IMG/VR virus record: IMGVR_UViG_3300008262_000780
Location: 1 to 36,955 of that record
Source: a virus
DNA: 36,955 nt
Strand: one strand, 5' to 3'
Notes under the pieces: generated by a model
Database searches by the model: none
What the model was told of the DNA's origin: nothing
Seen by the model: only the letters and a program-made list of their open reading frames with translations
Program-made: the position numbers and the translations under genes
Shown here: positions 1 through 36,955 of the stretch, piece after piece
Position numbering within the stretch: the first letter of the stretch is position 1
How the letters are laid out: every line of letters starts with the position of its first letter

Positions 1-13
1 GTTAAAAAATAAT

Positions 14-21
14 TATATTTG
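14..21 (+). promoter_or_regulatory. Bacteroidota-type -7 promoter box
   Basis: TATATTTG matches the TAnnTTTG -7 consensus of Bacteroidota primary sigma factor. The -33 box would lie before the window. The first ATG is only four bases after the box, so the mRNA could be leaderless or translation could begin at the second ATG (38). Confidence 0.5.
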
Positions 22-25
22 ATTC

Positions 26-295
26 ATGAAAAATCCAATGAAAAAAGCCGTCGGTAAGAAAGTTTCTGAGTACGGTGGTATGGAGAAGTACTCTTCTAAA
101 AAGGCTGAGATGAAACACGAAAAGAAAGAAGGTAAAGCAATGGAGATGAAAGAAAAATCCATGTACGCTAAATCGCAGCCAAAACCAAAAAGCGCTAAGT
201 TGGAACTTGGTCCGAAAAAGAAGATGATGACAAAAACCATCGAGCCTTTGAAGATGAAGAAGACCATCACAAAAATAAAGCAAAAGAAAAAGTAA
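26..295 (+). CDS. lysine-rich basic protein, 89 aa
   Basis: I do not recognise a named family. The protein is extremely rich in Lys (roughly a third of residues) with Met and Glu, and has no membrane segment, so it is probably disordered or helical and nucleic-acid binding by charge. Its start (KKAVGKKVSEYGG) resembles that of the next gene (KAAVKKVAEYAG), suggesting the two are related. It opens a plus-strand run of tightly packed genes leading to terminase. An alternative ATG lies at 38. A DNA-condensing or virion-internal role is inference. Confidence 0.65.
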   Translation: MKNPMKKAVGKKVSEYGGMEKYSSKKAEMKHEKKEGKAMEMKEKSMYAKSQPKPKSAKLELGPKKKMMTKTIEPLKMKKTITKIKQKKK

Positions 296-300
296 TAGTC

Positions 301-618
301 ATGCCAAGAGAAATAAAATCACTAATGAAGCCCGGAAAGGCTAAATTAAAAGCAGCTGTTAAAAAAGTTGCCGAGTACGCTGGCCAAATGCCAGAAGGCA
401 AGTCTTACAAATCCTCTACTTCTACACCAAAACCCGGAAGAAAGGTAGTAAAGACCAAAGGTATGGCATCTCGCACCGTTGACGGAAAAGATGTGATGGT
501 TAAGGAAAAAACAAAAACTGTGACCAAAGGTGGCCTTACCAAAAAGACCGTAGTTAAAGGTAAGGGTATGGCCGGTAGCGGTATCGGCAAGTACAAAGAA
601 GTTAAAAGATTCAAGTAA
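301..618 (+). CDS. lysine-rich basic protein, 105 aa
   Basis: Unrecognised protein with many Lys, Thr, Gly and Val residues, low complexity in the second half (VKEKTKTVTKGGLTKKTVVK) and no acidic or hydrophobic core. The N-terminus carries the KKVAEYAGQMPEG motif shared in part with the upstream gene. It begins five bases after that gene's stop. The composition resembles histone-tail-like or nucleic-acid-binding phage proteins; the function is unknown. Confidence 0.65.
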   Translation: MPREIKSLMKPGKAKLKAAVKKVAEYAGQMPEGKSYKSSTSTPKPGRKVVKTKGMASRTVDGKDVMVKEKTKTVTKGGLTKKTVVKGKGMAGSGIGKYKEVKRFK

Positions 619-619
619 C

Positions 620-841
620 ATGCCATACGGAACTAAGAAACAGCGTTCTGCAATCGTTAAGAAAGCAAGAGCAGGAGTTGATCTCCAAGGTAAAGGCAAG
701 GAGTTCAAAACCGTGGCCAGTAAAGTTGCTGCTTCTTACGAGAAAAAAGGAATGTCACCTGCTAAAGCTAAGGAAATTGGCAAAGCCACTGCTGCAAAAA
801 GCATGTGGAAAAACTTAACCAAAAAGCCTAAGAAGAAGTGA
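620..841 (+). CDS. lysine-rich basic protein, 73 aa
   Basis: Small basic protein ending in KKPKKK. The middle (SKVAASYEKKGMSPAKAKEIGKAT) looks like a helix-turn-helix-length pair of amphipathic helices, but no family is assigned. It starts one base after the previous stop, and its own stop overlaps the next gene's GTG start (GTGA), indicating translational coupling. Length and composition match the neighbouring basic proteins. Confidence 0.65.
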   Translation: MPYGTKKQRSAIVKKARAGVDLQGKGKEFKTVASKVAASYEKKGMSPAKAKEIGKATAAKSMWKNLTKKPKKK

Positions 842-1119
842 GCGACCAGATTGAAATAAATCAGGACAGCAAATGGCAGTTCAGTACGCAGATGCTGGTG
901 GCCATTATCGGCGGTATCATGTCTCTTTTGGGGGTTTACTACACACTAAAGCAAGACATTGAAGAAGCCAAGCTACTTCCGAAGCCTCCGGTTTCAGAAG
1001 TAGAATTTAAGTTGAAAGATGAGCTAATCAGAGAAGCAATCCTAACAACTCAAAAGGACGTTACTGATATCAAGGAAAGCATCAAGAAGCTAGAAGACAG
1101 AGTTTACGATCAAAAGTAA
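838..1119 (+). CDS. single-pass membrane protein with coiled coil, holin-like
   Basis: 93 aa. One membrane segment at about residues 18-38 (MLVAIIGGIMSLLGVYYTL) is followed by a charged helix with heptad-like spacing (about 60-92) predicted to form a coiled coil. The start is GTG inside the stop of the previous gene. A short N-terminus, one membrane segment and a charged C-terminal helix are seen in some phage holins and in XhlA-type proteins, but also in many unrelated phage membrane proteins. A lysis role is suggested only by the spanin-like gene 1.5 kb downstream. Confidence 0.6.
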   Translation: MSDQIEINQDSKWQFSTQMLVAIIGGIMSLLGVYYTLKQDIEEAKLLPKPPVSEVEFKLKDELIREAILTTQKDVTDIKESIKKLEDRVYDQK

Positions 1120-1490
1120 TGAAAGTCACAGCTACTATCGCAAGCAAACTCCTCATCGCAGCTGTCGCTGGATGGGGATTTGGCGTTTTTGTTTCCCAAC
1201 CTTTCATAGACAAGGACCACAAAGCTAAAAAATTGAAGGCAGAGAAATCAGTTGCCTACAAATTGATACAGCAGAATGCTGAGTGGAACAAGCAGAACAC
1301 TGTTACTGGGCTTGATAAAATTCCAAACTGCACCTATGTTTATGAAGATGTGACGAACAATCCTAAAGTCCACTGCAAACTTCCCTGTGTAACTTTATAC
1401 AAGGGATCAAAATTAATCCATCGATGGGAAGGTAACATCATGATGAAAAATGATGTTACCGCCCAGAAGATACAAGACAAAATGAAATAA
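1119..1490 (+). CDS. membrane-anchored protein, possible thioredoxin-like half
   Basis: 123 aa. A hydrophobic N-terminal segment (about residues 8-27) is likely a membrane anchor or signal; the rest would be periplasmic. The stretch LPCVTLYKGSKLIHRWEG (88-105) resembles the cis-proline strand region of thioredoxin folds, and Cys 71, 86 and 90 are present, but no CxxC active site is seen. Its ATG overlaps the previous stop (TAATG). The thioredoxin comparison is weak and needs a structure search. Confidence 0.6.
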   Translation: MKVTATIASKLLIAAVAGWGFGVFVSQPFIDKDHKAKKLKAEKSVAYKLIQQNAEWNKQNTVTGLDKIPNCTYVYEDVTNNPKVHCKLPCVTLYKGSKLIHRWEGNIMMKNDVTAQKIQDKMK

Positions 1491-1711
1491 TGGCTAAACC
1501 AAAATTATCCACTCCTAGAAAATCTCCAATGGAGAGACAATGGGAAATTGAAGATGCAGTTCGTACTCTTCAGAGAGCAGAAACTATCCGTAGCGATAAA
1601 AAGCTAATGGGTGAAGTGAAGAAATCCATGAGCAAGATTCAAAGTATCGTCATGGGTCCTGAGGCAAAAATGGCTAAACCTAAGACCAAGCCTAAACCAA
1701 AAATGAAATAA
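1490..1711 (+). CDS. small basic protein, 73 aa
   Basis: Unrecognised Lys-rich protein. Central residues 14-50 look like a charged helix; the tail is a run of Lys-Pro repeats (MAKPKTKPKPKMK). The start codon overlaps the stop of the gene before (TAATG) and the stop overlaps the start of the gene after in the same way, so translation of the three is probably coupled. Confidence 0.6.
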   Translation: MAKPKLSTPRKSPMERQWEIEDAVRTLQRAETIRSDKKLMGEVKKSMSKIQSIVMGPEAKMAKPKTKPKPKMK

Positions 1712-1851
1712 TGGCTAAGGCAAAAACAACTACAGCTTCTTCTTGGAAGGCCAAACCAAAGGTTTCTAGGCCCGGGGTTCACGCTAAGACAAAAACAAGT
1801 AAGTCTAAGGATTCCAAAAACTATGTGAAGCCTTACAGAGGTCAAGGATGA
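1711..1851 (+). CDS. small basic protein, 46 aa
   Basis: A short frame: ATG at 1711 overlaps the previous TAA (TAATG), and the TGA at 1849 overlaps the ATG of the DUF5872 gene (ATGA). It encodes a Lys/Ser/Thr-rich peptide containing SRPGVHAKTKTSKSK and KPYRGQG, which recalls small proteins beside capsid or packaging genes in Bacteroidota phages. The double coupling and basic composition fit the neighbours. Confidence 0.55.
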   Translation: MAKAKTTTASSWKAKPKVSRPGVHAKTKTSKSKDSKNYVKPYRGQG

Positions 1852-2237
1852 GCACCGCCAAAAAAACAAACCCAAGTAAATGGAAAGCCATTGTTGCCAG
1901 TGTAAAAGCTGGTAGCAAAGGTGGCGATCCCGGGGAATGGTCAGCTCGCAAAGCTCAGATTGCAACACAGCGCTATAAGAAATCTGGCGGTGGATACGTA
2001 GGCCCAAAGAGTTCAGACAACTCTCTCAAGAAGTGGTCAGATCAAAAATGGAGAACATCCGACGGTTCTCCTTCGAAAGGTAAGAAGAGATACTTGCCTG
2101 ATTCAGCATGGAAATCTCTATCCCCCGGTGAGAAAGCAGCGACGAATAAAGCAAAGGCACAAGGAAACGCAAAGGGAAAACAGTTTGTGGCTCAACCAAA
2201 GAGCATTGCCAAGAAAGTTGCTAAGTTCAGAAAATGA
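1848..2237 (+). CDS. DUF5872-family protein
   Basis: 129 aa basic protein. The pattern KWKAIVASVKAGSKGG, then WSARKAQIATQRYKKSGGG, KWSDQKWRTSDG, RYLPDSAW and QFVAQPKSIAKKVAKF is the signature I associate with DUF5872, found in environmental phages and in large eukaryotic DNA viruses. Its molecular role is not known. Here it is the largest of a run of basic proteins, supporting a nucleic-acid or virion-related role by inference. Start by ATGA coupling to the 46-residue gene. Confidence 0.75.
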   Translation: MSTAKKTNPSKWKAIVASVKAGSKGGDPGEWSARKAQIATQRYKKSGGGYVGPKSSDNSLKKWSDQKWRTSDGSPSKGKKRYLPDSAWKSLSPGEKAATNKAKAQGNAKGKQFVAQPKSIAKKVAKFRK

Positions 2238-2329
2238 TGGAAATCGTAGTTGCAGTTGGTGCTGGCCTGTTCTGGACTCTAGTGCTGTGGATATTATTAG
2301 AGTGGCTAGTAAACAAGCGTAAAAAATAA
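2234..2329 (+). CDS. very small membrane protein, 31 aa
   Basis: ATG at 2234 overlaps the stop of the DUF5872 gene (ATGATG). The peptide begins MMEIVVAVGAGLFWTLVLWI and ends in basic NKRKK: one membrane segment with a positively charged tail. Short membrane peptides are common in phages (holins, superinfection exclusion), but nothing identifies this one. Supported by coupling and hydrophobicity only. Confidence 0.45.
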   Translation: MMEIVVAVGAGLFWTLVLWILLEWLVNKRKK

Positions 2330-2345
2330 ATACTATTTTTGGGTT

Positions 2346-2597
2346 ATGATAAAAGTACAATTAACACTGGATCAAGCTGAGGGATTACAAAAATTCGTGA
2401 CTCAACATATAGAACACTGCATAGAGACGCTGGGTAATGAGGAGAGTTGTTACGTTACTCCCAAAGGAGAACTGTTTAAAAGCTACGCTTATTACTGCGG
2501 TTGTCCAACCTGCGACACAAGAGAACAACTTATGGCCACCTTTGATTATTTGAGAAAGTTGGGCGTAGTTAATATCTTTGTCAGCGATGAAAAATAA
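2346..2597 (+). CDS. small cysteine-containing protein, 83 aa
   Basis: Unrecognised. Five cysteines at about 25, 35, 51, 53 and 56, the last three in CGCPTC, could bind a metal. No membrane segment. An acidic C-terminus (FVSDEK) overlaps the start of the spanin-like gene by eleven bases. Cytoplasmic role unknown. Confidence 0.6.
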   Translation: MIKVQLTLDQAEGLQKFVTQHIEHCIETLGNEESCYVTPKGELFKSYAYYCGCPTCDTREQLMATFDYLRKLGVVNIFVSDEK

Positions 2598-3036
2598 CAT
2601 AAGCTTTCCCAAAGCAATGCGGATAATCCTTCTTTCTTTGATTGGAGCTTTTATCTTAACAACACTTCTAACCAGTTGTTCTGCTCAAGACCGTTACAAA
2701 AGACTGGTGAAGAAACACCCTGAGTTTGTTCAGATCGATACTGTTACAGTAACCGATACCATTATCAAGGACGTGAAGATTCGGGTTCCAGAATATAAAG
2801 ATTCATTTATATTCAAGCACGACACAGCCTACGAAACAAAAGAAGTATTCATCTACAAAAAAGGTGATCGAGTTTGGCTCACAGTAAAACCTAAAGAAAT
2901 TACTGTCAGAGATACAGTTCCTTTTGAAGTAAAAGTCCCCGGGAAAGTAGTCACAGTTGAAAAAACAAATTACAATTACATATGGATTACTTTGATAGTC
3001 GGCCTAGTCGTGGGCTTCCTTCTGAGGAGAAGATAA
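2587..3036 (+). CDS. putative unimolecular spanin (lipoprotein with C-terminal membrane segment)
   Basis: 149 aa from ATG 2587 (a TTG-initiated longer form from 2578 is possible). Residues 12-28 are hydrophobic and end in a lipobox (LLTSC), so the mature protein would begin at Cys and be attached to the outer membrane. The middle is rich in alternating Val/Thr/Asp (DTVTVTDTIIKDVKIRVP) typical of beta strands. The C-terminus has a membrane segment (IWITLIVGLVVGFLL) ending RRR, which would sit in the inner membrane. An N-terminal lipobox, beta-rich ectodomain and C-terminal membrane segment is the architecture of u-spanins such as T1 gp11 (161 aa), which fuse inner and outer membranes in the last step of lysis. 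The identification rests on architecture, not sequence similarity. Confidence 0.6.
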   Translation: MKNNISFPKAMRIILLSLIGAFILTTLLTSCSAQDRYKRLVKKHPEFVQIDTVTVTDTIIKDVKIRVPEYKDSFIFKHDTAYETKEVFIYKKGDRVWLTVKPKEITVRDTVPFEVKVPGKVVTVEKTNYNYIWITLIVGLVVGFLLRRR

Positions 3037-3260
3037 ACGACAACGTTAACCACCCATCTCATTATAATCAAGGCAAAGTTGAATGCATTGATGCAATTGA
3101 ATCTGCCACTGTCCACAAAAATGGACTCGATGCTGTTTGTACTGCGAACATAATTAAGTATATTTGGCGGTGCGAAAGCAAGAACGGCATTGAGGATTTG
3201 AAAAAAGCACGATGGTATCTCGAAAAAATGATTCAACACAATGAGCAGAAAGGAACTTGA
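2982..3260 (+). CDS. DUF3310-family protein
   Basis: 92 aa. The core VNHPSHYNQGKVECIDAIES, then NIIKYIWRCESKNGIEDLKKARWYLEKMI, is the DUF3310 signature, a family widespread in phages and often labelled nucleotide kinase without strong evidence. ATG 2982 gives a 55-base overlap with the spanin-like gene; no other ATG in frame precedes the conserved core. Next gene overlaps by 20 bases. Confidence 0.8.
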   Translation: MDYFDSRPSRGLPSEEKINDNVNHPSHYNQGKVECIDAIESATVHKNGLDAVCTANIIKYIWRCESKNGIEDLKKARWYLEKMIQHNEQKGT

Positions 3261-3423
3261 ATTAGCTTTTAAAAAACTCGAAGAGCTAATCTCTTGGCAT
3301 GAATATTATTCTGGCCAACACAATCCTATTGAAGCCAACAAGGTTCAGAAGGAAATCGAAAATCAGAAGCGAATCCTAAAAGATTTGAAAAATGGAGAAA
3401 CTCAAGAAGTTCCTAAAGGATGA
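3241..3423 (+). CDS. small helical protein, 60 aa
   Basis: Unrecognised, highly charged protein with Leu/Ile spacing fitting a two-helix coiled coil broken around EYYSGQHNP. It overlaps both neighbours (20 and 32 bases), as others in this run do. No catalytic motif is visible. Confidence 0.5.
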   Translation: MSRKELELAFKKLEELISWHEYYSGQHNPIEANKVQKEIENQKRILKDLKNGETQEVPKG

Positions 3424-3706
3424 AGGCATTTCCGAAGAGGATGCAATTGAAAGACTACAGGCTCAAATGTTTGATCCTGCCAAAGACTTCTATGCTACGC
3501 TAGTATCTGCTTCCAAGCAGTTGATGGACGGTGTCAAATCTAAAACTCTTGATCTAGACGATCCCTATTTTAAAGCCCTATTCCAGATTCTTCAGGCCGG
3601 TGATAAGATCAACAAGAGCCTGAAGCTTGCGTTGCTTGAGGCGTACCCTGCTCAGAAGGATCCAGCACAGGAAGAAGAAGACGATACTCCTTTAGCCGAT
3701 AGGTAA
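3392..3706 (+). CDS. probable small terminase subunit
   Basis: 104 aa, all-helical by composition, starting with a short basic helical region (EKLKKFLKDEG) and ending in an acidic tail (EEEDDTPLADR). It lies two bases before the large terminase gene, the usual place for the small subunit, which recognises phage DNA and stimulates the large subunit. No small-terminase signature is clear, so the call rests on position and size. Confidence 0.5.
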   Translation: MEKLKKFLKDEGISEEDAIERLQAQMFDPAKDFYATLVSASKQLMDGVKSKTLDLDDPYFKALFQILQAGDKINKSLKLALLEAYPAQKDPAQEEEDDTPLADR

Positions 3707-3708
3707 AA

Positions 3709-5550
3709 ATGGAAATAGTAAAACTAAAACCCAGCGCCCCCAAGTTCGAATATGACAAGTGGTGGCGCAAGTACGGCCTATCCGAAAACGCAACCACTAA
3801 AGAAAAAAATTTATGGTGGGGGAAGGAACGTGAGCAGTACTGGCTTGAGGGACGTTTTGGTTTAGCTCCTGCTCACTACTTCATGCTTACGCAAGCTACG
3901 ATCAAGACAGCAACAGGTGCAAGAATACGTCCTGTCTGGAGGGACCTTGATGATTTGATCTACGGATCATACCACGAAGCGAAGAATACTTTCTGGGACC
4001 TAATGGTCACCAAGCGTCGTGAAGCAGGTTTGTCATTAACTTTCGGCGGTGTCATTCCAATCTGGATTGCATTTACCAACCCCGGTTCCACTTCACTTCT
4101 AACCTCAGCGGATAAAACTCGTCTTGAAGAAATGTACAAGGACAAACTTCGTGTTGTCTTTGACGGAATTGATTCTTACTATCGTCCGGGGATCATCTCA
4201 ACAAGACAGACTGGTTACCTGCACATGGGTAAACTGGACAAAGCAACTGGTAAGATCAGTGGGTTGGACTCGAAGATAGTAACTCGTGATACAGTTGAAC
4301 AACCTACTTCTCTGGAAGCGTTTCGTGCGATGCATGTATTCCTCGATGAGTTCTTTCTGCATCCTTACGCTGACAAGGTTTATCGTTCAGCTCAGGCTTC
4401 TACCAAAGATGGTTTCATCAAAGTTGCTCCCATTGTCATGGGGGGTAGTGCGGGTGAATCATCTGTAGAAGGTCAGAAGAAAGGCGCTGAGCTTTGGAAA
4501 AATGCGGAGATCATCAAGATGCTTACTGTTTTTCTACCCGGTTGGATGGGGATTCAGAAAGCACCAGAACTCGATGAGAAAGGTAGAGAGACAGGTAAGA
4601 TATTAAACTTCTGTCCCAATGGACACAGCGATGAAAAAGCTGCTACAGAATGGGTAATGAAGACCAGAGAGAACTTGGACAAACTAGAGGACAAGAAGTA
4701 TCTGGAGTCATTTATAAAGCAGTATCCACTCACTATTCAAGAAGTGTTTACTGCAAACGCCAAAGGTGCATTACCTCAGGACGTAATGTCAAAGTTGGTA
4801 GAGAGAGAAAGGATTTTGCTTGGTAACCCACCACCAATCGAACGGTGTGACTTGATCAAGAATGTAGATGGAAAAATCGAAGTCAAACCAAACCCGAAAG
4901 GTAAGATTTTGATGCTTGAACGCTACAACCCAGAGCACAACTATATTGCCGGCATGGACCCAATCCCATTTGTTTCCAATAAACTGAATGATGGTTCGGA
5001 CAATTGCACTGCGATCAAAGATGCAGATACAAATAGGTACGTAGCGATCTACAAGGAACGTGCGTTGGACCCAGATGTAATCATGCACAACACAATTCTC
5101 ATGCAGGATTATTTCGGAAAGGCAAAGGTGAATATTGAGGTGAACCGAGGGGGTGTTATTCTAGACCAGTACAGACAGTTGAACCGTCAAGACTTACTGG
5201 CTTATCGTCCTACCCTGCTGGGTAAAGCATTCAATGCCGGAGATAGAACCTATGGTTGGTACAAAGGCGATGAAACTGGACAGCGAGGCAATGCTTTGAT
5301 CATCGACTACTTGAGAAAATTCTGGATGGAGATTTACTTTCAGGAAATTATCGACGAAGCGAAGAACTATCTCGTAGACAACACGGATATTATTGATGCC
5401 ATGGTATCGTGTGAAATTCAGCACAAGCAGATTCTGGAGAAAAATAAAAGGGATCGTGGGCCAGAGTTAGTGGCCAAGAAGATCCCTACTATTCAAATGG
5501 TAAATGGTAAAGCGGTCAAGGTTTGGGTTGAAGTTAAGCTTCAGAAATAA
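3709..5550 (+). CDS. terL: terminase large subunit
   Basis: 613 aa packaging motor. The N-terminal ATPase shows an atypical Walker A at about 101-109 (TKRREAGLS) and Walker B at 208-215 (MHVFLDEF, with Asp 213 and catalytic Glu 214). The C-terminal RNase H-like nuclease has Asp 417 (YIAGMDP), a second acidic strand near Glu 477 (VNIEVNRGG) and Asp 560/563 (DNTDIIDAM). It translocates DNA into the prohead through the portal and cuts at the end of packaging. It follows the putative small subunit by two bases and its stop overlaps, tail to tail, the end of the minus-strand DnaA-like gene by 17 bases. Confidence 0.92.
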   Translation: MEIVKLKPSAPKFEYDKWWRKYGLSENATTKEKNLWWGKEREQYWLEGRFGLAPAHYFMLTQATIKTATGARIRPVWRDLDDLIYGSYHEAKNTFWDLMVTKRREAGLSLTFGGVIPIWIAFTNPGSTSLLTSADKTRLEEMYKDKLRVVFDGIDSYYRPGIISTRQTGYLHMGKLDKATGKISGLDSKIVTRDTVEQPTSLEAFRAMHVFLDEFFLHPYADKVYRSAQASTKDGFIKVAPIVMGGSAGESSVEGQKKGAELWKNAEIIKMLTVFLPGWMGIQKAPELDEKGRETGKILNFCPNGHSDEKAATEWVMKTRENLDKLEDKKYLESFIKQYPLTIQEVFTANAKGALPQDVMSKLVERERILLGNPPPIERCDLIKNVDGKIEVKPNPKGKILMLERYNPEHNYIAGMDPIPFVSNKLNDGSDNCTAIKDADTNRYVAIYKERALDPDVIMHNTILMQDYFGKAKVNIEVNRGGVILDQYRQLNRQDLLAYRPTLLGKAFNAGDRTYGWYKGDETGQRGNALIIDYLRKFWMEIYFQEIIDEAKNYLVDNTDIIDAMVSCEIQHKQILEKNKRDRGPELVAKKIPTIQMVNGKAVKVWVEVKLQK

Positions 5551-6034
5551 TCTTCATCGCTTCTTCGCTAAACCTTTTGTAGATAGCGGTATATATCTTT
5601 TCCGTTTCTATCCTTGTTTCGTGTACGTTGCATGCATGCAGAATTGTACTGTGATGCTTCATGAACCACATTGCAACTCTTACTGAATTGTAACCCACTT
5701 TCTTGTGAAGAAAGAATATCACCATTCGCTGTGCTTCAAGGACCTCTTCCTTTCTGGTGTTGCTGCAAAACACTTCCAAATCGACCTCATTCTCTTGACA
5801 AGAAAGTATTATGATTCTTTGAATGCTGGCCGGAAGCGTATGAAAAACCAACTTGACCTGAGGCTTTCTGGGAGCCATTGATTTCTTATCGACTAGGATT
5901 CTGGTTTTGAACTTGCGATAGGATTCATTTTTGTAGATTTGTTTGAGAATCTTGTGCTTGTAGATATCTTCGATATTGGCAGCCTTCATCACGATGTCAA
6001 TGATCTCCATCGTGTACTCTTGTACGTTTTTCAT
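5534..6034 (-). CDS. DnaA domain IV-like DNA-binding protein
   Basis: 166 aa. Residues around 95-132 read EAQRMVIFFLHKKVGYN, then a segment ending HHSTILHACNVH; this corresponds to the DnaA C-terminal domain IV (helix-turn-helix plus the DHTTVLHA signature that contacts the DnaA box), with HHSTILHA replacing DHTTVLHA. No AAA+ ATPase domain is present, so it cannot melt an origin as full DnaA does. It may bind DnaA boxes, and two consensus boxes occur at 25846 and 25879. The start overlaps the stop of the preceding gene by four bases (ATGA). It ends the minus-strand replication operon. Confidence 0.65.
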   Translation of the reverse strand: MKNVQEYTMEIIDIVMKAANIEDIYKHKILKQIYKNESYRKFKTRILVDKKSMAPRKPQVKLVFHTLPASIQRIIILSCQENEVDLEVFCSNTRKEEVLEAQRMVIFFLHKKVGYNSVRVAMWFMKHHSTILHACNVHETRIETEKIYTAIYKRFSEEAMKIISEA

Positions 6035-6711
6035 TTTAGGTTCTCCTTCTGCTTTTTAAATTGTTCAAACCATGTCGGTGTGGTGTCGCCTATATTAGGG
6101 GTCACACCGGCAGATAAATCACACCTGTACATTTGTAACAGTCTTATAACTTCTTCCTCACTGTACATTCTTTCTGCTTGCCATTTTTTAGCTTCATCTA
6201 CCTTTTTGTTAATATAACCTTTTAAGTATTCAGACTGTTCCGTTGTTAGCGATGCCCATATTTCTTCAAATGATTTTCCAGCAGCTTCTTCAATTGTTTC
6301 TTGTTTAGGTTCTTCTTGTGGTTTGATGATTTTGTAACATTGGGATTTATCCAATTCACTCCATCTAAACCTTTTATAGTCAAAAATTACATCAACACTC
6401 TCACAACTTGGGTTCTTAACAAACCACTCAAGGAACTTATCATCAATAGCTTGTACACCATCATTGATTAAGTCTGGGTCTGTTGTTAGGATGATTTTGT
6501 GATGATATTTATGGTTTATAGTGTTGTTCTTTCTTACTGCATTGTCTAAAGAATTGTAATAATAATCTCCTTCTTTAATTTCTTCATTAGAAGTGATGTA
6601 GATGTGATGGCTCCTAAAGTTTTCTTGTAGACTTGCTTCAATGTGGAATTGACCGCCAAACTCATGCAGTATACTTGGCTTATCTGTTGCTAGTAAATAT
6701 ATGTTCTTCAT
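6031..6711 (-). CDS. conserved flavobacterial phage protein, two-part
   Basis: 226 aa. The N-terminal half (about 1-130) is a unique region. The C-terminal module starting at EEPKQETIEEAAG continues through KWQAERMYSEEEVIRLLQMY to WFEQFKK, a motif set I know from many flavobacterial phage and prophage proteins of unknown function. A shorter paralogue of this module is encoded at 14001-14276. Cytoplasmic; no catalytic motif seen. Confidence 0.65.
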   Translation of the reverse strand: MKNIYLLATDKPSILHEFGGQFHIEASLQENFRSHHIYITSNEEIKEGDYYYNSLDNAVRKNNTINHKYHHKIILTTDPDLINDGVQAIDDKFLEWFVKNPSCESVDVIFDYKRFRWSELDKSQCYKIIKPQEEPKQETIEEAAGKSFEEIWASLTTEQSEYLKGYINKKVDEAKKWQAERMYSEEEVIRLLQMYRCDLSAGVTPNIGDTTPTWFEQFKKQKENLK

Positions 6712-6724
6712 ATAACATTCTTCT

Positions 6725-8173
6725 TTAAAATAGTTTTAGTTGTTTAGGTTCAACGACATCAATGATCTTCAAACATTCAGTTACAAAAAACTCATAGTTG
6801 ATGTTGTAGTCTTCGAAGTTCTCAGGTTCATAGTAACGATTGAACTTCATGGTTTTCTGGTTGGCTAAAAGGCTATGCACTCGTCCGTCAACGTTTACCT
6901 TGAGGGATGTACCACCACCTTTTATCACTGGGAAAAACCGGAGCATCTTACCATGGTTCTCTTGAATAACTTTGTTTTTCTCCTTATCCAAGTAGTTGAA
7001 CACCGCTGACCACCCACTGTACGCCTTGTATCTACCACAAAAATCATAGATGTTCTTGCTGTTCTTTACAGTTTCTTCAATTGGCACACCGCTTACATAG
7101 TAAGCTTCAAGAGCTTTTGGTACAATGAGGAATGAGTTGTCTTTGTGCAGTTGCTTTTCGGTTTCAAATATACCTTTCTTTTTGACTTTACCGTCCATGC
7201 TTATGGCCAGATAGTTGTTTACATCACGGATTACCATCTTCGAATACTCCACTGACTCAAGAATTAACTTGGTTTGCTTGCACCACTCCTCGCTAATCTC
7301 TTCTACGATGTGAACTTTGTCTCTGGGGATTCGGATCGTAATACCATCGGTATTGATTTGAAGCATTTCCAAGCCGGGAACGTTGTCTACGAACTTCTCA
7401 GCCAACATAGAAAGCAACAGCTGTCCATTCAAAGTAATCGAATAGAAGTAGTAACGATCGTAGAAGGCTGAAGTAACCTCACCAGTTTTACCAAACACTC
7501 CATTGAGAGCAAGCTTCAAACCTGCATCTTCTGTTTTGTTCTTGGCTTTCTGTGCCTCGACACGTTTTTCAAAGAGACTCTTGTACGTTTCTACAAACGC
7601 TGCTTGAGGAATGTGCTTTGGGTGCAGGTCATTTTGAATGGCAAGGTTTGGATAGTAACTCTTCACATCAATATCTATAATGATATAGTTGTCATCGCTG
7701 CAATAAACCCCCGGTTCGATACATCCATGGACACCCCCAACTCCGTAGTCATACTGAAAGCCTTTGTACTTGACATTGTATTTTAGCTTCTGTGCGTCAG
7801 AAACTACCGTCCACTTGACTTTATTCAGCAATTCTTGGAATGCTGCACTTTCAAACTTTACGTACGGCAGAATGCATTTATTTAAGTCAATGGTTTTGTC
7901 AAACTGAACAGCGTCCCTTAGTTCTTTCTTGCTCAATCCAAACTCCTTGCGAATCGCCTTGAGAAAGATTTCCTCGCCGATTGCAATGTCTGGCATGTTC
8001 AGCATGAAACGCTTGTTCAACTTACCCAGTTCTTTTCTGAAGGTGAGTTGGTCTTTGCAGATTTCAAAGAAGGCTTGGGTACTCAGAACATCGTTCATAT
8101 TGTACTCTAGGATCTCGGGAATCATTTCCTCGGTGACCATGGTTGTGTGGTGAAAAGGCATATCCTGAACCAC
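6725..8173 (-). CDS. family B DNA polymerase, polymerase domain and end of exonuclease domain
   Basis: 482 aa from GTG 8173. It carries Exo III (Tyr 24 to Asp 28, YNMND), polymerase motif A at about 166-176 (DIDVKSYYPN), motif B at 220-228 (KLALNGVFG) and motif C around 273-277 (INTDG, in place of YxDTDS). The N-terminal part, with Exo I and Exo II, lies in a different frame at 8122-8412. From Exo II Asp to Exo III Tyr there are about 126 bases (42 codons), while related polymerases have about 100 residues, so roughly 60 residues appear missing as well as a frame change. This is either a deleted proofreading domain, a split gene, or an assembly fault. The polymerase motifs look intact. Confidence 0.85.
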   Translation of the reverse strand: MVQDMPFHHTTMVTEEMIPEILEYNMNDVLSTQAFFEICKDQLTFRKELGKLNKRFMLNMPDIAIGEEIFLKAIRKEFGLSKKELRDAVQFDKTIDLNKCILPYVKFESAAFQELLNKVKWTVVSDAQKLKYNVKYKGFQYDYGVGGVHGCIEPGVYCSDDNYIIIDIDVKSYYPNLAIQNDLHPKHIPQAAFVETYKSLFEKRVEAQKAKNKTEDAGLKLALNGVFGKTGEVTSAFYDRYYFYSITLNGQLLLSMLAEKFVDNVPGLEMLQINTDGITIRIPRDKVHIVEEISEEWCKQTKLILESVEYSKMVIRDVNNYLAISMDGKVKKKGIFETEKQLHKDNSFLIVPKALEAYYVSGVPIEETVKNSKNIYDFCGRYKAYSGWSAVFNYLDKEKNKVIQENHGKMLRFFPVIKGGGTSLKVNVDGRVHSLLANQKTMKFNRYYEPENFEDYNINYEFFVTECLKIIDVVEPKQLKLF

Positions 8174-8412
8174 TGGCCAGAAGATTTCATTTTGTGAATG
8201 TTATCTGTGATCAAATCACAAACAACACGGTCAAAATGAACGTTGTTGTACCCAATTCGATACCTTGGTTCCATCAGGTACTTGTAAAGTTTGTTTAGAT
8301 CATCTCGGCTTTCGTGAAGGACAAATATATTTGTCTCTTTGGTTTTGATGTCGATGTCCGTGTAGGAGAAAAAATTAGGGAATATCTCAATGTCGTATAC
8401 TACCGTATTCAT
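8122..8412 (-). CDS. family B DNA polymerase, N-terminal exonuclease fragment
   Basis: 96 aa. Exo I is at residues 5-9 (VYDIE, catalytic Asp 7 and Glu 9) and Exo II at 55-61 (YNNVHFD, Asp 61). After about residue 75 (DNIHKM) the frame leaves the expected sequence and ends as unrelated residues (SGQWFRICLFTTQ), overlapping the downstream polymerase frame by 52 bases. Alone it could not form a complete 3'-5' exonuclease. ATG 8412 follows an A-rich leader typical here. Confidence 0.75.
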   Translation of the reverse strand: MNTVVYDIEIFPNFFSYTDIDIKTKETNIFVLHESRDDLNKLYKYLMEPRYRIGYNNVHFDRVVCDLITDNIHKMKSSGQWFRICLFTTQPWSPRK

Positions 8413-8701
8413 TTGTTTTGTATTTTATTATTGTGTCGTGGTACATTGTGTTAGTTGTCGTATCCATGTAAAGTTCCTGTCCGTTTCTGCTTATCCAACC
8501 TTCCGAAAAAACCTTGATAGGTTTTGACTGGATGTAGATTACTAGATAGGTATCAAAGAACCTTACCTCATAGATTTTAATTCTTCTGAACAGTGTCACC
8601 ACACCTCTCATTGAGGTCGGTGATAGGTTCACATGCTCAACTTCATATTTCTGGCCAATCAGGTAATTGAGGAGCCTGATTAAAGACATCGGTTTGATCA
8701 T
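8387..8701 (-). CDS. hypothetical protein, 104 aa
   Basis: Unrecognised, basic, mixed alpha/beta composition (RRIKIYEVRFFDTYLVIYIQ suggests strands). ATG 8701 gives a 59-base overlap with the primase-helicase; ATG 8689 is an alternative and a TTG at 8722 is possible. It sits between helicase and polymerase in the operon, so a replication accessory role is possible but unproven. Confidence 0.5.
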   Translation of the reverse strand: MIKPMSLIRLLNYLIGQKYEVEHVNLSPTSMRGVVTLFRRIKIYEVRFFDTYLVIYIQSKPIKVFSEGWISRNGQELYMDTTTNTMYHDTIIKYKTNEYGSIRH

Positions 8702-10370
8702 AGTGATGTAATTCGTTTTCAAAAAAATCTTGACTTAATTCTTTGTATCTTCCAGTGGTTGGGTCAAAGTCAAATGTTGCATACCCAAGCTTGCCCATGA
8801 AATAGTGCTTCACCTTCTGAACATAAACATCGACAAGGCCAGTATCGTAGTCACGATGAACCACGAAACCATTGTCGGTTACGTTGAAGAAGTGGTGAGA
8901 TCCGCTGATGTCATACAAGCGAGGTACTTCGTACTGGTTGCCAGACTTGCTCTTCTGCATCTTCTTCGGGTGCGCCACAAGTAAGATCATCACCTTATGC
9001 GTGATAGCAAACTTTTTAATTTTGACAAGCATCCTGCCGATTTTCTCATTCATGATATCGTTTTGGTTGTCATGCTCAATGTAATTGAACGGATCCAAAA
9101 CAATACCGTCAACGCCCTTCTGTCGAATCAGCGATTTAGCTATTCGAAGTAGGTTGTCGATTTTAAAATCGTCTAGGTTTGCAGTATCGTAGAAAGAAAA
9201 ATGGTTGTTGATGTAGGTGAGAGCACGTTCGTACATTGGCTTAGGCATTTTCTTTTGATTAGGGCCAGCCACAGCTTGACCAGTAATCTGTTCAGCCAAT
9301 CTGATACTTTTAAGTACGTTGTCATTCTCCGGAGAGAACATGGCAAACTTCCAGTTTTTACGCAGCGCCAGCCTCAAACAGATTTGATCTACGAATGTAG
9401 ATTTTCCTGAGCCGGGGACTCCGCTAACAACTACAAACTGACCACGCTTCCAAGTCAACAGTTCATCGAACTCCGGATAACCAACAGTATCACCAACAGG
9501 ATACCCATTTTCATAGATATCCATAAGTTCACTTCTGAAGTCATCGACAGTTGAAATCTCAGGAATTGGAAGTGGCTTAGCTTGCTCAAACAAACTCACC
9601 AAAGATTGCTTACCCTTTGCTTTCAGATAGTCATTGGCATCTTTGTGTTCAGTAAACTCGATCACAAAGACATCACAAGGTTCAAACCTTCGAGATAAAT
9701 CTTCCTTCAGTTTCTTCCCCGGCCCATCGTTATCTGTAGCCAAGTAAATCTTCTTACCTTCGAAGTAGCTGTAGCTATTGTCTAACCATTCGAGGTTGTT
9801 GTTTCCAGTACTGGCTCCCGCAGGACAGCTCACAGCAAAAGGATAACCTGCGACGTGCCAACACATCGTCTCCTCTTCCCCTTCACAGATAATAATCGTG
9901 TCGCTGTTCTTGATAGCGTTCAAATTGTACGGAATCTTTTTGGCTCCGGAAACCATTTTGAACTGCTTGTCCTTGGTTTTGTACTTTACGTTTATGAGAA
10001 CATCACCATCCCAATAGTTAAAGTTAATTGTCTTGTGCTGCTTGCCGTCAGACATTTTCTCTACGCTTTGCGTAACTTTAAATTGGTTGACGGTTTCGTA
10101 GTCTATGCCACGGTCAGTAAAAAACTGGTAGACTTGAGGATCCAACGCATCACCAACGCTTTCGGGCCGAGTGTATTTCTGTTCTACAACAGATCCCTTC
10201 CATTGGCAGTGATGACACTTGTACCAGCCTTCATCGATGTTGAACGATAGACTTGGCTCACTTGACTTTTTCCTTAGATGGGCGCAACGAGGACACACGG
10301 TCTTACCAAAGCCTGAGAATTTACCCTTGGTATCGATCCCCAGTCTGTTAAAATCTGCAACGTAACTCAT
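8643..10370 (-). CDS. bifunctional DNA primase-helicase (T7 gp4-like)
   Basis: 575 aa from ATG 10370, which overlaps the upstream stop (ATGA); a longer form from 10427 would invade the upstream gene. Domains in order: zinc-binding domain with Cys pairs at about 26/29 and 52/55; TOPRIM primase with Glu 163 (CEGEEE) and the DND motif at 213-215; hinge; RecA-like helicase with Walker A at about 317-325 (GVPGSGKST) and Walker B in GIVLDPFNY. It unwinds DNA and lays primers at the fork. Length and domain order match T7 gp4-type proteins. The window shows no separate helicase loader beyond the small protein upstream. Confidence 0.92.
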   Translation of the reverse strand: MSYVADFNRLGIDTKGKFSGFGKTVCPRCAHLRKKSSEPSLSFNIDEGWYKCHHCQWKGSVVEQKYTRPESVGDALDPQVYQFFTDRGIDYETVNQFKVTQSVEKMSDGKQHKTINFNYWDGDVLINVKYKTKDKQFKMVSGAKKIPYNLNAIKNSDTIIICEGEEETMCWHVAGYPFAVSCPAGASTGNNNLEWLDNSYSYFEGKKIYLATDNDGPGKKLKEDLSRRFEPCDVFVIEFTEHKDANDYLKAKGKQSLVSLFEQAKPLPIPEISTVDDFRSELMDIYENGYPVGDTVGYPEFDELLTWKRGQFVVVSGVPGSGKSTFVDQICLRLALRKNWKFAMFSPENDNVLKSIRLAEQITGQAVAGPNQKKMPKPMYERALTYINNHFSFYDTANLDDFKIDNLLRIAKSLIRQKGVDGIVLDPFNYIEHDNQNDIMNEKIGRMLVKIKKFAITHKVMILLVAHPKKMQKSKSGNQYEVPRLYDISGSHHFFNVTDNGFVVHRDYDTGLVDVYVQKVKHYFMGKLGYATFDFDPTTGRYKELSQDFFENELHHYDQTDVFNQAPQLPDWPEI

Positions 10371-10738
10371 ACGATTATCCTCTTCTTCACTTGTTCGGAA
10401 CCACCTCGAGGTAATTCCATACACCATCTACTGGCTGCTGATTTCCAGTTCTTCATTTTGTTTTTACCAACCATCCAACCCTTGGATTCATAGAAGTGCC
10501 AGAACTCAGCAGAGTGTCGTTCAGCGTTGACTACCTGTAAACTTTCCATGTGAGATTTCACATCTGAGATCGCAGGTACTTCAAACCTTTTGCTCTTGAC
10601 TGTCAATTCGGTTTGCTCGGGTGCGTGTGCGTAAATACCACACATGGCGTTGCGGATACGTTCTTTCTTCTCGAGAGGGAGATTTACTTCGAGTAAAATT
10701 TCAGCGATTGTATACAATAGTATTTGATCGTCCGTCAT
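10367..10738 (-). CDS. replisome-organiser-like protein
   Basis: 123 aa. The C-terminal pattern EFWHFYESKGWMVGKNKMKNWKSAASRW is typical of the C-terminus of many phage replication initiation and helicase-loading proteins, where it follows a DNA-binding domain. The N-terminal third is short and helical with no evident winged helix, so this may be a reduced form. Directly upstream of and coupled to the primase-helicase. Confidence 0.55.
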   Translation of the reverse strand: MTDDQILLYTIAEILLEVNLPLEKKERIRNAMCGIYAHAPEQTELTVKSKRFEVPAISDVKSHMESLQVVNAERHSAEFWHFYESKGWMVGKNKMKNWKSAASRWCMELPRGGSEQVKKRIIV

Positions 10739-10740
10739 GG

Positions 10741-11064
10741 TCAGGTTATTTTGGTGAGTTTAAATTGCATGTTCTTTAGCTTGGTAGGTGCGTAGTTCAG
10801 AGGGTTGTCGACTAAGTCCAAGACAGAATCCTTCAGGGTATCTTGACTTGAGTCTTCAATTATTCCCACGAACTTAAGTTGCTCCATGATCTCGGGCCAT
10901 GATAGGTTACGCACATATTCCAAAACATCCATCTTGTTTCTCAAAGATTTGCGATTCGGAGTATGGACAAACTGATGCTGACTCATGTGAGTAAGTACCC
11001 AGTCATAGCTAACCTCAAAGACAAAACCGCCTTGAGTGTAAATTCTAATTGTTTCGTTCGTCAT
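10741..11064 (-). CDS. hypothetical protein, 107 aa
   Basis: Unrecognised soluble protein with no visible motif; about half helical. It lies two bases upstream of the replisome-organiser-like gene and overlaps the next upstream gene by 20 bases, so it belongs to the same operon. Confidence 0.55.
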   Translation of the reverse strand: MTNETIRIYTQGGFVFEVSYDWVLTHMSQHQFVHTPNRKSLRNKMDVLEYVRNLSWPEIMEQLKFVGIIEDSSQDTLKDSVLDLVDNPLNYAPTKLKNMQFKLTKIT

Positions 11065-11242
11065 TGGTGTTCTCCTCAGTCACTACTAGTTTTTCAAGAA
11101 GGCGCACAGCCTCAGGTAGGCTCTCGCAGTCTTGGATCTTGTCTTGATTAATGTACAGGCGATAGTACCAAGTACCATTTACAAACGCTTGGACAATACT
11201 GGCGCTGTAAAACTTTGGATTTCTTTTAGAGATGCTGCTCAT
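11045..11242 (-). CDS. hypothetical protein, 65 aa
   Basis: Short soluble protein. The central GTWYYRLYINQDKIQDCESLPEA suggests a beta hairpin plus helix. It overlaps the recombinase gene by 17 bases and the following gene by 20. Family not recognised. Confidence 0.5.
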   Translation of the reverse strand: MSSISKRNPKFYSASIVQAFVNGTWYYRLYINQDKIQDCESLPEAVRLLEKLVVTEENTNDERNN

Positions 11243-11915
11243 AGATATTATTATTTACGATTTTTTCAATTGTTGTGTGCCAGAACTTCTTACCTTTTTT
11301 GGTTTTGTAGCCTGACTCATTGCACATACTGGCAATGGTGGAGTAGGAGAACTTAGGATGCCAAAGAAATATCTTTCGGACAAGAGTCATCTCTTCTTCG
11401 TTCACCACCAGTCTTCCGTCCTTCTTATCAAACCCTAAAGGAGTTGGGCCACAGTAAACCTTCTGCTCTTTCTTGAGATACTTCATTACTGATTGAATCA
11501 GTTCACCACGTTGGTTGCTTTCAAACTCAGCGAAGGCAGCCATCATCTGAAGCATTAGCTTCCCATGGGAAGTGGTGGTGTCGATCTGGAAGTCAAGAGT
11601 ATAAAAGGCTACTCCTTTGGCTTCGAGATAAGCAATCCACTTCAAGGTGTCCTTCACGTTTCTGCCAAAACGAGAAAGGCTATAGACGATGACTACATCG
11701 GTTTGATGTTTGTCGACCATTTTGATCATCTTCATGAAGTCAGGACGGTTTTCAAACTTACGACCAGAGACCCCGGGGTCAGAAAACGAACCTACAATTT
11801 GATAATTGTGAAGCTCGCAGAACTTTTTGATTCTATCATCTTGATTTTCTAATGATGAACCATCTTCAACTTGATTGTCATGAGACACACGAGTGTAATA
11901 CACTGCTCTTTTCAT
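11226..11915 (-). CDS. serine recombinase, short form
   Basis: 229 aa. The resolvase domain has catalytic Ser 11 (YTRVSHDNQ), the SDPGVSGRKFENRPDF loop, and arginines in VYSLSRFGRN. It is followed by a recombinase-type DNA-binding region (GPTPLGFDKKDG, KKFWHTTIEKIVNNNIY). It lacks the zinc ribbon and long coiled coil of large serine integrases (450-550 aa) and is nearer to resolvases and invertases with an added domain. Possible roles are resolution of genome multimers, inversion, or integration; no attachment site is visible. Coupled (ATGA) to the ribbon-helix-helix gene upstream. Confidence 0.85.
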   Translation of the reverse strand: MKRAVYYTRVSHDNQVEDGSSLENQDDRIKKFCELHNYQIVGSFSDPGVSGRKFENRPDFMKMIKMVDKHQTDVVIVYSLSRFGRNVKDTLKWIAYLEAKGVAFYTLDFQIDTTTSHGKLMLQMMAAFAEFESNQRGELIQSVMKYLKKEQKVYCGPTPLGFDKKDGRLVVNEEEMTLVRKIFLWHPKFSYSTIASMCNESGYKTKKGKKFWHTTIEKIVNNNIYEQHL

Positions 11916-12244
11916 TGATCTTTAATCTTTTTTAGAATTTCCCTTAGGATAAGGTGAATGAATGTTGTTTTTGAAATTTTAGTAGCCTCTGAATATTTAA
12001 CCAAAGCTTCGAAGTTCTTTTGAGATATCTGAACTGGCATGGTTATCTTCTTCTCGAACTCCTTCGTTGTCCTTGCCAACCTCATACGATTCCTACTTAA
12101 GTAGGAGTGTACGATGTCATCAAGCAACACCGAAGGAGTCTTGAATCCGTTTTCATCAGCAACCTTTTTGAGTTTCTGATATTGGTCTTGGCTAATATCT
12201 ACATTAACCACGACCACGTTCTTTTTCTTGATACGTAGTTCCAT
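11912..12244 (-). CDS. tandem ribbon-helix-helix-like DNA-binding protein
   Basis: 110 aa from ATG 12244; a longer form would run through the small membrane gene. Two similar units are visible: VNVDISQDQYQKLKKVADE, then PSVLLDDIVHSYL, and later MPVQISQKNFEALVKYSEA, then TTFIHLILREIL. Each is a strand followed by two helices, the ribbon-helix-helix plan, so one chain may form the dimer-like unit by itself. It directly precedes the recombinase gene with overlapping stop/start and could be its repressor or accessory factor. Not matched to a named family. Confidence 0.55.
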   Translation of the reverse strand: MELRIKKKNVVVVNVDISQDQYQKLKKVADENGFKTPSVLLDDIVHSYLSRNRMRLARTTKEFEKKITMPVQISQKNFEALVKYSEATKISKTTFIHLILREILKKIKDQ

Positions 12245-12387
12245 TACAATAACACTAGGTAGACAATGTAAACAAGGAGCCAGAGAAAGAAGTAACCAAC
12301 CCATTGGCGAATCTCGAGGTTGATGTTGTGCCGTACTCTATCATCAGTTCTATACTGTTTGATCAGGTTCTTGATAGTAGTAAACAT
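12244..12387 (-). CDS. small membrane protein, 47 aa
   Basis: ATG 12387 to TAA at 12246-12244, whose last base is also the first of the next ATG (TAATG). It encodes a basic, polar N-terminus (residues 1-29) and a hydrophobic C-terminal segment (WVGYFFLWLLVYIVYLVLL) crossing the membrane once. The coupling and clear membrane segment support it. Function unknown. Confidence 0.5.
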   Translation of the reverse strand: MFTTIKNLIKQYRTDDRVRHNINLEIRQWVGYFFLWLLVYIVYLVLL

Positions 12388-12472
12388 ATCGAAAGGGATA
12401 AGGGTGAGTTAGATTGCCAAACCACACTGCTGAACCTGTCAGGATTACAAATGGATATACTCCTATGATCAT
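12350..12472 (-). CDS. possible small hydrophobic protein, 40 aa
   Basis: ATG 12472 overlaps the stop of the 185-aa gene (ATGA), and the frame runs 40 codons, overlapping the next small membrane gene by 38 bases. The peptide (MIIGVYPFVILTGSAVWFGN first) is hydrophobic. Supported only by coupling and hydrophobicity; it could be a chance frame. Confidence 0.3.
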   Translation of the reverse strand: MIIGVYPFVILTGSAVWFGNLTHPYPFRYVYYYQEPDQTV

Positions 12473-13026
12473 AGATATACTTTATGAATTGGAGTTCTAC
12501 CTTCTGAAGTCAGATTCTTGCCGTTGTAAACGTACACAGAAATCTCACCCGCCAGTCGAGAGTAGTGAACATCGAAGTAATACATCATACCATTTGCAGG
12601 GTCGCTAAAGTTGACAGCGCACCAGTAATCATCCTCTGTAGGAGTGACCTTCAGTATAATCAGAGATTTTTCGTATGGGAAAACGATTTCGTGAGTGGTC
12701 TTCTCTTCCTTGGGAAGGGTATCAACATACTTGGTGAACTTAGACTTTCTAAATCTAAAGAAGTCCGCATACGCAGGGAACTCATTAGCAAAGAGTCTGG
12801 CGAACAGCGGAGCATAGTTGTTGTTGATTTTGAATTCTCCGTCACCTTGCTCGGCACGTTTCCAACGAATGATCTCAAAGATACCGTTGGCTCCGTAGGT
12901 TTTGAATCCCATTTTCATTGCATCGAATGCAACTTGTTTGAAAGCCTCATAAAGATGAGGGTTAGTTTTGTGGTACTCTAAGAACTCCTTGTTCTCAATA
13001 CCTTCGAAAAGACTGAGTTGTGTCAT
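12469..13026 (-). CDS. conserved phage protein with C-terminal extension
   Basis: 185 aa. Residues 20-95 contain the pattern NPHLYEAFKQVAFDAMKMGFK, then GANGIFEIIRW, FKINNNYAPLFARLF and FPAYADFFRFR. I recognise this as a common phage family of unknown function, usually near 100 aa. Here about 85 more residues follow, apparently beta-rich (HYSRLAGEISVYVYNGKNL). Soluble, no catalytic motif. Confidence 0.65.
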   Translation of the reverse strand: MTQLSLFEGIENKEFLEYHKTNPHLYEAFKQVAFDAMKMGFKTYGANGIFEIIRWKRAEQGDGEFKINNNYAPLFARLFANEFPAYADFFRFRKSKFTKYVDTLPKEEKTTHEIVFPYEKSLIILKVTPTEDDYWCAVNFSDPANGMMYYFDVHYSRLAGEISVYVYNGKNLTSEGRTPIHKVYL

Positions 13027-13036
13027 AGGTTTATTT

Positions 13037-13234
13037 TTAAATGCATATTCTTACTTCAGATACTTTAGATACTTGAGTTCCGTCATTGAGATCAATGTCG
13101 GATATCCAATCAATGGTGAAATCATACAGGTCGTTGTGGCGAACTCCTTCGTGGATTTCTACGACAACGAGGTCGTTATCGTTGAACTTCTCAATCGCCT
13201 CTCTTAATTCTTTGATAGTGGTTATTTTGCTCAT
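13037..13234 (-). CDS. hypothetical protein, 65 aa
   Basis: Acidic small protein with an N-terminal helix (TIKELREAIEKFNDND) and strands (LVVVEIHEG, RICI). Similar short acidic proteins are frequent in phage early regions, but no family is named. Spaced two bases from the caspase-like gene upstream. Confidence 0.5.
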   Translation of the reverse strand: MSKITTIKELREAIEKFNDNDLVVVEIHEGVRHNDLYDFTIDWISDIDLNDGTQVSKVSEVRICI

Positions 13235-13236
13235 AG

Positions 13237-13773
13237 TTAGATTTGGATTAGGTCATACGCATGGTAGAAGTTGTCTTGGTTCCAGTTTATAACTGGGTTG
13301 TTCTCACTGCGGTAGTTGCTTTTGAAGGTTTCTACAGGAGAGTCATCAACGATTGCATCACGAATTGCCAGAGCAAACTGATAGTTGGATTCGTTAATCT
13401 CATCCTCGGTGCAGTCTACACCGAACACTTCGGCTTCTTCCATCTCAGAGATGATCATGTCAGAGTAGATACCGAGCAAGCCATTGGGTTCGAAGAAGAG
13501 GTTGGCGAAGCACCAAATGCCCACCAGTTTTTTATTGCGAAGCAATTCAACATGGCTAGAGTTGATGACCAGTTTGTTGTGGCCATACAAACCACCGGGG
13601 TAACCGTGGCCAAGCATGATGATTCTATCATGAGCTTTGATTAGCATTCTGAGTTCGAAGTCTGAGGTGTCAGCACTAACAACAGTGCAGTCCAAGTCAG
13701 CATAAATTACGCTTAAGAAATCCGTTGTGTGATCCTTCGGATGAATTACTAGAGTTTTAATGTTACGTTTCAT
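13237..13773 (-). CDS. caspase-fold-like (clan CD) protein, putative cysteine peptidase
   Basis: 178 aa. A hydrophobic strand RIIMLGHGYPGGLYG puts His 56 in a GHG turn; about 30 residues later another strand, KLVGIWCFANLFF, ends with Cys 88. In caspase, gingipain and CHAT peptidases the catalytic His follows one core strand (HGxxG) and the catalytic Cys ends the next. A conserved-looking region after it (GIYSDMIISEMEEAEVFGVDCTEDEIN) completes the fold. Proteins of this pattern are common unnamed proteins in Bacteroidota. Peptidase activity is inference; there is no separate regulatory domain. Confidence 0.5.
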   Translation of the reverse strand: MKRNIKTLVIHPKDHTTDFLSVIYADLDCTVVSADTSDFELRMLIKAHDRIIMLGHGYPGGLYGHNKLVINSSHVELLRNKKLVGIWCFANLFFEPNGLLGIYSDMIISEMEEAEVFGVDCTEDEINESNYQFALAIRDAIVDDSPVETFKSNYRSENNPVINWNQDNFYHAYDLIQI

Positions 13774-13777
13774 AAAT

Positions 13778-13996
13778 TTATTTGATTATTTCCTGAAGTT
13801 TAAAGTCCAATCGAGAAGGTATAGGGCTCTCGTGTTCCCATCGTGTGAGTATCTCAACCATCTCTCTGAAGTGGTTATTGTTGTGGAGCATATGCTCCGA
13901 AATGTAAGTAATGAAGATGCGTCTTTCCATGTCATCCATGTCCCTGAAGTCTTTTTCCAGTGATACTCCTTTTTGTATTTTTTTAATTGTACTCAT
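13778..13996 (-). CDS. hypothetical protein, 72 aa
   Basis: Unrecognised helical, Met- and charge-rich soluble protein. It lies four bases upstream of the caspase-like gene's start region and four bases after the paralogous module gene, in the same operon. Confidence 0.5.
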   Translation of the reverse strand: MSTIKKIQKGVSLEKDFRDMDDMERRIFITYISEHMLHNNNHFREMVEILTRWEHESPIPSRLDFKLQEIIK

Positions 13997-14000
13997 GATA

Positions 14001-14276
14001 TTATTTCTTTTTGTATTGTTCCAGCCAAATGCTTAGCATTTCATCTTGAGTTTTGCTACCAAAACATCTGTAATCATACTCAGCACAAAATTTCCCAAAG
14101 TCCTTCATATCTTCCTCACTGTACAGTCTATCTGATTGTACTTGACATCCTTTTACAAACCCTTCTCTCAATGCTATTATTTCATTAGTTATTATTCCAT
14201 CAGGGTATGGCGGGTAATACTTTTTAGCAAGCTCTTGAAGTGTTTCTTGTTTAGGTTCTTCTTTTATTTCTTTCAT
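14001..14276 (-). CDS. short paralogue of the 6031-6711 C-terminal module
   Basis: 91 aa. EEPKQETLQELAKKY near the start, QSDRLYSEEDMKDFGKF in the middle and WLEQYKKK at the end repeat the elements of the C-terminal module at 6031-6711. A stretch of more than twenty bases encoding the PKQET segment is nearly identical in both genes, pointing to duplication or gene conversion. Function unknown. Confidence 0.6.
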   Translation of the reverse strand: MKEIKEEPKQETLQELAKKYYPPYPDGIITNEIIALREGFVKGCQVQSDRLYSEEDMKDFGKFCAEYDYRCFGSKTQDEMLSIWLEQYKKK

Positions 14277-14315
14277 AGTTTAGTTTTCTTGTTTTCAAAG
14301 AGAAGAACAGATGCT

Positions 14316-14456
14316 TTACTGTGCATTAATCAATGGTAAAAACCATATCGCATATATGCATCCGTTCTTCCAGTAACCATGCTTCTCTTTTATTTCGAAG
14401 CCAACCTGCTTATCTTTAAATACGAGTTTCTCAAGGGTACAGGTTGTTTGCGACAT
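14316..14456 (-). CDS. possible small protein, 46 aa
   Basis: ATG 14456 to TAA 14316-14318. The frame encodes a plausible soluble peptide with MSQTTCTLEKLVFKDKQVG at the start and a hydrophobic end (IYAIWFLPLINAQ). It fills most of an otherwise empty stretch. No family, no visible coupling; moderate to low support. Confidence 0.35.
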   Translation of the reverse strand: MSQTTCTLEKLVFKDKQVGFEIKEKHGYWKNGCIYAIWFLPLINAQ

Positions 14457-14617
14457 GAACAGGCATCACTACTATATGCCATCAATTACGGTATCCTTCC
14501 TTGCGTAAGTAAGTAGCAGATTTAGAAATCTGAACCGTATTTAATCAAGTCGCTTTTCACCACCACAGCCCCGCTGCGAACAAACACAGCGAGGCGGGTG
14601 GGGAAGGTGGTAAGAGG
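14457..14617. other. intergenic region with several hairpins
   Basis: No convincing frame. Three pairings are visible: GGCAT/ATGCC (14462-14480); a perfect seven-base-pair hairpin CAGATTT-AG-AAATCTG (14517-14532); and an enclosing TACGGT (14487-14492)/ACCGTA (14534-14539). The last structured repeat of the tRNA region (14556-14611) lies at its right end. It may be the 3' end of the tRNA transcript or a small RNA. Confidence 0.4.
14556..14611 (-). repeat. tRNA-region structured repeat, copy A (divergent)
   Basis: Shares the CACCACC, CCCCGC and ACAAAC blocks with copies B-D but has a longer stem (CCCCGCTG pairing imperfectly with CAGCGAGGCGGG) and outer CCACC/GGTGG. It lies just downstream of the 173-aa gene in the minus-strand direction. 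Confidence 0.5.
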
Positions 14618-15139
14618 TTAACGAAATGTTACATATGGTCTAGTTAAATCGTGAAACTCTTTTGATGTAATTTCAATAATTTCATCATTATTTAAATTGC
14701 ATTTATCATCTATGTGAAGGACTAAAACATCGCCGCATGTAAGCACCACAGGCATACAAAACTCACCTATTGGTGTTTTTACACCTAGAATATCATGAGG
14801 CTCTTCAAACCAAGATTTTTGAATACCATTGTCTAAAGCTTCTGCTATTTCACGACCTGCTTTTGTGCGCTTATTTGGAACATACACGCCATCCATGGTT
14901 TTGTGCTTTACCCATAGCTTAGGATCAACCTTTTCAGGCTCATGAAATACAAAACCACTGTACTGTGTTACCCTAATATAATTTTGCTGGCCATGAATGC
15001 CCCAAAATTTGGTGAATGAGAGCTGCACTAAATCTTTTACAAATTGCTTGTTTTCCTCTTTCATTTTCTCTTCTTTCTCCAGAAGTGCTTTTAGCTTTTT
15101 GTAGTACTTGCTGTTTTGGTTTACGATTTTGTAATACAT
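14618..15139 (-). CDS. conserved Bacteroidota phage protein, 173 aa
   Basis: Start taken at ATG 15139 (MYYKIVNQNSKYYKKL); an extended frame from 15208 would translate repeat B and is unlikely. A helical N-terminus (LKALLEKEEKMKEENKQFVKD) is followed by GIHGQQNYIRVTQYSGFVFHEP and KTMDGVYVPNKRTKAGREI, a pattern I recall from uncharacterised Bacteroides and flavobacterial phage proteins. It is embedded at the downstream end of the tRNA array. Role unknown. Confidence 0.65.
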   Translation of the reverse strand: MYYKIVNQNSKYYKKLKALLEKEEKMKEENKQFVKDLVQLSFTKFWGIHGQQNYIRVTQYSGFVFHEPEKVDPKLWVKHKTMDGVYVPNKRTKAGREIAEALDNGIQKSWFEEPHDILGVKTPIGEFCMPVVLTCGDVLVLHIDDKCNLNNDEIIEITSKEFHDLTRPYVTFR

Positions 15140-15147
15140 AATATTTT

Positions 15148-15190
15148 CTACCACCACAACCCCGCACAAACTTAATTGAACGGGGCGGAT
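15148..15190 (-). repeat. tRNA-region structured repeat, copy B
   Basis: CTACC at 15148, CCCCG at 15160-15164 and CGGGG at 15181-15185 with the AATTGAA block between, as in copies C and D. It sits immediately upstream (minus sense) of the start of the 173-aa gene rather than of a tRNA. The outer pairing is weaker. Confidence 0.55.
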
Positions 15191-15229
15191 GGACCATCCA
15201 TGTGCCACGAAGGGTTAGGCAGGATTTTG

Positions 15230-15344
15230 TAGTCAGGACAGGATTCGAACCTATACACACGATTACCGTAGTCGTATTGCTTTTCGCTACTTCAACCTCG
15301 TGCCACTATATTTGAATGTGCGTCTACCATTTCGCCACCTGACT
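15230..15344 (-). tRNA. tRNA-like gene 1, 115 nt, anticodon not assigned
   Basis: Acceptor arms AGTCAGG and CCTGACT pair over seven bases, with discriminator A. The T arm is canonical (ATAGG, loop TTCGAAT, CCTGT). The D arm GCG/CGC with loop AAATGGTAGA resembles leucine tRNAs. The rest (about 65 nt) is too long: an ATTCAAATA segment could hold a CAA anticodon between a weak CAC/GTG stem, and a second hairpin ACGA/TCGT lies in what would be the variable arm. Either a class II tRNA-Leu with a huge variable arm or a tRNA-like RNA. Confidence 0.6.
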
Positions 15345-15408
15345 ATTTATAAGAACGTCTTTCTACCACCGCAACCCCGAACAAACTGAATTGAACGGGG
15401 CGAGGTAG
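15345..15408 (-). repeat. tRNA-region structured repeat, copy C
   Basis: Nearly identical to copy D, including the flank (TTTATAAGAACGTCTTTC) next to the tRNA. Pairings: CTACC (15363-15367)/GGTAG (15404-15408) outside and CCCCG (15375-15379)/CGGGG (15396-15400) inside. On the minus strand it ends just before the 5' end of tRNA-like gene 1 and also contains TTGCGG, 17 bases, TATAAA, so it might act as a promoter, a processing signal, or both. Confidence 0.65.
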
Positions 15409-15459
15409 CCATTTCCCTTGTTGGCTTGGATTCCAACTTCCTACCTAATCGTAGGCGCG

Positions 15460-15546
15460 TAGTCAGGAAAGGACTCGAACCTTTGAAGTACCACCACACA
15501 ACATAACCATGATTGGTATTTATTGTTAATGTTGCGCCACCTGACT
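15460..15546 (-). tRNA. tRNA-like gene 2, 87 nt, anticodon uncertain (CAT possible)
   Basis: The same AGTCAGG/CCTGACT acceptor stem as gene 1, discriminator A, and T arm AAAGG, TTCGAGT, CCTTT. No D stem is apparent after GCG; a strong hairpin (CAACAT with ATGTTG, extended by AAC/GTT) covers the middle. A CAT triplet preceded by T lies inside. Not a normal cloverleaf as read by eye. Confidence 0.5.
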
Positions 15547-15609
15547 ATTTATAAGAACGTCTTTCACCACCGCAACCCCGAACAAACTGAATTGAACGGG
15601 GTGAGGTAG
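15547..15609 (-). repeat. tRNA-region structured repeat, copy D
   Basis: Matches copy C almost base for base over about 60 positions. Inner stem CCCCG (15576-15580)/CGGGG (15597-15601). On the minus strand it directly precedes tRNA-like gene 2 with the same TTCTTATAAAT junction. The TTGCGG to TATAAA spacing is 16 instead of 17. Confidence 0.65.
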
Positions 15610-15669
15610 ACCACTTGCATTTTGTTTAGTTGCAACAACTCAATGCCAATCCTCTTATGGCCGATTTTG

Positions 15670-15741
15670 TGGTCATGACAGGACTCGAACCTGCATATCC
15701 AACATTTGCCGTGTTGGGCGTTCCATTTCCGCCACATGACC
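15670..15741 (-). tRNA. tRNA-Cys(GCA)-like, 72 nt, with G at position 33
   Basis: The most regular member of the array: acceptor GGTCATG/CATGACC with discriminator A, D arm GGCG/CGCC, anticodon stem CAACA/TGTTG, variable GATAT, and T arm GCAGG, TTCGAGT, CCTGT. The seven-base anticodon loop reads CGGCAAA, which places GCA (cysteine) at 34-36 but G instead of the near-universal U at 33. CCA is not encoded. Confidence 0.75.
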
Positions 15742-15953
15742 AAGTAGCACCCTGATTTATCCAACTTACAGGTGCTGTGGCTGTCCCTATTGCTAGGTTA
15801 GGAATAGACTTTTTGACTCTCCTTCTTGAGGGATCTTACCGTCTCAGCAGTCAACTGGGTGATTTACATATCTACCACCAACTTTCCCATACGGACATCA
15901 CTCCGTTTCTCTTCGTATTGGGAATACTATCCGTTGTCATGTTTCGGATCGTG
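15742..15953. other. 212-base spacer with hairpins inside the tRNA array
   Basis: No coding frame is supported. Two strong pairings are seen: AGCACC (15746-15751)/GGTGCT (15771-15776), and CCCATACG (15886-15893)/CGTATTGGG (15914-15922). It could hold a degenerate tRNA or a small RNA; nothing more can be said. Confidence 0.35.
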
Positions 15954-16081
15954 TGGGGAGAGCAGGATTCGAACCTGCATCAAAGCGGATTAACTCGGGA
16001 GTTTATACCGTACTTCTTCCGCCGTATCAAAGATACTTACCGGCCCTTGCCGATGTGTTTATCCATTTACACCATCTCCCC
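15954..16081 (-). tRNA. tRNA-like gene 4, 128 nt, anticodon not assigned
   Basis: Acceptor GGGGAGA/TCTCCCC with discriminator A, D arm GTG/CAC (loop TAAATGGATAAA), T arm GCAGG, TTCGAAT, CCTGC. The middle holds ATCGG/CCGGT with loop CAAGGGC, then GTATC-TTT-GATAC, then GCGGA/TCCGC enclosing AACTC/GAGTT, over 50 nt more than a class I tRNA. If the first hairpin is the anticodon arm, position 33 is A, not U. Confidence 0.55.
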
Positions 16082-16084
16082 AAA

Positions 16085-16147
16085 TACCCTGTAGTTTTTA
16101 ATTTAGTATCCGCAGAAATACAGGGAATAGAATCACCAAATGATTCT
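16085..16147. other. tandem hairpins between tRNA-like genes
   Basis: CCCTGTA (16087-16093) pairs with TACAGGG (16119-16125), and AGAATCA (16129-16135) with TGATTCT (16141-16147) around a five-base loop. Likely processing or spacer structures in the tRNA precursor. Confidence 0.4.
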
Positions 16148-16160
16148 AAAAACTGCGTTG

Positions 16161-16259
16161 TAGTCAGGACAGGATTCGAACCTGTAAGAACTCTTTTTAT
16201 TCTTCACTCTGGTTACTGTATTTCACCAGCCATGGCTTTACCAATTCCGCCACCTGACT
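16161..16259 (-). tRNA. tRNA-like gene 5, 99 nt, anticodon not assigned
   Basis: AGTCAGG/CCTGACT acceptor stem again, discriminator A; D arm GGC/GCC with GG in the loop; T arm ACAGG, TTCGAAT, CCTGT. A central stem CTGGT/ACCAG carries an 11-base loop (GAAATACAGTA) rather than seven, and a variable arm AAGAA/TTCTT follows. It resembles a class II tRNA with an enlarged anticodon loop. Confidence 0.6.
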
Positions 16260-16381
16260 ATGTTGCTTGTCTTTCCAAGCTGTCAAGATATTCTCAGTTT
16301 TTCAACCAAAACGGCTTCTCAATCCGTTCAGCTCTCTTTACGTGGTGGGTGTGCTGAAATTCCCCATACCAACGAGATTTG

Positions 16382-16499
16382 TAGTCAGGACAGGATTCGA
16401 ACCTGTATTTACACTCTACTTGTACTAGCTGTGTCCGATGGATTGGGTTACAATACAATTCCCTCCCCACCTGCTCTTAACCGTTAAAGCTACCTGACC
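16382..16499 (-). tRNA. tRNA-like gene 6, 118 nt, anticodon uncertain (GTA possible)
   Basis: Acceptor GGTCAGG/CCTGACT (first pair G-T), discriminator A; D arm GCT/AGC with loop TTAACGGTTAAG; T arm ACAGG, TTCGAAT, CCTGT. The middle has GG(A)ATTG/CAATCC with loop TATTGTAACC, containing TGTAA as in tyrosine tRNAs, then ACAC/GTGT enclosing CTA/TAG. First in the array in the minus direction. Confidence 0.55.
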
Positions 16500-16505
16500 A
16501 AGTAA

Positions 16506-16525
16506 CCCCCTCCCGAAGGAGGGGG
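16506..16525 (-). terminator. hairpin terminator after the DUF932 gene
   Basis: Perfect eight-base-pair stem CCCCCTCC/GGAGGGGG closed by a TTCG tetraloop on the minus strand, 16 bases after the DUF932 stop. No long T run follows, so termination may be partial, letting some transcripts enter the tRNA array. Confidence 0.6.
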
Positions 16526-16541
16526 ATTAATCAAAGAAACA

Positions 16542-17498
16542 TTATGAAAACGAAACCAATGTTTTAGCAGTCCTCTCGTTGAGCCACTCGACAATGGTGT
16601 CGTAAGCCAAGTTATTTATTTCTGCGCCAGTTCCTGTCATTAGATAGGAATTCTTATTTGCTTTGGCCGGCATAGCCATGTGATTTGTGTAGCGAGTCAC
16701 AGCGTTGAACAAGCCCCAAACCGTATCCCCTTCGAGGTCACGTTCCATGTTGTAGGCTTGAGCAAACTGAGCAAGTTGGTTTCTTCTACGAGTAGAAACT
16801 TCCCCGATGTTTTGGTTTCTGCTGTCCAAGCTAAACATCTTGTTTATCACAGCCTCAACAACACTCTCATGAGGGGCGGTCTCAGACATTCTTCTAAATG
16901 TCTCGAACATTCTCTCATCTTCTTTGATAGTCTCTTGAAACTGGCGAATGGCAACTTCGATCCGTTCTTTAGAATTCTCTGTGTGACGGAACTTTTCGGT
17001 GTCCTTGTATGCTCTGTAGAAAGTATTGGAGCAGATAACTACCTCGTTGGTAGAACCAAAGGAGATAGATGAAGAGCCATCGTGAGAGTTGAGTACGGTA
17101 ACCCAACGTTTAACTCCCGACTTACCAACATATTCATCAGGCAACTCGGCTTGAAGGAAAACCTTCTTGCCATGGTCTAATTGACCGCCACGGTTGGTGT
17201 TGATTCCGATGCCGTCAGTAGCTCGGACAATTGTATCGGCAAGTTCCCAGTTTTGGAACACACGATATCTGTCTTTGACTGTACCGAAGCATGTGGTTGG
17301 AGTTGCAGAGTTTGCGTTTTCGTATCTAAAGATACCGTAGAAATCTGTCTGAAGCCCAGTGTCGTGGTAAAGTCTTTCTTTCTTGACTTCCCAATTAAGC
17401 CCTGTGCGTTCGAGCAGGTTCATTGTCTTCTCGAAATTGTCGAGGTTAAGTTCAGTGTTCATTGTTGAGTTTTTGTTGATTGTGTTTGCGTTTTCCAT
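16542..17498 (-). CDS. DUF932 family phage/plasmid-like protein
   Basis: 318 aa. Typical DUF932 features are present: GLNWEVKKERLYHDTG near the N-terminus, YRVFQNWELADTI, the strand pair KVFLQAELPDEY and RWVTVLNSHDGSSSISFG, VVICSNTF and the C-terminal WGLFNAVTRYTNH. The family is common in phages and plasmids, with roles possibly in DNA recombination or replication but no settled function. ATG 17498 chosen; ATG 17462 is an alternative. An A-rich leader precedes it. Confidence 0.8.
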   Translation of the reverse strand: MENANTINKNSTMNTELNLDNFEKTMNLLERTGLNWEVKKERLYHDTGLQTDFYGIFRYENANSATPTTCFGTVKDRYRVFQNWELADTIVRATDGIGINTNRGGQLDHGKKVFLQAELPDEYVGKSGVKRWVTVLNSHDGSSSISFGSTNEVVICSNTFYRAYKDTEKFRHTENSKERIEVAIRQFQETIKEDERMFETFRRMSETAPHESVVEAVINKMFSLDSRNQNIGEVSTRRRNQLAQFAQAYNMERDLEGDTVWGLFNAVTRYTNHMAMPAKANKNSYLMTGTGAEINNLAYDTIVEWLNERTAKTLVSFS

Positions 17499-17576
17499 GA
17501 TTTTTCCGATTTTTAAGTGTGCGTTTTTTGTGTATTGATATTGCGAATTAAAGTGATGTTTGTGTAATCTCCAAAT

Positions 17577-17969
17577 TTATTTTTGATAAATCATTGCCTT
17601 GGGCTTCGGAGAACTAGTCAAGACAACGAGGTCAGCGTGAATGAAAGGTTCCCCTTCAACTGTGAAACAGTCTCCCTTGTATGGGTTGTAGGTCAGTTCT
17701 TGCAGTTCGTCTCTCAAGAGATGGCTGATATCTTCGAACGTAATAAATGTTTCACACTCAATAAAAGCATGAACGCATTTCTGTTGTTCTCTGATAGTAC
17801 GCTGTCTCCCGCTTTCAGAAACATAAGTCTTGACGTTGGCCAAAAGTAGATCGTGAGCATGCTGAAGCAATCGGTAGCCTTTCTTGGCTTGGTCATACAT
17901 CTGAATGCTAAAGCAATTCTTGTGTAGGTTCCGGTAAATTCTGAATGGTTTGCGTTTGGTTTGTTTCAT
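17577..17969 (-). CDS. conserved phage protein, 130 aa
   Basis: Basic N-terminus (KQTKRKPFRIYRNLHKNCFSIQMYD) then VKTYVSESGRQRTIREQQKCVHAFIEC, a pattern I recall from unnamed phage proteins, ending with a beta-rich region. Single gene in its unit, lying 29 bases after inverted repeat 1 in the minus direction, with a CAAAACAA-type leader. Confidence 0.6.
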   Translation of the reverse strand: MKQTKRKPFRIYRNLHKNCFSIQMYDQAKKGYRLLQHAHDLLLANVKTYVSESGRQRTIREQQKCVHAFIECETFITFEDISHLLRDELQELTYNPYKGDCFTVEGEPFIHADLVVLTSSPKPKAMIYQK

Positions 17970-17997
17970 GTTGTTTTGGGTTGTTAACTACCTCTAA

Positions 17998-18030
17998 CTA
18001 TATACCCCTCATAAATAAGGGGATATATAG
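17998..18030. repeat. long inverted repeat 1 of 5
   Basis: CTATATA CCCCT, loop, AGGGG A TATATAG, with an outer CTAAC/GTTAG possible. It lies between two gene groups. No T run follows, so it is not a standard terminator. One of five paralogous elements with different arms and a shared CCC/GGG core. Confidence 0.7.
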
Positions 18031-18046
18031 TAAGAGTTAGTAAAGG

Positions 18047-18268
18047 TTAGGATTCGTCAGCGTCGAAGTAAGCCAAGATACAATCGTACAGAGGCTGCTC
18101 AGGATTGTTGAATTTACTTTTTTCAAAGTCTCTCCAACGTGCGGGGATTTCATCCCATTGTTGGTCATACGGCAACTCAGCGAAGTTCTCATCCTTGCAA
18201 GCCCAAAGTTGGCTGAACAAGTATTGTTCGTAATCGATTTTCATGCCTACTAAATTAGTGTTTTCCAT
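18047..18268 (-). CDS. hypothetical acidic protein, 73 aa
   Basis: Acidic, aromatic-rich small soluble protein (WACKDENFAELPYDQQWDEIPARW). No family recognised. Last gene before inverted repeat 1; two bases after the upstream gene. Confidence 0.5.
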   Translation of the reverse strand: MENTNLVGMKIDYEQYLFSQLWACKDENFAELPYDQQWDEIPARWRDFEKSKFNNPEQPLYDCILAYFDADES

Positions 18269-18270
18269 AT

Positions 18271-18426
18271 TTATAGTACTCTTTTTTCTTTGGTTTTTAA
18301 ATATTCGACTTCTCGCTTGGCGTTATGTAAATTTCCATGTAGATTTTCAAAAACCCAAAAGAAAAATAGAACTCTTCTATAGACAAAGAAAGTGTCTCCC
18401 TTCTGTGTTATTTTATATTTGGCCAT
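18271..18426 (-). CDS. hypothetical basic protein, 51 aa
   Basis: Start at ATG 18426 (MAKYKITQKGDTFFVYRR). The initial strand pattern (KYKITQKGDTFFVYRRV) followed by a basic helical part suggests a small beta-alpha domain, as in many phage-encoded inhibitors, but no family is assigned. Confidence 0.45.
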   Translation of the reverse strand: MAKYKITQKGDTFFVYRRVLFFFWVFENLHGNLHNAKREVEYLKTKEKRVL

Positions 18427-18748
18427 AGATTTCTCCTTTGTTATAGAGTTCGGCAAAATTGGATACTGCTATGAAGACAGCTTCTTTTTCAGCAGTCATT
18501 AGTGCCTTGTTTATGTCACCATTTAAGCAAGCTATCAAGCAAGCTATCTTGACAGAGGAGGGAGTACCTATTTTGGACTTACAAAATGTAACAGCTTCCA
18601 TCAACCATTCCCAATCTGTATAGAATTCTTCTAAACGTATCCATCCATTTTTATTAGGCAATTTAAAACATTCTTTGTTCTCAGATATTTCATAATTTTT
18701 CATCAAAGCTATCTGTTCACTACGTTGTTGTATTTCTTCTTGTGTCAT
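18413..18748 (-). CDS. conserved flavobacterial phage-type protein, 111 aa
   Basis: FYTDWEWLMEAVTFCKSK followed by EAVFIAVSNFAELYNKGE resembles the YHxSWDWLMPVV ... VVEFIxWYN pattern of small uncharacterised proteins common in flavobacterial phages. Soluble. Overlaps the downstream gene by 14 bases. Confidence 0.55.
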   Translation of the reverse strand: MTQEEIQQRSEQIALMKNYEISENKECFKLPNKNGWIRLEEFYTDWEWLMEAVTFCKSKIGTPSSVKIACLIACLNGDINKALMTAEKEAVFIAVSNFAELYNKGEIYGQI

Positions 18749-18754
18749 CTGATT

Positions 18755-19231
18755 TTATCCTCGTAGTTTAAATTCGATTCTGTTGATTATTTTTCGCAAA
18801 GTGATTGAGGTATCCGATTCCTCAACTGTATTGGTGAGATTTGCAACCTCTCCTGATACAACTCTAAGTTGGTGAACTAAAGCGTTCCATGGTTCGATTT
18901 CCTCAAGCAGTTCGAATATTTTATCTGAAGCATGATCTAATCGATCAAACATGAACATTTGAGTGTTTTCACTGGGAGTATCTTCTCCGTCATCGTAGCA
19001 AACAAGGTATTCGTTTGTTTCTTCTTCGTTTTGACGAATGGAATTAGGTAAGAACAACCTAACTCGGCGTTCGATTAACAAGCAAGGTGCTATGTCGTTA
19101 GAAGTAGTTGCAAGTTCTACTTGTCCAAATACGTCTTTTAATTCCTGCATTAGTACTTTTGGACGTACAGCGAAAAAGTAATCGCGGTCGAGTTGTTTTA
19201 AATCTAATGGTTTTAAATCTAATGGTGTCAT
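18755..19231 (-). CDS. hypothetical protein, 158 aa
   Basis: Begins with a repeated LDLKPLDLKQLD; the DNA there contains an 11-base tandem duplication (AAATCTAATGG). The rest is acidic and alpha/beta. The leader AATCAAAGAATAATTAATC before ATG is a variant of the motif shared by this region's genes. Family not recognised. Confidence 0.5.
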   Translation of the reverse strand: MTPLDLKPLDLKQLDRDYFFAVRPKVLMQELKDVFGQVELATTSNDIAPCLLIERRVRLFLPNSIRQNEEETNEYLVCYDDGEDTPSENTQMFMFDRLDHASDKIFELLEEIEPWNALVHQLRVVSGEVANLTNTVEESDTSITLRKIINRIEFKLRG

Positions 19232-19233
19232 GA

Positions 19234-19422
19234 TTAATTATTCTTTGATTGGTTAAATGGTTTCCAAGTTAGGCTTTCGTCGCTTTGTAGGTCACAGGCA
19301 ATCTCGATGTTGTTGAAGTGTGTCCAACATTCATCAGAATGGGGTGTAGCCCTTTCAAAAACTTCAGCTATATCTTGTTTGAAGATGTGTTTTCTAATGA
19401 CTTTGATATCGTCTAAGACCAT
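19234..19422 (-). CDS. hypothetical protein, 62 aa
   Basis: Small soluble protein with His/Cys residues (HSDECWTHF) but no clear metal motif. Overlaps the upstream gene by 10 bases. Confidence 0.45.
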   Translation of the reverse strand: MVLDDIKVIRKHIFKQDIAEVFERATPHSDECWTHFNNIEIACDLQSDESLTWKPFNQSKNN

Positions 19423-19748
19423 AGCAAGTCGGTGTTCGCCCCGAAACCAACATCGTTAGGGTGCTCAATGGTAAATGGTATGTTGAGTTTGCTAAGTTCC
19501 TTAGTGAAAATGTTTGCTACTCGGCTAAACTCTTCGAATAATTCACTGAATACAGTCTCATTGATTGCTTTGACTTCGGCAGATGCTTGTTGGATTTCGG
19601 TTTGCTGTTGTAAAACAACATGGGAAAACAAACTATCAGCATCGTTTCCCCGGCTACGATTCAGATTAATAAACTTTGTTTCTAAATCTTTGATTAGAAT
19701 TTGTTGTCCTTCGGTAAGGTCGTTCGATTTTTTCAGATTAATTGACAT
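19413..19748 (-). CDS. hypothetical helical protein, 111 aa
   Basis: Start at ATG 19748 (MSINLKKSNDLTEGQQ), preceded by a Bacteroidota-like leader of repeated CGCAAAA; a longer frame reaching 19826 would run into inverted repeat 2. Mostly helical with a long amphipathic middle. Function unknown. Confidence 0.5.
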   Translation of the reverse strand: MSINLKKSNDLTEGQQILIKDLETKFINLNRSRGNDADSLFSHVVLQQQTEIQQASAEVKAINETVFSELFEEFSRVANIFTKELSKLNIPFTIEHPNDVGFGANTDLLWS

Positions 19749-19791
19749 GGTTTTGTGTTTTGCGTTTTGCGTTTTGTTGGTTTTGGTTAGG

Positions 19792-19856
19792 TTATCTATT
19801 ATCTCTTTGAGTATACCCCCCATCAAGATGGGGTGTACTCAAAGAGACATAGATAA
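19792..19856. repeat. long inverted repeat 2 of 5
   Basis: TTATCTA (19792-19798)/TAGATAA (19850-19856) outside and TCTCTTTGAGTA (19802-19813)/TACTCAAAGAGA (19836-19847) inside, continuing into ACCCC/GGGGT. About 24 paired positions, the strongest of the set. Lies 44 bases before the start codon at 19748. Confidence 0.8.
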
Positions 19857-19866
19857 TGTTTGTGGT

Positions 19867-20445
19867 TTAATCTTGGATTCGGTAAGTTTTCCCCTCGAAT
19901 TGAGCAAAGGTGATGTCGGTAGGGTGATGCCAATCAGTATAAAAGAAACTACCATTTTCATAGTATTTATCTCTGAGTTGGTCATCAGTCAGTTGAGCAT
20001 CGACCTCGGGTTCCTCAGAATGAATTCTAAGGTAGTTACAGAGTGCTAACTCTGAAGCGACGTAAACGTCGTCAAATACAACCCAACCTTCGTTCATCAA
20101 AGCTCCAGTGATGTCACACTTTCTTGCAAAGAACTTAGAATCATCGCTGTATAGGAAGGCATATCTTCTGTAGATTGTATCTCTGAGGATATCAATCTGA
20201 ATAGGGTTGAAGGACAACACTTGATTGTTCACGAAAGCATTGTTGGAATACGGCGTTGAAAGGGTTAGAATAACCATTTCCTTTTCGATATCCTGACGAA
20301 CTTCATCAAAGATAGAAAAGTAGTCTTCGATGTCGAAGTCCTTTAAGCCTGTTAAGGCTAACTTTGCTTTCAGATAAGGAAACAAGTCAGCATAAACCAT
20401 ATCGGTTTTGCGTTTGATTTGATAGGTTAATGATTCTAAATTCAT
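19867..20445 (-). CDS. hypothetical phage protein with CDITG motif, 192 aa
   Basis: Helical N-terminal two-thirds, then RKCDITGALMNEGWVVFDDVY and a DDQLRDKYYENGSFFYTDW tail. The CDITGxxMNEG-acidic-YYTxW order resembles a family of unnamed Bacteroidota phage proteins. Stop is 10 bases from inverted repeat 2. Confidence 0.55.
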   Translation of the reverse strand: MNLESLTYQIKRKTDMVYADLFPYLKAKLALTGLKDFDIEDYFSIFDEVRQDIEKEMVILTLSTPYSNNAFVNNQVLSFNPIQIDILRDTIYRRYAFLYSDDSKFFARKCDITGALMNEGWVVFDDVYVASELALCNYLRIHSEEPEVDAQLTDDQLRDKYYENGSFFYTDWHHPTDITFAQFEGKTYRIQD

Positions 20446-20771
20446 GATTTTGTTTTTGATGCGGTGAATAATTCGTTGATGTACTCGATGATTTGGTCGT
20501 TGTGTTCGTCAAAGAACTCAGTCATCATTTCATGAGAGCCATGGAAATCCTCAGGGAACCACTTTAAACAAGTGTGTTCTACGGCTTGGTTATCCTCAGC
20601 GACCATTGAATCAATGCTTTCGGGAACAATTGTCTCTGTGACAAAACAGCCCTGTTTAGCTGCTTGTTTTTCTAAAAAAGGAAAGCATCTAATGTAAAGT
20701 TCTTCGTCGTTGAAGGTAGCCACTAACTCTGAGTGACCACCTGTGATTGATTGAAAATATACTTTTATCAT
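20442..20771 (-). CDS. hypothetical acidic protein, 109 aa
   Basis: Soluble acidic protein, starting with a strand (IKVYFQSITGGHSELVATF) and ending with a helix. The stop overlaps the next start (ATGA). No recognised family. Confidence 0.5.
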   Translation of the reverse strand: MIKVYFQSITGGHSELVATFNDEELYIRCFPFLEKQAAKQGCFVTETIVPESIDSMVAEDNQAVEHTCLKWFPEDFHGSHEMMTEFFDEHNDQIIEYINELFTASKTKS

Positions 20772-20775
20772 AGAT

Positions 20776-21072
20776 TTATTTTGCTAGGTTGAAGTTTCCG
20801 ATTGGTTGTTTGTTAAATTCCACGATTGTAATCGTGTTTATCATTCGATATTCTTTCTTGTCAAGGTCGAGTACAACTCGGTAGCCCATATCTTTAGGCT
20901 TGAATTTCATACCCACACCTTTTAATGTTTGGCAAACACCATTTTTGTCGATGTACTTTCGTACACCAGTCCTGCCACGGAGAGTTCTAACCTCTCCGTT
21001 TTGTTTTACAAACTTGCAAGAAAAGAACTTGCCTGAGTCGATGATTTCGAGTGCTTTTGTTTTGGTTATCAT
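20776..21072 (-). CDS. conserved phage protein, SH3-like, 98 aa
   Basis: FFSCKFVKQNGEVRTLRGRTGVRKY, then TLKGVGMKFKPKDMGYRVVLDL and EYRMINTITIV follow the pattern of a common phage family of small beta-barrel proteins of unknown function. The AATCAAAGAAAAA leader lies three bases before ATG. Confidence 0.65.
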   Translation of the reverse strand: MITKTKALEIIDSGKFFSCKFVKQNGEVRTLRGRTGVRKYIDKNGVCQTLKGVGMKFKPKDMGYRVVLDLDKKEYRMINTITIVEFNKQPIGNFNLAK

Positions 21073-21094
21073 GATTTTTCTTTGATTTCTGTGA

Positions 21095-21862
21095 TTAGAA
21101 GTTATGTATTACGAAGCCTGATGTGTCCTTGATTGCTTTACCTTTGGCTCTGAGACCCAAGATTGTACCTAATGGTACATCGAGCATCAAATCGTCTCGA
21201 GAATCGCCGTCAACAACTGGCATTCCTTTGTAAGTCTCAGGCAAAGGTTCGTCTTTCTTGACAGCAAAGACAGCAGCGCCAACAGCTAATTTGTTGCTAA
21301 CGAGCCAATCAAAACTTTCCCAATTATCTTCCGATAAACTGAAGGCAACTTGGTAACGATGTCCTGATTTTAACGTATAGTTACCTGCTTTTTTCGGGAT
21401 TTTTGTGTAGTCATAGAAAACTACGTTTGCCGGGATGTGGTCACCGTAAGCTGAGACTAGTTGTTCAACTAACTTGATGTCCGAAGTGCCGTTGAGACGA
21501 ATAGCCAATGGCTTGTTTAATTTCTTGAGAACTTTTGCAGACCGAATGATTTCGAGAGCAGTCTGATGTAAGAAAGTAAATCTATCTTGCAGATAATAGT
21601 GAGTTCGGTTGAGCCTCGCTTTCTTGACGTTTGCATAAACGCCCATGCCAGCTGTAAATAGACAAGACTTACGACATCCTTTGGATGAAAAAGGGCACAG
21701 ATTTACACCCAATTCGTTCTGTTCTTCGGGAGCAAGATATAATATCTTGGTCGTGCGGATGTTTTTCTTTGTCTTTGAGTTTGATTTGCCGTCAGACAAA
21801 ATAACTTTTGGAATTGTGTAGGCAACTTTGGTTTCTGCTACTGATACGTTTTCGGTTTGCAT
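21095..21862 (-). CDS. gene product 88 (gp88) family protein
   Basis: 255 aa from ATG 21862 (MQTENVSV), preferred over 21898 because the latter is inside inverted repeat 3's flank and 21862 has the A-rich leader. Residues near 28-70 show SNSKTKKNIRTTKILYLAP, and NLCPFSSKGCRKSCLF with RTHYYLQDR, the core of the gp88 family first named in mycobacteriophages. The clustered cysteines may bind a metal or iron-sulfur cluster. Function unknown. Confidence 0.75.
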   Translation of the reverse strand: MQTENVSVAETKVAYTIPKVILSDGKSNSKTKKNIRTTKILYLAPEEQNELGVNLCPFSSKGCRKSCLFTAGMGVYANVKKARLNRTHYYLQDRFTFLHQTALEIIRSAKVLKKLNKPLAIRLNGTSDIKLVEQLVSAYGDHIPANVVFYDYTKIPKKAGNYTLKSGHRYQVAFSLSEDNWESFDWLVSNKLAVGAAVFAVKKDEPLPETYKGMPVVDGDSRDDLMLDVPLGTILGLRAKGKAIKDTSGFVIHNF

Positions 21863-21895
21863 GTTGTTTGTTTGATTGATTTTTGATTGTTTTAC

Positions 21896-21950
21896 CATAT
21901 CCCTTTTTATACTGCCCTCATAAAATCAGGGTAGTATAAAAAGGAATATG
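21896..21950. repeat. long inverted repeat 3 of 5
   Basis: CATAT, CCTTTTTATACT and CCCT on the left pair with AGGG, AGTATAAAAAGG and ATATG on the right, with one-base mismatches between blocks. Loop CATAAAATC. Located 34 bases before the gp88 start. Confidence 0.8.
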
Positions 21951-21972
21951 TTAAGTTGGTTGGTTTTTGTGG

Positions 21973-22332
21973 TTACAATTCAGCGTCGAAAGAACATTGT
22001 CCGTTTTCCAATATCGAACTGTGAATCTTGTAACCTAAGATAAGGTCAGCATATTCACTTAATTGTTTTTCTGTGATGTTGTTTTCTTTGAGCAGTTTGT
22101 CATTCCAACCACCGTGTGTTTCGAATAATTCGTCTAGCTTTTGCTTGTCTTTGCCGAGAAACTCTTCAATCCTTTGGATTTCGGCTTCAAGTTTTGGCAA
22201 ATCATATTTGTCAAAGTAGTAGTGAAGCATTTCGGGTGTTTGACCTTGTACACCGAATCTGTCGGCAGCGTTACTTGATTGTACGGCAAACCAAAACTTG
22301 CCTTCGATGTCTCCTGAATAATAGCGTCCCAT
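21973..22332 (-). CDS. conserved phage protein (GRYYSGDIEGKFWF family), 119 aa
   Basis: The N-terminus MGRYYSGDIEGKFWFAVQSS, then AADRFG, is a distinctive signature shared by unnamed proteins in many phages and some bacteria. The rest is helical (KLEAEIQRIEEFLGKD). Last gene of the unit ending at inverted repeat 3. Confidence 0.65.
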   Translation of the reverse strand: MGRYYSGDIEGKFWFAVQSSNAADRFGVQGQTPEMLHYYFDKYDLPKLEAEIQRIEEFLGKDKQKLDELFETHGGWNDKLLKENNITEKQLSEYADLILGYKIHSSILENGQCSFDAEL

Positions 22333-22381
22333 GATTTTTTAATTTATTTTTTCTGTGATTATTGTGTGTTGTGTGTTCTGA

Positions 22382-22942
22382 TTAGATTATTTCTTCTATG
22401 ATTTTGGCTGAGATTTCGGGGGTCAGACCAAAGCTATATTGCAAGCTATGGAACAGAGACTCTAAGAGTCCGCTTTCTTTATGGTCGTATCCGTAGAATC
22501 CCCAAACAGATTCCGCATCTTCTGACTCTGAATCATAGACTAGGAAGCCGTAGCACTCTCCGCTGACGTAATAACCATAGGTTAAAAGTTCTGACTGAGC
22601 ATTTTTCATGAACTCTTCCTCTGTCCCTTCCTTGGCGACAATGAATCCAACTTGCCCCGAATCCCAACGGTCATTAAAGTCACTCAGAGAAAAAGCAAGC
22701 CCACTGTGGTCAAGCATATAAACAGGAACCACATGTTTGAAATTTGACTGTAAGTCAGTTTGCATTTCTTCCCATGAGCCAAAGAAATCAGCGTAATTTG
22801 GGATGTTTATTTCGTTTGGTAATGTGTACTTTCTATGGAACATAGCAAACTGGGTCAGATTGTCGTTTGTTCTTGGATTTTCGGGTGACTGTTCGTGAAT
22901 GATTTCAACGTTGATGTTTTCGAAAGTGATTTGGTTTTTCAT
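22382..22942 (-). CDS. conserved phage protein, 186 aa
   Basis: SPENPRTNDNLTQFAMFHRKYTL, then VVPVYMLDHSGLAFS, RWDSGQVGFIV, YGYYVSGECYGFLVY and DAESVWGFYGYD match the order of a widespread phage family of unknown function (ENPR..DNLGTM..HRRY, YDHSG, WDSGQVG). Soluble, about the usual size. Confidence 0.75.
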   Translation of the reverse strand: MKNQITFENINVEIIHEQSPENPRTNDNLTQFAMFHRKYTLPNEINIPNYADFFGSWEEMQTDLQSNFKHVVPVYMLDHSGLAFSLSDFNDRWDSGQVGFIVAKEGTEEEFMKNAQSELLTYGYYVSGECYGFLVYDSESEDAESVWGFYGYDHKESGLLESLFHSLQYSFGLTPEISAKIIEEII

Positions 22943-22944
22943 GA

Positions 22945-23190
22945 TTACTTTAAATTTAGTTCTTTTTTGATTTGTTGTTCGATTTGGGTGAAATACTGCG
23001 GAAGAATGTCTTTGACATGGCTTAGAATTTCGTCGCCATGAAGAAGTACTTGCTTGTTTAACTCTGCTTTTGACCTTGCGTCCTTCAAAATGACTTGATA
23101 GGTCATAGCTTTCAGTGGACTGTTCTCAGAAGGTAGCCAGAATCTCTTGGCTACCTCTAGAACATACTTTTCTTCGATGAATATAATCAT
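22945..23190 (-). CDS. hypothetical protein, 81 aa
   Basis: Small helical soluble protein ending in a charged helix (QIEQQIKKELNLK). Two bases upstream of the 186-aa gene. Family not recognised. Confidence 0.5.
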   Translation of the reverse strand: MIIFIEEKYVLEVAKRFWLPSENSPLKAMTYQVILKDARSKAELNKQVLLHGDEILSHVKDILPQYFTQIEQQIKKELNLK

Positions 23191-23201
23191 AGTTTAGATA
23201 G

Positions 23202-23384
23202 TTAATCTTTCTTGTTGAACAAGTCATTTGCGATGATTAGACAAAGTCCTGTGCTTATCGCTGTAGCGATTGACAGGTAGAGATAGACCCCCGAATGAGC
23301 CATACCTTCAATTGAAAATTGTCTGATGCTAATGATACAAAGTGCAAAGGACAAGGCTGTGATGAATGCTGCTAATTTTTTCAT
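23202..23384 (-). CDS. two-pass membrane protein, 60 aa
   Basis: Two hydrophobic segments (about 4-20 and 33-53) separated by a short polar loop (RQFSIEGMAHSG); the second ends in KKD. The size and topology fit a phage inner-membrane protein such as an exclusion factor, but nothing identifies it. Confidence 0.55.
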   Translation of the reverse strand: MKKLAAFITALSFALCIISIRQFSIEGMAHSGVYLYLSIATAISTGLCLIIANDLFNKKD

Positions 23385-23423
23385 AGATTTACTTTAATTT
23401 ATTGAGTTGTGTTGTGGTTTGGT

Positions 23424-23744
23424 TTACTTGGTTTCGTCCTCGAAATAAGGATACTTTTCTGTTGGCTTGAATGGTTCTGTGCTGTATTGTTCATGATACA
23501 ATCTATCGATTGAGTCCACGATGTCAGAAATCATGTTGACATATTGAACATAGAAATTAGGGTGAAACAAACTCACTCTGCCTTCGGCAGCATCTTTTCT
23601 GTCCTTTTCCCAAATCGCAGGTAGTTCTTCTTTGATAAACTCAGCATCTTTTTTGATTCTGTCCATCAAGTACCCTTGGTACATTGGATGCATGCTTTTG
23701 ATTCCTTGGATAAGTAAGTCGGCGGTTGTTTTTTGCTTTTTCAT
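23424..23744 (-). CDS. hypothetical protein, 106 aa
   Basis: Helical, charged soluble protein with an acidic end (YPYFEDETK). The AATCAAAGAAAAA leader lies seven bases upstream of ATG. First gene after inverted repeat 4. Confidence 0.5.
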   Translation of the reverse strand: MKKQKTTADLLIQGIKSMHPMYQGYLMDRIKKDAEFIKEELPAIWEKDRKDAAEGRVSLFHPNFYVQYVNMISDIVDSIDRLYHEQYSTEPFKPTEKYPYFEDETK

Positions 23745-23791
23745 GATTGTTTTTTCTTTGATTAATTGTTTGTTTGGGGTTGATTTGGGGT

Positions 23792-23811
23792 TTCAGAGCC
23801 ATTCAGAGCCA
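23792..23811. repeat. tandem 10-base repeat
   Basis: TTCAGAGCCA occurs twice head to tail, between inverted repeat 4 and the 106-aa gene. It could be an operator with two sites or a slippage product. Confidence 0.6.
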
Positions 23812-23819
23812 TTCTAACT

Positions 23820-23880
23820 CTCTCTAACCTTTTATGTAACCCTTCGTAAGAACTCAGGGTTATATAAAAGGAAGAGAGAG
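23820..23880. repeat. long inverted repeat 4 of 5
   Basis: Outer CTCTCTCT/AGAGAGAG, then CCTTTTAT (23828-23835)/ATAAAAGG (23864-23871), then TAACCCT/AGGGTTA, with single mismatches separating the blocks. Same mismatch plan and CCCT/AGGG core as the other four. Confidence 0.8.
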
Positions 23881-23910
23881 TAAACAGCATGGTTGTTTCG
23901 GCTATCTCGG

Positions 23911-24174
23911 TTAAATTTGTCGGTGTTCGAGAAAGTACAACATCTCTTCGACAGTCAGTTCTGTCATTCGCCTAAACTCTTGATTAGGTTTCAAGACATA
24001 GCCAGCATTTAAGAACTCTACAACTGAAGTGTGATGATAGACAGAGCCGTCAGATTTGCCGTCAGTCAGCAGAACATAGTCACCTTCAAAGGGCACGAAG
24101 TCAACCTTTGGTTGTGGTTTGTCAATTTGCTCGAAGTTTTTGAGCATGTTTTTTACGATGTGATAGTCACTCAT
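23911..24174 (-). CDS. hypothetical protein, 87 aa
   Basis: Soluble protein with a central beta-rich part (DFVPFEGDYVLLTDGKSDGS) and a helical end. It contains KPQPKVDF encoded over one of the CAACCTTTGGTTG palindromes. Leader AATCAAAGAAAAA present. Family unknown. Confidence 0.5.
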   Translation of the reverse strand: MSDYHIVKNMLKNFEQIDKPQPKVDFVPFEGDYVLLTDGKSDGSVYHHTSVVEFLNAGYVLKPNQEFRRMTELTVEEMLYFLEHRQI

Positions 24175-24193
24175 GATTTTATTTTTTCTTTGA

Positions 24194-24556
24194 TTAGTTA
24201 TTATTTTCTAGGATGTTCCAAGTGTAGTACTCAAGTTCGCCGATTAGTTCGTCGACATCAGCCAAAGTATCTTTGTCGATGTGGCGAATATCTTCGATAT
24301 CGTAGAGGACTTTCGAAGATATACTTTCAACCCTAGGTTGTAGGAATTTGAAGTGCATATCTTCGGGATATCTGTCGAAGGATACTTTGAGGCTACTTAG
24401 ATTCAAGATAAAATCTTGGATTGTGGCTTCAGAACTTGTTCCATGTTTTACATGATTGTCGACAATGATAGCCCAGTTGTCAGTTACTTTGTCTAACCTA
24501 CGGTTAAAATCGAGAATGAAGTCGGTGTAAATGGTTTGATATTCTTTGAAAAGCAT
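24194..24556 (-). CDS. hypothetical helical protein, 120 aa
   Basis: Start at ATG 24556, ten bases after the upstream stop; a GTG at 24583 would overlap. Long helices, acidic overall. A CAACCCTAGGTTG palindrome lies inside (24328-24340), coding LQPRVES. No family. Confidence 0.5.
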   Translation of the reverse strand: MLFKEYQTIYTDFILDFNRRLDKVTDNWAIIVDNHVKHGTSSEATIQDFILNLSSLKVSFDRYPEDMHFKFLQPRVESISSKVLYDIEDIRHIDKDTLADVDELIGELEYYTWNILENNN

Positions 24557-24566
24557 AGTCTTGAAA

Positions 24567-24797
24567 TTAAAGGTTTGTTTCACTTGAGATAGTTACAAAA
24601 ACGCCAATGGTTACTACAATGGCTGTAAAGAAAACGATAGCATGGTTACCGCCACTTCTAAAACATTCTACGAATGAAAAAGGCGATACGAGGCTTGCCA
24701 TGATACAGAGAATTGTGCTGATTACTAAAGTAACGATAGCGATTGTCGCCACAATGGCAATGATGTTCTTAGCGAACTTGATAATTTGCTTTTGCAT
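24567..24797 (-). CDS. two-pass membrane protein, 76 aa
   Basis: Basic start (QKQIIKFAKN), then hydrophobic segments at about 11-37 and 52-70. Two copies of the AATCAAAGAAAAA leader motif are stacked upstream (24802-24814 and 24824-24836). Function unknown. Confidence 0.55.
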   Translation of the reverse strand: MQKQIIKFAKNIIAIVATIAIVTLVISTILCIMASLVSPFSFVECFRSGGNHAIVFFTAIVVTIGVFVTISSETNL

Positions 24798-24862
24798 AGG
24801 TTTTTTCTTTGATTTGTGTGTGTTTTTTCTTTGATTCAGTGAACTTTTGATAAAAATGGAGG

Positions 24863-25723
24863 TTATCTAACCTCCATGCGAAACTTTCTCCAAACTGATT
24901 TTTCAACGTCAGAACGGTGTTCAAAAGCCTCTTCGTGAGAAATCGTAGATTTCTTTTCTTCCTTTGGAGCATTGGTCTTCATGAAGGCTTCAAGAAGATT
25001 GATTTGAGAGCTTTCTTTCTTCTTGACAACCTTCGGTTGAGTTACGACAACCTTGCTTTCAACCTTTGGTTGAGTTACTGCAACCTTAGGTTGTTTCACA
25101 ACCTTTTGAACAACCTTCTCAACAACCTTTGGTTGAGATTGAAGTTCAACAATAGCTTTGCTATTGGCTTGAACCATCTCTGTAAGAGATGCCATTTGAG
25201 TTGCCAAGGCTGTAACTGATTTTGTCAATTCAAGTAAAACTTGATTTTCGGCAGTCGGCTTTTCAACCTTCGGTTGTTTCGCAGGGGGCGCTGGCTTGCT
25301 TGCTTTTGGTTTTTCAGCAACAACCTTCGGTTGACTTGGGGCTTCAGAACCGTAAAAAGGACGTAGGAAAGTCTCTTTCAGAGACTCACGCTCACTTTTT
25401 GGGTCAAAAGATAGCCTAATGTCAATCATAGATTGAAGAGTCGCCATTTGAAGTTCTACGAACTTTTGGTGAATTGGTTGACCATAAAAGTGCCTCCAAC
25501 CTTCGGTTGAAGCTTGGGCTAGAAGCTGTAGATAAACGACTCTGTCGTTAATGCGCTTGGATAGCCACGCTTTCTTGGTCTTTCTTGAGGCAAAAGATTC
25601 CAAATGGCTAAGGATTGCATCCTTAGTAAAAACTTTCCTCGATTCGATGAAACTCTGTTTCATTGCTTCGGTAACTTGATTTTGAATGCTCTGCATTTTG
25701 GTTTGTTTGGTTTGGTTCTTCAT
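24863..25723 (-). CDS. modular protein with QPKV repeats, 286 aa
   Basis: A helical N-terminus (1-115), a Pro/Lys-rich linker with repeated QPKV/PKVV motifs (about 130-240) around a coiled-coil-like segment (LELTKSVTALATQMASLTEMVQ), and a charged C-terminus. Several repeats are encoded by the CAACCTTNGGTTG palindrome. It is the first gene left of the origin region, transcribed away from it, a place where early or regulatory genes are often found. No domain recognised. Confidence 0.6.
   Translation of the reverse strand: MKNQTKQTKMQSIQNQVTEAMKQSFIESRKVFTKDAILSHLESFASRKTKKAWLSKRINDRVVYLQLLAQASTEGWRHFYGQPIHQKFVELQMATLQSMIDIRLSFDPKSERESLKETFLRPFYGSEAPSQPKVVAEKPKASKPAPPAKQPKVEKPTAENQVLLELTKSVTALATQMASLTEMVQANSKAIVELQSQPKVVEKVVQKVVKQPKVAVTQPKVESKVVVTQPKVVKKKESSQINLLEAFMKTNAPKEEKKSTISHEEAFEHRSDVEKSVWRKFRMEVR
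25027..25509. repeat. cluster of CAACCTTNGGTTG palindromes
   Basis: Thirteen-base palindromes at 25027, 25060, 25081, 25123, 25264, 25321 and 25497; further copies at 24102 and (with CTA in the centre) 24328. Most are read as Q-P-K-V, but the 25497 copy is read as S-T-E-G-W, a different frame. This suggests that the DNA or RNA sequence itself matters. Confidence 0.7.
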
Positions 25724-25737
25724 AATTTTACTTTGTG

Positions 25738-25801
25738 TTTTTATATTAAGAGTTACTACTAACTACACCCTTTACAAGGGTTAGTAGTAACTCTATAAAA
25801 A
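25738..25801. repeat. long inverted repeat 5 of 5
   Basis: TTTTTAT/ATAAAAA outside and AGAGTTACTACTAAC (25749-25763)/GTTAGTAGTAACTCT (25780-25794) inside, a perfect 15-base-pair arm, with CCCTT/AAGGG in the loop. Sits 15 bases before the ATG at 25723 and at the edge of the origin region. Confidence 0.8.
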
Positions 25802-26474
25802 CCCAAAGTAATTAGTCGGTTTGGGACTTGGGGACTCAGAACCACTTATTCACATCACTTACCTAAAGGTAAAAAGACTTATCCACAAATCCCTTTAACT
25901 ACGTTAACTCTTGCGTAACCTATAGGGACAGACATACATCCAAGGGCATGTATCCAAGCCTTGTTTCCCCATGCAGTTCCACACACCGAAAAAAGCGCCC
26001 CTATATGCGCCCACACAGCCGTGTACACAGGTGAGGAAAACCTCCTACTAAACTCTAAAGAGTTTAAGTGCCAGAGAAATAGCAATGTAAGCTTTGCTTA
26101 AGGGGTGAAGCCGTCCCAAAAATTGGACACTTTTTAGGGCAAACAGGAACTGTTTGATTTTAGGAGAAGCACCAACATTCTTTCTTTAGGCTGACTGAAT
26201 CTCCGATTCAAATCCTTAAAGCCACCCCAATCCATCCCCTTCCGACACCAACAAATGTTGGTTCTACCTATATAAACCGCCATTTGACCGAAGGTCAGTC
26301 GAATTTTTATTTCGCATGCTAAACCCCGCACGAAGAACACGCACGGTTTTGCGCCCCCGCACAGGTGTGAAGATGGGGGGTGTTTTTTTGAGGGGATTAC
26401 CGTAGATTTTTGTATCGTTAACCTCCAGCCCTCACACAAACATCACCCCGGGGGGTAAACGTACCCGGGGGTAA

Positions 26475-26507
26475 TAAAAAAGACCCCCTGATCATTACCA
26501 GAGGGCC
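26475..26507 (-). terminator. Rho-independent terminator
   Basis: On the minus strand GGCCCTCTG pairs with CAGGGGGTC (two wobble pairs), followed by six Ts. Lies about 130 bases beyond the last gene of the recombination operon (26638), which it probably ends. Confidence 0.7.
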
Positions 26508-26518
26508 TTAAAAATGGG

Positions 26519-26562
26519 TTTTGTATAGGTTTTTTAGCGTTTTGTATAACATTTTGTATAAC
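26519..26562 (+). repeat. three TTTTGTATA direct repeats
   Basis: TTTTGTATA at 26519, 26540 and 26552, the last two extended to TTTTGTATAAC and 12 bases apart. Short iterated AT-rich sites near a putative origin may be protein-binding iterons. Confidence 0.45.
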
Positions 26563-26573
26563 TTTTCAGAAAC

Positions 26574-26604
26574 TTGGTCTCCGATTTTCCCGGGTGGAGA
26601 CCAA
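26574..26604. other. strong hairpin
   Basis: TTGGTCTCC (26574-26582) pairs perfectly with GGAGACCAA (26596-26604) around 13 bases. It lacks a T run on the minus side, so it is not a clear terminator; it may protect the 3' end of the operon mRNA. Confidence 0.5.
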
Positions 26605-26637
26605 AAAAGTTCCACAAAAAGTTACACAGACACTTTT

Positions 26638-27225
26638 TTACACCAAAAGCGAGAGATCAACAACGTAGAGATTAAAGTTTACATGCCTACTGTTGAAATT
26701 GCTTTTTAATAAAGCTTGTGCAGAGGGGTGAATTACAATCGACCCTTTAGAAGCGTTGGAAATCGGGGTAACTGGGGGAATAAACTTGAAGATTGGGTGA
26801 GCAATCAGATTAATGCCCTTGAGAAATTTTTCGTTTCCGTCACTCATCGCACCGAGGTGTCCAGTTTCTCCATCTTTGAACTTTAATGAGCAGCTGTAGA
26901 ATACGCTTTGCATTTGCTGGCCATAAACCACACCGAGTCGTTTTGCAAGTCGGTAGTCGTATGATCCTGTGATAATTTTTGCATCATCACTGGCGAAGGC
27001 GTTGCATTTGTAGGGCGAATAGAACTCAAAATCGTCTTTATTGTTGAAGTTTGGGATAAAGATGAGATCGTTGTAATCCTTACTGGCTTCTTCAGACATC
27101 CTCAGGACGATATAATCGGTTCTCCAAGGGGAACGGATAGCTTGATTGTAGAAGTAATCGCATATGGACTTTATGAGAGTCTTCTGGGATGTGGTTGGTT
27201 TGGGGAGTTTGGGGAGTTTTTTCAT
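26638..27225 (-). CDS. hypothetical protein, 195 aa
   Basis: Unrecognised soluble protein; starts with a Lys-Pro stretch (KKLPKLPKPTTSQK), then mixed alpha/beta. Last gene of the operon containing the exonuclease and SSB-like protein, two bases from its upstream neighbour. No catalytic motif visible. Confidence 0.55.
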   Translation of the reverse strand: MKKLPKLPKPTTSQKTLIKSICDYFYNQAIRSPWRTDYIVLRMSEEASKDYNDLIFIPNFNNKDDFEFYSPYKCNAFASDDAKIITGSYDYRLAKRLGVVYGQQMQSVFYSCSLKFKDGETGHLGAMSDGNEKFLKGINLIAHPIFKFIPPVTPISNASKGSIVIHPSAQALLKSNFNSRHVNFNLYVVDLSLLV

Positions 27226-27227
27226 TG

Positions 27228-27638
27228 TTAGTTGAATTCTTGGTTTTTAAAATCATCAAAATCATCTGTGATAATGGATATAAGAATTACCCCCCAGCCA
27301 ATCCATAATACAAAGTAGGTAGGTACTGGATAAATACCGGTGTGTGCTTCATACCATCTTGCCAGTAGGGGTGTTACCAGTGTGTTCACCACTGCCAGTG
27401 CAAACATAATGTAGAGCTTTGTTTTCTTACTCATAGATATTTGCTGCTTTTCTAAAAGCATCTTTAGTTTCCAAGTTTCATCGTGAAACCATTGTACCGC
27501 CGTGATATTTCTATAACGGCTATCTGGACAACATGCTAAGTATGGCTCTCCATTTTCGTTTACCCCAAGCGGTACGCCCTCGATTGCTCCGCAACCAGTA
27601 CATCGCCTGATTGTCGATAAGTGATTATTGTTCTCCAT
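27228..27638 (-). CDS. zinc-finger membrane protein, Lar-like N-terminus, 136 aa
   Basis: Residues 13-45 (RRCTGCGAIEGVPLG, YLACCPDSRYRNITAVQWF) place Cys pairs like the small zinc ribbon of restriction-alleviation (Lar) proteins. Two hydrophobic segments follow (about 75-93 and 108-125) and an acidic tail. Combining a cytoplasmic zinc ribbon with membrane anchoring is unusual. Assignment to Lar is tentative. Confidence 0.55.
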   Translation of the reverse strand: MENNNHLSTIRRCTGCGAIEGVPLGVNENGEPYLACCPDSRYRNITAVQWFHDETWKLKMLLEKQQISMSKKTKLYIMFALAVVNTLVTPLLARWYEAHTGIYPVPTYFVLWIGWGVILISIITDDFDDFKNQEFN

Positions 27639-27840
27639 CTACCTGCTCGCTTTCCTGTACCTCAAAGTAGTCAAGAATGAAATCACGCAAACGCTTGGGT
27701 AATTTCGATTCTTTGTTTATGATCAATGTGAACTCTTGTTCAACGGTTCTGTTCTCTCGCGAAAGGTGATATTCAACTTCATCACGCATGGATAAGACTT
27801 TTCTTACCGCAGGTGGAACGTCTTGATATTTTTTTGGCAT
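27625..27840 (-). CDS. hypothetical protein, 71 aa
   Basis: Charged helical protein (KLPKRLRDFILDYFEV). Overlaps the exonuclease gene by 37 bases and the downstream gene by 14. A partner for the nuclease is possible from position only. Confidence 0.5.
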   Translation of the reverse strand: MPKKYQDVPPAVRKVLSMRDEVEYHLSRENRTVEQEFTLIINKESKLPKRLRDFILDYFEVQESEQVDGEQ

Positions 27841-28820
27841 AGCTGCTCTAGTTGTTTAGTTTGATAGTTTGATGTTGTTATTTTTCCTTTCTCTTCCCCA
27901 AAGTCAATTGCTTCGTGCTCTTTCATGTAGTTCTTGAGAAGGTTCGAACATTCTCTACTTTGGCTTTCCATTTCCTTGATTTCACTGCTCAGTACTTTAT
28001 GGCGAACTGCTATCTGGAACATCTCATCGGTTCCCTGCAGAGTCTTGGACTCACTGTCAGAATACTTGCTGTTCAAGAATTTTTCGAAAGCTTCAGTTCC
28101 ATCTGGCTCAGGTTCATACAAGTGAACGTTTTCAATGTCGGCCTTTGCTGCTGCAATACGGTCCATGAACTCATTCATGGTAGAAACAATCTGGTCACGA
28201 AGATTAATGTTCAACTCCATGGGAATAGACCACAGCTTTCGGCCATCTTCCAAGAAGACAATCTCACCGTATTCTATTTCCAAGCCAAACAAGTACGTCT
28301 GCAGCTGGGTCACGTATGAAGGCGGGATACCTGCTTCCCACTGCTTAGAGGCAAATCCGTTAATGGTCTTTACTTCCAGAACACCCTTGAAATTTTTCCT
28401 TATGAGTTTTCCACCGTAGATCAGTTTGTCCGTTTCTGAGGACACAATAATACGGTCCGGGGACAAAAACAAATGGGGGTAATCGCTGTTAACTATGTAT
28501 CCAGATACGGATCTACAGTGTCGGATCTTGGTTCCCTCGTTGTAATTACGGATTACAGACTCAGCGTCCTCACCATCGTAATACTCCCACATGTTGGCTA
28601 CAAATTCTTCCAGACGGTTTCCGTAAAACATCGGAATGTTTTCGTCTTGCTTGATTGGTATGAGCCCTAGTTTTTGATAGAAGAGTTCTATCTTGGACTT
28701 GTAGGGATTCAATCCCATCAAAGTCCCTATGTCCGAAGCCCCAAGGCCGTTTGTTCTGAAGGCCAGCCACTCATCAAGATTGGTGTCCTTGTCTATGTTG
28801 ATTAATTTGAGTTCACCCAT
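27804..28820 (-). CDS. YqaJ-family viral recombinase exonuclease
   Basis: 338 aa. Diagnostic N-terminus LDEWLAFRTNGLGASDIGT, then MGLNPYKSKIELFYQKLGL; catalytic motifs in HLFLSPDRII and GVLEVKT (the D and ExK of the PD-(D/E)xK fold) and PPSYVTQLQTYLF. It resects double-stranded DNA ends 5' to 3' to give single strands for annealing, as lambda exonuclease does. Followed by helical extension of about 100 residues. The SSB-like protein in the same operon could coat or anneal the strands. Confidence 0.88.
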   Translation of the reverse strand: MGELKLINIDKDTNLDEWLAFRTNGLGASDIGTLMGLNPYKSKIELFYQKLGLIPIKQDENIPMFYGNRLEEFVANMWEYYDGEDAESVIRNYNEGTKIRHCRSVSGYIVNSDYPHLFLSPDRIIVSSETDKLIYGGKLIRKNFKGVLEVKTINGFASKQWEAGIPPSYVTQLQTYLFGLEIEYGEIVFLEDGRKLWSIPMELNINLRDQIVSTMNEFMDRIAAAKADIENVHLYEPEPDGTEAFEKFLNSKYSDSESKTLQGTDEMFQIAVRHKVLSSEIKEMESQSRECSNLLKNYMKEHEAIDFGEEKGKITTSNYQTKQLEQLCQKNIKTFHLR

Positions 28821-29140
28821 TGGAATAGTTTTTCTGCAATTTGAATAACCTTACTGGCAATAAGATCAGGGTCTTCGCCAAAAGGAGGATTGTACACGGA
28901 TGCAGCTGCTTTCATGCAAGACTGCTTTTGAATTTTTGCGTCCTTATCGTAATGATGTTGGATGTGCTCAAGTGTTTTCTTCTCAACCTTGGCCAAAGCA
29001 TCACCCCCGGGAAGAGCAGCAACTGAGTTTTCTTCAGTTGCTACTTTCTTAGGGTTTTTCTTTGACTTGAGTTCGCTGGCTGGCTTTACAAGACCGTCAG
29101 CAATCACTTGAGCTAACGCAGGGTTAGCTATTTTTGACAT
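28802..29140 (-). CDS. hypothetical protein, 112 aa
   Basis: Ala/Lys-rich helical protein; overlaps the exonuclease start by 19 bases and follows the SSB-like gene closely. A C-terminal helix region (NPPFGEDPDLIASKVIQIAEKLF) may be folded. Role in recombination inferred only from position. Confidence 0.55.
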   Translation of the reverse strand: MSKIANPALAQVIADGLVKPASELKSKKNPKKVATEENSVAALPGGDALAKVEKKTLEHIQHHYDKDAKIQKQSCMKAAASVYNPPFGEDPDLIASKVIQIAEKLFQWVNSN

Positions 29141-29149
29141 AAGTTTTGA

Positions 29150-29842
29150 TTACCAAGGTAAGCCGTCGTCTTCTGTGAATGGTTCTGAACCAAAGGTGTC
29201 CTCTGTTGCTTCATCGTGGGAAGCTCGACTCTTGATTATGCCGTTTTTCGGCGCTGATCCACTAGGTGCATCTTGTGCAACCGCTGGATGTACCAGCTGA
29301 GACTTGGCTTTAGCAATCAAGGCGAAGAAAAACTTCTGCTCTTCTTCACGGTCAATGTCGATGATCTCACCTTTCTTGTTCTTGGTGAAAGTTACATCAG
29401 GCTTTCCGTTAGGATTGTCTTTGGTGAAAGCAAACTTCATGGGGTTGCCATTGTTTACCACGATCAAAGAGCTTTTCTTAACTCCGTTCTCTTCCTTCAT
29501 GCGAGGAATAAAACGCACAGGGTAGTTCCAATCAATGTTTGGAAGTACGCAGCAGAACATTCTGAAATACGATGAATCAACATCCATCTTCAAAATGTAA
29601 TTCTCTCCTTGGTCAGTAAGATGAACTTGAAATTTCAACTTAACCTTGCCAGCGATTTCTTCTTCTCTTGTGCTGAAGTTTGTAACGTGGCCTTCAATGT
29701 AATCATACATGAAGTAGTAGCGGGTTTCACCTTTTGAATTTACAATCGGGAAGGTTCCGATTTCGTTTGTTTTGCTGTAACGCATTACTTTTCCGTTACG
29801 CAAGTCTACAAATAGTGCAGACGAGTTGTTTCCTAGTGCCAT
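29150..29842 (-). CDS. single-stranded DNA-binding-like protein
   Basis: 230 aa from ATG 29842 (MALGNNSSALFVDL), 50 bases downstream of the promoter; a longer frame would cross it. The main part is beta-rich (YYFMYDYIEGHVTNF, KVKLKFQVHLTD, YILKMDVDSSYFRMF) as in OB folds, followed by a low-complexity linker and the acidic tip EPFTEDDGLPW, like the protein-recruiting tail of SSBs. First gene of the recombination operon. Similarity to a specific SSB family was not tested. Confidence 0.65.
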   Translation of the reverse strand: MALGNNSSALFVDLRNGKVMRYSKTNEIGTFPIVNSKGETRYYFMYDYIEGHVTNFSTREEEIAGKVKLKFQVHLTDQGENYILKMDVDSSYFRMFCCVLPNIDWNYPVRFIPRMKEENGVKKSSLIVVNNGNPMKFAFTKDNPNGKPDVTFTKNKKGEIIDIDREEEQKFFFALIAKAKSQLVHPAVAQDAPSGSAPKNGIIKSRASHDEATEDTFGSEPFTEDDGLPW

Positions 29843-29892
29843 ATATTTTAATTTTAGGTTTCCTATTTTTGTGTCCGTAAAAACGAATAGAG

Positions 29893-29923
29893 CAAAGATA
29901 TATGAGAATTTTAAAAAGGCAAC
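29893..29923 (-). promoter_or_regulatory. promoter of the recombination operon
   Basis: On the minus strand TATCTTTG (29900-29893) matches TAnnTTTG, with GTTG (one mismatch to TTTG) 19 bases upstream. It overlaps the first codons of the divergent XRE-type gene, so that regulator may control it. Confidence 0.55.
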
Positions 29924-30327
29924 TGACAATTGACGAAATCCAGCAGGAAATTATCAACATCCAACAAGAGGGCGGTCCAAAATTTCTAGAAGATCGTAGA
30001 ATCCAAGAGTTGCTGAAAAGCTACTACTACGACCAAAGAGAACTCAAGATAAGTAGCCTAGCCAAAATACTAGTGAAGAATCTAAATTACATCTTGAAGA
30101 AGCGAAACATGACGCTGAACGATCTGGCTGCAGAAATTAGACGCAAGTCCGGGGGATTGGAATCTGTCTACAAGAACAAAGATTTGCTCACCCCGGAATA
30201 CTATCGTACCGATAACATCATGTCCTTTGCAATTGACTTTGGGTTTGGCCTGAACATCAATCCATGGGATTTGCTTTTCCACGATTTGGAATATCTCATT
30301 TCAAAAAATATGCTGAGCACATTTTGA
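29902..30327 (+). CDS. XRE-type helix-turn-helix regulator
   Basis: 141 aa. SLAKILVKNLNYILKKRNMTLNDLAAEI, then SVYKNKDLLTPEYY, then an AIDFGFGLNINPWDLLFHD end fits the Cro/CI HTH layout (NL..ll..k.mT..eLA.. ..l......NP.dLL). The N-terminal 50 residues (DEIQQEIINIQQEGG) form a charged helix extension. Divergent from the SSB-exonuclease operon with about 60 bases between start codons; a TATTTTTG box at 29864 could drive it. Probably an early/late switch or autorepressor. Confidence 0.65.
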   Translation: MRILKRQLTIDEIQQEIINIQQEGGPKFLEDRRIQELLKSYYYDQRELKISSLAKILVKNLNYILKKRNMTLNDLAAEIRRKSGGLESVYKNKDLLTPEYYRTDNIMSFAIDFGFGLNINPWDLLFHDLEYLISKNMLSTF

Positions 30328-30352
30328 TTTTTAAAAAAGAGTTTTACATTTG
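30323..30352 (+). promoter_or_regulatory. Bacteroidota promoter before the structured RNA
   Basis: TTTG (30323-30326), 18 bases, TACATTTG (30345-30352): a full match to both consensus boxes. The next gene starts 340 bases later, so the transcript has either a very long leader or is a separate RNA. Confidence 0.65.
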
Positions 30353-30357
30353 TACCC

Positions 30358-30635
30358 CCCTATGACGGTCGGTGAAAAGACGGTGGCGTTTTAGGGTTGT
30401 GTGCTACCATGGGATTCCGGCACAGCACAGCGATGGCACTAAGGAATGATTCGCAGGACCGGACGGAGGGTGCAACCTTCGACAGTTGATTCCAAGCTGA
30501 TGGGCTTGCATGTTCCACATCAGTCATTGAAGACAGTAAACGAGCAAGTCTTTTATGGTGAGCACCCTTTTTGGGATAGCTCACGCATATCCTCAGTGCC
30601 AAGCAAATCATTATTTAACTTTAGTACTCTTATAG
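30358..30635 (+). ncRNA. candidate structured RNA upstream of portal
   Basis: No supported protein frame. Long-range pairing GGCACT-A-AGGA (30435-30445)/TCCT-C-AGTGCC (30590-30600) encloses a hairpin GTGAGC (30558-30563)/GCTCAC (30579-30584) with inner CCC/GGG, and CTGATG (30497-30502)/CATCAG (30518-30523), which competes with CAAGC/GCTTG. The 5' part has GACGGT and TGTGC/GCACA pairings. It does not match RNase P, tmRNA or SRP motifs that I know. Possible late-gene leader, regulator, or packaging RNA. Confidence 0.5.
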
Positions 30636-30659
30636 TAAAATAAGACGTTTCTTATTTTA
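30636..30659. terminator. AT-rich hairpin between RNA and portal promoter
   Basis: TAAAATAAG/CTTATTTTA, nine base pairs with a six-base loop; may end the structured RNA. Overlaps the -33 area of the next promoter. Weak as a terminator because it has little GC. Confidence 0.35.
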
Positions 30660-30666
30660 GTTTAAC

Positions 30667-30674
30667 TATATTTG
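30667..30674 (+). promoter_or_regulatory. -7 promoter box of portal gene
   Basis: TATATTTG fits TAnnTTTG; the -33 box is poor (TTTC at 15-base spacing). Start codon 22 bases downstream. Confidence 0.5.
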
Positions 30675-30695
30675 TGTAAATTTCGCAAAAATTCA

Positions 30696-32924
30696 ATGAT
30701 TGCTCTAAGAGACCAACCCAATCAATTTATACCAGAAAACCAAAAAGATGCTGAATGGTATAAGGATTCGCTGCGCTACGTTGCTGAAAAGTACAACACA
30801 CAGCAGAATATGTTGGGGTATCAGAACACTGCAACATATGAAAAGCCTGTAGATGAAATGCTACGAATGTTTACTTACTATTTGGGTAAACAAGAAAACA
30901 AAGATTACTACTACAAGACTAAAGACGAAAACAACTGTGATTTACCTACTGTCTGGATTAATGGACAGAAGTTAACTTCAATGATTGATTTCATGATAGG
31001 TAATGCTATCAAGATGATTGAAAACATTGAACCGTCTGTCAAAGGTACATCTGAGGCCCTAGTTTCAAAAAAGAACATGATGCTTGCCATGGGCATGGTG
31101 AAGATCAAGTACCAAGAGATTTTTGAACGCATGAGCCAAGACGGAGTTGAGTTCAATCCAACAGGAGTAGAACAATTCGAAACTCCAGAAGACTTGGAGC
31201 GCTTCATGCTGTATGACTACAAAGAGTACGCAGAAGTGATTGCTCAACGTTTGGCTAATGATATTCTCTACAGGAACCGCTTCATCGAAAAGTACAAACA
31301 ATCATTTTTGTATCTTTTGCTTGGTGGTGTTTGCGGAATTGAAAACTCAATCAAGAATGGAAGGCAGTATAAAGAAATCATTCTACCGTACAACTTGATT
31401 TGGGACAACTCAGTAGATGATGATTTTAACAGTAGGGCTCACTACGTAGGTAAAATTGACTGGCTTACTCCCGGTGAAATTTTGTCTCGTCCTGAGTTTT
31501 TGGAATATCTGACCCCCCAAGAAATCGACGAAATCAAAAGCGTCAACACCCAAACCATGGACAAGATGTTGGGTGAAGAGTACATCACTTCCAACAAACT
31601 TCGTTGGTGGTACAACTACTCTGGAGTTCCGAAGATAGCTTGTGTTACAGGTTATTGGGTTGGCTACAAAGAACTCCGTTACGAACAAGTAAAAGACCAG
31701 TACGGAAATGAGCACTTCTCAAAAATGAGAACCCGCCAAAACTCCAAGTACTGGATCAAAACTGTTTACAAAGGAACTTTGATTGCCAACAAATATGTGG
31801 TTGACTACGGTGAAACCACGAACATTGTTCGCAGGTCCGATGATCCACGTGAAGTTCAGCTGCCGATTTCAGTATTTCTTCCAAACATGGTTATGGGCGA
31901 AACACGTTCTATCGCTTCTCGTCTTCACAAGCACCAAGATAGAATTGACTATCTTACTTACGAAATCACCAAGATGACTGACCGTGCCAAAGGCAAGGTT
32001 TTCGTTTTGAACAAACATAAACTTGGCTCCGCAACTTCTCAAGAAATCCTAAACGATTTCGAAAGGATGGGGATTCACATCACCGATGGCAACATGACCG
32101 GTGAGGATTTCAACAACGCTGATTACAATAAGGTTGTCGAAGTAGTTGACATGACTCTAGATCCAAACGTCAACATGATGATTACTCTTCGCAGAGAAGA
32201 AGAACGTATTATGGAAGAGATTGTCAACGTTCCCAAGGTAGCCATGGGCCAACAGCAAGGATACCTTGGAGCCAAAACTCAAGCAGGTTCAATCGCCCAA
32301 TCAAACTTGGGTACTTCCTATTTGTATCAAGGCTTCATCCAGTTCCTTGAAAATGACCTGCAGTATGCCCTGAACCAGTACAAAGTTTCTTTGATCGCTT
32401 TGGAAACAGATACACTTGGCCTTCTTGATGACCGAGGAATAGAATTTTTGGAAATCACCGAAGACTTCAAGTTTGAAGATTTTGGCGTTTACATCAAAGT
32501 AAAAGACTTTGTTGACGAGCAAGCAAAAGAACGTATTCTCGCAATCGCTCAGGCAGCTATGCAAAATCAACTTATCGATATGCGAGACTACTTGCGTATT
32601 GAAACAGCTAGAACTTACACTGAGATTCTCAAGGAACTTGAATACTCAATGGCCAAGAAGGATCGTGAGCGTAAGCAACAGGAAGAGCAAGCTCGTATCA
32701 TGCAAGCTGCACAGATGGAAGCTCAAATGGCAATGCAGCAACAACAAGCTCAAGTTGCACAGGAAGGTAACAACTATCGTTCTGAATTGAAGTTTGTTGG
32801 TGACATGGCTAAAAATGCTCCACCTGCTCCTACCGGCGAAGCGCCTCTTGAATCAGAAGCTGCAGCTCCTGTAGCAGCAGAGAGCGAGATGACCGGGCAA
32901 CCTGCAGAAGTTCCAGTAGAATAA
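30696..32924 (+). CDS. portal protein
   Basis: 742 aa from ATG 30696; a GTG at 30672 lies inside the promoter box. Large, Asn/Gln/Lys-rich with the portal-like features of an extended N-terminal region (EYKDSLRY-type residues), a central alpha/beta region and long C-terminal helices (RTYTEILKELEYSMAKKDRERK) leading to a Gln-rich tail with Ala/Pro. Size and location before scaffold and capsid genes fit the large portals of Bacteroidota phages. It would form the ring through which terminase packages DNA. Identified mostly from composition and context. Confidence 0.75.
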   Translation: MIALRDQPNQFIPENQKDAEWYKDSLRYVAEKYNTQQNMLGYQNTATYEKPVDEMLRMFTYYLGKQENKDYYYKTKDENNCDLPTVWINGQKLTSMIDFMIGNAIKMIENIEPSVKGTSEALVSKKNMMLAMGMVKIKYQEIFERMSQDGVEFNPTGVEQFETPEDLERFMLYDYKEYAEVIAQRLANDILYRNRFIEKYKQSFLYLLLGGVCGIENSIKNGRQYKEIILPYNLIWDNSVDDDFNSRAHYVGKIDWLTPGEILSRPEFLEYLTPQEIDEIKSVNTQTMDKMLGEEYITSNKLRWWYNYSGVPKIACVTGYWVGYKELRYEQVKDQYGNEHFSKMRTRQNSKYWIKTVYKGTLIANKYVVDYGETTNIVRRSDDPREVQLPISVFLPNMVMGETRSIASRLHKHQDRIDYLTYEITKMTDRAKGKVFVLNKHKLGSATSQEILNDFERMGIHITDGNMTGEDFNNADYNKVVEVVDMTLDPNVNMMITLRREEERIMEEIVNVPKVAMGQQQGYLGAKTQAGSIAQSNLGTSYLYQGFIQFLENDLQYALNQYKVSLIALETDTLGLLDDRGIEFLEITEDFKFEDFGVYIKVKDFVDEQAKERILAIAQAAMQNQLIDMRDYLRIETARTYTEILKELEYSMAKKDRERKQQEEQARIMQAAQMEAQMAMQQQQAQVAQEGNNYRSELKFVGDMAKNAPPAPTGEAPLESEAAAPVAAESEMTGQPAEVPVE

Positions 32925-32945
32925 TGTATATTTTTCTGAACACAC

Positions 32946-32974
32946 TTGGATTTTAAAATTTTTACATAATTTTG
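32946..32974 (+). promoter_or_regulatory. promoter of the scaffold-capsid operon
   Basis: TTGG (one mismatch to TTTG), 17 bases, TAATTTTG (32967-32974). The ATG at 32981 is only seven bases after the box, so the mRNA would be leaderless or nearly so. Confidence 0.5.
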
Positions 32975-32980
32975 TAAACT

Positions 32981-33967
32981 ATGTACGATACTATCGAACA
33001 ACAAATCAAGCAGCAACAACAGCAACAGCAGAACGATTCTGGTGCTGGTAATGCTGATCCTCAGCCACCTGCAGATCCTCAACCACCAGCTCCTGTAGCT
33101 GACCCTGCTGATCCAACTCCACCTGCGGACCCTCAACCACCAGCACCAACTGGTGATCCGGTTGACCCCGCTGCTGAGACACCTGTTGATCCCGATGATA
33201 TTCCATGGTACGAAAAAACCACTACACCTACACCGAACGTTACTGATCCCCCAGCGGGTTCAGACCCTGCTCCGGTTGTAGATGAAGATGAAGATATTAA
33301 ATTGCTAAAGGAATTCAAGAAGTCTGGAAAGACTCTGAAAGACTTTATCAATGAGATGAACGTTCCAGATTACGCTTCTATGGATGATGCCACTATCGTT
33401 GAGATGGGGCTTCAGCAACTAGAAGGTTTCACTGGAGACGATTACGCTTCTGCCGTTGAAGAGTTCAACCAGATGTCGTTATTCCAACGCAAAAAACTAG
33501 TACAAGAGTATAGAAACACATTCCTACAGCAATCCGAGTCGAAGTTGAAACAACTTACTCAGGAGCCAGCTAAAAAGAATGATCGTATCCAACAGACTGT
33601 ACAGCGTTTTGAATCAGAAGTCGATCAGATTGCAAAAGAGATTTCAGGTAAAGAATTGTATGGATTTAAGGTGACGGACGAAATGTCCACTAAAATCTCG
33701 ACATTCTTGAAGAAAGAGATTTCTTTGAATCGACCCGACGGATCTATAGATGCAGAGCTAATGGCTGACTTTGCATTATGGCGCTTGTATGGAAAAGATA
33801 TCGTCCGTGCAAACGTTACCGCAGCCAAAAATGCTGGCCGGAAAGAAATGTTGATAGCGACAACAAATCCGTCCAGTGGTGCAGGATCATCAAATGGTAA
33901 CCCGGGTATGAAAAACACTGGAGCCGACGATGCGTTCAACGCCTATCTAAACGCTAAAAAAAGATAA
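32981..33967 (+). CDS. scaffold-like head protein
   Basis: 328 aa. Begins with a Gln run (residues 8-17) and a proline-rich, acidic repeat region (DPQPPADPQPPAP) to about 105, then long helices (LKEFKKSGKTLKDFINEMNV, SKLKQLTQEPAKKNDRIQQTVQRF) and a Gly/Ser/Asn-rich end. A flexible acidic N-terminus followed by coiled helices, directly before the capsid gene, is typical of scaffolding proteins that are removed during assembly. No protease is seen nearby. Confidence 0.65.
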   Translation: MYDTIEQQIKQQQQQQQNDSGAGNADPQPPADPQPPAPVADPADPTPPADPQPPAPTGDPVDPAAETPVDPDDIPWYEKTTTPTPNVTDPPAGSDPAPVVDEDEDIKLLKEFKKSGKTLKDFINEMNVPDYASMDDATIVEMGLQQLEGFTGDDYASAVEEFNQMSLFQRKKLVQEYRNTFLQQSESKLKQLTQEPAKKNDRIQQTVQRFESEVDQIAKEISGKELYGFKVTDEMSTKISTFLKKEISLNRPDGSIDAELMADFALWRLYGKDIVRANVTAAKNAGRKEMLIATTNPSSGAGSSNGNPGMKNTGADDAFNAYLNAKKR

Positions 33968-33978
33968 AAATTTAAGAA

Positions 33979-34167
33979 ATGGCAAGTCCAGTTACAAACC
34001 TAGATTTAAACCAATCGCTCCTCCTTAGGGGGTTGAGCTTGCCCAATAAAATGGCCATGGTTTACGCCCAAGATTATGGGTACAATGTTTTGACTCAGTT
34101 GACTTCTAAGTTGTCTTCTTCTATTTCGACTCCTCAGCCGAAAGTAGAAATCAGCTATCGTAATTGA
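33979..34167 (+). CDS. major capsid protein, N-terminal frame
   Basis: 62 codons beginning MASPVTNLDLNQSLLLRGLS and ending KVEISYRN at a TGA followed by C. The sequence continues in the +1 frame (IDKPSSGSNQIIVKRVSTTLVI) without loss of sense, so this is the N-terminal arm of the capsid gene. The stop context AAT TGA C resembles the TGAC of RF2 frameshift sites. Either programmed +1 frameshift or a one-base error. Confidence 0.7.
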   Translation: MASPVTNLDLNQSLLLRGLSLPNKMAMVYAQDYGYNVLTQLTSKLSSSISTPQPKVEISYRN

Positions 34168-34207
34168 CAAGCCTTCTTCTGGTTCTAACCAGATCATCGT
34201 AAAGCGT

Positions 34208-35188
34208 GTGAGCACTACTTTGGTTATTGCTAACCACTTTTTGGTAGGTACTATCTGTAAGTCGTTGTTTGACTCAAGTGCAAACCGTTATAGCAACGGT
34301 AAAACTCCGTTGAACTTCGTTCCACAGACTGATTTCACCTACACTGCTATCACTCGTGAAAGCTCAAGCCAAGCACGTCGTGATCGCACCTCTTCTTTCG
34401 TGAAGTGGCAAGGTGATTTCTGGTATCGTTCTTATGACGATTTGACTCTCCGTAAGTTCTCTAAGAGCTTGGAATTCAAATATGCGTTCTCTGAACGTGC
34501 GATCGTTGCCGGTCCTCAAGGTGAGTCTTACACCACCGCTGGTTTACGCTGGTCTATCATCAACAATGGCGGTACTTACCTTCCATTGACTGCTGAAATC
34601 ACCCAGACTCAGTTTAACGACTTCTTGGAAACATTGGTTCGCAAGAGCGCTGAAAATGGCCGTAACCTCATCGCATTGATGGGTACTGCTATGATGGCTC
34701 GTCTGCAAACCTTGTTGTCTGCTTACATCCAGTATGCTGGTACTACCAACACCTTGGGTGGAGTTTCCGTAGAAGGTTTGAACATTATGACTTACAGCTA
34801 TGCTGGTATTAAGATCGATTTTGTTCGCTGGGCCTTGTTGGATGACGATGCATTCAAAGGTGATTTGTCTGGTGTTACTGGTAAGCCTCGTATGTCTCAC
34901 AGCATGTATGTATTGGATATGACTCCAATCCCTGCTGCTGATGGTAGCGGTACAATTTCTCCATTGCAGAAGTATCACTTCAACAATGATGAGATGTTGG
35001 CTGCTTACGTACCGGGTATGATCGGTTTGCAAGATTCTAATCCTTCTACCATCAAGCAAGCAATTGCTAATGGTTTGAGCGGTTCATTGTCTTCTAGCGA
35101 TGTTGACGGTGTGGACTTCCACATTCTTTCTGATTGCGGTCTGTATGTTGCTGCTGAGCGCTGCGGATTGGTTGAATTAATCGCTTAA
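34208..35188 (+). CDS. major capsid protein, main frame
   Basis: 326 codons from GTG 34208; the open frame extends upstream to about 34150, where it meets the N-terminal frame. Joined length is about 400 aa, normal for an HK97-fold or related capsid protein. Strong bias to GGT, GCT, CGT and TTG codons indicates high expression. Mixed alpha/beta with a mid-chain TLGGVSVEGLNIMTYSYAGIKIDFV and a C-terminal SDCGLYVAAERCGLVELIA. Identity inferred from position after portal and scaffold and from composition. Confidence 0.7.
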   Translation: MSTTLVIANHFLVGTICKSLFDSSANRYSNGKTPLNFVPQTDFTYTAITRESSSQARRDRTSSFVKWQGDFWYRSYDDLTLRKFSKSLEFKYAFSERAIVAGPQGESYTTAGLRWSIINNGGTYLPLTAEITQTQFNDFLETLVRKSAENGRNLIALMGTAMMARLQTLLSAYIQYAGTTNTLGGVSVEGLNIMTYSYAGIKIDFVRWALLDDDAFKGDLSGVTGKPRMSHSMYVLDMTPIPAADGSGTISPLQKYHFNNDEMLAAYVPGMIGLQDSNPSTIKQAIANGLSGSLSSSDVDGVDFHILSDCGLYVAAERCGLVELIA

Positions 35189-35201
35189 TTTTTTAGAGAA
35201 A

Positions 35202-35942
35202 ATGCAAAATCAAGCTTTGTTTAATGGTGCAACTACTCTTGCCGTTGATAACGGTAAGTTGCACTTCGTTCGCGTTGGTGTTGATATCAACAACATAGAT
35301 GCCTTGAAAGCTATTCCTATGGATGTAGCTGGTGTCTTTGGTATGGAGATTGTCCCCGGCGTTGCTGGTACTTCACGTAGCCAAACTTTGACTCCTACTG
35401 CTGCGAATAACACAGTTTACACTGTGAACATTCAGGTGTACAAAGAGTCTGATTGGGGCTACTTCGGTCCAAACTTGTTGACTTTCAGCGCTACGTATAC
35501 CTCTGATGGTACTGCTACTGTAGCTGAAATCACTGCAGGTTTGACCGCTGCTATCAACGCTATCGGCGCACCTTATGGTGTAACCGCTACTGATGGCACT
35601 ACCTTGGTAACTGTAACCTCTAACACAACTGTTCCTCAGAACATCAACTGTGTTAGCATCGGTGCTGGTACTTTGGCAGTTGCTCAGACTGTAGCTTTCG
35701 CTAAGCCTTATGGTTTGGCTGCCGAGTTGCAAGCTCGTGGTTTGGCTAGTGCTACCACTGGTCAACTGTATACCAAATTTGTTTTCAAAGTAAAGCAAGG
35801 TAATGTTTCTGGTCACGTTAACGCTGGCCAAGAGTACCTCGAGCAGACTATTTGGATTAACACCACTCAGTCTACTTTGATCACTGCGTTGGGTACAACC
35901 TTCCGTGATGCTCCGTTCACCACTCCTGCTTACAACCTGTAA
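35202..35942 (+). CDS. probable capsid-associated or head-completion protein
   Basis: 246 aa, rich in Thr, Val, Ala and Gly, predicted all-beta, no charged helices; the same codon bias as the capsid gene, 13 bases downstream of it, and followed by a strong terminator. This fits a decoration or head-fibre protein made in large amounts. No family recognised. Confidence 0.6.
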   Translation: MQNQALFNGATTLAVDNGKLHFVRVGVDINNIDALKAIPMDVAGVFGMEIVPGVAGTSRSQTLTPTAANNTVYTVNIQVYKESDWGYFGPNLLTFSATYTSDGTATVAEITAGLTAAINAIGAPYGVTATDGTTLVTVTSNTTVPQNINCVSIGAGTLAVAQTVAFAKPYGLAAELQARGLASATTGQLYTKFVFKVKQGNVSGHVNAGQEYLEQTIWINTTQSTLITALGTTFRDAPFTTPAYNL

Positions 35943-35955
35943 TCTGGAGTTTTGT

Positions 35956-35986
35956 AAAAAGGGGGAACTTGCTTCCCCCTTTTTTT
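35956..35986 (+). terminator. Rho-independent terminator after the capsid operon
   Basis: AAAGGGGGAA/TTCCCCCTTT with loop CTTGC (35968-35972) and a T run. Classic form, 14 bases after the stop. Confidence 0.88.
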
Positions 35987-36013
35987 GTTTTTAACAAAAA
36001 ACACCTATCTTCG
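35984..36013 (+). promoter_or_regulatory. promoter before the 287-aa gene
   Basis: TTTG (35984-35987), 18 bases, TATCTTCG (36006-36013; one mismatch to TAnnTTTG). Same spacing as the 30323 promoter. Start codon 12 bases after. Confidence 0.5.
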
Positions 36014-36024
36014 TTAAAATATTT

Positions 36025-36888
36025 ATGATCCGTAAAATACTTTTATCGGCACGAACTCCCAAGGGCACGTATACCCTTCAGGGCAGTTACTATGACAAAG
36101 TTTCTCGTAAACATCTTTACTGTGTAGAAAACGGTAAGCGTGTGGTATCAGATTTTGAATTTGATGCCTCCATGAAGCAATTTGATGTATTGCTTGACGG
36201 CGCTTCAGTTTACACTCTGGATTACGATGACAGCAGCCCATTCGAAATGGCAGTAGTTGACTTTTACATGAACCATCCATTGGTTCAGACTGAAGGTCAT
36301 CAGAACCCCAATTTGATCAATGGTCTGTTCAATTGTGTTCTGCAGCATAAGATTGTTGACAACGAAGTAGAAACGCTCACCGAAAACTTGGATATTGCGT
36401 TGAAGTGCTTGGCTTTGTCATTTGAGGAAAAAGCTGATTTGGCCTATGCCTTAGGCATTGATGCTAGAGGTTTAACTCACAAAGAACTTGTTAGTCGTCT
36501 GATTGGTCCAAACCTTACAGGTGACGCAATTACTCGCAAGAACGTATTCGTTCATTTCTACGAGTCTGCTGATACAGATCGCAAAGTGAAGGTGTATGCT
36601 CAAAAGGCAATCACCTTGGGTATCATCAAACTTGAAAATGGATACTACCGTGTTGGTGGAAGAACTCTCGGAAGCAACGAGCGTGATGTCATCGACATGT
36701 GTCAGAGCGACAAAGACTTCTTCTATGGCTTCATTAAAGTTGAAGTGGATAAGGTTATCACAGAACCTAGCGAAAAGCTCGATGACATGACCAAAGAGGA
36801 TGTCACCGAAGTGGTTACTGAAAAAATCCAAGAGATCAAGAAGAATCGCACCAAGAAAGCTGCAATTGTTGATGCTTTAACAGTATAA
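36025..36888 (+). CDS. hypothetical virion or assembly protein, 287 aa
   Basis: Beta-rich N-terminus (GTYTLQGSYYDKVSRKHLYCVENGK) and a helical C-terminal half ending in an acidic stretch and a basic tail (IQEIKKNRTKKAAIVDAL). It has its own promoter and terminator. The location after the head genes suggests a structural or completion protein, but nothing specific is recognised. Confidence 0.6.
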   Translation: MIRKILLSARTPKGTYTLQGSYYDKVSRKHLYCVENGKRVVSDFEFDASMKQFDVLLDGASVYTLDYDDSSPFEMAVVDFYMNHPLVQTEGHQNPNLINGLFNCVLQHKIVDNEVETLTENLDIALKCLALSFEEKADLAYALGIDARGLTHKELVSRLIGPNLTGDAITRKNVFVHFYESADTDRKVKVYAQKAITLGIIKLENGYYRVGGRTLGSNERDVIDMCQSDKDFFYGFIKVEVDKVITEPSEKLDDMTKEDVTEVVTEKIQEIKKNRTKKAAIVDALTV

Positions 36889-36914
36889 CGATTGTTCTTC
36901 ATAGTTACCAAGGG

Positions 36915-36935
36915 CCCCTCAACAGAGGGGTTTTT
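36915..36935 (+). terminator. Rho-independent terminator
   Basis: CCCCTC/GAGGGG with loop AACA, then TTTTT, 26 bases after the 287-aa gene's stop. Confidence 0.88.
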
Positions 36936-36955
36936 GGTTTAAAGTAAAGTTTATG

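Follow-up and report, generated by a model that had tools for sequence, protein, structure and literature searches.

Phage tRNA-like genes that lack a decoding arm carry hypervariable, structured RNA interiors

Six tRNA-like genes in one phage cluster

The window, that is, the whole 36,955-nt stretch of IMG/VR record IMGVR_UViG_3300008262_000780, belongs to a phage whose genome is at least 66.8 kb long, as judged from the near-identical contig IMGVR_UViG_3300008108_000323, and encodes a T7-type DNA polymerase, a primase-helicase, a serine recombinase (11226–11915), a RecE-like exonuclease, and a portal protein. Behind the phrog_1221 gene (16542–17498) and a terminator-like hairpin, six tRNA-like genes follow directly on the minus strand in the order t6 to t1. 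An earlier note on this DNA had described six such genes of 115, 87, 72, 128, 99, and 118 nt (t1 to t6), and we found the positions and sizes to be correct to the base. Four were said to share the acceptor stem AGTCAGG/CCTGACT, and indeed the stem is exact in t1, t2, and t5 and reads GGTCAGG/CCTGACT, with one G-U pair, in t6. The T loops in the cluster have the form TTCGARY.

Both t1 (15230–15344) and t5 (16161–16259) are tRNA-Leu-like, with an A15-U48 pair, A73, and the D-arms TGGCGAAATGGTAGACGC (t1, Leu-type) and TGGCGGAATTGGTAAAGCC (t5). The 61-nt interior of t1 is structured, has no anticodon arm, and finds no match outside its own phage in 2.9 million viral contigs, while that of t5 consists of two hairpins with loops of 11 and 7 nt. 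In t6 (16382–16499), which has the D-arm TAGCTTTAACGGTTAAGAGC, U48, and A73, the interior comprises a 5-bp stem with a 25-nt loop and one further stem. The gene t4 (15954–16081) has an acceptor of its own (GGGGAGA/TCTCCCC) and three hairpins between its D and T arms, and a 7-nt anticodon loop is absent from all of them. The interiors of t4 and t6 are unique, with no orthologue beyond their own phage among the viral contigs. An atypical member, t2 (15460–15546), keeps the acceptor and T-arm; its D-stem is lengthened into a 9-bp hairpin, and G18G19 and U48 are missing. As the earlier note had it, only t3 (15670–15741) is of normal length, and it forms an intact tRNA-Cys(GCA)-like cloverleaf with acceptor GGTCATG/CATGACC. 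Because its anticodon loop, CGGCAAA, has G33 in place of the near-universal U33, the normal-length gene is irregular too.

We used ARAGORN to look for six ordinary cloverleafs with confident anticodons, and these did not occur: the standard search called t3 and none of the other five. With introns allowed, the program gave mutually inconsistent forced solutions (introns of 29 nt at 32/33 in ‘Ser gga’, 40 nt at 34/35 in ‘Leu taa’, and 4 nt at 35/36 in ‘Leu cag’). Against Rfam RF00005 (gathering score 29 bits), t3 scored 51.6, t6 37.7, t1 37.6, and t5 35.0 bits, and t2 (27 bits) and t4 (17.3 bits, in the identical contig) fell under the cut-off. The matches to t1, t2, t5, and t6 contained a long insert between the D- and T-arms; in t1, t5, and t6, which passed the cut-off, an interior of 36–61 nt was skipped and the anticodon arm passed over. 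The arm of a decoding tRNA, a 5-bp anticodon stem closing a 7-nt loop with U33 and R37, is missing from t1, t2, t4, t5, and t6. Fold energies compared with shuffles gave z values of –4.10 for t4, –2.6 for t5, and –1.5 to –1.9 for the others. Neither Rfam RF00023 nor ARAGORN returned a tmRNA match for the cluster genes, and the only other Rfam match in the cluster was a sub-threshold plastid UTR on the opposite strand, overlapping the t4 T-arm, which we judged to be a chance tRNA-like match. When the antisense of the t1–t6 interiors was compared with their own 66.8-kb genome, the longest complement was 10–12 nt, equal to shuffles.

IMGVR_UViG_3300008108_000323 carries the cluster at 100% identity and may be a second assembly of the same virus; since t5 and t2 recur in other, unrelated phages (see below), the cluster is not an artefact. 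A relative (G002, proteins 72–88% identical) has protein genes and no tRNA genes at the syntenic site, and its 67.7 kb contain no T-arm at all; the cluster is thus an accessory island. A search of INPHARED found no DNA relatives of it. The island also contains two repeat families, D2 and D4. One D2 copy, a CCCCG..CGGGG hairpin upstream of t2 (15566–15609, minus strand), runs on into GTTGCGGTGGTGAAAGACGTTCTTATAAAT, a conserved leader ahead of t2 that is kept with the gene in L268. Another lies upstream of t1 and downstream of t2 (15365–15408, minus strand), and a diverged copy lies between t1 and the next protein gene (15150–15193, minus strand).

A class of hypervariable genes in Bacteroidota phages

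The 3′ end pattern of these genes (the T-arm plus CCTGACTA) occurred in at least 120 stretches of the 2.9 million IMG/VR viral contigs, with two to six copies in many contigs, and in 13 stretches of 84,980 bacterial and archaeal genomes. The latter were mostly Bacteroidota MAG contigs (Sediminibacterium, Flavobacterium, Chitinophagaceae, and Saprospiraceae); one of the 13, from Hymenobacter, lacks the AGTCAGG partner and resembles an ordinary tRNA. A terminase from class-bearing contigs was closest to Flavobacterium psychrophilum phages (47% identity). The hosts are Bacteroidota, mostly aquatic, and their viruses carry at least 200 differently filled versions of one chassis.

From the matches listed we collected 259 distinct genes of 67–191 nt (median 103), falling into 212 interior clusters of which 181 are singletons. 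Aligning the matches gave a constant 5′ part, AGTCAGG-T-GGCGGAAT(T)GGTAGACGC, and a constant 3′ part, T-ACAGG-TTCGAAT-CCTGT-CCTGACT-A, between which sequence and length differ in nearly every gene. The acceptor/T-stem composition is 7/5 throughout, and U8, a D-arm, and a TTCRA T loop are retained as in canonical tRNAs. No CCA is encoded, and the trailer nearly always begins with a single C. Apart from the displaced D-loop motif GGTAGACGC, the 212 interiors have no sequence motif in common, and the only neighbouring proteins are ordinary phage ones such as terminases, with none common to the class. Searches of the class halves against INPHARED and plasmids matched only ordinary tRNA-Leu D-arms or T-arms. 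Some interiors hold extra T-arm-like hairpins (L072, L081, and L113).

We checked for selection bias in two ways. A scan of the same loci for every T-arm joined to a 7-bp acceptor of whatever sequence gave 182 CCTGACT genes with a median of 104.5 nt and 160 genes with other acceptors, mostly textbook tRNAs, with a median of 74 nt. Contig L104 carries 23 normal tRNAs and a tmRNA. When viral contigs were scanned with the D-arm alone, blind to the acceptor, we obtained 105 genes, of which 74 had AGTCAGG-type acceptor stems, about 26 had other, fully complementary acceptors (for example AGTCCAG/CTGGACT and GACAAGG/CCTTGTC) with the same kind of hypervariable interior, and only five were ordinary tRNA-Leu(TAA). 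The D-arm scan thus yields the same class, and the AGTCAGG acceptor is its commonest form, not its condition, with the stem changing by compensation. The earlier note had pointed out that normal tRNAs of differing specificity do not have a common acceptor and that the interiors are not cloverleafs; both points are right and hold across several hundred genes.

The class occurs in well over a hundred phage contigs and has no decoding arm. A canonical anticodon arm (5-bp stem, 7-nt loop, Y32, U33, R37) was present in 8 of 265 class genes, against 2.2 in dinucleotide shuffles, and at least four of those eight are artefacts in which a second T-arm was misread; genes with other acceptors had the arm in 214 of 338 cases. 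A helix at the anticodon-stem position that would close the interior was found in 24 of 212 families (15.3 ± 4.1 in shuffles), versus 164 of 274 normal genes (26.7 in shuffles). Because this helix is near chance, introns in the anticodon loop are rejected as a general explanation, and the suggestion in the earlier note that the genes are precursors with internal inserts is not supported, given this result and the conservation and covariation of the inserts in orthologues. A rare exception, L085, has a perfect Lys(TTT) arm inside an AGTCAGG gene.

Interiors as folded RNAs and genes as mobile units

The interiors are folded RNAs under selection that are conserved between phages. We analysed covariation in 17 clusters with divergent members, using column-shuffled alignments as controls. 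The consensus folds contained 196 interior pairs, with six broken cells in 515, and 23 pairs had changed on both sides, versus 5.7 ± 2.2 in column shuffles (maximum 13 among 40). The summed folding energy of the 17 clusters was –146, compared with –74 ± 8 in column shuffles. For example, L044, L086, and L262 read GTTGAA-GCTGGGTAA-TTCAAC where L090 reads GAGCAA-GCTGGGTAA-TTGCTC, so that the stem has changed and the loop is kept, and in L182, L229, and L230 a 7-bp stem is altered along its whole length around a conserved loop. Single sequences from all interiors folded mildly better than shuffles on average (mean z –0.46); since these energies are weak, the claim of structure rests on covariation.

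Individual genes travel as units from one phage to another, unrelated one. Members of most clusters are 89–99% identical between phages, and the 400 nt on each side of the gene cannot be aligned. The gene t5 is identical at 98 of 99 nt in L078, an unrelated phage; the homologous stretch (16160–16286) comprises the gene and the 27-nt leader that moved with it (16260–16286, minus strand) and ends one base past A73. Similarly, t2 is identical at 87 of 87 nt in L268–L271, from a distantly related phage with only remote protein similarity, where it is accompanied by its leader and repeat units. The near-constant gene ends would offer homology for such exchange.

Probable leucine identity, proposed function, and rival explanations

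Leucyl-tRNA synthetase (LeuRS) needs A73, the trans-Levitt pair A15-U48, G18G19, and A20a, and it ignores the anticodon and variable arm to the extent that tRNA-Leu without both arms is still leucylated (PMC9976931). We found A15-U48 in 127 of 154 genes chosen by their 3′ end only, A73 in 75 of 89 genes chosen by their D-arm only, and G18G19 in 91% of the class. Where an insert lies in the D loop (L059, L105, L120, and L129), GGTAGACGC follows it intact. Within the window, A73, A15-U48, and G18G19 are present in t1, t3, t4, and t5, and in t6 with a one-base shift, and not in t2. The class thus keeps what LeuRS requires and drops what it ignores. Among normal phage tRNAs, only tRNA-Leu always has the set of A15, U48, A73, and GG (37 of 37); 13 of 17 tRNA-Gln and 12 of 24 tRNA-Arg have it as well, so the assignment to leucine is strong and not exclusive. 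In addition, 12 of 89 D-arm-selected genes have G73, an anti-determinant for LeuRS, t4 and t6 have no Leu-type D loop, and t2 is a further exception, so charging may not be universal. We conclude that the retained core is probably the LeuRS identity set and that the RNAs are probably charged with leucine.

We therefore favour, at about an even chance, the reading that these genes encode a mobile, non-decoding, probably leucylated tRNA-Leu-like chassis with exchangeable RNA modules, most likely serving counter-defence or host takeover. The chassis would derive from tRNA-Leu, keeping the 7-bp acceptor (usually AGTCAGG/CCTGACT), U8, A14, A15, G18G19, U48, the T-arm, and A73, and the anticodon and variable arms, sometimes with part of the D loop, would have been swapped for an exchangeable, specifically folded module. 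By known tRNA biology, the transcript would be matured by host RNase P, tRNA 3′ processing, and CCA addition, and host LeuRS would charge it; the mature RNA, probably bound by EF-Tu, would be stable and abundant during infection. As the chassis cannot decode, its job would be to present the module. With less certainty, the modules may be anti-defence or host-takeover effectors, acting as protein-binding decoys or regulators. If each were aimed at a different host factor, this would explain both the hypervariability and the gene-by-gene exchange, and hypervariability, conservation in orthologous sets, mobility, and the absence of a fixed protein partner fit an effector repertoire against variable host factors. 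Because there is no interior motif, common neighbour, or antisense match to go on, we argue the counter-defence role by analogy, and it is speculative: it rests on likeness to other hypervariable, mobile phage genes. Of the four readings offered in the earlier note, tRNA decoys and tRNA-like regulators are jointly the most likely. More tentatively, and with somewhat more doubt than belief, we suggest a general RNA delivery chassis of Bacteroidota phages, leucylated, EF-Tu-protected, and non-decoding, that would carry hundreds of exchangeable, folded RNA effectors aimed at host factors and would possibly be the first natural counter to immunity that cuts tRNA tails.

The strongest competing reading takes the chassis itself to be a decoy for anticodon-blind tRNases, with the interior merely abolishing decoding or blocking cleavage. 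We consider this unlikely, while giving it appreciable weight: what the genes retain is exactly the acceptor, T-arm, elbow, and A73, what they have lost is the anticodon arm, and the phages infect Bacteroidota. Cas12a3, known from a Bacteroidetes bacterium, grips the tail, acceptor, and T-arm, and its discoverers state that they know of no viral resistance to it. If the chassis alone mattered, however, interiors should drift, whereas modules in orthologues have loops that are conserved and stems that covary; moreover, one fixed decoy would suffice in place of 200 modules.

The other explanations fare much worse. It is quite improbable that the genes are DNA-level recombination or integration sites that merely resemble tRNAs. 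Constant ends around a variable middle, the precise 3′ transfer boundary of t5, and the serine recombinase gene in the window would suit such sites, but the genes retain U8, A14, and the RNA tertiary pair 15-48, their acceptors vary by compensatory changes, and no recombinase or other protein regularly adjoins the genes. Shared ends probably do help homologous exchange, with which an RNA function is compatible. Decay into pseudo-tRNAs, or recombination debris of tRNA arrays, has very little to recommend it: the genes do lie among normal phage tRNAs and some contain the extra T-arm-like hairpins, yet decay would hit the arms too, and pairing is perfect in the acceptor, D, and T arms, where changes are compensatory; the conserved, covarying modules already contradict it. 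We see as little prospect that they are functional tRNAs whose altered anticodon arms let them escape anticodon nucleases, a proposal made for mycobacteriophage tRNAs, because almost none of the 212 families has any 5-bp/7-nt anticodon arm. The earlier note had raised this escape too; it is not supported for the five long genes, since these lack the arm that would be spared, but t3 could be of that kind, and a few normal-length genes likewise keep the arm with G33 (L039, L194, L249, and tRNA-Pro of phage pT24). Least credible are intron-containing precursors whose excised inserts would leave normal tRNAs. ARAGORN can force a cloverleaf when introns are allowed, but the predicted intron positions and lengths are inconsistent, the closing stem is not above chance, some inserts sit in the D loop, the inserts are too short for group I or II introns, and all spliced products would have one acceptor stem.

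Phage tRNAs are a long-standing puzzle, usually explained by codon supply or by rescue from anticodon nucleases, and with its decoding arm gone the class can serve neither. The parts for charging and processing are kept though that arm is lost, which leads to a definite prediction, namely that RNAs barred from the ribosomal A site are leucylated. Stable structured RNAs would find a natural scaffold in the class, and its hundreds of candidate RNA effectors should, through their host targets, bring to light defence systems in a phylum that has been little studied; an RNA delivery chassis, if true, would be a kind of RNA counterpart of mobile anti-defence protein genes. Annotation tools miss most class genes or assign false isotypes.

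Bacterial tRNA-Leu shares with the class the D-arm TGGCGGAATTGGTAGACGC, A15-U48, G18G19, and A73, and tRNA-Leu genes annotated in Caulobacter phage CcrBL9, cyanophage S-RIM4, and Arthrobacter phage Atuin match the 5′ half of the class. In contrast to tRNA-Leu, the class has neither an anticodon arm nor a class II variable arm, its acceptor is near-constant, and its interior reaches about 145 nt. Allo-tRNAs have an 8/4 or 9/3 acceptor/T-stem composition and a long variable arm, and the 7/5 composition throughout the class rules out that identity. In architecture, the nearest known system is tmRNA (RF00023), which also joins a tRNA-like domain to an RNA module in the place of the anticodon arm and is charged by an anticodon-blind synthetase. 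The class is much smaller, however, is Leu-like and not Ala-like (pair 3-70 is T-A in AGTCAGG/CCTGACT, with no G3-U70), and has hundreds of alternative modules in place of an mRNA-like tag reading frame or pseudoknot set. No known kind of RNA joins a charged-tRNA core, lost decoding, and an exchangeable effector module, as the class is proposed to do. Our search of 5.4 million open papers found no description of it (subscription papers and preprints lay outside its scope, and priority is not proven), and Rfam 15 gave nothing on it beyond partial tRNA matches.

Some phage tRNAs evade host tRNases by changes in the anticodon loop (PMC10264068, PMC11555353). They resemble the class in being phage-encoded, in tRNA arrays, and plausibly involved in counter-defence, but they keep the cloverleaf and decode. 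The Bacillus cereus pseudo-tRNA ‘tRNAOther’ is likewise tRNA-like and not used in translation; it is described as a single chromosomal gene beside a genomic island (PMC3399842) and not as a class with hypervariable modules. Searches of cultured phage genomes found no record of the class apart from one parallel. In Tenacibaculum phage pT24, a cultured Bacteroidota phage, a longer hairpin with a 3-nt loop stands in place of the anticodon arm in two genes annotated as tRNA-Undet; with acceptor GGTTGTA, an A14-G15 D-arm, and C48 they are not Leu-type, and they look like a parallel case.

tRNA-like genes in a cultured phage and variants of the class

Tenacibaculum phage pT24 (LC168164.1) carries a nearly identical pair of genes annotated as tRNA-Undet (3790-3868 and 4157-4235), in both of which a long hairpin ending in a loop of 3 nt occupies the position of the anticodon arm. 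As a cultured phage, pT24 could serve for studying anticodon-less tRNA-like RNAs. We observed an internal second T-arm-like hairpin in six members of the phage tRNA-Leu-like RNA class (L113, L232, L257, L072, L081, and L157); the first three are 93-nt genes, and members of the L113 type apparently lack the D-arm.

Position 33 and the 3' end

Five tRNA-like genes of normal length carry G rather than U at position 33: window 15670-15741, one gene each in the compared sequences L039, L194, and L249, and pT24 3953-4025. Their anticodon loops are CGGCAAA, CGCTTAA, TGGCAAG, CGTTGAG, and CGCGGAG, with Cys(GCA) represented twice. A C immediately 3' of the discriminator, but not as part of CCA (trinucleotides CAA, CTA, and CAC), is shared by nearly every class gene and the majority of normal tRNAs among the phage tRNA genes listed (L032-L164). 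This C is perhaps a remnant or a processing signal.

A second tRNA-like RNA and neighboring tRNAs and tmRNAs

A second conserved tRNA-like RNA of 156-176 nt was found in L045 (641-658, minus strand), L078 (5356-5373, minus strand), L147 (920-937), and L098, and gave no Rfam match. It has acceptors of its own, for example TGTCAGG/CCTGACA-G73, and the conserved core 'gggcgctga ... ggttgaccacaaagccgg'. Phage contig L045, which also holds a class gene, has a 59-bit Rfam tmRNA match at 1088-1533 (minus strand). Another phage contig, L104, encodes at 1032-5349 23 ordinary tRNAs covering nearly every amino acid and a tmRNA (tag GNTSTFTYEDALAFVGADFAVAA), together with one class gene of 139 nt.

Unmatched proteins and repeats in the window

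Four phage proteins in the window had no PHROG match: 3709-5550 (613 aa), 14618-15208 (196 aa), 24863-25723 (286 aa), and 34208-35188 (326 aa). Between the normal-length gene t3 and the gene at 14618-15208, a hairpin repeat of 44 nt with the form CCCCG..CGGGG occurs three times (15150-15193, 15365-15408, and 15566-15609); it is continued in part by the leader common to t1 (15230-15344) and t2 (15460-15546). The copy of t2 in a distantly related phage contig, L268, is likewise flanked by one pair of copies of this repeat.

Follow-up and report, generated by a model that had tools for sequence, protein, structure and literature searches.

Two DnaA boxes in a gene-free part of a phage genome raise the question of what they do there, and whether a DnaA-like protein encoded by the same phage reads them. 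The window, meaning the whole stretch of DNA analyzed, is a virus record of 36,955 b. Its phage group has a size of about 63-72 kb and is known here from freshwater-type IMG/VR contigs. One other record, G001, is nearly identical to the window over most of the window's length, with a background identity of ~99.9% and indels at 19437, 23628-23801 and 27436-27630. Its portal shows a distant relationship to the portal of a Crassvirales phage (19.8% identity), and a host search with the terminase against GTDB genome contigs returned no relative. The late arm of G001 contains a giant ORF (G001:41628-53174; 3,848 aa, and 3,406-4,237 aa in relatives) in which HELAH, a motif resembling those of metalloproteases, is conserved; apart from one marginal match, neither Pfam nor PHROG assigns this ORF.

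A previous sequence-only reading reported two exact matches to TTATNCACA, on the same strand and 33 b apart, flanking the palindrome TTACCTAAAGGTAA in a region without genes. A sequence scan confirmed each of these points, the 33 b being measured from start to start, and the surrounding gap runs for 914 b without a convincing gene, its only ORFs being short and unsupported.

25846-25854, + strand: DnaA box 1, TTATTCACA, exact consensus
25859-25872, between the boxes: short palindrome or hairpin, TTACC-TAAA-GGTAA, kept in three phages with changed stem bases
25879-25887, + strand: DnaA box 2, TTATCCACA, exact consensus
25724-26637: gene-free gap with nine short hairpins, all kept in three sister phages

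The consensus has no further exact match anywhere in the window. The number of boxes is at chance level (2 in 37 kb versus 1.67 expected, the mean of shuffles); a same-strand pair within 42 b was seen in 0 of 400 dinucleotide shuffles.

The element is kept in three phages, namely the window/G001, whose box regions are identical, G002 and G004. The 286-aa protein encoded beside the gap is 57% identical to that of the window in G002 and 50% in G004. Both boxes are exact in G002 and lie 32 b apart. The first box of G004 is TTATCCACA, and the second is TTGTCCACA, which carries a mismatch; one of the two changed box positions in this phage is the free N position. Relative to the window, changes in G002 affect 0 of 18 box positions versus 28 of 110 surrounding positions (p=0.008), and those in G004 affect 2 of 18 versus 57 of 123 (p=0.003). 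Box distances of 33, 32 and 35 b correspond to about three helical turns. The palindrome between the boxes occurs as TTACC-TAAA-GGTAA, TTACC-ATA-GGTAA and TTATCC-TAAA-GGATAA. Sister phages thus retain both the boxes and a covarying palindrome. No exact box was found at the same locus in the more distant relatives G010, G011, L086 and L089, which have the same gene order and a hairpin zone, and most of which encode a domain IV protein. Thus, the box pair is a feature of one clade. The zone had no match among phage nucleotide records, and a search with a conserved 22-mer from it yielded no additional sister phages.

A sequence resembling a DnaA-trio, TAGTAGTAA, is present at 25782-25790. Its distance to box 1 is 55 b and G004 lacks it, so this candidate was dropped as too remote from the box and not conserved. 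No DnaA-trio of the kind expected in a basal unwinding system lies within ~16 b of either box.

The protein that might read the boxes is encoded some distance away.

5534-6034, - strand: 166-aa DnaA domain IV protein of the phage, its N-terminal extension helical and an ATPase domain absent (PF08299, 1j1v and fold match)

It scores 33.7 bits against Pfam Bac_DnaA_C (PF08299), just over the cut-off of 31.5, and a profile of its relatives finds 1j1v, the complex of E. coli domain IV with its box, at E=1e-11. A structure model of the protein (pLDDT 90.6) reaches VIA Z scores of 13.9 against 1j1v and 14.4 against 3pvp, with 93-96 residues aligned. Both are domain IV-DNA complexes, and the next unrelated fold reaches 5.9. 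Judged by profile and predicted fold, the 166-aa protein is a DnaA domain IV. Only this domain was matched, and the N-terminal part consists of three short helices; the protein lacks the AAA+ ATPase domain of a full DnaA initiator, just as the sequence-only reading had said. Domain IV exceeds the Pfam cut-off in 12 of 16 related records, several of the remainder being fragments, and the gene adjoins terminase in relatives.

In the DnaA box-reading signature ascribed to this protein, the window protein has H where its relatives have D. The relatives read K-D-H-S-[ST], E. coli DnaA reads R-D-H-T-T and the window protein reads K-H-H-S-T; in this DH-S/T signature, D is present in every relative and in E. 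coli, and H in the window protein alone. At the box-reading residues of E. coli DnaA, which we take to be R399, D433, H434 and T435, the window protein keeps R and H, replaces T with S and replaces D with H. The D of the signature contacts the box in DnaA crystal work. Therefore, binding of the window protein to a canonical box is uncertain. A possible action of the protein at these particular boxes was also part of the sequence-only reading, and nothing beyond co-occurrence in the sister clade connects the two. The more distant relatives argue against the connection, since most of them encode a domain IV protein yet none has an exact box at the locus.

GC skew, proposed earlier as a check, gave no support to the zone. 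Neither the whole-genome skew nor that of the early arm turns there; the turns fall at the boundaries of the arms and some 9-13 kb downstream of the zone, where the cumulative early-arm skew has its minimum. In such phages, skew largely follows gene strand. Among five phages, this minimum falls near a 318-aa gene (16542-17498 in the window) or a few kb beyond it, and that region is a possible alternative place for a replication-related signal. Taken as a whole, the sequence-only reading was right about the boxes, the palindrome and the ATPase-less domain IV protein, and conservation in the sisters supports it; the tie between protein and boxes and its own skew check gave no support, and the main feature, the hairpin array described below, escaped it.

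The early arm encodes a RecE-like exonuclease, a T7-type primase-helicase and a phage DNA polymerase; a single-strand-binding role for a 259-aa gene of this arm is a guess. Its genes converge with the late arm at the boundary between terminase and the domain IV protein. The polymerase, of family B type, is split in the window into 8122-8412 and 6725-8173 (within 6725-8412). The near-identical G001 has a single 618-aa ORF with about 166 b more at the split, so the window record has a deletion or assembly error there. Elsewhere, at 15230-16259, three tRNA-like matches occur in 1 kb, one a clear tRNA-Cys and two whose spans, 99 and 115 b, are unusually long, and this region includes a 79-b direct repeat (15330-15408/15532-15609, 96% identical).

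The boxes lie at the edge of a much larger structure, an array of short hairpins that surrounds them and runs on into the neighboring gene.

24863-25723, - strand: gene for the 286-aa protein, with the densest hairpins in coding DNA
25728-25811: long imperfect palindrome of 84 b, 71% A+T, ending 4 b before the 286-aa start codon
26638-27225, - strand: gene for a 195-aa protein that borders the zone, where hairpin density falls sharply

Homologs of the 195-aa gene border the zone in G001, G002, G004, G010, G011, L086 and L089. The long palindrome is built from two inverted repeats (25728-25745/25794-25811 and 25749-25763/25780-25794) and is conserved in G002 and G004 with its inner stem exchanged; L086/L089 have an analogous long hairpin ahead of a homologous 286-aa-type gene. 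Within the 286-aa gene itself, 12 triloop hairpins whose stems measure 6-8 bp lie at 24938-25663. In a structure model, the product of this gene has a helical N-terminal part and a coiled coil and is otherwise disordered (mean pLDDT 61.5). QPKV repeats of this protein in the window, G002 and G004 are encoded by CAACC-AAA-GGTTG or CAACC-GAA-GGTTG hairpins, as though copies of the hairpin had accumulated within the frame. Towards the right end of the gap, at 26364-26625, 38 differences between the window and G001 are clustered.

Throughout the gap and the 286-aa gene, perfect Watson-Crick hairpins are dense, mostly with stems of 6-9 and 3-base loops. Counting perfect stems of at least 6 in the interval bounded by the stop codons of the 195-aa and 286-aa genes, we found 84 loop-3 hairpins versus 4.6 expected in seven phages, an 18-fold excess over shuffles, although these phages are related and their counts are not independent. 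Loops of 2 are enriched 7-fold, loops of 4 are enriched 4-fold and loops of at least 6 about 1-2-fold. When synonymous codons were shuffled so that protein and codon usage were preserved, the 286-aa gene ranked first of 361 ORFs for hairpins in 5 of 5 genomes tested (z 7.9-13.8). Thus, the excess exceeds what the protein requires. Density begins abruptly at the 195-aa gene and declines gradually over several kb downstream. The zone holds 7-18 triloop hairpins in stretches of 1.8-3.7 kb, versus a mean of 0.7 and a maximum of 6 per 1.8 kb in 200 random windows drawn elsewhere. Three relatives without the 286-aa gene (G012, G015 and G016) have no such zone, and neither does the crAss-like phage cr50_1, whose portal is distantly related and which reaches at most 3 triloop hairpins per 1.8 kb. 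The contigs of G008, G009, G010, L087 and L088 end inside the zone or at its edge, and L053/L050, L056, L080, L087, L088 and L067 were flagged for contig ends at the zone; such ends could be due to difficulties in assembling across hairpins or to hypervariability of this region.

The composition of the stems points to hairpins that act, or arise, as DNA rather than RNA. Perfect stems number 153 versus 14.2 expected (11-fold). Stems with one G.U pair (18 versus 22.9 expected) or one A.C pair (33 versus 32) are not enriched. Selection on RNA would let G.U through; since the stems readily contain A-T pairs, a mere requirement for stability would not keep G.U out of an RNA. DNA hairpins prefer a 3-base loop closed by a 5'-pyrimidine/purine-3' pair, and the closing pair is 5'Y-R3' in 76 of the 84 triloops (90%), compared with about half in shuffles. 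Apart from this closing pair, a search for a sequence consensus in stems and flanks found none.

The way in which the stems evolve favors selection, with a possible mutational part. In close pairs, the rate of change in stems is 2.5-4 times lower than in the six flanking bases to each side (0.13 versus 0.31 for G001/G002; 0.05-0.07 versus 0.19-0.27 for L086/L089). Changes on both sides that preserve pairing exceed expectation in several comparisons, but not in more distant ones with G004. In L086/L089, the amino-acid change pair ATTGAGTGAAACTCAAT to ATTGACTGAAAGTCAAT preserves a hairpin at the protein's cost. Loops are mostly conserved.

We tentatively propose, with a probability of about 0.38, that the boxes belong to a cis-acting DNA zone of ~1.8 kb (24.9-26.6 kb) that would serve replication initiation, and in which they would be a clade-specific docking site. 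This reading is favored because DnaA boxes, an A+T-rich long palindrome and hairpins friendly to single strands come together in the replication arm, and the phage has retained the site-reading domain of DnaA. Under negative supercoiling or in single-stranded DNA, the hairpins would extrude and could keep a strand accessible to helicase or primase. The paired boxes of the sister clade would be occupied by a DnaA-type protein, either that of the phage or that of the host or the two competing, which would mark or regulate the site. Without an AAA+ domain, the phage protein cannot melt DNA as DnaA does, and it would instead serve as a tether, blocker or regulator. The strongest counter-evidence is the GC skew. 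In addition, there are only two boxes, exact boxes are missing from the zones of G010, G011, L086 and L089, the signature of the window protein reads H instead of D, and the hairpins in coding DNA could serve something other than replication. Of the marks of a DnaA-dependent origin, clustered and conserved boxes are present (in two sisters, and absent from distant phages), whereas trios close to a box and a skew turn are not.

The main rival is an operator. The paired boxes would then bind a DnaA-type protein, either phage domain IV or host DnaA, that represses or activates transcription of the 286-aa gene together with the early genes that follow; the long palindrome would control translation or transcription, and the hairpins would be a separate matter. 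The boxes precede the start codon by 123-165 b, an ATPase-less DNA-binding domain suits a repressor, and the conserved long hairpin stops just short of the gene. DnaA is a known transcription factor (PMC8203912). However, no recognizable promoter accompanies the boxes, and hairpins within the coding sequence are left unexplained; we consider this role unlikely, if worth keeping in view. A next and rather less probable alternative is that the zone acts as RNA, either a structured early leader or a large non-coding RNA running into the 286-aa mRNA, with the boxes as unpaired loop sequence. Folding energies of the gap far below those of shuffles in five phages (z -4 to -12), hairpins kept with changed stems, a density that falls in the direction of transcription and a tRNA gene within the G011 zone all agree with an RNA. 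Yet both strands fold equally well and reach these energies alike, G.U pairs are not enriched despite the free use of A-T, and triloops dominate rather than longer loops. Rfam, including GOLLD and ROOL and with relaxed thresholds too, gave no family at gathering score in the window or in G011 other than tRNA; the weak matches are chance matches of miRNA type.

Mutation could also leave such hairpins behind. Template switching by a polymerase between small inverted repeats, in a zone of stalled or restarted replication, would make imperfect stems perfect, and the boxes would be due to chance or unrelated. A single event of this kind produces a perfect stem and several compensatory changes together, bypassing G.U intermediates (PMC8794818), and the process would account for a density that declines from one point. 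Sister phages show one tetraloop in inverted form (AAAT/ATTT). This was the one clear case, and loop inversion was set aside as a sign of template switching because most loops are conserved. The slow change of stems relative to flanks and the conservation of the boxes do not fit either, and we regard this origin as improbable. The least credible alternative, and a very improbable one, is that the hairpins are early promoters of the kind used by phage N4, which are small DNA hairpins extruded by supercoiling (PMC4496689), to be read by an injected virion RNA polymerase. A giant late protein of 3.4-4.2 thousand residues exists in the relatives, but a virion RNA polymerase within it has no support from Pfam, PHROG or conserved RNA polymerase motifs, and its recognizable motif is the metalloprotease-like HELAH. 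Promoters would also be expected to share a flank or stem consensus and to number three, not dozens.

Beyond the proposed replication zone of this clade, arrays of DNA-type triloop hairpins lying partly in a coding gene might represent a new kind of phage cis element, an origin or strand-exposure zone defined by shape rather than sequence, with a domain-IV-only protein as site reader in one clade. We consider this broader proposal doubtful in its full form. If the zone works as proposed, codon choice in a gene of a double-stranded DNA phage gives way to a DNA element coded by shape, and the DnaA initiator has been divided so that the phage retains just the half that reads the site. It would then become testable how start sites are chosen in phages with a family B polymerase and a T7-type primase-helicase, and what role a DnaA lacking its ATPase domain plays. 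Should the zone not be an origin, a conserved array with an 18-fold triloop excess and no tolerance of G.U still needs explanation. Searches of open-licence papers yielded no report of DNA-type triloop hairpins arrayed by the dozen across a gap and a coding gene, and none is known to us.

Several known systems share parts of this arrangement. As in bacterial oriC, exact 9-base boxes on one strand lie beside an A+T-rich stretch; here, however, there are two boxes only, no GC-skew turn and a phage DnaA without an ATPase domain. Basal unwinding systems use a spacer limit of 16 b for the DnaA-trio (PMC8287927), and within that limit no trio is present here. The A-site of the ABC-primosome is a single-stranded hairpin with a DnaA box that loads helicase on single strands (PMC6127211). 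It likewise combines box and hairpin, although there the box is in the hairpin stem, whereas here the boxes flank the hairpin. Bacillus podophages Pony and Pascal have a gene annotated as DnaA-like (PMC3853050 and the Pascal abstract), and the available description of that gene includes no boxes or hairpin array. Phage N4 early promoters are also small DNA hairpins meant to extrude, but N4 has three promoters with conserved sequence, whereas dozens of hairpins are found here, their consensus is the closing pair only and no virion polymerase was identified. Mitochondrial genes of Nematomorpha contain perfect inverted repeats inside coding sequence (PMC6649704); those palindromes reach 284 bp, whereas the phage hairpins measure 15-20 b and have 3-base loops. 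The domain IV protein and the phage DnaA boxes are variants of known things; the hairpin array is, to our knowledge, new.
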